Assembly: GCF_009765835.1 (NCBI RefSeq)
Contig: NZ_LMUS01000006.1
Coordinates: forward strand, 1,074,438-1,138,437
Direction: 5' to 3'
DNA: 64,000 nucleotides
DNA from: Granulicella sp. L56
GTDB lineage: Bacteria > Acidobacteriota > Terriglobia > Terriglobales > Acidobacteriaceae
Translations under genes and position numbers: made by a program
The notes under the pieces: generated by a model
What the model saw: the letters and a program-made list of their open reading frames with translations, nothing else
Databases searched by the model: none
What the model was told of the DNA's origin: nothing
Shown: positions 1-64,000 of the stretch, in pieces
Layout: each line of letters begins with the position of its first letter
How positions within the stretch are numbered: the stretch's first letter is position 1

Positions 1-146
1 TCGTTCGGCGAATAGTCCAACTCGCGAATGGCCTTCTGGACGCGCTCCTGCAAAGTAGGGCTTACGCGTCTTGTGCCTCTGATTACATTGGATACCGTCG
101 CGATCGATACTCGGGCATGCTTCGCTACTTCCACTATGGTGGGCAT
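1..146 (-). CDS. LacI-family transcriptional regulator, N-terminal fragment (cut by window edge)
   Basis: Only the first 48 residues are inside the window. They begin MPTIVEVAKHARVS and continue with ATVSNVIRGTRRVSP and the ELDYSPN motif, the classic LacI helix-turn-helix followed by the hinge-proximal YxPN signature. The protein would be a sugar-responsive DNA-binding repressor acting as a dimer. The start was set at the ATG at 146; the frame stays open to the window edge. It is divergent from the secreted protein at 367, so it may control that gene, but the ligand cannot be judged without the C-terminal periplasmic-binding-like domain. Confidence 0.9.
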   Translation of the reverse strand, partial: MPTIVEVAKHARVSIATVSNVIRGTRRVSPTLQERVQKAIRELDYSPN

Positions 147-278
147 AAAATGTGAGTCCAGCCTTAATGACCAGTTGGCGCTGTGGCCAATGCGTATCTG
201 ATTCTTCTATAGCTTTTTATACATCTTCATCCTATTCCGATTTCCTCCAAAACCGCGCATACAATCGTCGAGCAAATA

Positions 279-304
279 GCGTCCCCACATTTTGGTGGAG
301 ACGC
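279..304. promoter_or_regulatory. Inverted repeat, candidate operator
   Basis: The left arm GCGTCCCCAC and the right arm GGTGGAGACGC form a 26-bp dyad with an ATTTT centre and one mismatched pair. It lies about 60 bp upstream of the start at 367, in the space shared with the divergent LacI-type regulator. It could be an operator or an mRNA hairpin. The arms do not resemble the usual LacI-family core (CG centre), which weakens the operator reading. Confidence 0.35.
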
Positions 305-366
305 AAATTACTTGCCTGCAATATCACTCTCTTTTCTCGCAATAAATATTTTAAAGGATTAAATTA

Positions 367-1548
367 ATGGCAAAATTATCCGCAGCCATTGCGGCTCCTT
401 TCCAACTCATGAAAAATCTCCTTCACTTCCCTCAAATGACATCTGTGCCCCCACTCCGAATCCTGCTGAAGATCATGATCACGGTTGTTACCGCTCTGGC
501 GCTGTCTCCAACCGCTATCGCCCTGCAGCTTCCCTCGGTGCAAACCCCAGTTACAAATTCACAATGGATTCGCCCTCAGAATCCAGGTGATCCGCTCATC
601 TGGGGCCGAAAAGACGGCATCGTCTTTGGCCTGCCTTCCACCGGCGGCCTGCTCGGGCCTCGCGGGCTGATCCGTGTCGGCGTCATCTCCGCGACGACAG
701 GAAAGCCCGAGCTGCTCAATTACATCGCAATTGAACCGGTCGTACTTGGGCCCGGCACTCGATCCAGCCGTATGGCCTTCAGCGAGCTGGAGCCCAGCCG
801 CATGGATCCTGGCTCCCGCGGCAAACGATTATGGGTTGATCCCGGCGCATCTCCTTCGAGTGATTCATACCGAGGCGAGCTACGCATCTTCCCCAATCAA
901 GACAGTCCTATCGAACGGCTCTCCGTGCAAATCGATGTGGAGCAGTTCACCGCAAATAATGCGCATGTCTATCTCATCGCATCGATCGACAGCGACCACC
1001 CCAACGAGCTCCGGCTGGCCGTCCATCAATACAGTGACAGCCCAGCGTTGGAGGAGCTGACCGTCACCGCAACCATGGGCAACTACGAACGCCTGCGCCA
1101 GCTATGGCTCAAAGACCGCGTCGTGAATAGCCACGATCTATACGGCACCTATACCGCCGACGCGTTCGTTGAGCGCGAAAATTATCCACTCGACGAGATG
1201 CTGCGAACCTCCGATGGCGATGCGATCGCACTCGGAACCTCTAACGAGCCCGACCCTTCGGAAGTTCCCGTCACCGGCGCCGAGCACTGGCGTTATCGCC
1301 TTCCAAAGCTGACCCAGTACTGGAGAGTCCCCGCACACGACATCGAGCCTGATCTCCGGGTGCGGGTAAACGGCCGTCGCGTCTATTGGGCATCGCACAA
1401 CCCGCTTCCAGGCGGCGCGGCCTTCGAGAACTTCGAGGTTCGGCAGCGATATTTGCCAGGCCAGGTCTTCATCTTCGGCGTGACCAGTAAAACGCCATCG
1501 CAATTCGACTCTCCGCTTCCCCACCTCAATCGTCCGCCGGCTCCGTAG
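367..1548 (+). CDS. Secreted protein of unknown function
   Basis: The 393-residue product has an unusually long N-terminus (about 30 residues) before a hydrophobic segment (LRILLKIMITVVTALALSPTAIA, residues about 30-52) that reads as a signal peptide or membrane anchor. After it the protein is soluble and rich in beta-strand-like segments (WGRKDGIVFGLP, GLIRVGVIS, ELRIFPNQ), ending in VRVNGRRVYWASHNPLPGG and VFIFGVTS. I recognise no catalytic motif or named family. An AAAGGA element sits upstream of ATG 367. The signal-like segment could also indicate a later start near residue 29. Divergent placement next to a LacI-type regulator suggests a role in use of a carbohydrate, but that is only inference. 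Confidence 0.7.
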   Translation: MAKLSAAIAAPFQLMKNLLHFPQMTSVPPLRILLKIMITVVTALALSPTAIALQLPSVQTPVTNSQWIRPQNPGDPLIWGRKDGIVFGLPSTGGLLGPRGLIRVGVISATTGKPELLNYIAIEPVVLGPGTRSSRMAFSELEPSRMDPGSRGKRLWVDPGASPSSDSYRGELRIFPNQDSPIERLSVQIDVEQFTANNAHVYLIASIDSDHPNELRLAVHQYSDSPALEELTVTATMGNYERLRQLWLKDRVVNSHDLYGTYTADAFVERENYPLDEMLRTSDGDAIALGTSNEPDPSEVPVTGAEHWRYRLPKLTQYWRVPAHDIEPDLRVRVNGRRVYWASHNPLPGGAAFENFEVRQRYLPGQVFIFGVTSKTPSQFDSPLPHLNRPPAP

Positions 1549-1551
1549 CGT

Positions 1552-2202
1552 TCACATCATCATCTGCAAATCAGAGGAGACGATGAGCTTCGCCTCTGTT
1601 CGTGCCTGAACGGCCGCAGCATCGAAGCCTTCAGCTACTTCCGTCAGCAGCAACCCTTCTCTTGTGACGCGAATCCAGCAGAGTTCCGTCACGATATCGT
1701 GGACAACGCTCTTGCCTGTCAGCGGCAGCGTACACGCCTTCAGAATCTTCGATGCGCCATCCTTCGTCTGGTGTTCCATCGCCACCACCACGCGTCGCGC
1801 GCCTGCAACCAGGTCCATCGCACCGCCCATTCCCTTCACCATCTTGCCTGGAATCGTCCAGTTCGCCAGATCGCCCTGCTCATCCACCTGCATCGCGCCA
1901 AGAACGCTCATGTCCATATGGCCGCCACGAATCATCGCGAACGATTGTTCACTCCCGAAGAACGAGCATCCCGCCAACTCAGTCACAGGTTGTTTGCCTG
2001 CATTCAATAAATCAGGATCGGTATTCTCTTCCGTCGGCGGGGGTCCCACTCCCAACATCCCGTTCTCCGACTGGAACACAACGTTGATTCCTGCGGGCAC
2101 ATACGCTGCGATCATCGTGGGCAGACCAATACCAAGGTTGACGTAAAAGCCATCCTTGATCTCCCGCGCAATCCGCTGCGCAATGCGTTCCTTGCCGTTC
2201 AT
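1552..2202 (-). CDS. scoB: 3-oxoacid CoA-transferase subunit B
   Basis: The 216-residue protein opens with ERIAQRIAREIKDGFYVNLGIGLPT and contains QSENGMLGVGP; the Glu of SENG is the catalytic residue that forms the glutamyl-CoA intermediate in this family. GGHMDMSVLGAMQVD and GKMVKGMGGAMDLV are further family signatures. With subunit A it moves CoA between succinyl-CoA and acetoacetate or a similar 3-oxoacid. The gene overlaps the end of scoA by 4-5 bases, so the two subunits are translationally coupled. Length matches free-standing B subunits. Stop is 4 bases from that of the convergent secreted-protein gene. Confidence 0.93.
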   Translation of the reverse strand: MNGKERIAQRIAREIKDGFYVNLGIGLPTMIAAYVPAGINVVFQSENGMLGVGPPPTEENTDPDLLNAGKQPVTELAGCSFFGSEQSFAMIRGGHMDMSVLGAMQVDEQGDLANWTIPGKMVKGMGGAMDLVAGARRVVVAMEHQTKDGASKILKACTLPLTGKSVVHDIVTELCWIRVTREGLLLTEVAEGFDAAAVQARTEAKLIVSSDLQMMM

Positions 2203-2903
2203 GACGCGCCTCTCGCCTGAATGAACTTCGACTCTATCGGCTTGATATAAGCCGCTCCCACAACGACGCGATCGACGTAGATGCCCGGCGTAACGATATG
2301 ATCGGGATCAAGTGTTCCCGGCTCAACCAACTCTTCCACCTCGACAATCGTAAGATCGGCAGCGGTCGCCATGACTGAATTGAAGTTCCTCGCGGTCTTA
2401 CGATAGACGAGATTTCCATAGCGATCTCCCCGCCAAGCCTTGATCAGCGCAACGTCGGCATGCAACGCGTGCTCCAGAACATAGGTGCGGTTCCCAATCG
2501 TTCGCGTCTCCTTTCCCTCCGCGACAATCGTCCCCAATCCTGTAGGCGTATAGAACGCTGGAATGCCTGCCCCACCTGCACGAATCCTCTCAGCCAGCGT
2601 TCCCTGCGGCACCAGCGTCAAATCCAGTTCGCCACGCAGTACAAGCGTCTCCAGCCTGCGGTTCTCTCCAACATAGCTGCCGATGTGCGACGCGATCATG
2701 CCCGCCTCCAGCATCAGCCCCATGCCAAAGCCATCGACGCCCATATTGTTGCTGATCGTATGCAGCCCGCTGATGCCCCGCCGCACAAGCGCTGCAATCA
2801 AATTTTCGGGAATCCCACACAACCCGAAGCCGCCCAGCATCACGGTTGCGCCACTGTCTACATCGGCAACAGCAACATCCGCGGAAGCAACGACTTTATC
2901 CAT
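2199..2903 (-). CDS. scoA: 3-oxoacid CoA-transferase subunit A
   Basis: The start was placed at ATG 2903, preceded by GAGG, giving 234 residues, the usual size; the frame is open further upstream but that part has no family similarity. DSGATVMLGGFGLCGIPENLI is the glycine-rich CoA-binding signature, and ISNNMGVDGFG and AGGAGIPAFYTPTG are typical of the alpha subunit. It pairs with the B subunit directly downstream. The substrate may be acetoacetate (ketone body or polyhydroxybutyrate use) or 3-oxoadipate; the sequence does not settle which. Just upstream in the same direction is an aldose epimerase with no obvious metabolic link. Confidence 0.92.
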   Translation of the reverse strand: MDKVVASADVAVADVDSGATVMLGGFGLCGIPENLIAALVRRGISGLHTISNNMGVDGFGMGLMLEAGMIASHIGSYVGENRRLETLVLRGELDLTLVPQGTLAERIRAGGAGIPAFYTPTGLGTIVAEGKETRTIGNRTYVLEHALHADVALIKAWRGDRYGNLVYRKTARNFNSVMATAADLTIVEVEELVEPGTLDPDHIVTPGIYVDRVVVGAAYIKPIESKFIQARGAS

Positions 2904-2959
2904 AACCTCAGCCTTAAAAACCTCGCGCGGCGGCACCGGCAGCCGCCGCGCACAGGCAT

Positions 2960-4072
2960 TTACTTCGCTTGAGTGGTAAACGTAAACGTCGTGGTGCTGT
3001 GCCGTGGCGCACCCGGCTTCAGCTCCGTGCTGGGGAAATTCGCATGGTTCGGCGAATCCGGAAAGTGCTGCGTCTCCAGGCAAAGCGCACCATTTTTCAC
3101 GTAGGGTTTGCCGCTCCTGCCGCTGATCGTCCCATCCAGAAAATTTCCGGTATAGAACTGCACACCCGGCTCAGTCGTCGTCACCGTCAACACGCGGCCC
3201 GTCTCCGGATCGTAGACACGCGCGGCTGTCTTTGTCTCTCCATTGGCTCCACGCAGGACCCAGTTGAAGTCATAACCGCCAGCGCGCTTGAGCTGTTCAT
3301 TATTCTCATGGATACGCGCGTCAATCTCGGTCGGTTTGCGGAAATCAAACGGCGTTCCTTCCACCGGCGCAAGTTCGCCCGTCGGAATCAGCCCTGCATC
3401 CACCGGCGTGTACTTGTCCGCGGGAATCGTCACGATATCGTGAAGAATCGTTCCATTGCCTTCTCCCGAGAGATTGAAGTACGAGTGGTTGGTCAGATTC
3501 ACCACCGTGTCCTTGTCGGTCGACATGCTGTAGTCGATGCGCAGCGCATTATGGTGCAGCGTGTAGCGCACATGCGCGGTGAGCGTTCCGGGAAATCCCT
3601 GATCGCCGTCCTTGCTCACCAGCGTCATCTCAACACCATCGGGGATCTCGCGCCCCTGCCACACCAGCGAGTCGAAGCCTACCGTGCCGCCATGCAGCAT
3701 ATTGATGCCGTGATCATTCTTCGGAATCTGATACGTCTTGCCATCGAGCTTGAAGCTGCCATGTGCGATGCGATTGCCGTAGCGGCCCACAATCGCACCG
3801 AAGTAGGTGTTCTTGTCCGCCGTATAACCGGCCAGCGAATCATGTCCCAACACAACATCGGCTTTCTTGCCATCTCTGTCCGGTGCTTCCAGCGAGACGA
3901 TGCGCGCGCCATACGTCATGATGCGTGCTTCCAGTACATCGCTCTTCAGCGTGTAGATGTCTACGGCCTTGCCGTCGGATGCCGTTCCAAATGCTGCCTT
4001 CGTTACTGCTCCATGTGCTGCCATTCCGGTTGTCATGGTAAGCAGAATAACCTTTGCCAGAGTCTTCGTCAT
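2960..4072 (-). CDS. galM: Aldose 1-epimerase, exported
   Basis: With ATG 4072 (GAGGAAG 5-6 bases upstream) the protein has 370 residues. The first 22 (KTLAKVILLTMTTGMAAHGA) form a signal peptide, so this mutarotase acts outside the cytoplasm. NDHGINMLHGG, LTNHSYFNLSGEG and the C-terminal CLETQHFPDSPNH carry the catalytic His, the second His and the Glu base of galactose mutarotases. It interconverts alpha and beta anomers of hexoses such as galactose or glucose. A leading segment up to 4159 is also open but lacks a better ribosome-binding site. It is transcribed toward scoAB, 57 bases away, possibly as one unit. Confidence 0.92.
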   Translation of the reverse strand: MTKTLAKVILLTMTTGMAAHGAVTKAAFGTASDGKAVDIYTLKSDVLEARIMTYGARIVSLEAPDRDGKKADVVLGHDSLAGYTADKNTYFGAIVGRYGNRIAHGSFKLDGKTYQIPKNDHGINMLHGGTVGFDSLVWQGREIPDGVEMTLVSKDGDQGFPGTLTAHVRYTLHHNALRIDYSMSTDKDTVVNLTNHSYFNLSGEGNGTILHDIVTIPADKYTPVDAGLIPTGELAPVEGTPFDFRKPTEIDARIHENNEQLKRAGGYDFNWVLRGANGETKTAARVYDPETGRVLTVTTTEPGVQFYTGNFLDGTISGRSGKPYVKNGALCLETQHFPDSPNHANFPSTELKPGAPRHSTTTFTFTTQAK

Positions 4073-4243
4073 TTCTTCCTCAGTTCTTTCGCCTTCAGCA
4101 GTCTGTGGTTGCGGCCTGATCTCGTCCCATTCAGCGCCCGGTTGCGCACGTTTCAGCAACCCTCGCCACTATACTGCAACCCTCACGCCCCCACGAAACA
4201 GCAGTAAGATTGGAGCGTCAGCTCAATCCCTCTAAGGATGGTT

Positions 4244-5476
4244 ATGAACCTCAGAAGCAGAATTCTCCCCCCGCTCGCACTCCTCCTCTTTTGCCTTTGC
4301 TGCTTCAATACCAACACCGCCGCGGCCGCGTCGCCCGACCACTGGGTCGGCACCTGGGCCACCGCTCCCATGGCGCAGGCCAACCGCGAAGAGAAGTTTG
4401 GAGCAGCCGATACTACCTATCGCGAGATCGTCCACGTCTCCATCGGCGGTCCCACAGTCCGCGTTATCCTCACCAATGAATTCGGACTCGACTCGCTCAC
4501 CATCGGCGCTGCCAACGTCGCACTCAGCGCCACCGGCAGCGATATCAACCCCGCCGCCTCCAGCCCTCTCACTTTCAACGGGCGGCCTTCCATCGTCATC
4601 CCTCCCGGCGCACTCGTCGTCAGCGATCCCGTCAATCTGAAACTTCAGCCGACGTCTAATGTCGCCGTCAGCATCTTCATTCCTGCACAGGCCATTCGGC
4701 AGATATCGGCACATGGCTTTGCCGACCAGACGAACTACACTGCTCCCGGCAACGTCGTCAGCGCAAAGTCTCTCGACACCCCTACGGAGATTTACTCATG
4801 GCCCTTCCTCAAAGGCATCGACGTTAAAGCCGACGGCAAAGCCGCAGCCATCGTAGCCTTCGGAGACAGCATCACCGACGGCGCGTACGCCACACGCGAC
4901 GCCAACACTCGCTGGCCCGATGTTCTTGCTACCCGCCTCCAGGCCAATAAAAAGACCGCAAAGTTCGGCGTTCTTAACGAAGGCATCGGCGGTAACCGCA
5001 TCCTCCACGACGGCACCGGCCCCAGCGCGCTCGCACGCTTCGACCGCGACGTCCTCGCCCAGGCAGGCGTCAAGTACCTCATTATTCTGGAGAGCATCAA
5101 CGACATCGGCCATGCGCAGGACCCCCACCGTCCCTACGATGTTGTGTCCGCAGATGATCTCATCGCCGGCCTCAGCCAGCTCGCCACCCGCGCCCACACT
5201 CATGGCATTAAGGTCTTCGGCGCGACCCTTACCCCCTACGTCGGGGCGGGCTACTCCTCACCCGCAGGCGAGACCATACGCGAAGCCGTCAACCAATGGA
5301 TTCGCACCACCAACCAACTGGATGGCGTCATCGACTTCGACAAAACCACCCGCGACCCCGCCAACCCCAATGTCTATCTGCCCGCAGACGAACATGGCGA
5401 CCACCTACATCCCAACGATGCAGGCTACAAGGTCATGGGCGATTCTATCGACCTCAAAATATTCAAAAACAAATAG
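4244..5476 (+). CDS. Secreted SGNH/GDSL-type hydrolase (esterase)
   Basis: The 410-residue protein starts with a lipoprotein- or signal-like hydrophobic stretch (ILPPLALLLFCLCCF). After an N-terminal beta domain of about 180 residues comes the SGNH core: block I AFGDSITDG with nucleophile Ser near residue 209, GIGGNRIL (block II), LESINDIGH (Asn, block III) and DHLHPND (Asp and His, block V). The layout matches carbohydrate or lipid deacetylases with an N-terminal jelly-roll-like part. ATG 4244 was chosen because AAGGA lies 5 bases upstream; ATG 4238 is in frame too. It is divergent from galM, and a strong terminator follows immediately. Substrate is unknown; an acetylated plant or bacterial polysaccharide is plausible. 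Confidence 0.9.
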   Translation: MNLRSRILPPLALLLFCLCCFNTNTAAAASPDHWVGTWATAPMAQANREEKFGAADTTYREIVHVSIGGPTVRVILTNEFGLDSLTIGAANVALSATGSDINPAASSPLTFNGRPSIVIPPGALVVSDPVNLKLQPTSNVAVSIFIPAQAIRQISAHGFADQTNYTAPGNVVSAKSLDTPTEIYSWPFLKGIDVKADGKAAAIVAFGDSITDGAYATRDANTRWPDVLATRLQANKKTAKFGVLNEGIGGNRILHDGTGPSALARFDRDVLAQAGVKYLIILESINDIGHAQDPHRPYDVVSADDLIAGLSQLATRAHTHGIKVFGATLTPYVGAGYSSPAGETIREAVNQWIRTTNQLDGVIDFDKTTRDPANPNVYLPADEHGDHLHPNDAGYKVMGDSIDLKIFKNK

Positions 5477-5486
5477 CCGCAAACGC

Positions 5487-5524
5487 AGCTATGGCAGGAG
5501 CATCCGCTCCTACCATAGCTTTTT
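5487..5524 (+). terminator. Rho-independent terminator after the SGNH hydrolase gene
   Basis: AGCTATGG and AGGAGC pair with GCTCCT and CCATAGCT around a 4-base loop, giving a long near-perfect stem followed by TTTT. It lies 10 bases after the stop at 5476 and faces the end of the convergent ndk gene. Confidence 0.88.
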
Positions 5525-5536
5525 AAGCCAACGAAA

Positions 5537-5953
5537 CTACTTCAGTTCATAACCCGCAAAGAAGTAGCCAATCTCAAACGCTGCGGTATCCTCAGCGTCA
5601 GAGCCGTGGATAGCATTCTCGCCGATCGACGCCGCAAACTTCTTGCGGATCGTTCCTTCCTCAGCCTGCGCCGGGTTGGTCGCACCCATCAGCTTGCGCA
5701 GATCGGCGATGGCATTGTCCTTTTCGAGCACCAGCGGAAAGATGGGGCCGCTGGACATGAACTCGGTCAGTTCGCCAAAGAACGGGCGAGCTGCGTGAAC
5801 ATGATAGAAGCCCTCGGCCTGCGCCTTGGAGATGGACAACCGCTTGATGGAAACAATCTTGAAGCCCGCCTTTTCAATCTCGGCGAGAATGGCGGCGGCA
5901 TGGCCCTTGCGGACCGCGTCCGGCTTGATAATGCTGAATGTACGCTGTGACAA
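5537..5953 (-). CDS. ndk: Nucleoside diphosphate kinase
   Basis: The 138-residue protein has the standard length. [15 protein letters not shown] is the N-terminal nucleotide-binding strand and [13 protein letters not shown] carries the His that is phosphorylated during the ping-pong transfer of phosphate from ATP to other nucleoside diphosphates. [14 protein letters not shown] and IRKKFA complete the family pattern. The start is a TTG at 5953, preceded by AGAGGAG at a good distance; no ATG lies near the expected N-terminus. The gene stands alone, convergent with the SGNH hydrolase. Confidence 0.97.
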
Positions 5954-6056
5954 CGGAAATCTCCTCTTAGAATCTTATCTATCCAGTGTAAAGCAATCGC
6001 GCCAAGCCACACCCAGAGGCCAAACTCCCGTCTAAAGTAAGACTGGAGCCCGCTGA

Positions 6057-6218
6057 ATGCGTAAAACCGCCTGGATATGGTTCGCCGGTTTCGCCGCCTG
6101 GGTCATCGACGGCCTGGTCAGCATCCATTACCACGACTGGCTGCACGCACGCCTGGCCTTCATGGTCGCAATCGTCTTCTTCGCAGCCGCGATGTTCTAC
6201 CGCAAGCAGCCCCGCTGA
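6057..6218 (+). CDS. Small two-helix membrane protein, 53 residues
   Basis: The ORF MRKTAWIWFAGFAAWVIDG then HDWLHARLAF and VAIVFFAAAMFYRKQPR has two hydrophobic segments (residues about 4-20 and 33-46), separated by a short His-rich loop, and a basic C-terminus. This is the pattern of a small inner-membrane hairpin protein. A GGAG element 8 bases upstream of ATG 6057 supports translation. It fits exactly between ndk and the convergent sucD. I do not recognise a family. Confidence 0.55.
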   Translation: MRKTAWIWFAGFAAWVIDGLVSIHYHDWLHARLAFMVAIVFFAAAMFYRKQPR

Positions 6219-6243
6219 TTCACGCGGCTGCCTGCCAGTTGAA

Positions 6244-7119
6244 CTAAGCCCTGCCCAGCACGCGGGCCATCGCCTCGCCAATCTCAGACGGAGTCTTCAC
6301 CACGGTAATTCCGGCATCGCTCATCGCCTGCATCTTGCTTGCGGCCGTGCCTTCGCCACCAGAGATGATCGCGCCCGCATGGCCCATACGCCGTCCCGGA
6401 GGAGCCGTCTGGCCAGCGATAAAGCCAACCACCGGCTTCTTCACGTGCTTCTTGATGAAGTCCGCCGCCGCCTCTTCCGCCGATCCACCGATCTCGCCGA
6501 TCATGATGATCGCCTCAGTCTCGGGGTCGTCGTTCAGCAACCGCAGCGCTTCAATGTGCGTCGTTCCAATAATGGGGTCGCCACCAATGCCGATCGCCGT
6601 GGACTGACCGATACCACGCGTCGTCAACTGATAGACAGCCTCATAGGTCAACGTTCCTGACTTCGAGACGATGCCGACACTGCCTTCCTTGTGAATCCTG
6701 CCCGGCATAATGCCGACCTTCGCCTTGCCCGGCGAGATCACGCCGGGGCAGTTCGGCCCGATCAGCCGCGACTTCGACCGCTTCACAATCTCCCACGCCT
6801 TCACCATATCCAGCGTCGGAATTCCCTCGGTAATGCAGATGACCAGCGGAATCTCCGCGTTCACCGCCTCTAAAATTCCATCGGCAGCAAACGGCGGCGG
6901 CACAAAGATCACCGACACATTTGCGCCTGTCGCATTCACGGCCTCTTCGACGGTATTGAAGACCGGCCATCCTTCATGGGTGGTCCCGCCCTTACCCGGA
7001 GTCACGCCGCCAACAACGTTCGTCCCATACTCCGCACAACCCTTGGCATGAAAAGTCCCCTCACGCCCTGTAATTCCCTGCACAATCAGCCGCGTATTCT
7101 TATCAACCAGAACTGCCAT
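6244..7119 (-). CDS. sucD: Succinyl-CoA synthetase alpha subunit
   Basis: The 291-residue protein begins [24 protein letters not shown], the CoA-binding Rossmann start of the alpha subunit. [17 protein letters not shown] is the ligase signature and [17 protein letters not shown] holds the phosphorylated active-site His. It couples succinyl-CoA cleavage to nucleotide phosphorylation in the TCA cycle together with SucC. ATG 7119 has AGGAG upstream. Unusually, sucC is not adjacent: a flavin monooxygenase gene lies between the two, and sucD comes last in the minus-strand order sucC, monooxygenase, sucD. Confidence 0.97.
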
Positions 7120-7203
7120 GTCACTCTCCTGTCTAATGTCCAAGCAATGCGCGATGTACTTCGCTTCAATGCCTTCTTCTGCACATGCAACCAAAGCCCT
7201 GCA

Positions 7204-8379
7204 TCAATGCTCTGCCATGGAAGAGACCGAAGCGGCTCCCCCAAAACTCTGAAATAGTCCCACAACGCGCTCCGCTGCATCCGGCGCGTAGAACATCTCG
7301 GTATTCAACATCGTGTCTTGCGTCATGTCCTGCATGCGGGCGAACATCTCAACCTCATAGGCAGCAATCGCGCTGGCCAGGTCTGCTTCGCTGAAGAGAG
7401 TCCGCGACAGTACAAGAGCATCCAGCATCGCCATGTTCACGCCTTCCCCGGCATACGGCGGCATCACATGCGCCGCATCTCCGATCAACGTCACATTGGG
7501 CCTCGAATTCCACTGTTGCTCTGCCGGACAAACCAGAAGCGGGCGCCAAGCCATCGCCGCTGTTTTCGCGAACAGCGGCGCCCACAGCTCACTCCACCCC
7601 TTGAAGTTCGTATGAAACCATGCCACACACTTGTCCGCGGTATCCGCTTCCTCGAGACGCCTCTTACCGTCCGCCTCGCTACACTTCAATCCTGCATAGA
7701 ACAGAATGCTTCCGTCAGGCTTGGTTCCCATTCCCAAAGTTCGCTCATTCCCAAGCGCGATCAACGCCGCACCGCCCAACAGGTCCCAGAGTTCCGGCAC
7801 CGCGCCTTTCGCCGCAGGCACAAGGCCCTCGACGAGCGTAACCCCGACATACTCCGGACGAAGGGGCGTAACCAGCGCACGCAATCGTGAGTTCGCGCCA
7901 TCGCAGCCAATGGCTACATCCGCCAGAACGCTATCCCCTCCTGCAAAATGCAATGCCACCTCGTGACCGCGAAACTCGGCGAATTCCAACTTCCTGTCCC
8001 AATGCACCGTCCCAGGGCGCAGCGAATCCAGCAGGATTTCACGCAGAGGACCACGCTCGATTTCAGGACGCTTGCCCGCGCCGGACATCGTGCGTGGATG
8101 ATCGTGAAGTATCGTTCCGTTCTGGTCGGTCAAGCGAAGACGGTCAAGATCCGGTCGGTGGTTCGCCCAGAAAGCATCGATCAGACCGGCAGCCTCCAGC
8201 GCCGCCAGCCCAGAGTCCTCATGCAGGTCCAACGCACTGCCTTGAACGCGCGCCTCACGACTATGGTCGCGCTCATACACTGCGACGTCTGCACCACGCA
8301 TCTGAAGCAGCCGCGCCAGCGTCAGTCCGCCAGGACCTCCGCCAACGATGGCGATCTTCTTTCCTTCAATAATGCTCAT
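7204..8379 (-). CDS. TetX-like FAD-dependent monooxygenase
   Basis: The 391-residue protein has the group A flavoprotein hydroxylase plan: GGGPGG dinucleotide-binding motif at residues about 13-18 with YERD at the end of strand 2, RVQGSALDLHEDSGL, the central GCDGANSRLR (DG motif), and near residue 300 GDAAHVMPPYAGEGVNMAMLDA, which contacts FAD. The wording of these motifs is closest to tetracycline-inactivating TetX and its many environmental relatives. The true substrate cannot be inferred; resistance should not be assumed. The gene sits between sucC (29 bases upstream) and sucD (84 bases downstream) on the same strand. Start at ATG 8379, because the only upstream alternative is a GTG. Confidence 0.9.
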   Translation of the reverse strand: MSIIEGKKIAIVGGGPGGLTLARLLQMRGADVAVYERDHSREARVQGSALDLHEDSGLAALEAAGLIDAFWANHRPDLDRLRLTDQNGTILHDHPRTMSGAGKRPEIERGPLREILLDSLRPGTVHWDRKLEFAEFRGHEVALHFAGGDSVLADVAIGCDGANSRLRALVTPLRPEYVGVTLVEGLVPAAKGAVPELWDLLGGAALIALGNERTLGMGTKPDGSILFYAGLKCSEADGKRRLEEADTADKCVAWFHTNFKGWSELWAPLFAKTAAMAWRPLLVCPAEQQWNSRPNVTLIGDAAHVMPPYAGEGVNMAMLDALVLSRTLFSEADLASAIAAYEVEMFARMQDMTQDTMLNTEMFYAPDAAERVVGLFQSFGGAASVSSMAEH

Positions 8380-8408
8380 GCGTGACACCCAGTGACTAGA
8401 TTGGCAGG

Positions 8409-9584
8409 CTAAACCTTCGCTGCAGCGGCCACTGCAAGATCAGCGGCTTCCTTCATCGTCGTCCCAACCTCAAACTTCAGCCCGGATTCCTGAAGTATCT
8501 TCCGGCCCTCTTCGACATTGGTTCCTTCCAGCCGAAGGATGATCGGAATCTGCACATTCAGCTTCTTAGCCGCCGCAACGACTGCCGTTGCCAGCACATC
8601 CACACGCAGAATGCCGCCAAAGATATTGATGAAGATCGCCTTCACATTCGGGTCGCTCAGCAGAATCCCGAATGCATTCTCGATCTGTTCCTGGTTCGCG
8701 CCGCCGCCGACATCGAGGAAGTTCGCCGCCGCGCCGCCAGCATACTGAATGATGTCCATCGTCGCCATCGCCAGCCCAGCGCCGTTCACCATGCAGGCAA
8801 TCGAGCCATCCAGCTTGATATAGTTCAGCGCAAATTTGCTGGCTTCAACCTCCAGCGGATCTTCTTCCGACAGGTCGCGCAGCTCCTTCAAATCCTTATG
8901 CCGGAACATCGCATTGTCGTCGAAGTTGATCTTGCAATCGAGCGCCAGCAGCTTGCCGTCCTTCGTCGTAATAAAAGGATTGATCTCCATCAGCGTCGAG
9001 TCGGTATCGACAAAGGCCTTATAAAGACCCGTCATAAACGCGACCGCCTGGTTGATCTGTGTCGGCTGCAAGCCAAGCTTGAACGCCAGGCGCCGTGCCT
9101 GATATGGCTGAAAGCCGACCGCAGGCTCGATGTACTCCTTATAGATAGCGTCAGGAGTCTTCGCCGCGACCTCTTCAATCTCCATACCGCCAGCCTGCGA
9201 GGCCATAAACACGACCTTCGCCGAAGCCCGGTCCAGCACCAGCCCGAGATAAAGCTCGCGGTCAATCGCCGAGCCCTCTTCAATCAGTAGCCGCTGTACC
9301 TTCTGTCCGGCAGGCCCGGTCTGATGCGTCACAAGCTGCATCCCCAGAATCGCCTTCGACGCGGCGTTCGCATCTTCGAGCGTCTTCACTACCTTCACGC
9401 CGCCGCCCTTGCCGCGTCCGCCCGCATGAATCTGCGCCTTGACCACCACCGCCGCATTACCGGCGGCAAACAAACTCTTGGCAGCCGTATCGGCCTGCTC
9501 GAGCGTGGTTGCCATCTCCCCATTGGGGACGGGAACGTTGTACTTGCGAAGAATCTCTTTAGCCTGATACTCGTGAATTTTCAT
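8409..9584 (-). CDS. sucC: Succinyl-CoA synthetase beta subunit, ADP/GDP-forming
   Basis: The 391-residue protein starts [20 protein letters not shown], the standard SucC N-terminus, which dictates ATG 9584 although the frame stays open to 9689. It has the ATP-grasp fold: [31 protein letters not shown] and [11 protein letters not shown], followed by the ligase domain with [17 protein letters not shown] and [12 protein letters not shown]. It binds nucleotide and succinate, while SucD carries the phosphohistidine. The 150-base space to the divergent trpD should hold both promoters. Confidence 0.97.
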
Positions 9585-9736
9585 AGGTATTGTCGCGATC
9601 TGCCTGCCTTTGAAGTGTAGCGGACGCCAACAAGCCGTCGCAACCAAATCTCGCACACCGGTGCGGTTATCGTGCCTTCCCCCGATCATCTTGTTCGTCC
9701 CTTAATCCTGGAACAAGCGCCTGCGCTCTTGCCTAC

Positions 9737-10789
9737 ATGGCACCACCTGCTACCCTTAACCGAATGCCCCCGCAACCTCACCTCAAGCAGATCGTCGAAG
9801 GCCGCCAGACGCTTACCCGCGAGGCCGCCCGCGCCCTCATGCAGCAGATCCTCGCCGGAGAGCTGTCTGAAATACAACTTGCCGCTCTCCTCGGAGCCCT
9901 GGCTGCCCGCGGCGAAACCGCCGCCGAGATCGCCGGCTTCGTCGAAGCCATGCGCGCCGCCGCCACTCCCTTCCCTCTGAGCGATGCCGAACGGCTTCAG
10001 CTTGTAGACACCTGCGGGACCGGAGGCGATGCCAGCGGCACCTTCAACATCTCCACCGCCACCGCACTCGTCGCCGCCGCTGCCGGAGCCACCGTCGCCA
10101 AACACGGCAACCGCGCCGTCACCTCGCAATGCGGTTCAGCCGACATCCTCGAAGCCCTCGGCGTCCCCGTTGACCTCTCCCCCGCCGCAGCAGCCGCCGC
10201 TCTGCGCAAACACCGCTTCGCCTTTCTTCATGCGCCTGCCATGCACCCGGCCATGAAGGCGGTCATGCCCGTCCGCCGCGCCCTCGGCGTCCGCACCATC
10301 TTCAACGTACTCGGCCCTCTCACCAACCCCGCCGGAGCTGCCGCGCAAGTCATGGGCGTCTACTCGCCGCATCTGGTCCCGCTGGTAGCTGAAGCCATGG
10401 CCCTGCTCGGCACCCGCCACGCCTTTGTCGTCCACGGCGACACCGGCATCGGCGGAGGCCTCGATGAGCTCTCCATCAGCGCCTCCAGCCGGATCGCCGA
10501 AGTTCGCAACGGCGCGGTCACTCTCAGCACCCTCACCCCCGAAGACGCGGGCCTACACCGAGCCTCCATCGAAACCCTTCGCGGCGGCAACGCCGAAACC
10601 AACGCAGCCATTCTCGAAGCCATCTTCTCTGGCGAGCGTAGCCCACGCCGCGACATCGTCCTGCTCAACGCCGCCGCCGTCCTTGTAGCCTCCGACCTCG
10701 CACCTACCCTTAACGAAGGCGCAGCCAAAGCCGCCCACGCCATCGATAGCGGAGCCGTCAAAGACTTACTTAAAGCTCTCCGCGACTGA
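9737..10789 (+). CDS. trpD: Anthranilate phosphoribosyltransferase
   Basis: The 350-residue protein carries VDTCGTGGDASGTFNIST, the PRPP-binding loop, then AKHGNRAVTSQCGSADILEALG and RRALGVRTIFNVLGPLTNP, both diagnostic of TrpD; DELS (in GGLDELSIS) binds metal. It transfers the phosphoribosyl group of PRPP to anthranilate in tryptophan synthesis. No other trp gene is nearby, so it is a stand-alone copy, as is common in dispersed trp pathways. ATG 9737 and ATG 9764 are both possible starts; the later one gives the more usual N-terminus. Confidence 0.97.
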   Translation: MAPPATLNRMPPQPHLKQIVEGRQTLTREAARALMQQILAGELSEIQLAALLGALAARGETAAEIAGFVEAMRAAATPFPLSDAERLQLVDTCGTGGDASGTFNISTATALVAAAAGATVAKHGNRAVTSQCGSADILEALGVPVDLSPAAAAAALRKHRFAFLHAPAMHPAMKAVMPVRRALGVRTIFNVLGPLTNPAGAAAQVMGVYSPHLVPLVAEAMALLGTRHAFVVHGDTGIGGGLDELSISASSRIAEVRNGAVTLSTLTPEDAGLHRASIETLRGGNAETNAAILEAIFSGERSPRRDIVLLNAAAVLVASDLAPTLNEGAAKAAHAIDSGAVKDLLKALRD

Positions 10790-10834
10790 CGGTTGACCGC
10801 AGTGGCACTCCCAAAAGGGAGTATTATTTGGGCC

Positions 10835-11017
10835 ATGAAACGGAATGGATGGATTTACATCGCTGCGATCTTTTTCTTTAGTGCCATCAGAGATCAGTGG
10901 TTTCCCAGCTTCTTTACAATTCATCCCGCACCTCACCCTCTAGCAAACTGCGCTCTGGGTTGCATGTTTCTGGCGATCGGCATCACCCGCACACAGAAGG
11001 CGAAGAAGACTGCCTAA
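10835..11017 (+). CDS. Small membrane protein, about 60 residues
   Basis: MKRNGWIYIAAIFFFSAIRDQWFPSFF is followed by a second hydrophobic segment (ANCALGCMFLAIGITR) and a basic tail (TQKAKKTA), consistent with a two-helix inner-membrane protein. The frame is open from 10793, directly after trpD, so a longer 74-residue form is possible. I do not recognise a family. It might be expressed with trpD, but the ribosome-binding site is weak. Confidence 0.45.
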   Translation: MKRNGWIYIAAIFFFSAIRDQWFPSFFTIHPAPHPLANCALGCMFLAIGITRTQKAKKTA

Positions 11018-11069
11018 GCATCTTGCGGTAGAAACCCTCTTTATACAAACCTGCTATCTGTGTCTTCGA

Positions 11070-11085
11070 TACAATCCCGCATAGC
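11070..11085 (+). promoter_or_regulatory. Candidate -10 region of the MFS gene (TACAAT plus shared extension)
   Basis: TACAATCCCGCATAGC includes a good -10 hexamer. The same 16 bases with one change occur at 12489, upstream of the next gene, at a similar distance from the start codon. No convincing -35 hexamer is visible at 16-18 bases. Confidence 0.4.
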
Positions 11086-11106
11086 CAAAAACGCAGGAGA
11101 AGCCGC

Positions 11107-12342
11107 ATCGAAGTTCTACCCCTATCGCAAAACGAGCAGAGCACTCCCGGTTGGCAGTTCGCTGTAAGCTCCGGCATCCTGGGCTGGGTCCTCGACGCCT
11201 TCGACTTCTTCGTCGTCATCTTCCTGCTCGACGCTCTCGCCGCGCACTTCCACGTCGAAAAGCTCGCCATTGTCTGGACCATCTCCATCACCCTGGCCAT
11301 GCGCCCCGTCGGAGCTCTCATCTTCGGCGCGCTGGCTGACCGTTATGGACGCAAAAAGCCTCTCATCGCCTGCGTCATCTACTTTTCAGCCGCCACGACC
11401 CTCAGCGCCTTCGCGCCCAATTACATCATCTTCTTTGCCCTGCGCGCCCTCTACGGAATCGGCATGGGGGGCTACTGGGGCATCGGCGCATCCTTCGCCA
11501 TGGAAAACGCTCCTCGCGAGCGGCGCGGCATCCTCTCCGGCATGATGCAGGGCGGCTATCCCTTCGGCTATCTGCTTGCCGCGGTCGGTATGATGACCAT
11601 CGCACCGCACTTCGGCTGGCGTGTCATGTTCGTCGTCGGCTCATTCGTAGCGGTCGCCATCATCGGACTGACAGCCCTTTCGCCCGAGTCCGAAGCCTGG
11701 AAGATGCACCGCATGGGCTCTATCGGGAGCATCTTCAAAACCCTCTTCCAGCACAAGCGCAGCTTCTTCTACCTGCTCATGGTCATGGCCGTCATGACCT
11801 GCCTGTCGCACGGCACGCAGGACCTCTATCCCGACTTCCTCAAGACGTTGCCGAGCATCAAACACGCGCTAATCCTTGGCGTCCAGCCGCTCTACGGAAT
11901 CCCCATCGTCTACAACATCGGAGCCATCGTCGGCGCGCTCTTCTTCGGCCAGATCTCGGAGAAGATAGGCCGCCGCTACTCCATCATCGCGGCTCTTGTA
12001 GTCTCATTGCTCTCCATCCCTGCATGGGCCTTCGGAGGCTCGATGCTCATCCTCGTGCTTGGCTCGTTCATGATGCAGGCCGGAGTGCAAGGAGCCTGGG
12101 GCGTAATCCCGGCACACTTGAACGAACTCTCTCCCGACTCGGTGCGCAGCCTCTTCCCCGGCTTCGTCTATCAGCTCGGCGTCCTCATCGCCTCCCCGGC
12201 GGTCTCGTTCGAATTTCTCTTACGCGACCACTTCGGCTATCCCTGGGCGCTCACCCTCTTTGAAGGCGTGGTCATTGTCGCGTTGATCTTCATCTTCGCC
12301 TTCGGCCCCGAACAGCGAGGCCGCAGCTTCCGCCAGCAATAG
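11107..12342 (+). CDS. MFS transporter with apparent ATC start codon
   Basis: From 11107 the frame encodes 411 residues, the normal size for the family: WVLDAFDFFVVIFLLDAL is the first helix, GALADRYGRKKPL the conserved loop 2-3 motif, then GIGMGGYWGIGASFAMENAPRERRG and ten further hydrophobic helices. DAFDFF is typical of the sialate/aromatic-acid type MFS group. The first ATG (11299) would remove the first helix and part of the second. No ATG, GTG or TTG exists in frame between the stop at 11029 and 11299. AGGAG at 11095-11099 is exactly 7 bases before ATC GAA GTT, so initiation at ATC, or a mutated ATG, is the best reading. Substrate is unknown. Confidence 0.85.
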   Translation: MEVLPLSQNEQSTPGWQFAVSSGILGWVLDAFDFFVVIFLLDALAAHFHVEKLAIVWTISITLAMRPVGALIFGALADRYGRKKPLIACVIYFSAATTLSAFAPNYIIFFALRALYGIGMGGYWGIGASFAMENAPRERRGILSGMMQGGYPFGYLLAAVGMMTIAPHFGWRVMFVVGSFVAVAIIGLTALSPESEAWKMHRMGSIGSIFKTLFQHKRSFFYLLMVMAVMTCLSHGTQDLYPDFLKTLPSIKHALILGVQPLYGIPIVYNIGAIVGALFFGQISEKIGRRYSIIAALVVSLLSIPAWAFGGSMLILVLGSFMMQAGVQGAWGVIPAHLNELSPDSVRSLFPGFVYQLGVLIASPAVSFEFLLRDHFGYPWALTLFEGVVIVALIFIFAFGPEQRGRSFRQQ

Positions 12343-12367
12343 CGATAAGCGATACCTACACAACATT

Positions 12368-12410
12368 GTCATCCTGAGCGATGCGCGTAGCGCGAGTCGA
12401 AGGACCTGCG
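12368..12410. repeat. Short dispersed repeat of the CATCCTGAGCG type
   Basis: GTCATCCTGAGCG, then GCGTAGCGCGAGTCGAAGGACCTGC, resembles intergenic elements that recur in many genomes of this and other phyla. It lies between the MFS gene and the ybjQ-like gene. Only this one copy is in the window, so its repeat nature rests on recollection. Confidence 0.4.
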
Positions 12411-12488
12411 GTTGCTGTGCCTGTTCTTAATCGGTGCTATCGGTGCAAATCGGTGTTAAGACTTCCTCTCCGAACCGATGCGCCCGAG

Positions 12489-12504
12489 TACAATCTCGCA
12501 TAGC
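12489..12504 (+). promoter_or_regulatory. Candidate -10 region of the ybjQ-like gene
   Basis: TACAATCTCGCATAGC matches 15 of 16 bases of the element at 11070. It precedes AAAGGAG and the ATG at 12517. A related TACGATAGC stands before tdk at 12904. Confidence 0.4.
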
Positions 12505-12516
12505 TAAAGGAGCCTT

Positions 12517-12876
12517 ATGTCCGCCTACCCACCACCACCCATCGCCTTCGATCCCACCATGGTCACCACTGCCCTTGAGCTTCCCGGCTATCGCATCGTC
12601 CGCAATCTGGGAGTCGTCCGCGGCATCGTCGTCCGTTCGCGTTCCATCTTCGGCACCTTCGGCGCAAGCCTGCAAACCATCCTCGGCGGCAATATCACCA
12701 TCCTCTCGCAGCTCTGCGAGAAGACCCGGCAGGACGCCTTTGCCATGATGGCGCAGCATGCCTCCGAGCATGGAGCCAACGCGGTTATCAGCTTCCGCTA
12801 TGACGCCAACGAGCTGATGCAGGGCGTCACCGAGGTCCTCGCCTATGGCACAGCCGTCCTCGTCGAGCGCATCTGA
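12517..12876 (+). CDS. YbjQ-family (UPF0145) protein
   Basis: The 119-residue protein contains LPGYRIVRNLGVVRGIVVRSRSIFG, followed by TRQDAFAMMAQHASEHGANAVISFRYD and an AYGTAVLVE end. This is the pentamer-forming YbjQ/UPF0145 fold, sometimes called a heavy-metal-binding domain, whose function is not established. The usual length is about 105; the extra N-terminal segment is proline-rich (SAYPPPPIAFDP). AAAGGAG lies upstream of ATG 12517. It is followed by tdk after 39 bases, probably as an operon. Confidence 0.9.
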   Translation: MSAYPPPPIAFDPTMVTTALELPGYRIVRNLGVVRGIVVRSRSIFGTFGASLQTILGGNITILSQLCEKTRQDAFAMMAQHASEHGANAVISFRYDANELMQGVTEVLAYGTAVLVERI

Positions 12877-12915
12877 TGCGCTAAAATCCACCGCTAAACC
12901 CGCTACGATAGCTCC

Positions 12916-13515
12916 ATGACCACCGTCCCCGGCCGCATCGAAGTGATCACCGGCCCTATGTTTTCGGGCAAGTCCGAAGAGCTTATCCGCCGCCTGAAAC
13001 GAGCCAGAATCGCCCGTCAGCGCGTCGCCTGCTACAAGCCCGACATCGACCTTCGCTACCACCGCACCGCCATCGCCAGCCACAGCTCACAGACACACGA
13101 CGCCATCACCGTCGCCACTGTCGAAGATCTGAAAGCTGCGCTATTTCCGCAGCTTGGCGAGATCGACGTTATCGGCATCGATGAGGCCCAGTTCTTCGAC
13201 ACGCGCCTCATTCCGTTGTCCGTAGAACTCGTTCACCTTGGCAAGCGCGTGGTCATGGCCGGACTCGACACCACCTTCAACGCCGAGCCCTTCGGCCCGA
13301 TTCCCGCGCTGATGGCCATCGCCGACGAGGTCACCAAACTCTCTGCCGTATGCATGGTCTGCGGCCAGCCAGCGATCCATACCCAGCGGCTGGGCCAAAG
13401 CCAGGAGCTTGTCGTCGTAGGAGCCGCAGGCGTCTATGAAGCCCGCTGCCGCGCCCACTTTCAACCCTTCACCGACGAGCACCACTCCGAGCAGCTAGAG
13501 CTCCACGACCTCTAG
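12916..13515 (+). CDS. tdk: Thymidine kinase, type II
   Basis: The 199-residue protein starts with RIEVITGPMFSGKSEELIRRLKRA, whose GPMFSGKS is the P-loop of type II thymidine kinases. IDEAQFFD is the Walker B segment, and CMVCGQPAIHTQR with EARCRAHF supplies the zinc-binding cysteines of the lasso domain. It phosphorylates thymidine with ATP for nucleotide salvage. Length is in the usual range. A dispersed palindromic repeat begins at the very next base after the stop. Confidence 0.97.
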   Translation: MTTVPGRIEVITGPMFSGKSEELIRRLKRARIARQRVACYKPDIDLRYHRTAIASHSSQTHDAITVATVEDLKAALFPQLGEIDVIGIDEAQFFDTRLIPLSVELVHLGKRVVMAGLDTTFNAEPFGPIPALMAIADEVTKLSAVCMVCGQPAIHTQRLGQSQELVVVGAAGVYEARCRAHFQPFTDEHHSEQLELHDL

Positions 13516-13655
13516 AGAGGTTCTCCTTCAGATGTAGTTTTGGTGATTCGAGCAAAACGCAGATTCCCTTCGGGAATGACAAACAAGAGATGCCACATCT
13601 GTTCCCCTCTGGAATGACAAATAAAGGAAGCTACGCCTGAGAGGAAATCGCTATA
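13516..13655. repeat. Dispersed palindromic element, copy 1 (long form)
   Basis: It begins directly after the tdk stop. GGTTCTCCTTCAGATGTAG at the left pairs imperfectly with CTACGCCTGAGAGGAAA at the right, and the centre holds ATTCCCTTCGGGAAT, itself a hairpin, followed by GACAAACAA. This copy has a second, diverged centre (GTTCCCCTCTGGAATGACAA), so it looks like a tandem duplication of the inner part. Other copies are at 16034 and 39532. Confidence 0.8.
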
Positions 13656-13701
13656 AATTTGCGGGTGATCTGGAAGGCTCAAGGCGCAGCATCAACGCTC
13701 T

Positions 13702-15225
13702 TTAATGCGCCTGGAACATCTCCATCACATCTTTTTGCAGTGCCATCTGGCTTGACGGGCGGCTATAGAACATATGGCCGCCAGGATATTCCTTGACCTG
13801 CACACGGTTCGGATCACCCATCATCGGCATCTGATCGACAGTCAGGATCGAGCCCATGAACGGGCAGGAGAGATCGTTCCAGCCGTGGACGATCAGCACA
13901 TGCATCTTGGGATCGTTCGCAACTGCCTCGCGAAGCTGCTCGACTGAGCCTTTGCGTAGTTCGTCTCCGCCGTCCCACAGCCGGTTTACATTGCCGCTCA
14001 ACGCTTCATAACGCGCATCCGTCTTCCAGCCAACGGTCTGGGTCACGAAGTTGACCATCGCGGTCGTCGTGGGGGCGATGATGCTCTCAAGAATAGGATC
14101 GTTGCTGCGCTGGTCCGGGTCGTTCGGGAACGGGTCCCATGCGGTGACGTTGGGATCGTAGCGGCTGCCCAGTTTTCCCTCAGAGCGGTAGACCTCGCGC
14201 AGATAAGCCTGCGTTTCGAGCTTGCCTCCAGCACGCTTGACGAAGACGGGATCGAGGCCGGTCAGCTCGGTTACGTGCTGAATCATCTGCTGCGTCGCCT
14301 CTGGGTCGGAGCGGCCTTTCATCAGGGCAGCGGCGTAGTCGGTGCGCGTGTAGGCGATGACCGGAGCCATGGCCTCTGCGCTCAGCTTGTGCTCGCGTTC
14401 CATGTGAGCGGCGACGATCGAGGGCAGCGTCATCATCCAGGGCAGCGGAGAGAGATCGCCGTTGTCTTCAACCGTAGGGTTCAGGTAGGGCGAGACCAGA
14501 ACAACTCCGTTCAGCGCTACACCGAGTTCAGTCTGCAGATAATGCGTGACACGCGGGCCGCGGAAACCGCCGTAGCTCTCGCCGACGAAGTATTTACGCG
14601 AATCGAGACGGCCGTTTTTGACCAGCCAGTCGTAGACCGTTCTTGAGAGGTATTGAATGTCGGGAACAGTGGTGTAGAAGAGTTTTTTGGTCTGGTCCTC
14701 GGAGACGAGCGAGCGGCTGAAGCCGGTGCCGATGGGGTCGATGAAGACCAGATCGGTGAAGCCGAGCCAGGTGCCGGGATTGTCGGTCAAGGTGGCCGGA
14801 TCGGAGGGGCTGTCACCCTCCGCGCCGAAGGCTACATGCTTGGGACCGATGGCTCCGAGGTTGAGATAGACCGACGAGGCACCGGGGCCGCCGTTCATCC
14901 CGAAGGTGACGGGACGGTCCTTTCCTTCTACCGTGTAGGCCGTGTAGACGACCTCGCCGACCTTCTTGCCTTCTTTATTGTTCACGGGAAGCGTCCCCAC
15001 CGTGACGGTGTAGTGCAGCGGCTTGCCGTCAAGCTGCATCGTCTGCTGTACGTGCGCGTCCGCAGGCAGAGGAGCCAGATCAGTTTTGGGTTCGGCTGCT
15101 TTGGCTGGCTCGGGCTTCGCATCGGGAGCATCCTGCGCCTTTGCCACCGGCAGCAGGATCAGGGTTGAGGCAAACGCGAGACGCACCGCAAATCGGGACA
15201 CAGAGGAAACTCGTGACGACATCAT
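13702..15225 (-). CDS. Exported S10-family serine carboxypeptidase-like protein
   Basis: The 507-residue protein has a signal peptide (FAVRLAFASTLILLPVAKAQ) and an acidic Pro/Ala-rich linker (residues about 32-55). The alpha/beta-hydrolase core shows FGMNGGPGASSVYLNLGA (oxyanion hole), GTGFSRS, and VGESYGGFRGPRV with the nucleophile Ser; HGWNDLSCPF gives the Asp and GGHMFYSR the His. Family S10 members remove C-terminal residues from peptides, usually at acid pH, and are frequent in acidobacteria. It acts in the periplasm or outside. No co-transcribed partner is visible. Confidence 0.93.
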   Translation of the reverse strand: MMSSRVSSVSRFAVRLAFASTLILLPVAKAQDAPDAKPEPAKAAEPKTDLAPLPADAHVQQTMQLDGKPLHYTVTVGTLPVNNKEGKKVGEVVYTAYTVEGKDRPVTFGMNGGPGASSVYLNLGAIGPKHVAFGAEGDSPSDPATLTDNPGTWLGFTDLVFIDPIGTGFSRSLVSEDQTKKLFYTTVPDIQYLSRTVYDWLVKNGRLDSRKYFVGESYGGFRGPRVTHYLQTELGVALNGVVLVSPYLNPTVEDNGDLSPLPWMMTLPSIVAAHMEREHKLSAEAMAPVIAYTRTDYAAALMKGRSDPEATQQMIQHVTELTGLDPVFVKRAGGKLETQAYLREVYRSEGKLGSRYDPNVTAWDPFPNDPDQRSNDPILESIIAPTTTAMVNFVTQTVGWKTDARYEALSGNVNRLWDGGDELRKGSVEQLREAVANDPKMHVLIVHGWNDLSCPFMGSILTVDQMPMMGDPNRVQVKEYPGGHMFYSRPSSQMALQKDVMEMFQAH

Positions 15226-15360
15226 CTAATAAACATACACATTGCAGACTTTTCGTACGACGCATCGCGAGTTTTCTATGGCGTGCATCAAATCTTATTG
15301 ATCGAAGCTCTAAACTGGCAGCAGTCGCAGACCGAATCGAGCCTCAAGGGAGACAGCACC

Positions 15361-15888
15361 ATGCGCATGACCATTGGCCTACTGGCCTTAGCCACCTTCG
15401 CCGCCGCACCTGCATTCGCCAAACCCAGCAACAAGCTGGTTGTCCCTATCAAAACCAGCGAGGGCCAGGACGCGGGCACGGCAACATTCCGTCAGCTCAA
15501 GGGCGGCAAGCTCTCCGTCAAACTCAACCTTAAGAACCTTCCCTTTGGGGAACACGCCGTCCACATCCATGAGCACGCAGCCTGCGATGCGCCCGACTTC
15601 AAGAGTGCCGGTGGCCACTTCAACCCTGCGGGCAAGAAGCATGGGACGATGAACCCGGAGGGCCATCACAACGGGGACCTGCCGCAGAATGTATCCATCG
15701 GCGAGGACCACATGGGTTCGGCCAGCTTCAAGGTTGCCGACCTCTCCTTGACTCCGGGCGAGACCAACAACATTCTTGCCGGAACGGCCATCGTGGTGCA
15801 TGAGAAGGCAGACGACATGAAGACTGATCCGACCGGCAATGCGGGGAACCGGATCGCCTGCGGCGTGATCTCAGCTCCCACGCCGTAA
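15361..15888 (+). CDS. sodC: Periplasmic Cu/Zn superoxide dismutase
   Basis: With ATG 15361 (AAGGGAG at 10 bases) the protein has 175 residues and a signal peptide ending APAFA. EHAVHIHEHAACDAPDFKSAGGHFNP contains the copper ligands (HIH), the first disulfide Cys and the zinc-binding His residues; GDLPQNV, AIVVHEKADDMKTDPTGNAGNRIACGVI supplies the last copper His, the substrate-guiding Arg and the second Cys. It dismutates superoxide outside the cytoplasm. The open frame upstream of 15361 lacks family similarity. Confidence 0.96.
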   Translation: MRMTIGLLALATFAAAPAFAKPSNKLVVPIKTSEGQDAGTATFRQLKGGKLSVKLNLKNLPFGEHAVHIHEHAACDAPDFKSAGGHFNPAGKKHGTMNPEGHHNGDLPQNVSIGEDHMGSASFKVADLSLTPGETNNILAGTAIVVHEKADDMKTDPTGNAGNRIACGVISAPTP

Positions 15889-16033
15889 GGATGAGTCGGA
15901 ATTGCGAGGTACCCACCCCCCGGGGGTATTTTTCGCCTAAAGCATTTCGATTCAACTACTTGAGCGATTTAATCTCCGCAAAATATTCATTGCAAAGGAT
16001 TTAACCCCTAAAATATTGCATCGAAAAGAGTTA

Positions 16034-16135
16034 GGGAGGTTCTCCTCTAGATGTAGTTTGGTGATTCGAGCAAAACGCAGATTCCCTTCGGGAATGACAA
16101 ACAAAGGAATCTACACCTGAAAGGAAATAGCTATA
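16034..16135. repeat. Dispersed palindromic element, copy 2
   Basis: GGTTCTCCTCTAGATGTAG on the left and CTACACCTGAAAGGAAATAG on the right are imperfect terminal inverted repeats around ATTCCCTTCGGGAAT. It is nearly identical to the inner part of copy 1 and to copy 3, and it is followed at once by a terminator. Confidence 0.82.
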
Positions 16136-16166
16136 GGCCCGACGTTGATCGCCGGGCCTTTTCTTT
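16135..16166 (+). terminator. Rho-independent terminator after palindromic copy 2
   Basis: GGCCCG pairs with CGGGCC across a 12-base loop and is followed by TTTTCTTT. It could end a long sodC transcript that includes the repeat. Confidence 0.7.
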
Positions 16167-16289
16167 GCGGTACTTAAAGACTATCAAATGGCTGGAAACT
16201 CATTTGCAGATTGCATCGATTTATTTTCCGGGAAATAAGATGTTTATTTTGTGGTGGTTATAGGAACCAGCTCCGGATTTTTCCAGTGT

Positions 16290-16430
16290 TCGGGGCTTGA
16301 CACCTTTTAGGTCGGGCTTTCAGCCCTTATCAGTTCGGGGGATCGCTTACTGGGGTTCTGCCCCAGGCTGGTATAGGTCGCGCCTTTGGCGCTCGCTGGC
16401 AGATCCTGCCCCTATTGGCCACGGTATAGC
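16290..16430. repeat. Multi-hairpin GC-rich element, probably a dispersed repeat
   Basis: Three short hairpins follow each other: GGGCTTTCAGCCC, TGGGGTTCTGCCCCA and GCGCCTTTGGCGC, with the linking phrase AGGCTGGTATAGG. I recall similar chains as intergenic repeats in acidobacteria. Only one copy is present here. An alternative is a structured leader of the sigma factor operon that starts about 215 bases downstream. Confidence 0.45.
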
Positions 16431-16645
16431 GGTATTTCAAGTGTGTGTTGAACTACGGTGAATGCCGCTGCGTACAGGCATCCATGGGCGTTCTTCACAT
16501 CGCGATTCCAGCACCGGGCCGGCCAGCCGGACGTAAATCGACGCCCCGCGTACTTCCCCACTCTGGTCATGGAACCTCACATCAAACCCCCTCGGCACCA
16601 GCGCCGCGAGGTACACTTCTTCCACCACTTAAGACGCCAGAGGCA

Positions 16646-17260
16646 ATGTTGGAGCGCACCCCCGAGCAGGAAGCCGCGCAGGAAGCTGTAGCCAAACTGG
16701 TACGCCAGTGCATGGCCGGGGACTCGCACGCCTGGCAGCAGCTCGTGACCTCGCAGCACCGGCGTATCTATGCCATCTGCTACCGCTTCACCGGTTCGAG
16801 CACCGACGCCGAAGACCTGACGCAAGACGTCTTCCTGAAGCTCTATAAGAACCTGGCCAGCTTCGACACGCAGAAGGGCAGCTTTCAGACCTGGATCACG
16901 ACGCTGGCCCGCAACCTGCTTGTCGACCACTTTCGGCGGACGCGGCTGGACCGCGCCAGCGACTCGCTCGATGTCAGCTTCGACGGCGAGGACGGCAGCC
17001 CGACGATGGGCGATCGGCTGGCCGATCACCGCCCCTCGCAGGAGCAGCATGTTGCCTCGATGGAGCTGAAAAGCCAGATACAGTGCGCCCTTAAGCAGCT
17101 ATCGCCCGAACTTCGCGAAGCGGTCATTTTGCGCGATCTGGAAGATATGGATTACAAGGAGATCGCACAGGTGCTCCGCATACCCGAGGGAACGGTTAAA
17201 AGCCGCATCAGTCGCGGTCGCGGGGAACTTGCGAGGCTTCTGCAACGTATAGAGAGATAA
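16646..17260 (+). CDS. ECF (group 4) RNA polymerase sigma factor
   Basis: The 204-residue protein has region 2 (RIYAICYRFTGSSTDAEDLTQDVFLKLY, then TWITTLARNLLVDHFRR) and region 4 (LSPELREAVILRDLEDMDYKEIAQVL with IPEGTVKSRISRGRGEL), the standard RpoE-like plan. It directs RNA polymerase to a stress regulon. ATG 16646 fits the family N-terminus; the ribosome-binding site GAGG is close. Downstream and in the same direction are a zinc-type anti-sigma factor and two envelope proteins, so this is an autoregulated sigma/anti-sigma operon. Confidence 0.93.
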   Translation: MLERTPEQEAAQEAVAKLVRQCMAGDSHAWQQLVTSQHRRIYAICYRFTGSSTDAEDLTQDVFLKLYKNLASFDTQKGSFQTWITTLARNLLVDHFRRTRLDRASDSLDVSFDGEDGSPTMGDRLADHRPSQEQHVASMELKSQIQCALKQLSPELREAVILRDLEDMDYKEIAQVLRIPEGTVKSRISRGRGELARLLQRIER

Positions 17261-17329
17261 GAGAAACGGGTATAGAAAGACAAGTAAATACGGATCGAGA
17301 AAGACCAGATAGAAAGGCGGGTGATGTAA

Positions 17330-18313
17330 GTGGCAGAGTTCAACCAATTCGGTAGCGCACAGCCTCCCCAGACGGGGGAAGCCGGACACTGCGCTCAATG
17401 CGAGGCGATGCTGGCCGACGCGCTCGACGGAACGCTCTCCCCGGCAGAACAGGCAGCGTTCGATCTGCACATGACCTCCTGCTCCGCTTGCAGCGCCATG
17501 CTGGCCGACGCCCAGCGAGGGGCCGACTGGCTGGAGATGTTGAAGTCGCCCCGGCCCGAGCCTTCGGCGGCCCTGCTGGAACGCATTCTTGCCCAGACTT
17601 GCAACGCCCAGTCCCAGGCTGACGCTAACCAGCCTCAGCTTGTAACCGGCAAACAACGCAGCGGCCTGTGGCAACCCAGCACCCTGCTGGGACACTCCGG
17701 CCCGGTGTCGGTCGCCGCGATGCAGCCAGCAGGGGCGGCGTATGCCTCCAACGTTCTACCCTTCCGCAGCCGCGTAGCTGCGGGTTTCCATCTGCGCTCC
17801 ATCGGCCAGACGCTGCTGCAGCCGAGGTTGGCGATGACTGCGGCGATGGCCTTCTTCTCCATCGCACTGACCATGAACATTACCGGAGTTCACCTCAACC
17901 AGCTGCGCGTCAGCGATCTTCGGCCCACCAGCATCAAGCGCAATATCACGGATGCGAATGCCTCCGTTCATCGCTACTATGACAATCTGAAGGTCGTGTA
18001 TGAGCTGGAATCTCGCGTGCGCGATCTGCAACGCTCGAGCAACGACAACGACCAGTACAGCCTGCCTTCGAACCAGAGCGCTCCGGCTGCCCAGCCCCAG
18101 CAACCAACCAAGCAGGAACCGGCAACACAGAAACCAGACTCGAAGCAGTCTCGTCCCAAACCCGGCCCCGGCTCCAGCCAGCGTGAGACCCGGAGCGGCA
18201 ATGTGCAGTTTGCCGACTCCACCGAACGGCCAGCCCCTGTCCCCGCCACCCAGGCTTTTGTTGTCTTTACTCCCAGTGTTTTGAAGTACCTGCAGGAAGG
18301 GGAACTTGTATGA
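17330..18313 (+). CDS. ZAS-type anti-sigma factor, single-pass membrane protein
   Basis: The 327-residue protein starts at a GTG. Near residues 19-60, GHCAQCEAMLADALDG and DLHMTSCSAC give the HxxxCxxC zinc anti-sigma signature. One membrane segment follows (AMTAAMAFFSIALTMNITGV, residues about 165-185), then a Gln/Pro/Lys-rich, low-complexity region predicted to be extracytoplasmic. The cytoplasmic ZAS domain would hold the ECF sigma factor encoded just upstream until an envelope signal releases it. The last bases overlap the next start (ATGA), so translation is coupled. Confidence 0.87.
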   Translation: MAEFNQFGSAQPPQTGEAGHCAQCEAMLADALDGTLSPAEQAAFDLHMTSCSACSAMLADAQRGADWLEMLKSPRPEPSAALLERILAQTCNAQSQADANQPQLVTGKQRSGLWQPSTLLGHSGPVSVAAMQPAGAAYASNVLPFRSRVAAGFHLRSIGQTLLQPRLAMTAAMAFFSIALTMNITGVHLNQLRVSDLRPTSIKRNITDANASVHRYYDNLKVVYELESRVRDLQRSSNDNDQYSLPSNQSAPAAQPQQPTKQEPATQKPDSKQSRPKPGPGSSQRETRSGNVQFADSTERPAPVPATQAFVVFTPSVLKYLQEGELV

Positions 18314-19521
18314 ACTGCGCCAACCATCCTGATCGTGAACGAATTGCCTTTTGCCAGAACTGCGGCAAGCCTCTGTGCCAGGAGTGCACCCGCGCTGTCG
18401 GCTCGGGCGTCTTCTGCGAACCCTGCCTGGTGGCCAAGCTGGCCGGAGCAGGCACCCCCAATCCTGCCGGTGGCCCCGCTCCCGGCGTGAATTACCCGGT
18501 CGACGGAACGATTCCGCCGCCGCCTTCCGCGGACGAACCCAATCCCGGCCTCGCCGCCCTGCTGGGCTTCATCCCCGGCGTGGGTGCGATGTACAACGGT
18601 CAATATGCCAAGGGCATCGTGCACCTGATCGTCTTTGCCGTGCTGGTGAGCCTGGCGGACGAGAACAGTATCTTCCTCCTCTTCGTCTTCGGCTGGGTCT
18701 TTTATCAGGCCATCGAAGCCCATCACACCGCGCAGGCTCGCCGCGATGGTACACCGCTGCCAAATCCCTTCGGGCTGAATGATCTGGGCGAACGCCTTGG
18801 CTTCGGCAAAGCGTGGCCCAGCGGAGCGGCGCATGGAACGACGAGCGGACAGTACACGGCTTCGGCGCCGGACGCGACAGTGCCTCCTACTCCGGGCTAT
18901 GCTCCACCAGCACCGGGTTACCCACCCTACACACCTCCTCCGCCGCCTCCCAACTGGAATACGCAGTGGGAGAACTATGTACCACCCGGGACACCATTCG
19001 CCGGCTCGGCTACGCCTCCGGCGGACCTCAATCCTCCCTATAGCGGTAGTCGCTTCCCCACCGGGGCGATCTGGCTGATTGGCCTTGGCGCACTCTTTCT
19101 CATCGGCAACTCGGGGATGTTCCACGGCTTTCCAATGCATTGGTTTGTGCCGATGCTGTTAATCGGGTTCGGGGTGTGGCAGTTCGTCCACAAGATGACG
19201 GAGACCGGCCCGCTTGCCGATGACGGCACGGCCGCCTATAAATTCCGCGCCTTTCATGCGCTGCGCGGGTCGATCTGGATCATACTGGTCGGCGTGCTCT
19301 TCCTGCTGGACAGCTCGCATATCCTCTCGTGGGGCCGGAGTTGGCCGCTGTTCATCATCGTCGCAGGCGTGATGGCAGTCCTGCAACGAGCTGTCTTCAC
19401 CACTGCTGCGACCGCTCCTCCGTATCCGCCGCCCTATTCGGCTGCGCCTCCGTCCGGACCGGCACCAACGACCACCACCTCCATCGTTCCCTCCAATACG
19501 CACGAAGAGGAAGGGAAATAA
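18310..19521 (+). CDS. Membrane protein with B-box-like zinc finger, TM2-like region and LiaF-type segments
   Basis: The 403-residue protein begins with a zinc finger (CANHPDRERIAFCQNCGKPLCQECTRAV then CEPCL). Residues about 75-140 form a TM2-like helical hairpin (LLGFIPGVGAMYNGQYAKGI). A long proline-rich linker (PPTPGYAPPAPGYPPYTPPPPPP) leads to two DUF5668/LiaF-like membrane segments (GAIWLIGLGALFLIGNSG; GSIWIILVGVLFLLDSSH). The function is unknown. Its place between anti-sigma factor and DUF4097 protein points to sensing of, or response to, envelope damage. Confidence 0.8.
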   Translation: MNCANHPDRERIAFCQNCGKPLCQECTRAVGSGVFCEPCLVAKLAGAGTPNPAGGPAPGVNYPVDGTIPPPPSADEPNPGLAALLGFIPGVGAMYNGQYAKGIVHLIVFAVLVSLADENSIFLLFVFGWVFYQAIEAHHTAQARRDGTPLPNPFGLNDLGERLGFGKAWPSGAAHGTTSGQYTASAPDATVPPTPGYAPPAPGYPPYTPPPPPPNWNTQWENYVPPGTPFAGSATPPADLNPPYSGSRFPTGAIWLIGLGALFLIGNSGMFHGFPMHWFVPMLLIGFGVWQFVHKMTETGPLADDGTAAYKFRAFHALRGSIWIILVGVLFLLDSSHILSWGRSWPLFIIVAGVMAVLQRAVFTTAATAPPYPPPYSAAPPSGPAPTTTTSIVPSNTHEEEGK

Positions 19522-19524
19522 GCC

Positions 19525-21261
19525 ATGGCCACCAACCCTCCACCTTACCCGCCGCCAGGACCGCCCTACGGCAATGACTGGAAGTATCAGCGTCGCGTGA
19601 TGAAGGAACAGGCCCGCATGCAGCGCGATATGCTTCGTGCCCAGGCAGCCGCCTATCGCAACCAGGCGCGCGGAATGCGCCACGGCTCAATCGTCGGGCC
19701 ATTTATCCTGATCGCAATCGGCGTCGCTTTCCTGCTGGTACAGATGGGCCGCCTCGATGCTCATCAAGTGTGGGACTGGTACGGTCACTGGTGGCCGGTA
19801 GTGCTGATCGGCGCAGGCGTTGTGATGTTCCTCGAATGGGCATTCGACCGCTACATCTCAGCCGATCCTTCCCATCCTGCCTATCGCAGGGGCATGGGAG
19901 GCGGCGTGTTCTCGCTGCTTTTGCTGTTGGTCATCGCAGGCGTTATCTTCAGCGGGTTTCGGCATGGGAACGGAGATTTTTTTAATCACAACTTCGGCAT
20001 TAACCAAAATGACCTCGACCAGTTTCTCGGCGACAAACACGAGAGCGACCAGTCCATCGTTCAGGCCCTTCCGGCCGGCAACGGCTTCTCCGTCGACAAC
20101 CCGCGCGGCGACGTCATCGTCTCCGGGACCAGCGACGACAACCAGATCCACATCGCGATCCACAAAGAGATTTATAGCCGCTCTGACTCCGACGCCGACC
20201 ATAAAGCCCAGCAGCTCACTCCGCAGACCAGCACCAACGACAATATGGTCACGCTCACCATGCCCCCGCTTCCAGGAGGACGTGGCGATCTGACGATCAC
20301 CGTGCCTCCGACAGCCGTCATCAGCGTGAACGCCAACCACGGCGACGTGCGCGTCAGCGCCATTAAGGCGCCCGTCTCCGTCACCGCCAACCACGGCGAT
20401 GTTGAACTGAGTGCCATCACAGGCCCTGTTACCGCCCGCATCAATAACAGTGACTCCTCCTTCTCGGCGCACAGCATCACGGGCCCGCTCATCGTCGAAG
20501 GTCGCGGCCAGGACCTCACGCTCTCTGACCTGAACGGACCCGTCAGGATCAATGGCGACTTCTTCGGTTCCACCCACCTAGAGCACATCCGTGGCACCAT
20601 CAACTTCCACTCGACACGCACCGACATGCAGTTCGGCCGTCTCGATGGCGAGGCAGACATCAGCAACAATGCCGACCTCTCCGCGAGCGAGGTTGTCGGG
20701 CCGCTCACGCTCAGCACGAGGAGCCGCAATATTACGCTCGATCGCATCGCCGGCGACGTCTCCGTCACCAATAGCAATGGCTTTGTGAATCTCACCAGCG
20801 CTCCGCCGCTGGGCAATGTCACCATCGAGAACCGCATGGGCGATATCACGCTCACGGTGCCTGAGCACTCCAGCTTTTCGGTCGATGCTCAAACCACCGA
20901 TGGCGATTTGGATAACGACTTTTCCCTGCCCAACCAAGGCACGGATACCCATAAGAACTTTACCGGCACCATAGGCAAAGGCGGCTCAACGCTCCGTCTC
21001 ACCACCAGCCACGGCGATATCGCGCTGAAAAAGACCAGCGTTATGCCACTGCCTGCCGCTCCACCTATACCGCCTAAGCTGACCATCATTCCTCCAGAGG
21101 CCAGGAGCGCCATCGCGGGCGCCAAAGCTGAGGCAAAGGAAGCCGAAAAGATGGCCGCTCAAGAGGTCAAGGAAGCCAAAGCTCAGGCAAAGGAAGCTAC
21201 CGCTCAGGCAAAGCGCGATGCGAAACAGAAATCTCAGTCCTCAGACGACGATTCGCAGTAG
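19525..21261 (+). CDS. LiaF-like membrane segment plus DUF4097 beta-solenoid protein
   Basis: The 578-residue protein has a short proline-rich start, a coiled segment with many Met/Gln/Arg (residues about 20-50), then DUF5668-type helices (FILIAIGVAFLLVQMGRL; WWPVVLIGAGVVMFLEW) and a third helix. Residues about 190-500 are DUF4097 repeats: recurring strands such as NHGDVRVSAIKAPVSVTANHGDVELSAITGPV, a putative adhesin-like beta-solenoid. The last 60 residues are an Ala/Lys/Glu coiled coil (KEAKAQAKEATAQAKRD). It follows its neighbour by 3 bases and is the last gene of the sigma factor operon. Comparable modules occur in LiaF/LiaG-type stress systems. Confidence 0.83.
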   Translation: MATNPPPYPPPGPPYGNDWKYQRRVMKEQARMQRDMLRAQAAAYRNQARGMRHGSIVGPFILIAIGVAFLLVQMGRLDAHQVWDWYGHWWPVVLIGAGVVMFLEWAFDRYISADPSHPAYRRGMGGGVFSLLLLLVIAGVIFSGFRHGNGDFFNHNFGINQNDLDQFLGDKHESDQSIVQALPAGNGFSVDNPRGDVIVSGTSDDNQIHIAIHKEIYSRSDSDADHKAQQLTPQTSTNDNMVTLTMPPLPGGRGDLTITVPPTAVISVNANHGDVRVSAIKAPVSVTANHGDVELSAITGPVTARINNSDSSFSAHSITGPLIVEGRGQDLTLSDLNGPVRINGDFFGSTHLEHIRGTINFHSTRTDMQFGRLDGEADISNNADLSASEVVGPLTLSTRSRNITLDRIAGDVSVTNSNGFVNLTSAPPLGNVTIENRMGDITLTVPEHSSFSVDAQTTDGDLDNDFSLPNQGTDTHKNFTGTIGKGGSTLRLTTSHGDIALKKTSVMPLPAAPPIPPKLTIIPPEARSAIAGAKAEAKEAEKMAAQEVKEAKAQAKEATAQAKRDAKQKSQSSDDDSQ

Positions 21262-21301
21262 TGAAACATCTTTATGCCCTGTGTGGATAGAGCCCTTCCT
21301 G

Positions 21302-22450
21302 TCACTGAACGGAGGAGTGGCCCGGCCGCGAAGTCGATGCAACAACTCTCCTCCTGGAAGTCAAATACCTCCGGATGGGGATGTCATAAGCGACCATTGC
21401 CACATACGCGACGCCCGTTAGAAGGATCACGCCGGTCGTCACGATGAGAGCCAGTTGCTGCGTTCCAGGTTTATGAGTGTTGTAGTAATTCATAAACATC
21501 CAGATCACGGCGTAGTGCGTCATGTACAGCGGATAGGAGATCTTCCCGGAAAATACGCAGAGGGTTTCAGACCTCTTCGTCAGCGCGGCTCCAGCTCCCA
21601 GACTGACCAGCAGAGGGAAATAGAACAAAATAACCAGTGCCTCTGCCAGCACATTCCATTTGAAGTACGGCATCATGAATGCGGCCAGCAGCAGCAGGGA
21701 TAGGCTCGCAAAGCCGAGCCTCGTCTTGATAATCCAGTTGAAACGATAAATAAGCAGACCTGCTAAGAACGAATAAGCGACACGAGCGCCGCCATCCCAG
21801 AAGGTTGGGCCGCTCCATCCGCCGCCCAGCGATCCGGAATGATAACCGACCGCGCAAAGAACAGCAGCTGCGAGCGTAAGAAACAGTAGTAACGAGCGAC
21901 GGCTGAGTCTGTAAAGGATGAAGGCGTAGAAGATATTGGCAACATATTCCCAAAACAGCGACCACGCAGGAGCGTTGAAGCTGAACAGATTAAAAGTACG
22001 CTCTGTCATCGCGGGATAAGGGATAAGAAAGATCGAGGCAAGGAAGATGAGCGCAACTCTGCCTATGCTGTAGGCATGCTGGATACCGGTAAATGGATCG
22101 AAGAGAAACGCGAACAAGCCCAGGACCGAACCCAGGATAACCAAAGGGTGCAGTCGTATCAGCCTTGATTTAAGGAATTCCACGACGCCCATCTTGCCAA
22201 TCCGGTCATCGTAGGCGTATCCGATAACGAACCCGGATAAGCAGAAGAAGAAATCGACAGCCAGAAAACCATGTCCGATGAAATTCTTACTGTAGTCAGC
22301 GATGGCCATCTCCATAAAGTGGAAGGTGACCACCGACAAAGCCGCAATTCCCCTTAGTCCATCAAGAACTTCAAAGTGCCGCTTGGTCTTGAGAATTTCA
22401 GTGCTTAGCTTGCTGGTTCCTGTCTTCACTGTCTGCGTCACTTCCCCCAT
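21302..22450 (-). CDS. Membrane acyltransferase, family 3 (OafA/NodX type)
   Basis: The 382-residue protein has about ten hydrophobic segments. FEVLDGLRGIAALSVVTFHF supplies the DGLRGIAA and catalytic-region His motif, and GFLAVDFFFCLSGFVIGYAYD the FFxLSGF signature of acyltransferase_3. It transfers an acyl, usually acetyl, group to a sugar of a surface glycan or lipid. It is convergent with the DUF4097 operon and lies just beyond the rrn terminator; no glycan gene is adjacent, so its substrate is unclear. Confidence 0.92.
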   Translation of the reverse strand: MGEVTQTVKTGTSKLSTEILKTKRHFEVLDGLRGIAALSVVTFHFMEMAIADYSKNFIGHGFLAVDFFFCLSGFVIGYAYDDRIGKMGVVEFLKSRLIRLHPLVILGSVLGLFAFLFDPFTGIQHAYSIGRVALIFLASIFLIPYPAMTERTFNLFSFNAPAWSLFWEYVANIFYAFILYRLSRRSLLLFLTLAAAVLCAVGYHSGSLGGGWSGPTFWDGGARVAYSFLAGLLIYRFNWIIKTRLGFASLSLLLLAAFMMPYFKWNVLAEALVILFYFPLLVSLGAGAALTKRSETLCVFSGKISYPLYMTHYAVIWMFMNYYNTHKPGTQQLALIVTTGVILLTGVAYVAMVAYDIPIRRYLTSRRRVVASTSRPGHSSVQ

Positions 22451-22519
22451 TGGTCCTTTGCCCCTGTAGTTGGTACTGCGCGTTGTCCGGAAGTACGCTT
22501 ATTTGTTCTGGATCATAAA

Positions 22520-22552
22520 TGAAAAGCCCCATCCTCGAAAGGATGGGGCTTC
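22520..22552 (-). terminator. rrn operon terminator
   Basis: On the minus strand AAGCCCCATCCT pairs with AGGATGGGGCTT around TTCG, a stable tetraloop, and is followed by TTTCATTT. It lies 8 bases beyond the 5S gene. Confidence 0.9.
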
Positions 22553-22559
22553 TGTATTA

Positions 22560-22677
<118 letters not shown>

Positions 22678-22833
22678 AACTTTAGAAATATCGCTCTCGC
22701 GATCTTCCACAACTGAATAGATTGGGATTAGACGTTTGTTGCATGTTGCGTTTTATCCAAAAGTTATAACTACAAAGCTTGTATTGAATGACTCTAGAAC
22801 AGTGGACTTTCTCACTGCGCAGAGTAAATTCTA

Positions 22834-25783
<2,950 letters not shown>

Positions 25784-26178
25784 ATAGAATTTACTCGCAC
25801 GCAGCAGAGTGAAAACCTCTGCAACTAGAGCAATCTACGTTTTGATAATTGTCCACGCCTGTGTCGTACAACCTTCATCTCAACTTGCGAGAATCAGGTC
25901 GGTAACACGAAAATTATTCTAAAGACACTCAATACTGATTGACAGCCTTCTTCGGAAACTACCCGAAGACATGCTGCTCAGCCTTGTAGTTATATTTACC
26001 CAATCTATTCAGTTGTCAAAAATCGTTGAGCGAACCGTATTGCTACGTTGTCGCATCGCACCCTAAGGCGGCTTGAGCATTCCTGCTCAAGGTTCAACCT
26101 CGCTCTATCAAGAGCAGAAGCTCAACCTCAAGCAGACATCGCTTGGTGAAACATATCGAAGATGCCAATCGAGAAGTA
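25784..26178 (-). other. tRNA-Ala to 23S spacer
   Basis: No gene is seen. The stretch holds a boxA-like site (listed separately) and sequence that should pair with the region beyond the 23S 3' end to form the RNase III processing stalk; several short matches exist, such as CCCAATCTATTCAGTTGT near 26000 against CAACTGAATAGATTGGG near 22715. Confidence 0.6.
26013..26026 (-). promoter_or_regulatory. boxA-like antitermination site before 23S
   Basis: The minus strand reads GATTTTTGACAACT, close to the boxA consensus TGCTCTTTAACAA used by Nus factors, and lies about 230 bases before 23S. Confidence 0.5.
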
Positions 26179-26254
26179 TGGTGGAGCTGAACGGGATCGA
26201 ACCGTTGACCCCCTGCTTGCAAAGCAGGTGCTCTCCCAACTGAGCTACAGCCCC
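26179..26254 (-). tRNA. tRNA-Ala (anticodon TGC)
   Basis: The minus strand begins GGGGCTGTAGCTCAGTTGGG, has the anticodon loop CTTTGCAAG and ends GTTCGATCCCGTTCAGCTCC with an encoded CCA. All four arms pair. It is the usual second spacer tRNA of an rrn operon. Confidence 0.97.
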
Positions 26255-26295
26255 ATGGCTACAAGTCTAAATCAGACGGGTAGTTGAGATAAAGG

Positions 26296-26372
<77 letters not shown>

Positions 26373-26678
26373 GACTCTACAGCATGGAACCCGAAGGCTC
26401 GATGCGCAGGCTGCTCTGTTGTTGACTCCTAAGAATCAAAAATCGAGCTCTCTCGAAAGGTTTCGAGGACACAGTTGAACGTGCATGGCAGCTACGCCGC
26501 CATTGACCATCGGTGTTGACAGATAACGAAAAAAAGAAGGTTTAGTTCAGGCTCATCTGCAGTCACCGAAGTGCTTGCAGATGGTTCTTGGCAACGTCAC
26601 TATCAACTCAACCTAATCGCAAAATCAGGCTGCCTGCAATCGCAGGGCGTTGAAGTGTGCCAAGACGTTCTCTTTTAG
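26373..26678 (-). other. 16S to tRNA-Ile spacer
   Basis: About 305 bases with no gene seen. It should contribute to the processing stalk around 16S. Confidence 0.6.
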
Positions 26679-28178
<1,500 letters not shown>

Positions 28179-28317
28179 TCTTGGTTTGCTTGCCGTCCAT
28201 CGACAGGGGTCGGGACGGTTCAAGCGCCCCCGGTGCTCGAAAGACCGGAGGTTTATAACTAGTGAGAATGACTAAACCAAATTTCGTATCATCTCACGAC
28301 TGGCACGTTCAACTATG

Positions 28318-28330
28318 TTGTCAAAGATCC
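28318..28330 (-). promoter_or_regulatory. boxA-like site in the rrn leader
   Basis: The minus strand reads GGATCTTTGACAA, close to boxA, about 150 bases before 16S. It matches the second boxA-like site in the spacer before 23S. Confidence 0.55.
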
Positions 28331-28526
28331 GAACTGCATCCACCTAAGTGGGCAGCTTTGGATCAAGGACGAAATCGGCATAAGCCAGATTTGTGTCCTC
28401 GAACTTGATGCGCTGTTTTCGTCTGTATTGACTGCTTACTCAGGCTTCGCTTACTTCTTAGTGGCTTTGTTTCAGCCTTTTAGCGTACCGTTCAGCAGTT
28501 CGTGACGTTTTAGCGAACTTTCTAAG

Positions 28527-28553
28527 ATTATCGAAGTTTTCATCGTCTGTCAA
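28527..28553 (-). promoter_or_regulatory. rrn promoter
   Basis: The minus strand carries a perfect -35 hexamer TTGACA (28548-28553) and GATAAT 15 bases further on (28527-28532). It lies about 350 bases before 16S with boxA in between, the normal position for an rRNA promoter. The short spacer is typical of growth-rate-controlled promoters but the exact -10 is uncertain. Confidence 0.7.
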
Positions 28554-29056
28554 CTTCTTTTTTCAAGCTATTTGAGGCTTTCTACTTTGCCTCAAACGCT
28601 CGAACAATCTTGTTCGCGCAGCACAGATATCTCAAAACATCGTGACGACCAAAACATGATCGCGGAGCACTTAGCTCCTAATATTCAATTGCAGTTGCTT
28701 GGGTTTGGTTACCGGCTGGCCTTAGGCTCATTGCCGATCAAACGCTTGGACTGCGCTCCGACATCCCTTTACAAGCCGCTCATCTACTACAAGAGCCAAG
28801 GTGCGAAGCTTTTATTTCTCTTACTGCCTATTCAGAGTACCGTGCTTTTCAATTCCTTGCAAGCACTGCGTTTCTGCGACTTCCTGAGATTAGCAGTGAG
28901 TTCGGCTTCATGCAACCTTTCACCCTGTTGAAAACCGGCCATTCCTGTAGAAAACTCGGCCATCCTCAATAGAGACGCGGTGATAAGAAATCTGAAGGCG
29001 GCCTGATTCTTTTATCCGCGCACCCAAAACCGCTTTCTCAAGCTAAAATCCCCATC
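28554..29056. other. Non-coding stretch upstream of the rrn operon
   Basis: It separates the rrn promoter from the divergent DUF4337 gene. An open frame of 119 codons on the plus strand has no ribosome-binding site or recognisable protein character. The AT-rich portion next to TTGACA (28554-28575) could act as an UP element. Nothing else is evident. Confidence 0.5.
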
Positions 29057-29608
29057 ATGGAACCCACCGAAATGCAGGAGTTCACCAAGCAACTCCACGA
29101 GGCCAACGAAGAGGGTGGTGAATCGCTCACCCGTATCTCCCTGGCTATCTCTATTCTTGCCGTTCTTGTTGCCATGGTCACCGTGCTCGGGCATCGCAGC
29201 CACACCGAAGCCATCCTGATGCAATCCCGCGTCGCCGATCAATGGAACCTCTACCAGGCCAAGAAGATCCGGATGGACAGCCTCTCGGTCACGGTGGATC
29301 TCATTCCACTGCAAAACTTCGCCAACGCCGCCGGTGCAGCCGCCAAGCAGCAGGAGTATAAAGCGCACATCGAAAAGTGGAAGGGTGACCTCGTCGAAGA
29401 GCAGCAGAAGGCCCACGAATACGAGCATGAGGTCCATCTCGCGGAGCGGCGCGCCAGCCATTACGATCTCGGCGAAGCGCTGCTGCAGATCGCCGTGGTC
29501 CTCTCCTCGATCACGCTCTTCACGCGTCGCCGATCCTACTTCTTTCTCGGCATCGGCATTGGAGGCATCGGGCTGGTGATCGCATCCTTAGCCTTGTTCG
29601 TTCGCTAG
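29057..29608 (+). CDS. DUF4337 membrane protein
   Basis: The 183-residue protein has an acidic N-terminus (EMQEFTKQLHEANEEGGESLTR), one membrane helix (ISLAISILAVLVAMVTVLGHR), a long amphipathic central region (YQAKKIRMDSL to EKWKGDLVEEQQKAHEYEHEV) likely to be a coiled coil facing the periplasm, and two closely spaced C-terminal helices. Order and wording match DUF4337, whose function is unknown. Its stop codon overlaps that of the convergent oxidoreductase gene in a shared CTAG. Confidence 0.85.
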   Translation: MEPTEMQEFTKQLHEANEEGGESLTRISLAISILAVLVAMVTVLGHRSHTEAILMQSRVADQWNLYQAKKIRMDSLSVTVDLIPLQNFANAAGAAAKQQEYKAHIEKWKGDLVEEQQKAHEYEHEVHLAERRASHYDLGEALLQIAVVLSSITLFTRRRSYFFLGIGIGGIGLVIASLALFVR

Positions 29609-30885
29609 CTGAAGCGGCTGACGTCCATCCCCAGCGCAAACTTCTCTCCGTGCGTCTGCAACTCGTCCCACGTCACCTCGCGCCGGGTGTATCCGGCCAT
29701 GCGGCCTAACATGCAGGTCTGCGCGGTCTCCACGCCCGCTGCAATCTGGTTGTGGAAGCGGCCCGACGTTATGCTCTCGATGAAGCTCCGGTCCTTTTCG
29801 CGATCGGCGAACTCCAGGTTGTCCTTGAACTCGCCGCTCGCGGAAAACTTGCCCGGCTCTGTTGGGGCGCCCTGCGCATCCTGCCATGACCATGCATCCT
29901 TACCGAGGATTCTGATCGCGCCTGCATACGGAATGTCGGCTGACCCCTGCGCCCCAAAGACACGCAAGCCTGCCTCAAAGAAGCCGTAGTCGCCGAACTG
30001 CGTCGAGACGAAGCTTACGTGCACGTCGTTCGGGTAGGTGTAGTCCACCTGATAGTTGTCCCAGCAGTCACCGGCGTGCGTCAGGATATTTCTGCCTCCA
30101 GTAGCCGTTGCCTTCAGCGGATGCGCGCCCAGCACCCAGTTGCACAGGTCGATGATGTGAATGTTTTGTTCGACCAGAATGTCGCCTGAAAGCACCCTGT
30201 CCCAAAGCCAGTTCCGCAGCCGCCACTCGTCGTGCGAAGCGCCTGCAGGTGCCGTCTTCTCGGTCGAGGCAGGCGCATAGTAGCTCGCCGAGATGGACGC
30301 GATCTTTCCCAGCGCACCGGCCTGCACTTTTTCGATCACCGCGGCAATCGGCGGCGCTTTCCGCACCTGGAAGCCCACATCCACGCTGAGCTTGCCTTGC
30401 ACTCTCGCTGCAATCTCCAGCGCCTTCTTCGATTGCGCTACATCGACGCCTACCGGCTTCTCGCAGTAGGCATGTTTACCTGCGTTGACCACACCTTCCA
30501 GATGTTCGACATGAAACCACGGCGGCGTCGAGATCTGCACCATATCGATGTCTTTGGAGTGAGCAAGCTCCAGAAATGCGTCGTGACCATGGAACGTCAG
30601 CCTGTCCTGGACCGCCGCGTGGCCGAGTCCTGCGTTCAACTGATCGAAGTGCTGCTTGCCTAACGCGAGTTTGTCGGGAAAGATGTCTGCCAGTGCCACC
30701 ACACGCGCCGTCGTGTTCTTTGCAAACGAGCTTGCCACCGACGTTCCCCGGTTGCCGCAGCCCAGCAGCCCCATGCGCACTGCCGAATTCGCCTCGTACC
30801 CAAACACTGTCTTTGACTTCAGCAGTAACAGTCCTGATGCCGCAGCCCCCGCCTTCACAAACTCCCGCCTGTTCATCGCCTTCAT
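29605..30885 (-). CDS. Tat-exported Gfo/Idh/MocA-family oxidoreductase
   Basis: The 426-residue protein begins NRREFVKAGAAASGLLLL, a twin-arginine signal, then VRMGLLGCGNRGTSVASSF, the Rossmann NAD(P) motif, and CEKPVGVDVAQSKKA with the EKP dinucleotide-site motif. The C-terminal half is the beta-sheet substrate domain. GGGGAG precedes ATG 30885. Tat export implies that it folds with its cofactor before crossing the membrane, as glucose-fructose oxidoreductase does. It likely oxidises or interconverts a sugar or glycoside in the periplasm. The TIM-barrel protein encoded 28 bases upstream is probably its pathway partner. Confidence 0.9.
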   Translation of the reverse strand: MKAMNRREFVKAGAAASGLLLLKSKTVFGYEANSAVRMGLLGCGNRGTSVASSFAKNTTARVVALADIFPDKLALGKQHFDQLNAGLGHAAVQDRLTFHGHDAFLELAHSKDIDMVQISTPPWFHVEHLEGVVNAGKHAYCEKPVGVDVAQSKKALEIAARVQGKLSVDVGFQVRKAPPIAAVIEKVQAGALGKIASISASYYAPASTEKTAPAGASHDEWRLRNWLWDRVLSGDILVEQNIHIIDLCNWVLGAHPLKATATGGRNILTHAGDCWDNYQVDYTYPNDVHVSFVSTQFGDYGFFEAGLRVFGAQGSADIPYAGAIRILGKDAWSWQDAQGAPTEPGKFSASGEFKDNLEFADREKDRSFIESITSGRFHNQIAAGVETAQTCMLGRMAGYTRREVTWDELQTHGEKFALGMDVSRFS

Positions 30886-30913
30886 GCGTTCTCCCCTTTT
30901 ATGCTCGCAATCG

Positions 30914-31864
30914 TCAGCCGACCACATCGGCCAGAACTTTCTCCAGATACGCCTTCTCCTCGCGCACATCGGCAATCTGCTGTGGCCCCGAGGTCTCCCG
31001 CTCAATCGTCACCGCGCCGTTGTACCCCAGATGGTGCAGCTTGGCGAACACCTTATGAAAATCGACCAGCCCGGTGCCGATCAGCACCTCTTCGCCCAGC
31101 TTGTTGGGGTCGGTGGGCCAGCGGCCATCCTTGGCATGAATACTCTTCACATGCGGCCCCAGAATGTCCACCGCATCCACCGGGTTCGCCTTGCCATACA
31201 GAATCAGGTTAGCCGTATCGAGCCCGACTCCGAGATTCGGCTGCGCCACATCGCGCAGCATCCGCGACATCGTCGTCGGCGTCTCCTGCCCGGTCTCCAT
31301 CAGGAAGTCCTGACCATTGCCCGCGCAGTGTTTCGCCACCTCGCGAATCGCAACCACCGCCTCCGCGTAAAGCGGATCGGCAGGATCTTCGGGGATGAAT
31401 CCGCAGTGCGTCTGCACCTGGCCCACACCCACCAGCTTCGCGAAGTCAGAAGCCTGGCGCAGAGCATCCATCCGCACCGCTCGCGTGGCCCGTGGAACCA
31501 GCCCAATCGTCGATGGCCCCTGCATGAAATCCCACACCAGCTTGCCCGGCCCCACCACTTCCACAGCAGTCGCCTTTACGCCATAGCGGTCGAGCAATCC
31601 ACGCATCTCGGTCGCCAGCTCCGGCGTAAATTTGCCGATATAAGCGTCGAGTGAGAGAAAGCAGGTTGTCAGGCCCAGATCATGCACCCGCTTGATCGTC
31701 TCCTCCGGCCCATGAAACGGCGAGATCACCAGCCCCAGGTCCATCGTCCTGCCCATGCGTACCGGAGTACCCCTCGCCGCCGCAGGCGTCGTTGCCTCAG
31801 CCATCCCCGATGCACCTGCCAGCGCAGCCGTCGCCGCCAAACTCAGAAAATCTCTTCGCAGCAT
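30914..31864 (-). CDS. Exported sugar phosphate isomerase/epimerase-like TIM barrel
   Basis: The 316-residue protein starts LRRDFLSLAATAALAGASG, a Tat-like signal. The rest is an AP-endonuclease-2/xylose-isomerase-type TIM barrel: KATAVEVVGPGKLVWDF, FLMETGQETPTTMSRML, NLGVGLDTANLILYG, HVKSIHAKDGRWP and GAVTIERE place Glu, Asp, His and Glu metal ligands at strand ends. Such proteins isomerise or epimerise sugars or keto-sugars. It is the first gene of a two-gene unit with the Gfo/Idh oxidoreductase. Export of both members suggests joint periplasmic processing of a carbohydrate. Confidence 0.88.
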   Translation of the reverse strand: MLRRDFLSLAATAALAGASGMAEATTPAAARGTPVRMGRTMDLGLVISPFHGPEETIKRVHDLGLTTCFLSLDAYIGKFTPELATEMRGLLDRYGVKATAVEVVGPGKLVWDFMQGPSTIGLVPRATRAVRMDALRQASDFAKLVGVGQVQTHCGFIPEDPADPLYAEAVVAIREVAKHCAGNGQDFLMETGQETPTTMSRMLRDVAQPNLGVGLDTANLILYGKANPVDAVDILGPHVKSIHAKDGRWPTDPNKLGEEVLIGTGLVDFHKVFAKLHHLGYNGAVTIERETSGPQQIADVREEKAYLEKVLADVVG

Positions 31865-31979
31865 CGATCCCCCCTTGCCGGAAAAGTCCGCAACGCCGAT
31901 GGGCGGCGAACTTCCAACGCGCCCACCTTACCAGAAGTCCGTCCGGGATGACCAAATCGAACGACGGACATCAGATGTT

Positions 31980-32426
31980 CTATCGAGAAAAGTGGCTAAC
32001 TACCAGAGCTATAGGAAGCCCGACAAAACAGATGTGAATCGCCAGTTGAATCAGAAAGGCCTTCGCCGAAAATACTCGTTTAGGAGCTGCCGATAGCGGA
32101 AGCACAATGCGGCTCATCACCACATGAACGACAGCGCCGTAGACAGCGCCACACACAAACGGCATCTCTATCAGGAATGGCCACACGCGGCTAAGCGCGT
32201 AGTAGACGGCTGCAACCACAAACGCAATCGCAAAGTGAAAGAGCAGGCCGATGGCGGCAATCTTCTTTCCTCCGCTGAATGCAGAAGCTCCTAACGCGCC
32301 GCTGGCAATTCCCTGCCAGAGCCTCTCAAGCGAAAGGCCCTGCAGGGCAAACAGCGTCGAGGTAGCAGTGATGTCCAACGTGCCAGCCAGCAAACCGGCA
32401 AGGGTAATCGTCTCAAGTCCCGTCAT
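31980..32426 (-). CDS. Membrane protein, 148 residues, unknown function
   Basis: Four hydrophobic helices are evident (TITLAGLLAGTLDITAT; AAIGLLFHFAIAFVVAAVYYAL; FVCGAVYGAVVHVVMSRIVL; IQLAIHICFVGLPIALVVS). GTLDI near the start and HFAIAF in the second helix recur in a group of uncharacterised inner-membrane proteins resembling YagU/DUF1440, but I am not certain of the family. It stands alone between the TIM-barrel and AhpD-like genes. Confidence 0.7.
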   Translation of the reverse strand: MTGLETITLAGLLAGTLDITATSTLFALQGLSLERLWQGIASGALGASAFSGGKKIAAIGLLFHFAIAFVVAAVYYALSRVWPFLIEMPFVCGAVYGAVVHVVMSRIVLPLSAAPKRVFSAKAFLIQLAIHICFVGLPIALVVSHFSR

Positions 32427-32486
32427 CGCGTCCTGATCTTTTTGAGTGAAGGGGCGAAACTCCGGCGCGAACCGGCATTTCGCTGC

Positions 32487-32960
32487 CTACTGCGTGTGGG
32501 ATTTGTAGGCTCCGACCTTATACGTCCCCGGAGTCGTGCGCGCTGCAATACTCAGCCGGTTCCACGCATTGATGGTGGTGATGGCGATGCTCAGGTCGGT
32601 CAGTTCTTTCTCATTGAACTGCTTCCGCGCCTCTTCGTACACAGCATCCGGCACATGGCCCTGCGTTATCAGCGTCAGCGCCTCGGTCCAGGCCAGAGCC
32701 GCACGCTCGCGATCGGTGTACCACGGGCACTCCCGCCAGGCATCGAGCGAGTACAACCGCTGTTCCTCTTCTTCCAGCGCCCGCAGGTCCTTCCAGTGCA
32801 TGTCCAGACAGAAGGCGCAGCCATTGATCTGCGAGGCACGCAGCTTTACCAGATGCAACAGCCCTTCCTCCAGCCCGCACCCATGCAGATAAGACTCCAG
32901 CCCGCTCATCGCCCGGTAAGCATCCGGTGCTGCCTTGAAATAGTTAAAGCGCTGTTCCAT
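32487..32960 (-). CDS. AhpD-like carboxymuconolactone decarboxylase-family protein
   Basis: The 157-residue all-helical protein carries LVKLRASQINGCAFCLDMHWKD; the CAFC pair followed by H six residues later is the AhpD redox motif that reduces peroxides or peroxiredoxins. WTEALTLIT and YEEARKQFNEKELTDLSIAITTINAWNRL complete the pattern. AGGAG stands upstream of ATG 32960. Proteins of this type detoxify peroxides, often coupled to other redox carriers. It looks monocistronic. Confidence 0.93.
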   Translation of the reverse strand: MEQRFNYFKAAPDAYRAMSGLESYLHGCGLEEGLLHLVKLRASQINGCAFCLDMHWKDLRALEEEEQRLYSLDAWRECPWYTDRERAALAWTEALTLITQGHVPDAVYEEARKQFNEKELTDLSIAITTINAWNRLSIAARTTPGTYKVGAYKSHTQ

Positions 32961-33047
32961 GAATTCAAATCTCCTGGTAGGGTTTGCCGACGTTCTTTGG
33001 ATGACTGGAGATAAAGCTACGTTCCAAAGAAAAACGCACAGGTATCC

Positions 33048-34169
33048 CTAACGATCTTCACCCATCGTCTTCAGCCGTTTCGCCAACTCAGGGTTGAACC
33101 GGAATGGTTCCTGCTTCACATGTGCGCACTGGTTGTATACGGCGAGCAGGCTCCGGGGATCGTCCATCACAGCAAGAACACCTGCTTTGCCGCGCTCCTC
33201 CTCGATTACATACAAAAGCTTTGCTCCGGTTGCGTGATATCCCTCGCCAAAGAAATCCGACACGGCCGTCTGATACTCCTGCTCCGACAGCTTTCCATCC
33301 ATCGACCGCTGCAAGATCTCCTGCGATTCCGGCAGCAGCTTCGGCAACCGCTCCAGATCGGGCTGAATGTGTCGCTGGTCTTCCAGCTCTGCCCAGCTTC
33401 CATGCGCGTTAATCAGAAGCGTCGCGCTTCCCTCCATCAACACATCCACCAGAAAAGTCCACGCCTGAATCTGTCCGCCTTGCAGATGGAGCTGATCCTG
33501 CTTTTTATCGAGAATCCGACCGTAGCCGACGTGATGGGTCTCGTGAGCAAAGAACTCCAGCATCTCCTGCTGTGTCATCGGTTCGGAGTGCCCCTTCGAC
33601 CGCCAGAGATCATCGAGCAGATCAATATAAATCCCTTGCTCAGATGCCGCCGCTCCCGCACGCCCGCCCATCACGAAGTACAGCTTCGGCGCCAACTGCA
33701 CCGGCTCGGGCAAATTCTTCAGCGCAAGCGGAACAACCCCGTCGAACTTCTGGTTTGCTTCTGCGATCGCTAATCTCTTCTGCAACTCGGCAGCGTGCTG
33801 TCTTCCCCAGATCAACGAAGGGGCTACATCTTCGGTCAGCCCCTGCACACCTTTTTCTGCTCTTGCACCAGCTTCAGACGGCTCTATATGTGCAATTTTG
33901 CCCTTGCATGCTGCGATAAGAACATCTCTGTACTGCGCCGTCGTAATCCTCCGCGAGATATTCTGCTGGCCAATAATGAGCTGAGTTCCCGGCAGCGTGA
34001 TTACTCGGTCAATATCTTGCGCCGATACAGGCCCTGTACTGCATTCCCGCAGAAGTCCCAGCATTGCCTGCGCCTGCGTTGCATCCACATGGGTCTTCGC
34101 GTAGCCAGTGGCAGCACTGGCAACAGTGGTCCAAACCAATAACGCTCTCACCAGCCGAATTCGCAGCAT
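33048..34169 (-). CDS. Exported DUF5700-type putative zinc metallopeptidase
   Basis: The 373-residue protein has a signal peptide (VRALLVWTTVASAATGYA). At about residue 210, MLEFFAHETHHVGYG contains HETHH, the HExxH zinc motif, and about 40 residues later LVDVLMEGSATLLINA offers a Glu that could be the third ligand of a gluzincin. The surrounding text fits DUF5700. Proteolytic activity has not been shown for the family as far as I know, so the assignment rests on the motif. It acts in the periplasm or outside. Confidence 0.78.
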   Translation of the reverse strand: MLRIRLVRALLVWTTVASAATGYAKTHVDATQAQAMLGLLRECSTGPVSAQDIDRVITLPGTQLIIGQQNISRRITTAQYRDVLIAACKGKIAHIEPSEAGARAEKGVQGLTEDVAPSLIWGRQHAAELQKRLAIAEANQKFDGVVPLALKNLPEPVQLAPKLYFVMGGRAGAAASEQGIYIDLLDDLWRSKGHSEPMTQQEMLEFFAHETHHVGYGRILDKKQDQLHLQGGQIQAWTFLVDVLMEGSATLLINAHGSWAELEDQRHIQPDLERLPKLLPESQEILQRSMDGKLSEQEYQTAVSDFFGEGYHATGAKLLYVIEEERGKAGVLAVMDDPRSLLAVYNQCAHVKQEPFRFNPELAKRLKTMGEDR

Positions 34170-34221
34170 AGTGACGGTACGGACACTTCCCAGCTTTAGT
34201 TCTTAGCCCTTACCCCTGCCG

Positions 34222-34902
34222 CTAAGGCTTCGCGATCACACCCAGATCGACCATGCCGTTCACGAAGTACTGCACCGCCAGCGCCACCAGCAGCAGTCCC
34301 ATGATGCGCACCAGGATCCTGATCCCGGTATCTCCCAGCGCCCGAGCAACCTTGTCCGAGTTCCCCAGCACCAGATAGCAGATCGCCGCTGTAATAAAGA
34401 TCGAGATCAGGATGGCTGCCATCTGCCACCGCGTCTGCGCCTGGCCTACCAGCACCATCACGCTGGTAATGGCTCCTGGCCCGGCCAGCATCGGGATGCC
34501 CAGCGGAACGATTCCGGCATCGTCCTTTGCTGCTGCCTCCGTCGTATCTTCGCTGGACTCCTGAGTCGGCGACCGCTTCGCCTCCAGCATGTCCAGCCCG
34601 ATCAGCAGGAGGATGATGCCGCCCGCGATCTCAAACGCCGGCAGCGTAATCCCGAACATGCGAAAGATGTACTGCCCGGCAATCGCAAATGCCGACAGAA
34701 ATACGAGTGCCGTCAGCGAAGCCTTCCACGCCATCCGCCGCCGCCGCTGTTTATCCGCCCCTGCCGTGACCGCCAGAAACGTAGGCAGCGCGGCAAACGG
34801 GTCTACCAGAAAGAAGATGGAGCTTAGCGCCAACACGGAGAATCGCACGTACGCCGACCGCTCCAGCACCGCCAGGCTCATCGAATGGGCGTCAAGAATC
34901 AC
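34222..34902 (-). CDS. MarC/UPF0056 inner-membrane protein
   Basis: The 226-residue protein has six hydrophobic segments, starting SVLALSSIFFLVDPFAALPTFLAVT, the MarC signature DPFxxxP, and later IVPLGIPMLAGPGAITSVMVL, the second conserved repeat. An acidic loop (SPTQESSEDTTEAAAKDD) divides the two halves. MarC proteins were once tied to antibiotic resistance but their role is unsettled. A second ATG at 34881 is possible. It is divergent from ilvE. Confidence 0.93.
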   Translation of the reverse strand: MILDAHSMSLAVLERSAYVRFSVLALSSIFFLVDPFAALPTFLAVTAGADKQRRRRMAWKASLTALVFLSAFAIAGQYIFRMFGITLPAFEIAGGIILLLIGLDMLEAKRSPTQESSEDTTEAAAKDDAGIVPLGIPMLAGPGAITSVMVLVGQAQTRWQMAAILISIFITAAICYLVLGNSDKVARALGDTGIRILVRIMGLLLVALAVQYFVNGMVDLGVIAKP

Positions 34903-34936
34903 TCCTCATTCTCCCACGCCCCTGTCAACACACGGC

Positions 34937-34942
34937 TATAAT
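34937..34942 (+). promoter_or_regulatory. -10 hexamer of ilvE
   Basis: A perfect TATAAT lies 29 bases before the start codon, giving a short leader. No clear -35 hexamer is seen at 16-18 bases upstream. Confidence 0.5.
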
Positions 34943-34971
34943 TAAACATTCAGCCCTCAGGAGCGAATCGC

Positions 34972-35913
34972 ATGGCCCTTCAGACTACGAACAATATCTG
35001 GCACAACGGAAACCTCATTCCCTGGGACAAAGCCCAGATCCACGTCATGTCCCATGTCGTCCACTACGGGTCTTCGGTGTTTGAAGGCATCCGCTGTTAT
35101 ACGCAGCCCAACGGAGCTGGCGTCTTCCGCCTGCAGGAGCACATGTCGCGCCTGCTCGACTCCGCCAAGATCTACCGTATGCCCCTGCCCTACACGGTCG
35201 ATCAGCTCTGCTCCGCCGTCGTCGATGTCGTCGAAGCCAATGGCATCGCCCCCTGCTACATCCGGCCTATTGCATTTAGAGGCTATGGCGAAATTGGCGT
35301 CAATCCCCTCACTTCTCCTGTCGAGGTCTACATCGCTAACTTTCCCTGGGGCAAATACGTCCCCGGCAATGCCGGCGCGGACGTATGCATCTCCAGTTGG
35401 AACCGGCTCGCGCCCAACACCATGCCCTCGCTCGCCAAAGCCGGCGCCAATTACATGAACTCGCAGCTCATCCGCATGGAGGCTGAGGTCAACGGCTACT
35501 CCGAGGGCATCGGGCTCGACGTCAACGGCTATCTCTCCGAAGGCTCGGGCGAAAACCTCTTTCTCGTCAAGGGCGGCATCCTCTATACGACGCCCCTCGC
35601 CAACTCGGTACTCAGCGGCATCACCCGCGCCTCGGTCATCACGCTGGCCAGGCAACTCGGCATCGAAGTCGTCGAGCAGGCGCTGCCCCGTGAGATGCTC
35701 TACATCGCCGACGAGGCCTTCTTCACCGGCACCGCCGCCGAGGTTACACATCTGCGCTCGGTCGACCGCATCCTGGTAGGCGACGGCACCATGGGGCCTA
35801 TCACCAGCGCCCTGCACGAAGAGTTCTTTGCCATCGTCAACGGCCTCAAGCCCGACCGCCACAACTGGCTCACGCCGGTCAACGTCAAGGTAGCCGAGCC
35901 TGTCGGCGCGTAA
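34972..35913 (+). CDS. ilvE: Branched-chain amino acid aminotransferase
   Basis: The 313-residue protein contains HVMSHVVHYGSSVFEGIRCY, the N-terminal IlvE motif, then FRLQEHMSRLLDSAKI and AKAGANYMNSQLIRMEA with the PLP-binding Lys in the latter. EGSGENLFLVK and LSGITRASVITLA follow as in fold-type IV transaminases. It makes or breaks down valine, leucine and isoleucine using glutamate/2-oxoglutarate. AGGAG is well placed before ATG 34972, and a terminator follows the stop, so this is a single-gene unit. Confidence 0.97.
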   Translation: MALQTTNNIWHNGNLIPWDKAQIHVMSHVVHYGSSVFEGIRCYTQPNGAGVFRLQEHMSRLLDSAKIYRMPLPYTVDQLCSAVVDVVEANGIAPCYIRPIAFRGYGEIGVNPLTSPVEVYIANFPWGKYVPGNAGADVCISSWNRLAPNTMPSLAKAGANYMNSQLIRMEAEVNGYSEGIGLDVNGYLSEGSGENLFLVKGGILYTTPLANSVLSGITRASVITLARQLGIEVVEQALPREMLYIADEAFFTGTAAEVTHLRSVDRILVGDGTMGPITSALHEEFFAIVNGLKPDRHNWLTPVNVKVAEPVGA

Positions 35914-35937
35914 AACTCTTCTACCGCTTCAAGCAAG

Positions 35938-35970
35938 TGGCCCTCCCGATTATCGAGAGGGCCATTTCAA
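35938..35970 (+). terminator. Rho-independent terminator after ilvE
   Basis: TGGCCCTC pairs perfectly with GAGGGCCA, followed by TTTCAATTT. It lies 25 bases beyond the ilvE stop. Confidence 0.85.
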
Positions 35971-36008
35971 TTTGCGCTGCTTAGTTTCGTTACAGATAGA
36001 CCATAAGC

Positions 36009-36509
36009 CTAAGCCTTATGGAGGCTCTTGGACGGGTTCCGCAGGCCCAGCACATGAAAGTCTTTGAGGCCGCCCTTCAGCACGTAAACCAGCTTGTTGT
36101 TGCCGTTCGGGTCGGTGGGCATCAAAAAGAAGCCGTCCTGCAGCACAAAGTCGGAGTTATTGCTGACGATTCCCTCAATCATCTCGCTGTCATGGAAGTA
36201 AACGCGCACCCACAGGCCTTCAAGAACCGGCGCATGTCCATGAAAGTGCAGCGCCCTGTGCTTGAGATCTCCCTCGAACGTCTTGACGAAAAAGACCGCC
36301 TTGGCATCCTTGGTGGGCACCTCTTCGATTGTCTGAGAGTCCAGCAGGCGCAGCCTGATCGAGTCCAGAGGCGACTCCTGCGTGCTGTGCAGAAGCTCCT
36401 CAACCGATCCCAAATCCGTTACTTCCGCAAAGCCGCGCACAGCCCGGTCTTCATACCGGACAACGATCCGATGTGTATTTGCTGACTCTCCATCGCCACG
36501 TTGCGCCAC
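36009..36509 (-). CDS. Uncharacterised protein coupled to the sigma-54 activator
   Basis: The 166-residue protein starts at a GTG that shares its first base with the TAG stop of the upstream activator, so it is translated by coupling. It has no signal peptide or membrane segment. The central part is strand-rich (HRALHFHGHAPVLEGLWVRVYFHDSEMIEGIV), ending in DGFFLMPTDPNGNNKLVYV; the phrase VRVYFHDSEMIEG suggests a small beta-barrel, as in PilZ- or SH3-like folds, but I cannot assign one. It may modulate the activator or report a signal to it. Confidence 0.75.
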   Translation of the reverse strand: MAQRGDGESANTHRIVVRYEDRAVRGFAEVTDLGSVEELLHSTQESPLDSIRLRLLDSQTIEEVPTKDAKAVFFVKTFEGDLKHRALHFHGHAPVLEGLWVRVYFHDSEMIEGIVSNNSDFVLQDGFFLMPTDPNGNNKLVYVLKGGLKDFHVLGLRNPSKSLHKA

Positions 36510-37939
36510 TAAGCCTGACTCCGCGGAGAGAGATCGTACTGCTTAATCTTGTAGAGCAAAGCCTTGTAGCTGATCTGAAGGTCGCTGGCTGCGGCCTTCC
36601 GGTTCCATCCAGTTCCCTCAAGCACGCGAGCAATTGCCGTCGCCTCCGCGTCGCCCTTCAACCCTCGAACCAGGGCCTTAAGCCCGGCTCCGTTTGAGGC
36701 TTCTCCGGCGGTACCGGAAGAGCTCTGGCTACCACCTGACGGGGAAAGCTCGTCCAGAATCGCGCGCTCATCCCCCAGAACCAGGTAGCGATTGACAACG
36801 TTTTCCAGTTCGCGCAGATTGCCGGGCCAGGGATGCTCAGTCAGCGCATTCATCAGTCTTGGCGAGAAGGGAAGCTCATCGCGCCCATACCGCTTTGCTC
36901 CCTTGCGCATAAAGTACTCGGAAAGCACGGGAATCTCCTCCCTGCGCTCGCGCAGCGGGGGGATGTTGAGCGTGAAGCCGTTGAGGCGATAGTACAAATC
37001 CTCGCGAAAGGTCTTCTGCGCCATCGCCTCTTTCATGTTGATATTCGTTGCCGCGATCACGCGCACATCCACCTTCATCGGAGCGCGGCTGCCGAGGCGC
37101 GAAAAAGTTCCATCCTGCAATACCTGCAACAACTTAGCCTGTAGAATCGCGGGCATCTCGCCGATCTCGTCGAGAAAGATCGTTCCGCCGGTGCAGACTT
37201 CAAACTTTCCGGGCTTGGTCTTGATCGCGCCGGTAAATGCGCCCTGCTCGTAACCGAATAATTCGCTTTCGAGCAGCTCGGCTGGAACGGCAGCGCAATT
37301 GACCTTCAGGAAGATATGCTGGCTGCGGGCCGACATCATGTGCGTGTAGAGCGCAAGAATCTCTTTTCCGGTGCCGCTCTCCCCAAGGATGAGCAGAGGG
37401 ATATCGGCGCGGGCCACCAGCGCGGCCTGCGACTCCAGATCGCGCATCCGCTTGCTAGACCGCACGAAGGAATGGGTCTCGTTCAGAGGTATCTCGCGAG
37501 GCGTATCCGCCGATGATGTCTTCTTGTCCGCGGATGCGAGCTGCTCTTCAATGGTCGCTTCCACGTCGCAGCCGACAAATGGCTTCATCACGATGGCCTT
37601 GACGCCCAGCCTGATGACCGTCTCGATGTCACGCAGCTCGGACGAGCCTGAGAGCACAATGACTGGAAGATGCGGCTTGGAACAACGAATCTGGGTCAGC
37701 AACGGGAGCGAGTCGCGGTTGCTGTGCAGGGCCAGCAAAAGAAGATCGGGCTCGTCGCGCTGTTCGAGCCTGTCAAGCAACGTTTGTTCTTCCGAGAACA
37801 GACTAAGGACGTATTTGCCCCCAAGGGTCGACCGGAGATAATCAAGAACCGCCAGGTCCGGTTCCAGAATAAGAATCTGGGCCCGCGACTTCGCAGTGGA
37901 CTTCGAAACAGAGACCGGATGAGACAGCGAAGTTGCCAT
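36509..37939 (-). CDS. Sigma-54-dependent activator with degenerate receiver domain
   Basis: ATG 37939 (AGAGG 9 bases upstream) gives 476 residues; a TTG at 37972 is less likely. Residues about 20-140 are a response-regulator receiver, but the phospho-acceptor position in DLLLLALHS is Ala (about residue 70) where Asp is expected; IVLSG and the Lys of IVMKPF are kept. The AAA+ domain has GESGTGKE (Walker A), YEQGAFTGA (sigma-54 contact) and FLDEIGEMP (Walker B). The C-terminus is a Fis-type helix-turn-helix (GWNRKAAASDLQISYKALLYK). It should activate RpoN promoters without ordinary phosphorylation. It is divergent from a second activator and next to the EPS genes. Confidence 0.92.
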   Translation of the reverse strand: MATSLSHPVSVSKSTAKSRAQILILEPDLAVLDYLRSTLGGKYVLSLFSEEQTLLDRLEQRDEPDLLLLALHSNRDSLPLLTQIRCSKPHLPVIVLSGSSELRDIETVIRLGVKAIVMKPFVGCDVEATIEEQLASADKKTSSADTPREIPLNETHSFVRSSKRMRDLESQAALVARADIPLLILGESGTGKEILALYTHMMSARSQHIFLKVNCAAVPAELLESELFGYEQGAFTGAIKTKPGKFEVCTGGTIFLDEIGEMPAILQAKLLQVLQDGTFSRLGSRAPMKVDVRVIAATNINMKEAMAQKTFREDLYYRLNGFTLNIPPLRERREEIPVLSEYFMRKGAKRYGRDELPFSPRLMNALTEHPWPGNLRELENVVNRYLVLGDERAILDELSPSGGSQSSSGTAGEASNGAGLKALVRGLKGDAEATAIARVLEGTGWNRKAAASDLQISYKALLYKIKQYDLSPRSQA

Positions 37940-38439
37940 ACCAAAAAACCTCTTTGTCGCAGACTTGGCCAATTACCAAATCTTGCGATACTCATGAACC
38001 CGAATCGTTCCCTATTCGAACCCAACTCGTCTTCGATCTATCCGTCAAAATACTCTGACGGCCCTGCTGCCCGAATTCTAGATCGGTCGTGAAAGAACCG
38101 CGACAGAAAAAATGTTAACAACTTTGCCGACAAAAGAGATAAAGGTTTTCCATTTCTCTTCTCCGAACAGGTCTAGCTTACTATGCAACTTACATTGCAG
38201 ATGAGAACAAAATGTCATTTTTTTGCAGATTACTTTGGTAAACATTTTCACTATGACCTCGCAAAAGCTGATGAATATGGGATTACATCAGCAATCGAAG
38301 AAGGCCTACTCTTCTAATACGTTAGTTTGAGCAAAAAAGATGTCCCCATCTCCATCTCTTTGAGCCAATTGGTTGTCTACGTGCAACATGACTGGCATTG
38401 CAATATTGTGCCTCCTGCACCTTGATAGGAAAAATAATC
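37940..38439. other. Regulatory space between the two divergent activators
   Basis: About 500 bases, clearly richer in A and T than the flanks. One weak sigma-54-like element precedes the plus-strand gene (listed separately). An imperfect dyad GAGATAAAGGTTTTCCATTTCTC-like stretch lies near 38138-38160. No conserved ORF is seen. Confidence 0.5.
38369..38386 (+). promoter_or_regulatory. Weak candidate sigma-54 promoter of the receiver-less activator
   Basis: TTGGTTGTCTACGTGCAA keeps GG and GC exactly ten bases apart, with TGCA at the -12 element, but the -24 element departs from TGGCAC. It is about 55 bases before the TTG start. This would suggest auto- or cross-activation. Confidence 0.3.
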
Positions 38440-39531
38440 TTGATTCACCACGCTGAATCCGTTGCTGCGCTCAACCTGCCGCCACTCGACATCATTTTCG
38501 GGAGAACTGCAGCAATGCAGGCAGTCCGAAACAAACTGGAACGAGTCGCAGAGACTGATGTCCCTGTTCTCATCCAGGGGGAGAGTGGCACAGGGAAAGA
38601 GGTTTGCGTTCGCCTGCTCCATGCTCTCTCCAAGCGTGCCAGCGGCTCTCTGGTTAAGGTAAGTTGCCCCGCAATTCCCCATTCTTTGCTTGAAACCGAG
38701 CTGTTCGGATACGAAAAAGGCGCCTTTACCGGGGCCATGTCGACGAAACAGGGCCGGGTGGAACAAGCACACATGGGGACGTTGTTTCTCGACGAGGTTG
38801 GAAGCCTTGATCTCGCAGTCCAGGCCAAGCTGTTGCAGGTTCTGCAGGATGGCACCTTTACGCGGGTTGGAGGACATGACCCGCGCTCGATTACGACCCG
38901 GCTCGTCTCGGCTGCCAACTGCGACCTTCGCAATCAGGTGGAAGATGGGACGTTCCGTCTCGATTTCCTCTTTAGAATCAATGCAGTAACGATTAATCTT
39001 CCACCTTTGCGGCAGCGCATTGCAGACCTACCCGTCCTAATCGACTACTTCATCGAGCACTATGCAAAAGTTTTCCACCATGCACCGGAATTACTCTCCA
39101 AGAGCGCTGTGCGGTTGATGCAGAACTATCACTGGCCGGGAAATATCCGCCAGCTCGAGAATCTTATTCGGAGCTATGTCCTTATAGGGAGCGAGGATGC
39201 GCTGGTTGCGGAGCTGATGCCGGAGACGCCGCGCAGCGGAATCACCACGGAGATTGATCTGAGCGAGCCGGTATCGCTGAAGAACATTACGAAGAAGGCG
39301 ACTCAGGATCTGGAACGGCAGATCATTTTGAAGGTCTTGCAGGAGAATAGCTGGAACCGCCAAAAAACCGCTAAGTGGCTTCAAATCAGCTATCGGTCGC
39401 TGTTGTACAAACTGAGCGAGGCGGGGATGCCGGAAGTTCCACCGCGGCCGCTGCGGATTCCCGGTCTGGTGAAGAAGACCTCCGAGAGAACGCTGAAGCC
39501 TGCGCTTTCGTCGCGGAGCAGGATTTATTAG
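38440..39531 (+). CDS. Receiver-less sigma-54-dependent activator (PspF-like layout)
   Basis: The 363-residue protein is an AAA+ activator with only about 25 residues before the ATPase domain: QGESGTGKE (Walker A), YEKGAFTGAMSTK (GAFTGA loop), LFLDEVGSLD (Walker B), FLFRINAVTINLPPLRQR (sensor) and a Fis-type C-terminal helix-turn-helix (SWNRQKTAKWLQISYRSLLYK) followed by a basic tail. It lacks a sensing domain, so its activity must be set by expression or a binding partner. AGGA precedes a TTG at 38440, preferred over TTG 38398. It is divergent from the receiver-containing activator, whose HTH is similar. Confidence 0.9.
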   Translation: MIHHAESVAALNLPPLDIIFGRTAAMQAVRNKLERVAETDVPVLIQGESGTGKEVCVRLLHALSKRASGSLVKVSCPAIPHSLLETELFGYEKGAFTGAMSTKQGRVEQAHMGTLFLDEVGSLDLAVQAKLLQVLQDGTFTRVGGHDPRSITTRLVSAANCDLRNQVEDGTFRLDFLFRINAVTINLPPLRQRIADLPVLIDYFIEHYAKVFHHAPELLSKSAVRLMQNYHWPGNIRQLENLIRSYVLIGSEDALVAELMPETPRSGITTEIDLSEPVSLKNITKKATQDLERQIILKVLQENSWNRQKTAKWLQISYRSLLYKLSEAGMPEVPPRPLRIPGLVKKTSERTLKPALSSRSRIY

Positions 39532-39633
39532 AGCGGTTCTCCTCCAGATGTAGTTTTGATGATTCGAGCAACCGCAGATTCCCTTCGGGAATGACAAACA
39601 AAGGGAAGCTACACCTGAGAGGAAACAGCTATA
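39532..39633. repeat. Dispersed palindromic element, copy 3
   Basis: It starts at the base following the TAG stop. GGTTCTCCTCCAGATGTAG and CTACACCTGAGAGGAAACAG are the terminal inverted repeats around ATTCCCTTCGGGAATGACAA. The copy is nearly the same as copy 2 and ends just before a terminator, as copy 2 does. Confidence 0.82.
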
Positions 39634-39648
39634 GGATGCTTCCAGGTT

Positions 39649-39682
39649 TGAAACCCCGGCTTTGGCCGGGGTTTCGTTGTTT
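39649..39682. terminator. Bidirectional-looking terminator between convergent genes
   Basis: AAACCCCGGC pairs with GCCGGGGTTT around TTTG. Plus-strand tail is CGTTGTTT and minus-strand tail is CAAACC, so it best ends the activator transcript but may serve the EPS transferase gene that ends at 39692. Confidence 0.8.
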
Positions 39683-39691
39683 ACGAAGGGT

Positions 39692-41068
39692 TTACTGTGC
39701 GCCCTGGCGGCGGATGATGGTCTTGATGGTCTCGAACATGATGAGGAGGTCGAGACCCAGGGTCATATGTTTGATGTAGTAGAGATCGAACTCCAGCTTT
39801 TCGCGGCTTTGGGCGAGGGTGGCTCCATAACCGTAGCGGACCTGGGCCCAGCCGGTGAGGCCCGGGCGGATCATGTGGCGGAGGTCAAAGTAAGGAATCT
39901 GCTCGGAGAGCCACGGCACGAACTCAGGCCGCTCGGGGCGGGGGCCGACGAAGCCCATGTCGCCGCGCAGGACGTTCCAGAGCTGGGGGACCTCGTCGAG
40001 CCGGGTCTTGCGCATGAACATGCCGATGCGGGTGACGCGAGGATCGTTCTTGGTGGCCCACTTGGCTCCGGCGGCTTCGGCATCGGTACGCATGGTGCGG
40101 AATTTGTAGACGGAAAAATTGCGCCCGCCCATGCCAACCCGGGTCTGCCGGAAGAAGATGGGGCCGGGAGACGACATGCGGACCATCAGAACGACGAAGG
40201 GAAAGAACGGAAGGAAGAGGAGCAGGCCGATGGCCGCGGTCAGGGTGGAGACGATGCGGCGGGCGATCTGCTGCGAGGGTTTTACGCGAAAGCCTTCGCT
40301 GTAGATGAAGTTACTGGGACGGAGGCCGTCGAGGTAGAGCTTGCCGGTCAGCCGCTCTAAGAGCGCGCCTGCCTCTTCGATGACGACGCCATTGAAGCGC
40401 AGCTTGAGCAGCTCGCGCATGGGGAGAGTGCCACGGCGATCCTCGAGCGCTACAACCAGGCGGTCGATGTGATGCTTCGAGCCGTCGAGATCGGCCATGG
40501 CGGCGCCGAAGACCTCGTGCCGCTCTGCCTTGTCGTCGGTAAAGCCGTCGCAGCCGACGACCTCCATACCGGCGTCCCGGCGATTGCGCAGGAGATTGAC
40601 GACCATCTGGGCCCGCTCGCCGGCACCGAGGACGTAAACCCTCTCGCGGAAGGCGTCCCTGCCGATGAGCCACTCATAGACGCCACGCCAGGCGACCAGC
40701 CCGATGGTAAGGAAGATAAGGCCGAGCAGAAGGACGGAGTGGGCGATGTCGATGGCGGGAAAGAAATAAATAATGCCGGAGAGCAGAAAGGAGAGAAAGC
40801 CGAGGACGAGCAGAAGGCGAAAGTAGATCTCCCAGCTTTCGGAGATGCGCTGCGGTTCGTAGAGGTCGAAGTAATAGGAGATGAGCAGCGTGAGGATAAT
40901 GAGGGCGACAATCTTGACCCAACCGTATTCGAAGTTGAGGACGAGATAGGAGTCTGGCCCGGCGATCAGCACCGTCGCCAACAGAAAGCAACCGCCGATA
41001 ATCAGCGCCTCGCACAACAGTAAAACGATGGTGCGAGTTGGGTAGTACACGTTGAATAGGCGAATCAT
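39692..41068 (-). CDS. Exopolysaccharide polyprenyl glycosylphosphotransferase (initiating sugar transferase)
   Basis: The 458-residue protein has four to five N-terminal membrane helices, a CoA-binding-like middle region (VYVLGAGERAQMVVNLLRNR) and the bacterial sugar transferase domain: SPGPIFFRQTRVGMGGRNFSVYKFRTM, TRIGMFMRKTRLDEVPQLWNVLRGDMGFVGPRPERPEF and MIRPGLTGWAQVRYGYG. It transfers a sugar-1-phosphate to undecaprenyl phosphate, starting repeat-unit synthesis. The layout matches the EpsB type linked with exosortase loci. It is separated from the upstream EPS operon by 308 bases but points the same way. Confidence 0.93.
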   Translation of the reverse strand: MIRLFNVYYPTRTIVLLLCEALIIGGCFLLATVLIAGPDSYLVLNFEYGWVKIVALIILTLLISYYFDLYEPQRISESWEIYFRLLLVLGFLSFLLSGIIYFFPAIDIAHSVLLLGLIFLTIGLVAWRGVYEWLIGRDAFRERVYVLGAGERAQMVVNLLRNRRDAGMEVVGCDGFTDDKAERHEVFGAAMADLDGSKHHIDRLVVALEDRRGTLPMRELLKLRFNGVVIEEAGALLERLTGKLYLDGLRPSNFIYSEGFRVKPSQQIARRIVSTLTAAIGLLLFLPFFPFVVLMVRMSSPGPIFFRQTRVGMGGRNFSVYKFRTMRTDAEAAGAKWATKNDPRVTRIGMFMRKTRLDEVPQLWNVLRGDMGFVGPRPERPEFVPWLSEQIPYFDLRHMIRPGLTGWAQVRYGYGATLAQSREKLEFDLYYIKHMTLGLDLLIMFETIKTIIRRQGAQ

Positions 41069-41376
41069 TGCTCTCTCTTACCGGCGATCTGCTGTAGACC
41101 GTGAACCCTGGACAACATCAATATTCTTCATGGCTGACTTGGATCGGATTTTGCCACCGTCCAGATTCGATCAGCCTTTGGCAAATTCCAACAACATAAG
41201 AGAGCATACCCCAAGGGCTAAAGCCCTTCTTTTCATTCGCCCCTGATAAACGATCCAAACTAAACCTGTTCCCAGCCAGGGAAGAAGGCAGCTCGATGAT
41301 TCCATCTCAATTTACGGCAAGATTGAGGTGACGAACCTTCAATACCTGGTGATTTTTCCGCGCCGTCCCAAGTCCG
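41069..41376. other. Gap inside the EPS cluster
   Basis: No ORF is supported. A hairpin AAGGGCTAAAGCCCTT (41213-41228) followed by CTTTT resembles a terminator in the plus direction and also a dispersed repeat type. The leader of the sugar transferase gene must lie here. Confidence 0.5.
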
Positions 41377-42375
41377 TTACTCGTTGGTGGAGTCGTAGCC
41401 ATAATAGCTGCCGACCTGAGGAGCCTCGCGCACAGCATTGAGCACAAAACCAAGAACCTTCGCAGCTTTCAACTCGCTCTGCGCGCGCTGTGCAACGGGG
41501 AATTTGGTGACCCCGCCGCGGGCGACAAGAAGGACACCATCGCAGGACCGGGCGAGGTTGACCGCATCGGAGACAGGGAGAACCGGGGACGAGTCAACAA
41601 TAATCCAGTCGAAGTAGGGAGAGGCCTGGCGGATCAGGTCGCCAAAGCGCGGGCTGCCGGAGAGGTCCGCTGCCTTGTCCCCGCCATTGCCTCCGGCGAT
41701 AAAGGTGAGGTTAGGAAATATGGGCTGCTTCGCGGAATCGGTGGACGGCATCTCCTCGGCACGCTGCATAATCTCGACGAGGCCAGCCTTGCCCGCCAGA
41801 TAGTCGGCGAGGCCGGGCTGCGACTCGCAGCCGAGGATCTGATGCATGGTGTAGCGGCGCATGTCGCCGTCGATCAGCAGTACCTTGCTGTTCTTGTGGC
41901 GCGCGAGACTAAGGGCCAGGTTCGTGGAGACGAAGCTTTTGCCCTCCTGGGGCATACCGCTGCTGATAAGGATCGACTTAAGCGGACTGACGTCACGCAG
42001 CTCGAAGATGCGCGAGCGGAGGCTGCGGAACTGCTCGACGGCAGGGCCGCGATGCAGGAGCGCCGGAAGCTGGGCGAAGGCCGGGCTCCAGGGACGCCTT
42101 TCGATCTTGCTGAGGTCAAGCGGTTCCTTGACGACGGCAGCAGCTACGACCGGGGTCGGGGCCGGTGCCGCGTAACGGGGAGGCGCTGTCGCGGCAGCGG
42201 GTGACTCGTATTCCGCCTCGGCGGCAGCAGTCTGCGCAAGAGGCTCGAAATCGGCTGGCTGGGCCGGATTGGCTAGCTGTTCTGCTGGCTGTTCTGGGAT
42301 TAGCGGCTCGCGCTCGCGTTTTTCCAGAGCGCGCTCGGCCTCTGCTTTCTGGAGTGCTTCGTATATGCGGCTCAT
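41377..42375 (-). CDS. CpsD/CapB-type tyrosine kinase for exopolysaccharide
   Basis: The 332-residue protein begins MSRIYEALQKAEAERALEKR, the start seen in exosortase-linked kinases, then a Pro/Ala-rich linker. SSGMPQEGKSFVSTNLALSLA is the Walker A, VLLIDGDMRR the Walker A' and FDWIIVDSSPVLPVSDA the Walker B of BY-kinases. The C-terminus SYYGYDSTNE is a small tyrosine cluster for autophosphorylation. It partners the chain-length protein in the same operon to control polymer length and export. Start overlaps the end of the next gene upstream by 4 bases. Confidence 0.93.
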   Translation of the reverse strand: MSRIYEALQKAEAERALEKREREPLIPEQPAEQLANPAQPADFEPLAQTAAAEAEYESPAAATAPPRYAAPAPTPVVAAAVVKEPLDLSKIERRPWSPAFAQLPALLHRGPAVEQFRSLRSRIFELRDVSPLKSILISSGMPQEGKSFVSTNLALSLARHKNSKVLLIDGDMRRYTMHQILGCESQPGLADYLAGKAGLVEIMQRAEEMPSTDSAKQPIFPNLTFIAGGNGGDKAADLSGSPRFGDLIRQASPYFDWIIVDSSPVLPVSDAVNLARSCDGVLLVARGGVTKFPVAQRAQSELKAAKVLGFVLNAVREAPQVGSYYGYDSTNE

Positions 42376-43307
42376 CGATCTTGCCTTCCCGTGGGATCAC
42401 CGTTAAAAGCTGTGCTGAAGTTGAGAGCGTCGCCGGATACGGAGAGTGGCGACGACATGCCACCGCCTCCCATGGCCGCTGAGGAGATAAGAAATGGCTG
42501 CGTCTCAAGTTCGAGCTCCACCGCTACGCCTTCGACAATGGCCGGAGTAATCTCCCGAATCTGTTCCACGTAGCCCACAATCAGTGAGTGCTCGCAGAGC
42601 AGGTTGATGATGCGCGGAATGCCGCGGCTGAATCGGTGGATGAGGCTGAGCGCCTCCTGCGAGAAGATAGGCCACGATGCACCGGCGATGCGGAGACGTT
42701 CCGCCACATAGGCGTGGGTCTGACTCTCGGTGAGCGACTGGGTGCGGCACCACAGCGAGACGCGCTGGCGAAGCTGGCGGACGCTGGGGTGGCGAAGTTT
42801 CTCCTCAAGCTCGGGCTGGCCGGAGAGGACGATCTGGAGCAGCTTCTCCGACGAGGTTTCAAGGTTGGTGAGCAGCCGAATCTCTTCGAGCAGGTCCCAG
42901 GAGAGGTTCTGCGCCTCGTCGACGACGACCACACAGGTCTCTTCCATGCGAAAGCGCTCGATGAGCCAGCGATTGAGCTGGAGCAACATGCCGGACTTGG
43001 TGCGGGTTGTCGGGGCAATGCCGAAGTCGGTAAGCACGAACTCGAGGAAGTCCAGGGTGTCGAGGCGCGGGTTGAAGACGAACGAGGTGGACACGCGACG
43101 GCTGCTAAAGGAGCTGAGAGCGCGACGCAGCAAGGTGGTCTTGCCTGTGCCGACCTCGCCGGTGAGCACGGTGAAGCCCTTGCGGGCGGAGATGCCGTAC
43201 TCCAGGCAGGCGAGGGCCTCGCGGGTGTGCGGCATCATGTAGAGGAACCGCGGGTCCGGGCTGGTACCGAAGGGACTGCTTTGCAGCTTGTAGAAGCTCT
43301 TGTACAT
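42372..43307 (-). CDS. Exosortase-locus AAA ATPase (ExeA-like)
   Basis: The 311-residue protein starts MYKSFYKLQSSPFGTSPDPRFLYMMPHTREALACLEYGI, typical of the ATPases that accompany exosortase EPS loci and of ExeA. LTGEVGTGKTTLLRR is the Walker A, CVVVVDEAQNLSWDLLEEIR the Walker B. GIPRIINLLCEHSLIVGY marks the lid region. Its role is unproven; it may energise or regulate polymer assembly. It is coupled to the kinase gene downstream and lies 2 bases from the chain-length gene upstream. Confidence 0.93.
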   Translation of the reverse strand: MYKSFYKLQSSPFGTSPDPRFLYMMPHTREALACLEYGISARKGFTVLTGEVGTGKTTLLRRALSSFSSRRVSTSFVFNPRLDTLDFLEFVLTDFGIAPTTRTKSGMLLQLNRWLIERFRMEETCVVVVDEAQNLSWDLLEEIRLLTNLETSSEKLLQIVLSGQPELEEKLRHPSVRQLRQRVSLWCRTQSLTESQTHAYVAERLRIAGASWPIFSQEALSLIHRFSRGIPRIINLLCEHSLIVGYVEQIREITPAIVEGVAVELELETQPFLISSAAMGGGGMSSPLSVSGDALNFSTAFNGDPTGRQDR

Positions 43308-43309
43308 GA

Positions 43310-44833
43310 TCAGCTACCCGCATTCACGAGCGGCTTGGTGTCCGCTGCAAGGTCTGGCTGACGGCGAAACGGCCATCTGCGCTGGGACGGTGCGGGCTCG
43401 TCGTCACTGGAGAAGCCAATCACCCCCAGGGTCGGCAGCTTGGTGAATGCCCAGATATCGCGCTCGCTGCGGACTGCGGTGTCACGATACTCGATGAGGC
43501 CCACAATCAAAATGCCCAGCGCAAGGCCCCCGACGAAACCTCCAAGCGCGAAGACCAGCCGGTTGGGGAAGGTTGGCGCTTCAGGAAGGTTGGGCGCATC
43601 CATGATCCTGAAGTTCTCGCCCTGCTGACGTTTTTCGAGATCTGTTCCCATTTTAGCCAGGTTCATCTTGTTGAGGAGATCATCATAGAACTGTTGGGCG
43701 GTGGCATGGTCACGGGTGACGTCTTTGAACTGCTCCTGCACGGCCGGGGTGGACTCGATGCGTCCCTGATAGCTGCGGATCTGGTTCTGAATCTGGGCCT
43801 GATCGTGCTTCTTCTGAACAATTCCCTGTTCGACGGAGCGGAGCTGGGCGCGAAGCTGCTGCACGCTCAAGGAATCATGGGCATTGGGAGTCGAGATCGA
43901 CGAAGCCTTCGCGGGTGCGGGAGCCTTCGCCATCTGGGCGCGAAGATCCTTGATCTTGCGCCGGACGGCGACAACATCGGGATAGTCTTCGGTGTAGCGG
44001 CCGGAGAGGTCAGCCTCCTGAGCGAGAAGAGACTCCAACTCGGTTTGCTGAGCCTGTGGAGCTACGGCCCCACCGGAGGTGCTTGAACTTTGAGCCACCT
44101 GCTGGGCCAGCATCGCCTCCTCGTAGCTCTTGTCCTGCTCAAGCCGTGCGAGTGCCTGCGTGGCCGCATCCAACTGAGTATTGAGGCTGGTCAACATATT
44201 CATGTTGGTCGCTTCTTCGCCGGGAAGTCTGCCGGCGTACTGCTCCTGAAAACGGGCGAGCTTGGAGTCCTGATCGTCGAGTTTACTCTTGGCGTCGGCG
44301 AGCTGGGCCTGAAGGAAGGACGTGGTGCCCTCGGCGGAGGCGGTGCGGTCGCTGAGGTTTTCGCTGACGAAGAGCGAGGTGATCTCGCCGCAGACAACCT
44401 GGGCGGTTCGAGCGTCACTGGCCTGGTAGGAGATATAGAAACCAGGCATCCCCGACGAACCCGCCGATTGAATGGGCTTGATGTCGATGTTCTTGCGGAC
44501 AGCGTCGACGCGGTCGTCCATGGATATCTTGCTGGTGCCGTACAGGTTAAAACGCTCAATGATGGGCTGGATGCGGGAGCGGCTGAGGATCTGCTCCTTC
44601 ATCGAGGCAAGACGAGTGCTGAGGTCCTCTGTAACAACGGGTTTGACGTAGCTGTCGGGGACCTTCTGCTGCTCCACCAGTACGAGCGTCTGGGAGACAT
44701 AGCGGGGCTGCACGAGATGGCTGATCCCGTAAGTGAAGATGGGGAGGATGAGCGCCGGGATGACGACGATCCACCATCTGCGCTTCAGAATAGCGGCGTA
44801 GTCTTCCAGATTTAATGCGCGATGGCCAAGCAT
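43310..44833 (-). CDS. Wzz/GumC-type polysaccharide chain-length determinant
   Basis: The 507-residue protein has LEDYAAILKRRWWIVVIPALILPIFTYG as first membrane helix and a second one near residue 440 (FALGGFVGGLALGILIVGLIEY), with a long helical periplasmic part (KSKLDDQDSKLARFQEQYAGRLPGEE and LRAQLRSVEQGIVQKKHDQAQ) between. PNLPEAPTFPNRL precedes the second helix, the Pro-rich motif of polysaccharide co-polymerases. It sets chain length and docks with the Wza-like exporter; the separate kinase downstream completes the type. Confidence 0.92.
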   Translation of the reverse strand: MLGHRALNLEDYAAILKRRWWIVVIPALILPIFTYGISHLVQPRYVSQTLVLVEQQKVPDSYVKPVVTEDLSTRLASMKEQILSRSRIQPIIERFNLYGTSKISMDDRVDAVRKNIDIKPIQSAGSSGMPGFYISYQASDARTAQVVCGEITSLFVSENLSDRTASAEGTTSFLQAQLADAKSKLDDQDSKLARFQEQYAGRLPGEEATNMNMLTSLNTQLDAATQALARLEQDKSYEEAMLAQQVAQSSSTSGGAVAPQAQQTELESLLAQEADLSGRYTEDYPDVVAVRRKIKDLRAQMAKAPAPAKASSISTPNAHDSLSVQQLRAQLRSVEQGIVQKKHDQAQIQNQIRSYQGRIESTPAVQEQFKDVTRDHATAQQFYDDLLNKMNLAKMGTDLEKRQQGENFRIMDAPNLPEAPTFPNRLVFALGGFVGGLALGILIVGLIEYRDTAVRSERDIWAFTKLPTLGVIGFSSDDEPAPSQRRWPFRRQPDLAADTKPLVNAGS

Positions 44834-44842
44834 GGTAACTCC

Positions 44843-46162
44843 TTAAAACTGACCGAGAGATGTGGAGCGGGGAGAGAAGGTGATTCCAACTCCAAACGTC
44901 TGCGTTAGACCGCTAAAGGCATTTTGCGTACTCAGCGAATCGTCGATGGATTGATGTTGAATGTTGTAAGTGGCGAAGGCGGAGAAGGAATCGGTCAATT
45001 TGCGCGAAACCTGCACACCGGCAAAGGTGAGGTTGGTTGTTCCACCGGCATAGGGGAACAGGGAGGTCGAGGAACCGACAAGAGCCCCCTCCTGCAACAG
45101 TCCGGACGTATGAGTATAGTTCCCGCTCAGAGAGGCCCTCCAGTCGGGACCGTAGGACCTGCCAATCGAGGCCGAGATGTCATCAGAGAGAGCACCGGGC
45201 TGCACCCCGGAGCCGCCGTTGACTCCGCGTGAGTAGCTTACGCTCATCTGGGTGATTTCGCGGATGTAACTGAGATTGAGATTGGTACTCACCGTCACAC
45301 GAGAAGGGATCAACGCACTATTGGAGCTACTGAGCCACATAGGCCCCGCAGAGGCGCTCCCTTTGAGCGAGCTGCTTAAAGTGCGTTCGAATGCGGCAGT
45401 GATACCACGGGTTTGCATGGTCAGACCGATGCCGCCCCCGTAGCTGTAAGTCGAATAGAGAGCGCTTCCGCTGATCGTGTCTCGCGCATCGAGGCGATGA
45501 TTGAGGCCAAGGTTTCCCGAGTACTGGGTGTTTTCCAGACCTTCTCCCTTGGGAAAGCGAAGCATCGACCAGTCCCCTGAGCCGCTGATAGAGGTCAGGG
45601 GAGTAAGTTCCCTCTCGACGTTCCCAGTGAGGGCGTTACTGACATTGGTGGCATTGTTCGTCAGCACTCCGCCCGCAGGCCCACTGGATACTCCCTGACC
45701 CGTCCCTGATCCGAGGTCCCCTACGCCGGGAATTCCGGAAAGGCCCAGCGTGGGGGTTTCCGGCAGATAACTAACCGAATCCGAGACGGCGAAGTGCCAT
45801 CGGCCGGCAACCAGACCTTGAGAGATGGCAAGGTTCTGAAAGGAAGTCGCGTGACCGCCGTACTCATTGCCCAGAATAAGGCCGCCAGCGTAGATCATGC
45901 TGAATGGATGCACAACGCTTGTGGAGTTGTACGCTGCGTCTCCTGAGAAAACGGCCGAATTGCCGGTGCCCACTCTCTCACTTCCAATCTCGACCATCTC
46001 CGAGGCGCGCAAGGCGTAGTGGAAGACGCCATCGACCGAGGGAAGGCTGGGGCCGACACTGGGCGACATGGTGCCAGCGGGAACCGCCTGCGCACAGGCT
46101 ACGGAAGCCGCCGCAGCGATGAGCGCCAGGGTAGCAATACAACTCTTCAGGTAGCGGCTCAT
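44843..46162 (-). CDS. Outer-membrane beta-barrel protein of the EPS locus
   Basis: The 439-residue protein has a signal peptide (SCIATLALIAAAASVACAQA). The remainder alternates polar and hydrophobic residues in strand-length runs (TISGSALYSTYSYGGGIGLTM, LNLSYIREITQMSVSYSRG) and ends in a run finishing GVGITFSPRSTSLGQF. This is the pattern of a barrel of perhaps 16-18 strands. Similar proteins occur at this place in exosortase/EPS loci and may secrete or anchor the polymer. It overlaps the exporter gene upstream by 4 bases. No sorting signal is present at the C-terminus. Confidence 0.82.
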   Translation of the reverse strand: MSRYLKSCIATLALIAAAASVACAQAVPAGTMSPSVGPSLPSVDGVFHYALRASEMVEIGSERVGTGNSAVFSGDAAYNSTSVVHPFSMIYAGGLILGNEYGGHATSFQNLAISQGLVAGRWHFAVSDSVSYLPETPTLGLSGIPGVGDLGSGTGQGVSSGPAGGVLTNNATNVSNALTGNVERELTPLTSISGSGDWSMLRFPKGEGLENTQYSGNLGLNHRLDARDTISGSALYSTYSYGGGIGLTMQTRGITAAFERTLSSSLKGSASAGPMWLSSSNSALIPSRVTVSTNLNLSYIREITQMSVSYSRGVNGGSGVQPGALSDDISASIGRSYGPDWRASLSGNYTHTSGLLQEGALVGSSTSLFPYAGGTTNLTFAGVQVSRKLTDSFSAFATYNIQHQSIDDSLSTQNAFSGLTQTFGVGITFSPRSTSLGQF

Positions 46163-46800
46163 GGAACCACAATCGTGTCGCCAGGTTCGAGCGAGACGTC
46201 CTGTTTATCGTCGCCTTTCAGCGCTTTTTTATAGTCAAAGGGTATCTTCTTCTGGGCAGCGCCGGTGCCGCGCAGAATGTAGATGCGCTTGGCGTGAGCG
46301 AAGGGCGAGAGGCCGCCAGCCGAGGAGATTGCCTGCAGCGGCGTCATGCCCGGGGTCATCGCGAGCGCGCCGACATGGCCGACATTTCCGATCACGAAGA
46401 TCCGCTGGCTGTTAACACCGAGAACAACGACCGAGACGATGGGGTCCTGGACGTACTTCTTAAGTCGCTGGGTGATGTCGGCGGCGAGTGCCATGGGGGT
46501 CAGTCCCGCGGCCTGCAGGTCACCCAGCAGAACGAGGGAGATCCGGCCATCGGGCCGGACGGGAACCGTACCCGAAAGAGTAGGCTCCTTCCAGACCGTG
46601 ACCTGAAGCGAATCCTCAGCGCCAATCATGTAGTGGGCGATATCGCTGGAGTCCGTCGTGGATGGCTTTTGCGTTGCATCCGTCGCGGCAGGGGGAACAC
46701 TCTGTGCGGTTGCAGCGGCTGGGGATTGCGTTTGTTGGGCAACTGCGGCAGAAGGCATTGCAGGCAACATTGCCATGAGCACGACAAGAGACCACTTCAT
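46159..46800 (-). CDS. Wza-type polysaccharide export protein
   Basis: With ATG 46800 (GAGGGAG upstream) the protein has 213 residues and a signal peptide (SLVVLMAMLPAMPSAAVAQQ). YMIGAEDSLQVTVWKEPTLSGTVPVRPDGRISLVLLGDLQAAGLTP is the Poly_export domain and VFVIGNVGHVGALAMTPGMTPLQAISSAGGLSPFAHAKRIYILRG (read in part) the SLBB domain. It forms the outer-membrane or periplasmic export channel. No lipobox Cys is seen, so it differs from classical Wza. It is the first gene of the minus-strand EPS operon; the frame open to 47109 is not used. Confidence 0.92.
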   Translation of the reverse strand: MKWSLVVLMAMLPAMPSAAVAQQTQSPAAATAQSVPPAATDATQKPSTTDSSDIAHYMIGAEDSLQVTVWKEPTLSGTVPVRPDGRISLVLLGDLQAAGLTPMALAADITQRLKKYVQDPIVSVVVLGVNSQRIFVIGNVGHVGALAMTPGMTPLQAISSAGGLSPFAHAKRIYILRGTGAAQKKIPFDYKKALKGDDKQDVSLEPGDTIVVP

Positions 46801-47250
46801 TGGGTAACTCCCTCTCTTCAAGCCGCTAACCGGCTTCTCCCATTCTGCCTCATCTGCTTCCTGTTGCAGCCTTTTTGTCTTGAATATCCGATAATGGCCC
46901 CACAGGGAGCCCTGCGCGAGTGGTGTTGAATCGATTGCCTTTGCAGCAGTCGCTACACCCCAGCGATAGATTGTCGTGCCAACATGGCCGGTTGGGTCAA
47001 CCGCCCGTCCTGTGCACTCTTGATTTTGTTTCGTAAAACCTACAATCATAGGAATCCTTTTGGCTAATACGTGGTTCTGAAGCACGAAGAATGCCAAACT
47101 GGAGGACAAGGCAGGGTTTGACTAAAAAGTTGCAACCTTTTGCTGGTTCTGCCCATAGTCATGCAGCCATCTGATTTGGTTATGGTCTATAGTTCCCAAA
47201 AGGAGCGCTGCTGTAGCGATGGGGCCGCATTAATGTGCAAATTGACGGCA

Positions 47251-47274
47251 CATGTGGGAAATGTTTTTCCCATG
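47251..47274. promoter_or_regulatory. Dyad 1 upstream of the exosortase gene
   Basis: TGGGAAA and TTTCCCA are perfect 7-base arms around TGTT, flanked on both sides by CATG. It lies about 100 bases before the exosortase start and is a candidate protein-binding site. Confidence 0.45.
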
Positions 47275-47312
47275 ACTTAACCCATCGTCTTCCACTTTGA
47301 CGGGGGATTGGA

Positions 47313-47331
47313 GTTCTTTCCGGGAAAGAAC
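47313..47331. promoter_or_regulatory. Dyad 2 upstream of the exosortase gene
   Basis: GTTCTTTCC and GGAAAGAAC are perfect 9-base arms around a single G. It ends 41 bases before the start codon. It shares the TTTCC/GGAAA half-site with dyad 1, which argues for a common binding protein. Confidence 0.5.
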
Positions 47332-47372
47332 CAGCCCATCGCTGCGGCATTCAAATTGCTTACAGGAGACAT

Positions 47373-48326
47373 GTGAAGTATAACGTCTTACGAATGACAG
47401 GCAGTACCCAAGCCGAGCCTTATCCTCCTGAGCTGACCGCGAGCCGGGAAGACCGTGGGCCTAACGGCTCGAATGCTGCGAGCGAACCCCGCAGATATGG
47501 CTGGCTGCCCTATGCCATCGTCGCCGCGCTGCTGGTCACCATCTACTACCACATCGCAGGCAAGCTGGTTTACGACTGGTACACCATCCCTGACTACTCT
47601 CACGGTTTCCTGGTGCCGCTCTTTGCCGGGTACCTGATCTGGGACAAGAAAGCGGCCCTAAGCGCAGTTCCAGTGCAACCAAGCTGGCGCGGGCTCTCCC
47701 TGATCGTGCCAGGCATCGTCCTGCTTATTCTTGGCGTCTACGGGGTTGAGCTTTTTACCACCCGCATGTCTTTCCTCCTCCTGATGGGAGGGCTGATATG
47801 GACGTTCTTTGGCGGAAAGATGCTGCGTGAGCTGCGGTTTCCCCTGCTGGTGCTCATTCTCGCCATTCCGATTCCCGCCATCGTCTTCAATCACATCACC
47901 TTTCCATTGCAGTTGATGGCATCGCGGATCGCCAGCGACATCTTGCCGATGTTGGGCGTCCCTGTGCTGCAGGAAGGCAACGTCATCCAGCTACCGGCGA
48001 TGAAGCTGGAGGTAGCCGAGGCGTGCAGCGGCATCCGCTCCTTAATGAGCCTGTTCGCGCTGGCGGTCTTCTACGGCTATTTCCTTGAGCGCCGGACCTC
48101 GCGCCGGACGATTCTGGCACTGGCCAGTATTCCCATCGCGGTGGCCGCGAACGTTGTCCGCATCGTCGGCACCGGCCTGTGCGTGCAGTACTGGGACCCG
48201 GACAAAGCGGTTGGGTTCTTTCACGAATTTTCCGGCTGGGTCATGTTCGTCATCTCCCTCTGTTGCCTGTACCTCGTCCACCGGGCGATGCAGCTTATCT
48301 GGCCGACGACTGGGGAAAAAGCATGA
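47373..48326 (+). CDS. Exosortase (EpsH/XrtA-like membrane cysteine protease)
   Basis: The 317-residue protein has about eight membrane helices. DYSHGFLVPLFAGYLIW is the family N-terminal signature. The catalytic set is AEACSGIRSL with Cys near 218, NVVRIVGTG with Arg near 263, and FFHEFSGW with His near 284. Exosortases cleave C-terminal PEP-CTERM-like signals and hand proteins to the cell surface or EPS. AGGAG is close to GTG 47373; ATG 47394 is an alternative. The stop overlaps the start of epsI (ATGA). The subtype cannot be decided by eye. Confidence 0.94.
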   Translation: MKYNVLRMTGSTQAEPYPPELTASREDRGPNGSNAASEPRRYGWLPYAIVAALLVTIYYHIAGKLVYDWYTIPDYSHGFLVPLFAGYLIWDKKAALSAVPVQPSWRGLSLIVPGIVLLILGVYGVELFTTRMSFLLLMGGLIWTFFGGKMLRELRFPLLVLILAIPIPAIVFNHITFPLQLMASRIASDILPMLGVPVLQEGNVIQLPAMKLEVAEACSGIRSLMSLFALAVFYGYFLERRTSRRTILALASIPIAVAANVVRIVGTGLCVQYWDPDKAVGFFHEFSGWVMFVISLCCLYLVHRAMQLIWPTTGEKA

Positions 48327-49000
48327 AGTCACCCAAATTCTGGACGGTTGTCCTCCTTCTTGTCGTCACTGCTCTAATCCTGCACAGCCGCGGCGATACC
48401 GACCGCGTGCCCCCCAGCGAGCCCTTGAAACTGATGCCGGAGACGATCGGCTCATGGACAGCACAGGACCTGCCCATCGCCGACGACGTTCTTTCTGTGC
48501 TGGGCAAGGGCGATTTTCTCAACCGCATCTACACCAGCTCACAGCCTGTCAACATCAGCCAAACATCTGAGCCAGTTGCTGCTAACCTGCCGATCGGGCT
48601 CTTCATTGGCTACTTTCCCACGCAGCGCACGGGCCAGACCATGCACTCACCTCAGAATTGCCTGCCGGGAGCGGGCTGGACGTTCGATTCCCGCCGCTAC
48701 ATCAACCTGAAAGACGTGAATGGCAAAAGCTACAGGGTGGGCGAATACCAGATCAGCAATGGGGAGATCCGACAGTTCGTCATTTACTGGTATCAGGCGC
48801 ATGGACGGAGCATTCCCAATGAATATGTCGCAAGGGCCTATATGGTCGCCGACGCCATCCGCCTGGACCGCACCGATGGAGCGCTGGTGCGCGTCATCAC
48901 ACAAATTGCGCCGACAGAGACGGTGGCGGATGCCCGCGAACGCGCGGTTCACTTTACCAGCCTGATGGCACCCATGCTGTCCCGGTTCATACCGAACTAA
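48323..49000 (+). CDS. EpsI-family (DUF3485) exosortase partner
   Basis: The 225-residue protein has one N-terminal membrane helix (FWTVVLLLVVTALILHS). The extracytoplasmic domain contains LPETIG-like LMPETIGSWTAQDL, then IGYFPTQRTGQTMHSPQNCLPGAGWTF with the conserved Cys, and YWYQAHGRSIPNEY, all standard for EpsI. In some bacteria it is fused to the exosortase; here it is separate but overlaps by 4 bases. Its biochemical role is unknown. It is the last gene before the sigma-54 promoter at 49009. Confidence 0.93.
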   Translation: MKSPKFWTVVLLLVVTALILHSRGDTDRVPPSEPLKLMPETIGSWTAQDLPIADDVLSVLGKGDFLNRIYTSSQPVNISQTSEPVAANLPIGLFIGYFPTQRTGQTMHSPQNCLPGAGWTFDSRRYINLKDVNGKSYRVGEYQISNGEIRQFVIYWYQAHGRSIPNEYVARAYMVADAIRLDRTDGALVRVITQIAPTETVADARERAVHFTSLMAPMLSRFIPN

Positions 49001-49008
49001 GGACAAGA

Positions 49009-49024
49009 TGGAACGGAAATTGCT
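49009..49024 (+). promoter_or_regulatory. Sigma-54 (RpoN) promoter of the TPR lipoprotein gene
   Basis: TGGAACGGAAATTGCT matches the consensus TGGCACGNNNNTTGCW at all but one fixed position and has GG and GC exactly ten bases apart. It begins 9 bases after the epsI stop and about 90 bases before the TPR start, leaving a leader of about 80 bases. Two sigma-54 activators are encoded 10 kb upstream. Confidence 0.78.
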
Positions 49025-49114
49025 CAGGGGTGAAGTGAGTACCCTATATCGCTCCATAGCAAAGAGAGCAAGCATTACGAGATAAAGTTTGTTTGAAAAG
49101 GATCGAGGAAAGTA

Positions 49115-51412
49115 ATGAAGAAATCACTGACTCCGGCGGCATATCGAGTTTTGGTAGTTTTGGGCCTGGCCGTGACACTTGGCCTCAATATGGGCTGCAA
49201 ACGCGACCCCAATAAGCTGAAGCACAGCTATCTGGACAGCGGAAAGCGGTATGAGGACCAGGGCAAGCTGAAGGAAGCCGCCATCCAGTTCTCGAATGCG
49301 TTGAAGGTAGACCACAACTTCGGCGACGCACACTACGAGCTGTCGAAGGTCTATCTCAAGCAGGGCGCCATGATGCAGGGCTATGCGGAGTTGATGCGCA
49401 CCGTCGACCTGCAACCGAACAACCTAAAGGCACGCATTGACCTGGGCAACCTGCTGCTGGCGGGCCATCAGTCGGACAAAGCCGCCGACCAGGCAAATGC
49501 AGTTCTTGCACTGGACACCAATAATGCCGATGCCTACGCTCTGCTCTCGAGCATTGCGGCGACCAAGGGAGATCGTGCCGAGGCGCTCAAGCAGATCAAG
49601 CAAGCTCTTACGCTCGATCCGAACCGTGCGACCTTCCATGCATCGCTTGGACTGCTTGAGAGCTCCGATCCAACCAGCGGCACCTCTGCCGAAGACGAGC
49701 TGCGCAAGGCAGTCTCGCTTGACGGCAAGAACGTGACGGCCCACCTTGTCCTGGCGGCGTTGCTGGAGAAGAAGAACGACCTGCAGGGAGCGGAGACCGA
49801 GTTGAAGAATGCCATTGCCGCCGATCCGAAGAACATCATCGCTCGGGCGAGCCTCGCCAACTTCTATATCCGCCGGAACGATAACGCGAAGGCGGAGGAG
49901 ACCCTTCATCAGGCGACTGACGATCTAAATGATACGGGTACGGGTGCTGACCTGCTGGCGTCCTATTATTTGCGCACCAATCAGGTTGACAAGGCGGAGG
50001 CCGCTTATGCCGACCTGGTGTCGAAACATCCGAAGAGCGCTCCGCTGAAGCTCGTCTATGCGCAGATTCTGCTTCGCAAGCACGACATTCCGAAGGTGCG
50101 CGAGATCTCGGACGAGCTGAACAAGACGGATCCCAGCCTTCCTGAAGTGGCTGTTCTGAAGAGCATGATTCTGCTGAATGACAACAAGACGGACGAGGCA
50201 TTCGGTGTGCTGCAGAAGGCAGCGAAGGCCAATCCGGATAATCTGCAGGTCAAGCTCTGGCTGGGTCGCGCGGCGATGGCGAAGGGCGACACCACTACCG
50301 CACAGCAGAGCTTCCGCGACGCTTCACGCATCAATCCGAAGAGCCTGGAGGCGCAGAGCGGCCTGGCACAGGTCTCGATGCAGCTTCACGACGTTACAAC
50401 GCTGGCACAGGTGGCAGAGGCGACGATCGCCATCGCTCCTCAATCGGCGATTCCGTACCTGTGGCGCGGCATGGCCGAGGGAAGCCAAAAACTGTGGGAC
50501 AAAGCTGAGGCTGACTTCAACCAAGCCATCAAGCTTGATCCAAAGAATGCCGAGGCCTATCTGGAGCTGGCCCAGATTCGTCTGATCCAGAAGAAGATCC
50601 CCGAAGCACAGAGCCTGCTGGAGCAGTCGCTTCAGAACAACCCGAACTCTGCACGCGCTCTCAGCCTGCTGGCCTCCACGGACTTGTATCAAAAGCAGCC
50701 CGCCAAGGCGTTGAGCCGAGTTCAGGAGCAGATTGCCAAGTCTCCGCAAAACAGCGAAATGTATGACCTGCTAGCAGGGCTGCAGATGCAGACAGGCGAT
50801 GCCAAGGGATCGCTGGTATCGGCCCAGAAAGCCATGCAGATCAATCCCAAGGACCAGGCAGCCGTGATGGCATACGCCCGCGCGCAGGCTGCTACCGGCG
50901 ATACAGGTAAGGCCATTGCCACCTGGCAGCAGTGGACGAAGGACCACCCGAACGATGCACAGGCGTTCACAGTGCTGGGCACGCTGCAGGAGGCTCAGAG
51001 CGATCGCAGTGGCGCCACCGACTCTTACAAGAAGGCCCTGTCGATTGATCCCGACCAGGCAGTCGCTTCGAACAACCTGGCCTATCTGATGACGGAGACA
51101 GGGGGAAATCTGGATGTGGCGCTGTCGCTGGCCCAGACGGCCCGACGCGCGATGCCCAATTCGCCTGATACAGCCGATACCCTGGCGTGGATCTACTACC
51201 AGAAGGGAAATTACAATTCGGCGCGCGATGTATTGGAAGATACGGTGAAGACTTCGCCTGACAGCGCATCGATCCAATATCACCTGGGGATGATCTACAG
51301 CAAGCTCTCCGACAAGGCGAATGCAGAGCTTCACCTGAAGAAGGCAGCCGACCTTGCTCCCAATACGCAGACGGCAAAGGATGCAGAGAAAGAACTGGGC
51401 CTTATCGGTTGA
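49115..51412 (+). CDS. PrsT-like TPR lipoprotein of the exosortase system
   Basis: The 765-residue protein has a lipoprotein signal ending LGLNMGCKRDP, with Cys near residue 28 as lipid-attachment site. Roughly twenty tetratricopeptide repeats follow (for example KEAAIQFSNALKVDHNFGDAHYELSKVYL and WDKAEADFNQAIKLDPKNAEAYLELAQIRL), with few other features. Size, lipobox and position after epsI match the PEP-CTERM system TPR lipoproteins (PrsT). It probably scaffolds the EPS or sorting apparatus at a membrane. It has its own near-consensus sigma-54 promoter at 49009. AGGA precedes ATG 49115. Confidence 0.92.
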   Translation: MKKSLTPAAYRVLVVLGLAVTLGLNMGCKRDPNKLKHSYLDSGKRYEDQGKLKEAAIQFSNALKVDHNFGDAHYELSKVYLKQGAMMQGYAELMRTVDLQPNNLKARIDLGNLLLAGHQSDKAADQANAVLALDTNNADAYALLSSIAATKGDRAEALKQIKQALTLDPNRATFHASLGLLESSDPTSGTSAEDELRKAVSLDGKNVTAHLVLAALLEKKNDLQGAETELKNAIAADPKNIIARASLANFYIRRNDNAKAEETLHQATDDLNDTGTGADLLASYYLRTNQVDKAEAAYADLVSKHPKSAPLKLVYAQILLRKHDIPKVREISDELNKTDPSLPEVAVLKSMILLNDNKTDEAFGVLQKAAKANPDNLQVKLWLGRAAMAKGDTTTAQQSFRDASRINPKSLEAQSGLAQVSMQLHDVTTLAQVAEATIAIAPQSAIPYLWRGMAEGSQKLWDKAEADFNQAIKLDPKNAEAYLELAQIRLIQKKIPEAQSLLEQSLQNNPNSARALSLLASTDLYQKQPAKALSRVQEQIAKSPQNSEMYDLLAGLQMQTGDAKGSLVSAQKAMQINPKDQAAVMAYARAQAATGDTGKAIATWQQWTKDHPNDAQAFTVLGTLQEAQSDRSGATDSYKKALSIDPDQAVASNNLAYLMTETGGNLDVALSLAQTARRAMPNSPDTADTLAWIYYQKGNYNSARDVLEDTVKTSPDSASIQYHLGMIYSKLSDKANAELHLKKAADLAPNTQTAKDAEKELGLIG

Positions 51413-51457
51413 TAAAGCCCAGTTCACGGCCCGGAATAATCGCGCTGCGCTGAATGA

Positions 51458-52039
51458 TTAGCGGAAGCGAAAGACAAAGCCGGTGCTGAAACTAAGCAGC
51501 TTCGAAGCAGGGATATTGCCATTGCCGCCAATGGTGGAGCTGCTGGCGGTTTGAAGAGAGTTGAACCCTACTTCGACGACACGGAAATCCACATGCCGGC
51601 TGAGCGAGTAATCGGCACCACCAAAGACTCCATACTGTGCCCGGTTGATGCGTACGGTGCTGGTAGGAGGACGAGTGGTGCCGACACCGACCGAAGCCTG
51701 GATATAGGGCTTTAATGGACGGCTGAAGGGCTTGGTTTCAACCCGGAGACCTAACATGAAGCTGTTCAGCGATGCGCTGTTGCCGTGGACGATGGAGTCA
51801 CGAACATCCAGACCGACCTCGGTTTTGCCCCGCTGATAGAAGTTATAGTAGCCTCCCATATCCACGCCGTAGAACATCCTGGAGGTGGAGTTCGCTCCAA
51901 GGAAAGCGAAGGGGCCCGTATCGGCTTGCGAGTTGCTGACTCGGGTGGCGATGGGGTTGAGATAGAGGCCAAACTGAGCCTGGGCCGCAACGGTCGTCAG
52001 GGACAAGCAGACGACTAAAGCAATAAACCGGAATTTCAT
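51458..52039 (-). CDS. Small outer-membrane beta-barrel protein
   Basis: The 193-residue protein has a signal peptide (FRFIALVVCLSLTTVAAQAQ). Strand-length runs such as GVDMGGYYNFYQRGKTEVGLDVRDSI, FMLGLRVETKPF, YGVFGGADYSLSRHVDFRVVEVGFN and a final strand FSTGFVFRFR with terminal aromatic-charged pattern fit an eight-stranded OmpA/OmpW-like barrel. The role is unknown. It is convergent with the TPR gene and starts at ATG 52039, with GAGG about 10 bases upstream. Confidence 0.82.
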   Translation of the reverse strand: MKFRFIALVVCLSLTTVAAQAQFGLYLNPIATRVSNSQADTGPFAFLGANSTSRMFYGVDMGGYYNFYQRGKTEVGLDVRDSIVHGNSASLNSFMLGLRVETKPFSRPLKPYIQASVGVGTTRPPTSTVRINRAQYGVFGGADYSLSRHVDFRVVEVGFNSLQTASSSTIGGNGNIPASKLLSFSTGFVFRFR

Positions 52040-52234
52040 GAATAAGTACCCTCGAAGCAAACGTACCTTATGAGTCTACCGAAACATTGCCATGAAGCGC
52101 GGGGGTTTGGCGGAAGCAGGTTACATCGTGGGTTCAACTGGAGCGATTTGCACCGGCATCCATGCCAAGAGCCCGGAACACAGACCTGTTCGCTGGCTGT
52201 GTTCCGGGCTCCTGGGCTTGCTGCTCAATGCCTA

Positions 52235-55200
52235 TCAGTGACAGTTTGAGTAGCGCGTGTTGTACCTGCCGCTTCCGGCTGCCTGGTTGATGAGATCTGC
52301 GGTCTCGGCGACTGTATCGGTTGCGCCAACACTGGGAGTAGCGGTCCGGGGGACAGCGTAGCCTAGATTGGGGAGATAGGCGAACCGTGCCGGCATCTCG
52401 CAGACTGCGGATGGAACGGCCTGCACCGCCGGAATGTCGCTGCCGAGAGTCCACGAATTCCGATCGAACGGAATAGAGCCTGTCGTTGTGATGTCATTCT
52501 TGTCGAAGCCGGTCAGATGGAGATCGAGAGGCAGACTATTCTGATAGGCATCAGAACCCGGATCCACGCTCCAGCCAGAACCGGCGCCTCCAGTCGTCAA
52601 GCCACTTCCCCAGTTCGAGGGCAGGAGGTTCCCTCCACCAACTCCAATGAAGGCGGAGTAATCGTTCCATTGAAAGGGAGACTTGGAGACACTGTCCATC
52701 CACACGATATTGTTATAGGCCTGCACCGTCTGAAACTCTGCCTGGGGATAGTACTTTCCATCTCCCCCGGTAGTATCGAACAGTGTCCATGAGAGGGGTA
52801 GGCATGCGGTACAACTCCTTTGGTAGAACGTGTTGTTGTACCAGTAGAGCGAACCTTTTCGTGCGAGCTCCCCGCCAGTTGTATCCATCGAGAAGTGGAT
52901 TGGCGCCGAGGAGGTGCTGTTCTGGTAGATATTCCCGTAGACGAAGTGCGAGTTCCATGCCTCCTGCTCCGCAGCAATCTGGTCCGCAGGATAGCTGTCC
53001 TGGGTGTACAGGGCATGGAAGGAATTAGACCCGCCGCTCAGAAATCCCGCGAAAGACATATAGGCAGGAGCATCTTTTACATCGACCAGATCCATCTGCC
53101 GCTGCGCGCCGTCTCCGAGAAAGTTGTAGCGGATGATGTCCTGGAGGCCACGAGACTTGATGTTCGCGCCTAACGCTCCCTTGGTGTAGTCGTCGATGCG
53201 ATTGAACTGCACGACATTGTCCCACGACTGGAGATACATCTGATGGTCCTGATCTGAGCCGGCAATTCCGTTGTTATGAATGTGGTTGCCCTCCCAAAGC
53301 ACATTCAAATCGGATGCTCCCCACCCGCCATTGCTATTGAAGTCGCTCAAGACGCCGTTGCCGCAGCTTCCAATGTCGTCTCCGACAAATGCCACATTCT
53401 GCGCTTCGCTGATATGGATACATGCCGCGGAACTCTGCCAGCTCTGGGAAGAACCAGCGGGAGCGGTGTAACTGACTCCAGGATTCGCATTGCGAAACTG
53501 AATCCCCTCCACGGCAATATATTGCGCGGCCACAAATTTTGGCCAGTACGCGAAGGAATTGGAGTTATGAAGCGTCAAGAGACCATAACCTGCTATGTCC
53601 GTACTTGTATCCGAACGCCCCGTTGCCTTCGTTCCGTCGATGATGGGCAGATTGCCTGACGCATCGGGTACACCGCACATTCGGAATGGCTGCTCTGCCG
53701 TGGCGGGCTGGGAGATCTCGACATACTCGTGATAGGTCGTTGGATTCAACCCGGTCGTATCTTCATTGTGCAACCGAACTGTCGAGCCGGGAACCATCGT
53801 GGGGAAAGGCACCGACGCCAGGGTTTTGAATTTCTGTGAGAGCCCAACGTCGTAGACTGCGCCCTGCATGGATGGATCTACCGTGCAATCTACTGGTTCC
53901 GTCTGATTAGGCGTGACGCGATACGGCATCTTGTGACCAGTCACGTACATGATTGCGGTCGCGCTCTTCCCTGCATTGGCCACGCTTGTTGCCGTCAGTT
54001 GATAACGTCCTGCAACCGTTCCAGTGAAGAGTGCGTCGCGGGAAGTTGAATCGGTCAGCTTGCCGTCTCCTCCCTTGGGCTGCGATGTAATTGCCCAATG
54101 CACATTCTGATCGACGGGACCAAGCACCAGGCTCTGCACATCGGCTGGCTGATTCGCATAAAGCGTGCGGTAGAACGGAACGACTGAGACTTCAACCGCG
54201 GGATTGCACACGTTGAAGGTAGCCGTCGCTTTCTCGCTTCCATCATCGACCGAGTCAGCTTCAATCGTGAATTGCGTCGAAGAGGTTACGCCATACTGCG
54301 CACTGGTTCCGGTATAAGAGCACGAAGATCCTGTTACCGGCGCAGTAACGTCTACCCATGGCCCGGAGGTCGACGAGATTTGTGCCGAGCCTGACTTTAC
54401 AGACCAGGTAACCTGGTTCGATGTTCCATTCGTGACGGTAGCAAAGATGCGCCGTGTCGAACCAGGGATTACGTTGAATCCATAGTCCGGCTGGCTAATC
54501 TTGATTGCAACAATTGCAGGAGTGGAACCCGTCGCCGGTGGAGGTGTGGAACCCGTCGCCGGTGGAGGTGTGGAACCTGTCGCTGGTGGAGGTGTGGAAC
54601 CCGTCGCCGGTGGAGGTGTGGAACCTGTCGCTGGCGGCGGTGTGGCTGTAGCGGAGCTCACAGTAATAGACACAGGATTCGACGTCCCCGCAGCGTAATT
54701 CGAGTCTCCGGTATATACGGCAGTCACAGTGTAATTTCCGGCTGCAAGTGATGAGAGTGACAACGTAGCCGCACCTGAGTTATTCAATGTCGCTGTGCCA
54801 AGAGAAGATGTGCCATTTAGAAATGAAACCATTCCAGTCGGCACCACGTTGCCTGCTGGAAGCAATGTGGCCGATATTGTTATTGGTTGTCCGGCAGCAA
54901 CCGTATTCGATGTAACAGCTAATGTTATTGTCGCCGTCGACAAAGAGGGAGTGCTGGAACTTGCTTCATATTGAATGGCCCCCATTGAAGGAGGATCGGG
55001 GATTGTTAGCCCGAGACTATCGGTCAGCAGCCCCGGAATAGTAATTCCAGTTCCAATAGCTGGGCTTGCCGAACTGAGACTAAAGTTGAAGTTGTCAAGC
55101 GAAGTCTCGGACGTGACTGTAAGTGAAGGCTCATTAACAAATTTAGGATCGGCACAAATCTCTCCCGCCAGAAGTGAAGAGCATCCATGTTTGAAGTTCC

Positions 55201-57349
55201 AATACAGATTGTGATCGCGAATGGCCCACCCTTGATTTGGAGGAAGAGCGCCCGCATTTGCATAAAATAGCGCGGCTGGTTGATCGCTATAGTTTGGAGC
55301 CCACATGCCAACGCTCACATTGTCCTCAAACCGAGTATCAGATGAGGCGCAGGAGTCGTAGTTACATCCAATGTCAAAGGTTACTGCCCCATAACCAGCG
55401 AAGGTATTTCCCTGAAACCAGTCACTTCCTTGTCCATCAAAACTGATTGGAACCGAATCTCCACCCGCCCGACACAGAGATACGCCAGGAACAATTGCAC
55501 TCGCTGGCTCATCGCCAAATAATTGGCCTACTCTCTGGCAGTTATTCAGAGTTATGTTGCTCCTGAAGATAACTACCTTCCCAGACCCAATCTTGTATTG
55601 TTGTCCGTCGTTTCCATAACTCTGTGAATTCGTAACGGCTAAGCTATTCAGCCCGGAATGGAGAAGGTCAAGACCATCCTGGAAGTTATACCTCCAAATG
55701 TCATGATCAAATAACCAGTCTCCAGTTGCGCTGGCAGTGCCAAGTCCATCCCCGTATCCACCCGCATTGGCATCTCGGCATTCGATGTAGGGGTAGTTAT
55801 GAACGACAGGGTACTCTTCTACGCAACCTGTAAATTCTGTCGTTGAGTTGTTCAGTGTAAATCCGCCGGCAACTGATATGTTGCCAATACCCCATGGGCC
55901 ATCGTCCATATTGATGCCCGCCAGCGGCATTCCGCGAATATAAATGCGATTTCCAACGACGCCGACTCCAGTCGCCCCATATATTGCTTGAACTGCCAAT
56001 CCATGGATATATAGGTCGGTATAGTTGACGGACGCCGTCAATGCGCTTTGCATGATGGCAGTGGCACCATAGTTATCCGCGTTTGAACACGCATTGGTAA
56101 AATTTCCGCTATTTACACATTGCGCTTTGTCAGTAATTTCAAAACAGGCGACGTCAACATATTGCGAATCTCGAACATTGGCAAAGGTTTGGGCTCCCCA
56201 GCCTGTAGTTATAAGCGTTTTGGAAGAATTAGAGGTACAGTTCGCATAATTCTCTCCAAGGATACGTGTGTGCCGTGAAGCCGTACCGGATGGAATGGTC
56301 GGCATAGGAGTCCAGGTATTTACTCCGTTGACAGGGGAACGGCTACTTCCGCCGCTGTAATATCCCGCGCTATTCTGCGCGACGATGACCGTATCGCCAC
56401 CAGAGATGACCCATCCCTTGTGGTAATAAGGCTGTCCGTCCAACCAAAGATCATAGACATTCGCAACCGCACAAGGCTGATTGACGCCAGAGCCTGGGTA
56501 ATCTGCATTGTGTTTGCCATCGCATTGGCCAGTCGCAGTATCTGTCGCATTGGTATATAGCGTCCCGCCCTTTGGGCGCACATACCAAGTTTGGTTCCCT
56601 GTTCCACCGTTGACAATCGTCAGCGTAATCACGTTCCCAGGAGCAACCCAGCCATGAGTCCCCGAGTTGCCAAATGTCCCATTTCCCGCTCTACCGCATG
56701 TAATTGTGACATTCCCCGGAGCAATTCCTGTGACGAGACCCTGCCTATCTACGGTAGCCTTCGTCGGATCCGAGGTTAACCAGTTGCAAGTGGCCTGAAG
56801 TGGATTGCCTGTTGCCGAGCCCGGATTATTGATTGCAAATCCACTTCCAACCGTTATCGTCGAACCGACGGCAACATTCATACCTAGATAAACAGCTGTG
56901 GGAAGTGAATCCGTATCGAACGAAGTGAGATCAGGAGTCATGTACTGATACCAGATATCGCCGGGATGTTGGCCATAGACTGCGGCACGGCTGCTCACAG
57001 TTCCTGCGGTCGCAATAACGAAAGATGACAGAGAAGAATAATAGCCGCCAAAAGGCGAGGGAACTGTCTTTGGATCGGTGTTCCATGTTGCTAATCCCGA
57101 CCTATCAACGGTCATGTATTTATTGATACTTGACGCACTGCTCCAGGTCACTCCTCCTATTGCGGTGCAATCATCCGTGGTTTCATCAACATAAGTGCAT
57201 TGCGCGCTAAATTTCAGATTTGAACCGCTTTGCAGGACTGCTCCCTGGGGAGAGATCGTAATAGAACTCACTGTCTTCGCATAAGACAGGGGCGCAACTA
57301 GCAATAAAACGGATAGAACTAAATACTGCAACTTCAAGATGATCTCCAT
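52235..57349 (-). CDS. Giant secreted protein with Ig-like domains and two beta-helix regions
   Basis: The 1704-residue protein has a signal peptide (LQYLVLSVLLLVAPLSYA), then a Big_2-like domain (SITISPQGAVLQSGSNLKFSAQ). Residues about 250-800 form a right-handed parallel beta-helix (YVDVACFEITDKAQ; YPYIECRDANAG). Next are a Big_3-like domain (TLLPAGNVVPTGMVSFLNG), five tandem TPPPATGS units, another Ig-like domain and a second beta-helix (HIHNNGIAGSDQDHQMYLQSWDNV read in part). Such proteins bind or cleave polysaccharide, but I see no certain lyase triad. There is no PEP-CTERM tail. ATG 57349 is chosen; a TTG at 57358 is possible. Dyad 57440 lies upstream. Confidence 0.85.
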   Translation of the reverse strand: MEIILKLQYLVLSVLLLVAPLSYAKTVSSITISPQGAVLQSGSNLKFSAQCTYVDETTDDCTAIGGVTWSSASSINKYMTVDRSGLATWNTDPKTVPSPFGGYYSSLSSFVIATAGTVSSRAAVYGQHPGDIWYQYMTPDLTSFDTDSLPTAVYLGMNVAVGSTITVGSGFAINNPGSATGNPLQATCNWLTSDPTKATVDRQGLVTGIAPGNVTITCGRAGNGTFGNSGTHGWVAPGNVITLTIVNGGTGNQTWYVRPKGGTLYTNATDTATGQCDGKHNADYPGSGVNQPCAVANVYDLWLDGQPYYHKGWVISGGDTVIVAQNSAGYYSGGSSRSPVNGVNTWTPMPTIPSGTASRHTRILGENYANCTSNSSKTLITTGWGAQTFANVRDSQYVDVACFEITDKAQCVNSGNFTNACSNADNYGATAIMQSALTASVNYTDLYIHGLAVQAIYGATGVGVVGNRIYIRGMPLAGINMDDGPWGIGNISVAGGFTLNNSTTEFTGCVEEYPVVHNYPYIECRDANAGGYGDGLGTASATGDWLFDHDIWRYNFQDGLDLLHSGLNSLAVTNSQSYGNDGQQYKIGSGKVVIFRSNITLNNCQRVGQLFGDEPASAIVPGVSLCRAGGDSVPISFDGQGSDWFQGNTFAGYGAVTFDIGCNYDSCASSDTRFEDNVSVGMWAPNYSDQPAALFYANAGALPPNQGWAIRDHNLYWNFKHGCSSLLAGEICADPKFVNEPSLTVTSETSLDNFNFSLSSASPAIGTGITIPGLLTDSLGLTIPDPPSMGAIQYEASSSTPSLSTATITLAVTSNTVAAGQPITISATLLPAGNVVPTGMVSFLNGTSSLGTATLNNSGAATLSLSSLAAGNYTVTAVYTGDSNYAAGTSNPVSITVSSATATPPPATGSTPPPATGSTPPPATGSTPPPATGSTPPPATGSTPAIVAIKISQPDYGFNVIPGSTRRIFATVTNGTSNQVTWSVKSGSAQISSTSGPWVDVTAPVTGSSCSYTGTSAQYGVTSSTQFTIEADSVDDGSEKATATFNVCNPAVEVSVVPFYRTLYANQPADVQSLVLGPVDQNVHWAITSQPKGGDGKLTDSTSRDALFTGTVAGRYQLTATSVANAGKSATAIMYVTGHKMPYRVTPNQTEPVDCTVDPSMQGAVYDVGLSQKFKTLASVPFPTMVPGSTVRLHNEDTTGLNPTTYHEYVEISQPATAEQPFRMCGVPDASGNLPIIDGTKATGRSDTSTDIAGYGLLTLHNSNSFAYWPKFVAAQYIAVEGIQFRNANPGVSYTAPAGSSQSWQSSAACIHISEAQNVAFVGDDIGSCGNGVLSDFNSNGGWGASDLNVLWEGNHIHNNGIAGSDQDHQMYLQSWDNVVQFNRIDDYTKGALGANIKSRGLQDIIRYNFLGDGAQRQMDLVDVKDAPAYMSFAGFLSGGSNSFHALYTQDSYPADQIAAEQEAWNSHFVYGNIYQNSTSSAPIHFSMDTTGGELARKGSLYWYNNTFYQRSCTACLPLSWTLFDTTGGDGKYYPQAEFQTVQAYNNIVWMDSVSKSPFQWNDYSAFIGVGGGNLLPSNWGSGLTTGGAGSGWSVDPGSDAYQNSLPLDLHLTGFDKNDITTTGSIPFDRNSWTLGSDIPAVQAVPSAVCEMPARFAYLPNLGYAVPRTATPSVGATDTVAETADLINQAAGSGRYNTRYSNCH
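54522..54645. repeat. 24-base tandem repeat, five units, inside the giant protein gene
   Basis: The unit GTGGAACCCGTCGCCGGTGG with AGGT is repeated five times with a few C/T and G/C changes; on the coding strand each unit encodes TPPPATGS. It is a hinge between the two halves of the protein. In-frame length means copy-number change would alter only linker length. Confidence 0.95.
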
Positions 57350-57986
57350 TTGCTTCAAAGCAGTTTATTTCCGCCGAGAGCAGAATGCTTTTCTGGTTCT
57401 GGTTCAAGTGGAAGCACTTAAACTAGCTACCTAACATCAGGGTATGCACTTACAAATGTCATGCATACCCCACAAAAATGTGCATGAAGCTAACACAAAA
57501 GATATTGCGTATCCTACTTTGGAGTTAAACAAAGGTAGTAAGAGGGATGGGAGCTAATTCAAAGATACTAATAGCTGATTAGGCAAGAGCCAGCAGTCCC
57601 GATGAGACCATAACTGGAAGTTATCGCGTATTGAGGATGGAATTAAGCTAAAGATTAGGGCCAATTCATTGCCGATCTGAGAAGATTTCCTCGACTTCAG
57701 GACATCCTAACTCGTAAGAACCGGCAGAAGAATGGAGCAGCCACGCCTGACATGGGTGGCGAAAACACAGGACGGATATTTCTTGAACATCCGTATGGAG
57801 AACTTCAGTTTTTATATCACAAGTCGAGAAGCGCCCTTTGATGCTTGCCTTGCTTCTACATCGCAGAACGGTTCTTCAGACAGATAATTTTTGGTATCTC
57901 GATGCCCACCGTGAGTTACCTTGAACCATTTCAATTAATGAATAATTCGTACTTCATCAAGAGGTGATAGATCTATTGGGGGATGG
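57350..57986. other. Long spacer upstream of the giant protein gene
   Basis: About 640 bases, AT-rich, with no supported ORF. It contains one strong inverted repeat (listed separately). The rest, between 57500 and 57986, shows nothing I can name. Confidence 0.55.
57440..57470. promoter_or_regulatory. Inverted repeat upstream of the giant protein gene
   Basis: GGGTATGCA and TGCATACCC are perfect 9-base arms separated by 13 bases; a further TGCATG half-site follows at 57481. The site is about 90 bases before the start codon, suiting an operator or activator site. The spacing puts the arms on about the same face of the helix. Confidence 0.5.
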
Positions 57987-59108
57987 CTAGCCACTTTTCA
58001 GGCAATCCAATAAAAGCTTGTCGAAGAAGACTGCCCATCGTTCTTCCATCCTCTGCCAGGAATATTGCGTCTCGAACAACACCATCGCGTGATGGCATGC
58101 TGCAATCAACGACTCGTCGGGAGCATAGACCACTTCTATTGCGTGTTGTAGCTCTTCGACACTGCCAAATTTCGTAGGCATTCCAAAACCAGTTTTCTTT
58201 GCAAAATCGCTGACGAGACACTCAGAGTTGATCAGGAGTGGAATTCCAACCATCATGGCATCAAATAGCTTATTCGGCGCTGCATAGATATGGTTTTCCA
58301 CAAATGGCTTGTAATGCGCAAACATTGCGGTAGCAGCCGCGGCAATTTCCATCGATCCATGCGGCGTCGTCTCACCAAGGTTCTTTACAAGCGGATGATG
58401 CAGAAACGAGTTATTCATCCAGGGCCCGATTGGCCTGCCCGCAAAGACAATCGAAGCACCTTGCGTTCTTTCACAGGCAATTAGAAGCGCTTCCACCCCC
58501 GAAATATCATCGAGAATGGACCCACACACATAGATAAATTTATCGGGCAAATCCGGACGCGCCTGCAGTGGCACCGCGGGAGGCGAATTGAATATTACGA
58601 CATGGTGTTTCGGTACTTTTTTATGGCGAGCTAGACGCTCATCCGTCACTTCCACGAGGCCATCGATACTGCCGAGTGACCACCGTGAAAGCATGGACCA
58701 TAAGGGGTTGAGGTAACGCAGGGCGTCAACAGTGCGAATCGCAAGACTGTCGATCAAGTCGCATACAAGGACTGGAGGGCGCTTGAAATACCCTACTGAG
58801 AATGGCAGAACATAGTCTTCGTTTGTCGCAATAACGATATCAGGGGATATTGCACGAAGTTGGTTCTTTACATATGCGGTAAAGCGCAGCGACGTGATAA
58901 GACCGCGTATGCCACGGCGCGCTTTTCGATTGTCGATGTGATAATGAACTCCATCAATCGCGTCCTTTTCATTCCACGTTCCGGTGCGGACGCATCCGAT
59001 GTAATGCACCTCTTCAAACAGCTTTTCAAATACCTGGAGGCACTTCGAGACTCGGACATTGTTAGGGCTATCGGAATGAATATAAACAAGCTTCGCTTTG
59101 TGCTTCAC
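57987..59108 (-). CDS. Glycosyltransferase, GT4-like (GT-B fold)
   Basis: The 373-residue protein begins KAKLVYIHSDSPNNVRVSKCLQVFEKLF, a GT-B N-terminal domain. The C-terminal half has FIYVCGSILDDISGVEALLIACE, IVFAGRPIGP and NHIYAAPNKLFDAMMVGIPLLINSECLVSDF, matching the nucleotide-sugar-binding E/PNKLFD region of family 1/4 transferases. It adds a sugar during surface polysaccharide synthesis; donor and acceptor are unknown. The end of wecB overlaps its start by 4 bases, so the two are coupled. Confidence 0.88.
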   Translation of the reverse strand: MKHKAKLVYIHSDSPNNVRVSKCLQVFEKLFEEVHYIGCVRTGTWNEKDAIDGVHYHIDNRKARRGIRGLITSLRFTAYVKNQLRAISPDIVIATNEDYVLPFSVGYFKRPPVLVCDLIDSLAIRTVDALRYLNPLWSMLSRWSLGSIDGLVEVTDERLARHKKVPKHHVVIFNSPPAVPLQARPDLPDKFIYVCGSILDDISGVEALLIACERTQGASIVFAGRPIGPWMNNSFLHHPLVKNLGETTPHGSMEIAAAATAMFAHYKPFVENHIYAAPNKLFDAMMVGIPLLINSECLVSDFAKKTGFGMPTKFGSVEELQHAIEVVYAPDESLIAACHHAMVLFETQYSWQRMEERWAVFFDKLLLDCLKSG

Positions 59109-60277
59109 GACAAACGACCTGCCGCATGATGATTTGCCGGTATTCCGAAATGATGCATGAGGGCAGCGACAATCCGTTCTGCGGAATGACCATCGCCATA
59201 GGGATTTTGCTTCCCCTTTGAATCCCAGCTTTCAGGATTTTGTAAAATCTCGTTTGCCTCGGAGGCAATTTTGGCACGATCTGTGCCAGTGAGCCTGACC
59301 ACGCCCGCATCCACTCCCTCAGGCCGCTCCGTCGTCTCTCGCATTACCAATATGGGTGTACCAAACGACGGCCCCTCTTCCTGAACGCCGCCTGAATCGG
59401 TAAGAATGAGCGATGCCCGTGACATCAGGAACACAAACGGCTCATATTCAATTGGCGGAATCAGGTAAACATTCGACAACCCGTGCAGAATCCGATTCAC
59501 GGGTTCCTGAACATTTGGGTTCAAGTGAACGGGATAAATAATGTCTACATCCGGGTTTGCTAAAGAAATATCGCGGATCGCCTGACAGATATTTTCAAAC
59601 CCATCGCCAAAGCTTTCGCGGCGATGCCCAGTGACCAGTAAAAAGCGCCTCTCCTTCGTGATAGCGACGCCATGGGATTGAAAAAACTCGGCCCAGCGCG
59701 CAGCACTCTTCGGAGTAGATTGATTTTCAACGACCCGGAGGAGTGCATCAATTACCGTATTCCCCGTAACGAATATTCTTTCATCGGCAACGCCGTCTGC
59801 CAACAGATTCTGGCGGGCAATGGGAGTAGGCGCAAAGTGCAAATCCGCTATCTGGGTGCTAAGTCGCCGATTGATCTCTTCGGGAAAGGGATGAAACTTA
59901 TTACCGGTCCGCAGACCAGCCTCGATATGGCCTACTGGAATTTTCTCGTAGTAGGCCGCCAAGCTCGCAGCAAAGGTGGTAGTCGTATCTCCCTGTACTA
60001 GAACAATATCGGGCCTCTCCTGCTGCAACACTGCACTGATCCCTGTGAGACATCTTGCGGTCAACGCTGAGAGGCTTTGGTTTGGTTCCATCACCGATAA
60101 ATCATAGTCCGGAACAATCTGGAACAGGTGCAATACTGCGTCCAACATCTGCCGGTGCTGTGCGGTGACACAGACTTTTGTCTCTAATACATCACGGCGA
60201 GAAAACAGGGCCTGAACAACGGGAGCCATTTTTATCGCTTCTGGTCTTGTTCCAAAGATCAAAAGAACTTTAGTCAT
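59105..60277 (-). CDS. wecB: UDP-N-acetylglucosamine 2-epimerase, non-hydrolysing
   Basis: The 390-residue protein opens TKVLLIFGTRPEAIKMAPVV and has VQGDTTTTFAASLAAYYEKIPVGHIEAGLRTGN, PEEINRRLSTQIADLHFAPT, PVHLNPNVQEPVNRI and TDSGGVQEEGPSFG, the full WecB signature set with catalytic Asp, Glu and His residues. It converts UDP-GlcNAc to UDP-ManNAc, a precursor of many capsule and surface sugars. Together with the coupled glycosyltransferase it points to a ManNAc-containing or derived glycan. The spacer to the divergent acyltransferase holds the short palindrome GCTATAGTTATAGC near 60319. Confidence 0.96.
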   Translation of the reverse strand: MTKVLLIFGTRPEAIKMAPVVQALFSRRDVLETKVCVTAQHRQMLDAVLHLFQIVPDYDLSVMEPNQSLSALTARCLTGISAVLQQERPDIVLVQGDTTTTFAASLAAYYEKIPVGHIEAGLRTGNKFHPFPEEINRRLSTQIADLHFAPTPIARQNLLADGVADERIFVTGNTVIDALLRVVENQSTPKSAARWAEFFQSHGVAITKERRFLLVTGHRRESFGDGFENICQAIRDISLANPDVDIIYPVHLNPNVQEPVNRILHGLSNVYLIPPIEYEPFVFLMSRASLILTDSGGVQEEGPSFGTPILVMRETTERPEGVDAGVVRLTGTDRAKIASEANEILQNPESWDSKGKQNPYGDGHSAERIVAALMHHFGIPANHHAAGRLS

Positions 60278-60520
60278 ATAAGGGGATGGGTGGAGAAATC
60301 GTTCTGAAAATAGTGCTCGCTATAGTTATAGCAGACACGCACAAATCGTTATGGAGAATGGCCGTTGGTGAGCCTAACAAATCGGGTGCCAGGGGCTGGA
60401 TAATGCCAGCCATTTACTGTTTTCGACAGCGGCTCCTGAAGCGCATTATTATCATTCTGCGCGTCTCTCTAAAAGCTCAGGGTTTGACGTCGATAGCGAA
60501 AGGGTTAGAAGTGTCTCGAT

Positions 60521-61732
60521 ATGGCCGACTCTCATTCAGTACCCGATAAATCTCGGCGCTTCACTTCCTCGTCCCTGTTTGCTGGAGCCTTCGACCAGTT
60601 TCGGCATCGTCCTTCAAGCCAGATCCCGTTTCTCGATGGCCTGCGAACTATAGCTATCTTGCTTGTCATCAATGGGCATTTCAGCACTTCATTCACATCT
60701 CGGTACGGTGAGAATTTCTACTCCAGGATGTCCTTTGTTGCCAATGGGTGGATTGGCGTTGACTTATTTTTCGTCTTGAGCGGATTTTTCATCGGCGGCC
60801 AACTATGGAGGGAGTTGTGGAAGGAAGGCACCATCTCTATCCGGCAGTTTATGTTGCGCCGAGGGCTTCGTATCTGGCCGCTATATTTTTTTACTTTCTT
60901 ATGCGTGCTGGTTTTCTACTGGCATAATGCGGCAGCAAAAGAATATGGCTGGGCTGATCTTGTCTTTCTTGCCAATTACTTCAACTATGGAATCGTACTG
61001 GGTGGATGGTCTCTATCGACCGAAGAACAGTTCTATATTCTGACCCCCCTCCTTTTGTATTTATTTGCGCGAAGACGAGATCCGAAGACTGTTCGCATAT
61101 GGCTCTGGGCGATCCTATTGTTCATTCCTCTTATGAGGGCTGCCATATGGATTCATCACACGGGTAACTTTTTTACGCACGATCCAGCTCTATTTGCAAC
61201 GATCTACTATAAATTTCATACTCATTGCGACGGCCTGATTATGGGTCTGATTATTTCCAACCTCTGGGTTAGTCGAAGCACAAAGGTAGTTAATAAATTT
61301 TGGCGCTCTTCGCTTCTAGTCCTGGTCGGATTTATTCTTCTGCTAGCGCTGCGGCATATACAACATGAAGTCCTGAACTTCACCGGCCTTGCGTTTTTCT
61401 TTGGGTCTCTTGTCTGGTTTGGGTTAAACTCCGGCACAACTTTATTTCGATCCAGATTCTTTTATTGGATATCACGCCTATCCTTCGGAATGTATCTGAA
61501 CCACCCTTATTTGCAGGGACCAGTATTTCACTATGTCCTCCCTCGTCTCGGCTTCTTTCCTATCGCCTCGGTTGCAAGCCAATTATTGGGCATGTCTATT
61601 CTTGTAGTCTTGTCGGCAGCAGTAGCGTTTTTCACATTCTGCCTGGTAGAACATCCCTTTTTAAACCTACGCACGAGATTACTTGGATTTCGCCCGGCAA
61701 AGAAGACGGTCGAGGCTCCTACACTCCAATAA
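60521..61732 (+). CDS. Membrane acyltransferase, family 3
   Basis: The 403-residue protein has about ten membrane helices. SQIPFLDGLRTIAILLVINGHF corresponds to the catalytic R/D and His region and GWIGVDLFFVLSGFFIGGQLWRE to the FFxLSGF motif. RRGLRIWPLYFF is the third conserved segment. Its N-terminus has about 30 extra polar residues. It likely O-acetylates a sugar of the glycan made by the neighbours. It is alone on the plus strand between wecB and a glycosyltransferase. Confidence 0.92.
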   Translation: MADSHSVPDKSRRFTSSSLFAGAFDQFRHRPSSQIPFLDGLRTIAILLVINGHFSTSFTSRYGENFYSRMSFVANGWIGVDLFFVLSGFFIGGQLWRELWKEGTISIRQFMLRRGLRIWPLYFFTFLCVLVFYWHNAAAKEYGWADLVFLANYFNYGIVLGGWSLSTEEQFYILTPLLLYLFARRRDPKTVRIWLWAILLFIPLMRAAIWIHHTGNFFTHDPALFATIYYKFHTHCDGLIMGLIISNLWVSRSTKVVNKFWRSSLLVLVGFILLLALRHIQHEVLNFTGLAFFFGSLVWFGLNSGTTLFRSRFFYWISRLSFGMYLNHPYLQGPVFHYVLPRLGFFPIASVASQLLGMSILVVLSAAVAFFTFCLVEHPFLNLRTRLLGFRPAKKTVEAPTLQ

Positions 61733-61838
61733 GAAGCCTTCGCTGAAGAATTGCATGGAGAATCGTTTCACTCCTTTCATGCCGCAAAGCTCAGGTTGCG
61801 CTGACCGAATAGAAAATTGGTCGTGCACTAAGATTGCT

Positions 61839-62954
61839 CTATTTCTCTCTAGCCACAAGTGCTTGTTGATACGCTACGAGATAGTTTGCTGTCATTTTTT
61901 CTGCAGAAAACTCGTCTTCTACTCTCTTTTTTGAGGCAGCACCATAGCTCGCCCTCATGTCCTCACTCTGGAGCAATTCAATAATCCCACGGGCAAGTAG
62001 ATCCACATTTTCCGATGGAACCAGAATTCCGGCGCTGCCATCCAAAACCACCGTCGGCACATCCCCTACAGCAGTGGCAACGAGTGGAAGCCCACTAGCC
62101 ATACCTTCCAGAATCGCCATCGGTAATCCTTCCTGGCGCGATGAAGAGACCATTACGTCCAGTGATGCATAGACAGCAGGCATATCGCCTCTGCGGCCCA
62201 TAAACAATATGCTCTTCACTATCTTCAACTCGTCTACCAGCGCACGGAGCATTGCGAGATCGGGACCGTCGCCTACGATGACAAACCTTGCCTGTGGACA
62301 TTGAACAAGAACCTGAGCGGCAGCCCGCAGAAAGATATCGGCCCCTTTTTCATTCGAAAGCCTGCCAATCCAACCAACAGTCAAAGCCGTTGCAACCTTG
62401 ACTTCAAGAAGAAGCGAGGATCTTGCTTTTACAAAGGGCCGCAGGTCGATTCCATTCTGAATGGAGTAAACCTTATCCGCTCTGACTCCAGCCCTAAGCA
62501 GACACGCTTTCACTTCATCCGATACAGCGATTACTCCTGCGTAGTTCCTCAGTACAAAGCGATCCACGATGCCGTAAAAAGAGACCGCCGGACCGCCCTT
62601 GAGCCAGTTGTGACAGGTCGAAACAAATGGTATCCCAGTGTTGCGCAATGCGAAGTACACATAAACATCTGCCTTGTAACCATGAGCATGGACAACGTCA
62701 GCACCTGTTTGCGCTGCCAACCTTCGGATATTGCCAGCCACTGTCCAGTCAATCTGGCCATTGCATGGAATTACGTTCGACTCAATCCCTTCACCGATTG
62801 CGGCCTCGTGAAGTTGAAGGTTCGGATTCGCGGAGTTTGAAAAAACGCCCAGGACACTGCGATGAGAGTTTTCGTTAAGCGTCCGCGAAAGATTCAGGAT
62901 CACGGCCTCAGCACCGTACATGCCGCCGCTACTGATGATGTGTAGAATCTTCAT
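61839..62954 (-). CDS. Glycosyltransferase family 4
   Basis: The 371-residue protein begins MKILHIISSGGMYGAEAVILNLSRTL, the glycine-rich GT4 start. VVHAHGYKADVY, FVSTCHNWLKGG, VGWIGRLSNEKGADIFLRA and VMVSSSRQEGLPMAILEGMASGLPLVAT give the nucleotide-sugar site with the ExxxxxE motif. The final part has QSEDMRASYG. It is cytosolic and adds a sugar to the growing glycan. Its first 26 bases overlap the end of the deacetylase gene upstream, so both belong to one transcript. Confidence 0.93.
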   Translation of the reverse strand: MKILHIISSGGMYGAEAVILNLSRTLNENSHRSVLGVFSNSANPNLQLHEAAIGEGIESNVIPCNGQIDWTVAGNIRRLAAQTGADVVHAHGYKADVYVYFALRNTGIPFVSTCHNWLKGGPAVSFYGIVDRFVLRNYAGVIAVSDEVKACLLRAGVRADKVYSIQNGIDLRPFVKARSSLLLEVKVATALTVGWIGRLSNEKGADIFLRAAAQVLVQCPQARFVIVGDGPDLAMLRALVDELKIVKSILFMGRRGDMPAVYASLDVMVSSSRQEGLPMAILEGMASGLPLVATAVGDVPTVVLDGSAGILVPSENVDLLARGIIELLQSEDMRASYGAASKKRVEDEFSAEKMTANYLVAYQQALVAREK

Positions 62955-63735
62955 TCGCTGTGACCCCGTCGCCGTCTGTATCCGGTTCTTTTCGATTCAG
63001 AAGCGCCCATGCCGTTTCGTAGAGCCGATCGCCCAGCAGAGCTTTCGCGGCTTCCTTGACCTTATATTGCCTGCCGAGACTGGCCAGCGTCCGGCTCTTC
63101 GGCTTAAGAAGCTCTGCAATCCACTCAAGCTTCATATCGCCACGGATATTCAACCGACCCATGAACGGTCCCGACGACACAGGCTCCGATCTTGGAATCG
63201 AGGAGTATATCTGCGTATACCCGGCCTCCGCGCATGCCGCCAGAACACGGCGGTTATAGCGCCCTCCGGGCAGCGACATCGTTTCGATGGGAACCCCTAG
63301 TTTATCTTCCAATGTTTTTCGTGCATCGACCAGCTCAGTCTGCAGCTCTTTTTCGTTGCAATGAGTAAGAAGAGTGTGGGTCCATCCGTGAGCGCCTATC
63401 GACTGGCCGGCATCAAGCAGCATCCGCAACTCGTTCCACCCCATATAGCCGCGCTTCTGTCCAGTCCAACCGACTGTAATAAAAAACTGCGCGCTCAATC
63501 CCCGTGACTGCAAGATCGGCAATGCGTATTCAAAATTTGAGATATGACCATCGTCAAAGGTTATTTCGGGCCACAAGCCGCCTGCGTTTTGTGTTCTTCT
63601 CTGCGAGAAGAGATTGAGATGCTTCTCAAATTCATTAGTTTCAATTACATACGAGTACTTACTGCCACTGGGCCTCAATTCATGATAAAGAAGATATAGC
63701 CTGCGTTCAGAAGTTAGCACTTGTTCCATCGACAT
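62929..63735 (-). CDS. Polysaccharide deacetylase (NodB homology domain)
   Basis: The 268-residue protein contains LWPEITFDDGHISNFEYALPIL with the catalytic Asp pair, SIGAHGWTHTLLTHC with the HxxxH metal ligands, and SLPGGRYNRRVLAACAEAGY, the third NodB motif. No signal peptide is evident, so it may act in the cytoplasm or on lipid-linked precursors. It removes N- or O-acetyl groups from a glycan. The overlap with the GT4 gene indicates joint expression. ATG 63735 and 63729 are both possible. Confidence 0.92.
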   Translation of the reverse strand: MSMEQVLTSERRLYLLYHELRPSGSKYSYVIETNEFEKHLNLFSQRRTQNAGGLWPEITFDDGHISNFEYALPILQSRGLSAQFFITVGWTGQKRGYMGWNELRMLLDAGQSIGAHGWTHTLLTHCNEKELQTELVDARKTLEDKLGVPIETMSLPGGRYNRRVLAACAEAGYTQIYSSIPRSEPVSSGPFMGRLNIRGDMKLEWIAELLKPKSRTLASLGRQYKVKEAAKALLGDRLYETAWALLNRKEPDTDGDGVTANEDSTHHQ

Positions 63736-63850
63736 TGTCTAAGCACTCAAAGTTGGCTCTCGTTCAAGCGGCATTCGCCGATTGCAGTAACAGAATCAGA
63801 ATACTAGACTAGGCCGTAAACAGTATCAACGTAACGAAAGGTCAACCCGC

Positions 63851-64000
63851 TTGAATCTGGCAAACGAGGACACCCTGGGCAATCAGTCCGCCGATCTGGT
63901 GAGCGTCATCATCCCTGCATATAACGCTGCCCCCTATATCAAAGACACTCTCGAATCCGTCTTCGGCCAGACATACAAATCTTTTCAGATCGTTGTAGTC
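63851..64000 (+). CDS. Glycosyltransferase family 2, N-terminal fragment (cut by window edge)
   Basis: A TTG at 63851, with AAAGG nine bases upstream, starts 50 codons open to the edge. [37 protein letters not shown] is the unmistakable start of a GT-A family 2 transferase. It is divergent from the deacetylase and extends the polysaccharide cluster beyond the window. Confidence 0.9.

Follow-up and report, generated by a model that had tools for sequence, protein, structure and literature searches.

The exosortase gene of Granulicella sp. L56 is divergent from an exopolysaccharide (EPS) operon, and the region between them raises the question of what two perfect inverted repeats are doing there. 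The window is the whole stretch of DNA that was analysed, 64,000 nucleotides of contig NZ_LMUS01000006.1, and its features are collected in Table 1. The gene order is the Wza-type gene on the minus strand, the two dyads, the exosortase gene, and then genes for EpsI and a PrsT-type TPR protein (TIGR02917, 376.7 bits against a cut-off of 312.2). The genome encodes 21 PEP-CTERM proteins above the model cut-off. With an exosortase, several PEP-CTERM proteins, EpsI and EPS genes, this is a PEP-CTERM/exosortase system with an EPS locus, in which several XrtA-type models score below their cut-offs. The exosortase itself reaches 206.5 against 208 with the XrtA model, and the Wza-type protein 149.6 against 180 with TIGR03027. 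Dyad 1 has perfect 7-bp arms, TGGGAAA and TTTCCCA, around the 4-bp spacer TGTT. Dyad 2 has perfect 9-bp arms, GTTCTTTCC and GGAAAGAAC, around a single G. The gap between the dyads is 40 bp, and both lie 42–118 bp upstream of GTG 47373. A preliminary description of this DNA had reported two perfect dyads before the exosortase gene, and both are indeed present. It had also held such arms to be unlikely by chance. With the 569-bp region 46804–47372 shuffled 2000 times under a first-order Markov model, two dyads with arms of at least 7 bp are observed against 0.38 expected (P = 0.06 for two or more), 0.025 dyads are expected with arms of at least 9 bp (P = 0.025), and the two conditions jointly give P = 0.008.

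Table 1. Features of the exosortase control region and of the candidate activator genes (window coordinates)
Feature	Position	Strand	Sequence	Remarks
EBP-A, sigma-54 activator gene	36509..37972	-		GAFTGA loop, Fis-type HTH, receiver without phospho-acceptor Asp
Dyad-1-like site	38136..38151	.	GAGATAAAGGTTTTCC	9/12; in the best-conserved block of the EBP-A/EBP-B intergenic region
Sigma-54-like site before EBP-B	38370..38385	+	TGGTTGTCTACGTGCA	TGG-N6-ACGTGC in 18/20 genus regions
EBP-B, sigma-54 activator gene	38398..39531	+		GAFTGA loop, Fis-type HTH, no receiver
Wza-type polysaccharide export gene	46159..46800	-		Poly_export and SLBB; heads the divergent EPS operon
Sigma-54-like site of divergent EPS operon	47081..47096	-	TGGCATTCTTCGTGCT	TGGCV-N7-TGCW in 27/30 loci; predicted start near 47070
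Conserved block directly 5' of dyad 1	47236..47251	.	TGCAAATTGACGGCAC	columns -20 to -8 at 1.0–1.3 bits, 24 loci
Dyad 1, proposed upstream activating site	47255..47272	.	TGGGAAATGTTTTTCCCA	module in 22/30 regions; arms 1.70 bits
Second element, possible second activator site	47289..47303	.	CTTCCACTTTGACGG	31–33 bp after dyad 1 start
Dyad 2	47313..47331	.	GTTCTTTCCGGGAAAGAAC	present, not conserved; 0.27 bits, chance P = 0.025
Sigma-54-like -24/-12 site of exosortase	47345..47360	+	CGGCATTCAAATTGCT	GG-N10-GC; combined pattern with dyad 1
Exosortase gene	47373..48326	+		TIGR02602 204.7 bits against cut-off 105.55; ORF from GTG, ATG 47394 likelier

Dyad 1 is conserved in relatives together with a sigma-54-like -24/-12 site before the exosortase gene. 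The unselected set consists of 30 orthologous exosortase upstream regions chosen by protein similarity. Named relatives are Edaphobacter, Granulicella, Bryocella, unclassified Acidobacteriaceae and a few other names. A region was counted when GGGAAA-N4-TTTCCC was matched in 9 or more of its 12 arm positions, 79–115 bp before a GG-N10-GC site scoring at least 11.5 with our own sigma-54 consensus and scoring weights. Dyad and promoter-like site are found together in 22 of the 30 regions, compared with a mean of 0.08 and a maximum of 2 in 60 shuffled sets. The stricter cuts of 10 and 11 arm positions leave 20 and 16 regions, with 0 in any shuffle. In an enlarged set the module is present in 31 of 39 genomes (30 once G035 is dropped), nine of which came from pattern matches and are thus selected, so 22/30 stays the unselected figure. 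G035 combines a dyad of 11/12 with a weak sigma-54-like site (11.5) and was removed by hand from the column counts, the EPS-site counts and the 0/6 count given below. The module is missing from eight of the 30 regions, three of them (G007, G013 and G027) in genomes with EBP-B. Over 24 non-redundant loci the mean information is 1.70 bits in the dyad 1 arms and 2.00 bits in the six fixed sigma-54 columns, both inflated by locus selection, and 0.48 bits in the flanks. The fixed columns of the exosortase -24/-12 site are invariant in these 24 loci, which were selected for the site. Between the two dyads, the second element reads CTACCACTTTGGTAG or kin in one subclade and is replaced by CTATGGTCGA-type sequence in another.

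Measured start to start, the distances between dyad 1 and the promoter site fall into clusters of 85–91, 97–102 and 107–111 bp, about one helical turn apart. With 14 distinct spacings compared with uniform draws, the phasing has P = 0.005 at a period of 10.5 bp and P = 0.0012 at the best period within 9.5–12. Since the species are related, these P values are overstated, and the phasing is suggestive. For the other two sigma-54-like sites the inner spacing was varied by one base. At the EPS operon, N6 and N8 versions of the pattern are found in 1/30 loci each. Before EBP-B, N5 or N7 versions are found in 0/20 genus regions, where the pattern had been derived from an alignment of 17 of those 20 regions plus the L56 region. 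The genome carries an rpoN gene (366 bits against a cut-off of 277). Transcription from the exosortase site is predicted to start near 47371 (the -12 C is 47359), two bases 5' of GTG 47373. The GTGAAGTATAAC-type sequence after the predicted start is kept in relatives though its frame hits a stop (G018, G026, G072, G076) or shifts (G032), which points to a transcribed leader, with coding from ATG 47394. Thus GTG 47373 is probably not the real start of the exosortase. A further sigma-54-like sequence, TGGAACGGAAATTGCT before prsT at 49009–49024 (score 13.5), has a counterpart in 0/21 relatives examined and was rejected as chance.

The region thus shows what is looked for when a sigma-54 promoter is served by an activating site further upstream: a conserved, spacing-sensitive GG-N10-GC, a conserved and phased dyad about 80–150 bp upstream, and a genome with rpoN and enhancer-binding proteins (EBPs) with the GAFTGA loop. 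Our main reading, to which we give a probability of roughly 80%, is that a sigma-54 EBP, probably EBP-A/EBP-B, uses dyad 1 as its upstream activating site, and that dyad 2, lying within the looped spacer, is most likely a palindrome that arose by chance. A dimer of the Fis-type EBP would sit on dyad 1. The DNA between dyad 1 and the promoter (85–111 bp, with preferred helical faces) would loop out, and the looped activator would touch RNA polymerase–sigma-54 at the -24/-12 site 47345–47360. ATP hydrolysis by the activator would then open the polymerase–sigma-54 complex at the exosortase promoter. Dyad 1 may also drive the divergent EPS promoter at 47081–47096. It lies within the usual enhancer range of that promoter, so a single control region could turn on both the exosortase and its exopolysaccharide machinery. 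Some PEP-CTERM substrate genes are also preceded by copies of the module. The likely activators would be the divergent neighbours EBP-A and EBP-B. Binding, looping, activation, the identity of the binder and EPS control from dyad 1 are what we infer from the computed conservation, spacing, two promoter-like sites, recurrence at exosortase and some PEP-CTERM genes, and co-occurrence with EBP-A/B.

The module recurs at other loci. The combined pattern of dyad and sigma-54-like site has 48 matches in 33 of 62 congeneric genomes, where the reversed control has 6; lengthening the sigma-54 spacing by one base leaves 9 matches against 4. Exosortase genes account for 26 of the 48 matches, PEP-CTERM proteins for 5, a small membrane-protein ORF for 2 and other, unrelated genes for 15. 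Four of the five PEP-CTERM targets have a verified C-terminus (L072, L095, L098, L103), and the fifth (L088) was called by N-terminal likeness to L072 and L103. The L56 genome has two strict matches, before the exosortase gene and before a small ORF. Its PEP-CTERM gene at G000:C6:788895 has a dyad of 10/12, 89 bp from a sigma-54-like site, the same spacing as at the exosortase. A sigma-54-like site scoring at least 12.5 within 140 bp of the start is found in 6 of 49 PEP-CTERM upstream regions (0.6 expected from shuffles; a fiftieth region, L136, was left out as its match is not at the expected place), and one of the six also carries the dyad (1/49 overall). The module is present at a minority of PEP-CTERM genes.

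The perfect sequences of dyad 1 and dyad 2 occur once each in the L56 genome. At 0–1 mismatch there are 10 sites for dyad 1, compared with 6 when the reversed sequence serves as control; at 0–3 mismatches there are 6 for dyad 2, compared with 2. These counts are close to those of the controls, so looser dyad copies alone are near chance. Among the nine one-mismatch copies of dyad 1, one has a sigma-54-like site at the matching distance, before an ORF of 37 aa. This ORF (MYLLFIPALLAVLVIGFIQLRDQF..., G000:C6:738469–738579; L054, L085, L106) follows the module's second strict match. It has matches in 18 of 61 genomes including L56, all within the genus and at times in tandem copies. The module is upstream in 3 of 12 such loci examined, including that of L56; one of the 12 (L063) has no ORF at the expected place. 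The module pattern finds further candidate targets, such as this conserved ORF for a membrane peptide of 28–37 aa. In two related genomes a 91-aa ORF (MAAITLYTCLCGVQKKTSNHW...) is found behind the module pattern, L077 at G002:C2:153062 and L079 at G068:C1:652127; it is not known to be part of the PEP-CTERM system.

The two activators in the window to which the preliminary description had pointed, here called EBP-A and EBP-B, come out as the best candidates for binding dyad 1. They are encoded as an adjacent divergent pair adjoining the EPS operon. The EBP-A receiver has Ala at the position of the phospho-acceptor Asp (LLLLALH, compared with LLSDIRM in NtrC). The same Asp-less receiver is seen by eye in the aligned sequences of 7 named orthologues and 20 further ones. 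EBP-A and EBP-B co-occur in an identical 46 of the 62 genomes. EBP-B is present at 81% identity or more in 41/62, and 41/41 of these genomes have at least four PEP-CTERM proteins, compared with 5/21 of the others (P = 7e-11, with the cut of four set after viewing the table and with species that are not independent). Speaking against the pair, two genomes with diverged EBP-A/B (54–67%; G061 and G077) have no PEP-CTERM protein. The dyad is present in 21 of the 24 regions whose genome has EBP-B at that identity and in 0 of the 6 whose genome does not (P = 0.0001, 30 regions); with G035 kept, the latter count becomes 1/6 (P = 0.002). The relatedness of the species means that these P values, too, are overstated. 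The dyad-1-like site between the two activator genes may be autoregulatory, and taken with the sigma-54-like site before EBP-B it could point to a cascade or to autoregulation. EBP-A and EBP-B have recognition helices so similar that their sites would be indistinguishable. Separating them by covariation failed, because the HTH helices hardly vary among relatives. In one group of relatives (L175, L177, L178, L180 and L182–L185) another EBP gene, about 30% identical to EBP-A/B, is inserted between wza and exosortase.

Given that dyad 1 is an enhancer, we consider it somewhat better than an even bet that EBP-A and/or EBP-B is its binder. A different EBP of the genome is the less likely choice, and we regard it as rather unlikely; EBP-A/B would then act elsewhere, for example at the CTTCCACTTTG element or the EBP-B promoter. 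First-look candidates in the L56 genome number 27 for EBP-A and 16 for EBP-B, so the genome is rich in such activators and offers many alternatives. In addition, L175, L180, L183 and L185 keep a TGGAAA-N4-TTTC-type dyad 89–90 bp before the promoter site despite the different, about 30% identical EBP beside it. The exosortase of these four relatives is 54–67% identical, and they come from 16 loci examined, most of them without a dyad–promoter pair. Within the genus, however, the dyad tracks EBP-B (21/24 against 0/6 or 1/6), and the block that is best conserved between the EBP-A and EBP-B genes contains a dyad-1-like site; both argue for the neighbouring pair as activators.

Dyad 2 behaves differently from dyad 1. 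By chance statistics alone it is the more surprising of the two, whereas conservation reverses the order: dyad 1 is kept genus-wide and dyad 2 is not. Its columns average 0.27 bits over the 24 loci, a value that is not inflated by selection and is at or below background conservation, and it is missing from the three nearest relatives, G001, G023 and G073. This rules it out as a conserved site, and it is probably a chance or species-specific palindrome. The perfect 9-bp arms (P = 0.025) and the single perfect genome copy would fit an operator peculiar to this species, with a tuning role at the exosortase promoter. We consider this distinctly unlikely in view of the loss in the nearest relatives, the weak columns and the lack of another good copy in the genome, with 6 sites against 2 in the control at 0–3 mismatches. 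The half-site that the preliminary description saw as common to both dyads is oppositely oriented, GGAAA..TTTCC in dyad 1 and TTTCC..GGAAA in dyad 2, so the reading of both by one protein is not supported. Its further proposal, activator sites for the exosortase or the divergent EPS operon to be checked by footprinting, divides between the two. It fits dyad 1, which is conserved, has an enhancer-like position and is accompanied by conserved sigma-54-like sites at both genes; dyad 2 fails the footprint.

Palindromes with 6–7-bp arms are also typical of repressors. Dyad 1 could on this ground be the operator of a repressor or of a sigma-54-independent regulator, with an incidental sigma-54-like site, and we judge this very unlikely. 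The dyad and the -24/-12 site hold a phased distance and recur jointly at other loci, a one-base change in the -24/-12 spacing removes most of the excess over the control, and an operator has no need of a position 85–111 bp upstream. The footprint of the intergenic region, which was the extent of the search, gives no sign of a repressor. A scan of the region for a sigma-70-like promoter gave none, which fits sigma-54 control without proving it. That both dyads are functionless chance or hairpin sequence is hardly credible: the P value of 0.06 for two dyads would allow it, as would an intergenic region with no terminator and no RNA family above the gathering score (the single Rfam match is far below that score and outside the dyads), but dyad 1 and the promoter site are conserved in 22/30 regions against 0.08 in shuffles.

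The closest known system is the module described by Haft et al. 2006 (PMC1569441), who report a 17-nt motif ending in TTTACA, a mean spacer of 62.8 nt and a sigma-54 motif before PEP-CTERM genes. In that paper the module goes with PrsR/PrsK/PrsT and is described in Proteobacteria only. The two share an activator-site motif, a spacer and a -24/-12 motif before PEP-CTERM-system genes, a Fis-type EBP as proposed binder, and PrsT, whose gene is at the locus here. They differ in the motif and gap, here GGGAAA-N4-TTTCCC with 69–95 nt from dyad to promoter and there TTTACA with 62.8 nt, and in the main target, which is the exosortase itself here and PEP-CTERM genes there. TTTACA, the 3' end by which the motif was compared, or TGTAAA occurs in the interval from the dyad region to the promoter site in 0/30 loci. 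PrsR (TIGR02915) is above its cut-off in 0/62 genomes, with lower-scoring relatives in all 62; EBP-A reaches 307 bits against 502.6. The module does not stand before most PEP-CTERM genes, with a sigma-54-like site in 6/49 and an added dyad in 1/49. The architecture is like that of the Haft module, and PrsT is present; by TTTACA, PrsR and gene coverage it is not a member. The lack of a PrsR above cut-off and of the TTTACA core suggests an acidobacterial variant of the proteobacterial PEP-CTERM/sigma-54 regulation.

Two other systems are similar in part. In Aquincola tertiaricarbonis, the PEP-CTERM gene pepA is described as having an RpoN promoter preceded by a sequence that resembles an enhancer, and RpoN dependence was measured by transcription (PMC9850573). 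The promoter arrangement as described there is the same; the enhancer sequence is another one, and here the RpoN dependence is deduced from sequence. In vitro, the response regulator DVUA0057 of Desulfovibrio vulgaris binds DNA ahead of five predicted PEP-CTERM targets, and it has an EPS/biofilm link (PMC3333781). It resembles the proposed activators as a regulator tied to PEP-CTERM targets and EPS, and differs in being of the phosphorelay type, in another phylum and, in the account given of it there, without a validated binding motif. PspF and FlbD are examples of receiver-less or pseudo-receiver EBPs. The receiver of FlbD is described as atypical in the same account (PMC3333781). EBP-B without a receiver and EBP-A with a receiver lacking the phospho-acceptor Asp are of the same kind, whereas neither comes near the cut-offs of the PspF and FlbD models. 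Among open-licence PMC papers, a scope narrower than all print, we found none joining Acidobacteriota, exosortase and PEP-CTERM.

For acidobacteria the outcome is a defined site, a pair of promoter sites and a set of candidate activators. A wider picture, which we hold tentatively and at rather less than even odds, is an acidobacterial exosortase/EPS regulon with its own enhancer code, GGGAAA-N4-TTTCCC, a looped two-way control region and a phosphorylation-independent EBP pair that replaces the PrsK/PrsR switch. If true, a pseudo-receiver EBP and a receiver-less EBP, the second under a conserved sigma-54-like promoter, would stand in for the proteobacterial two-component switch. A separate observation concerns another PEP-CTERM gene of L56, L143 at G000:C6:965750. 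Its upstream region has a dyad of a different sequence, GTGCAA-N4-TTGCAC, followed at 99 bp by a strong sigma-54-like site; this may represent a second class of enhancer at PEP-CTERM genes.
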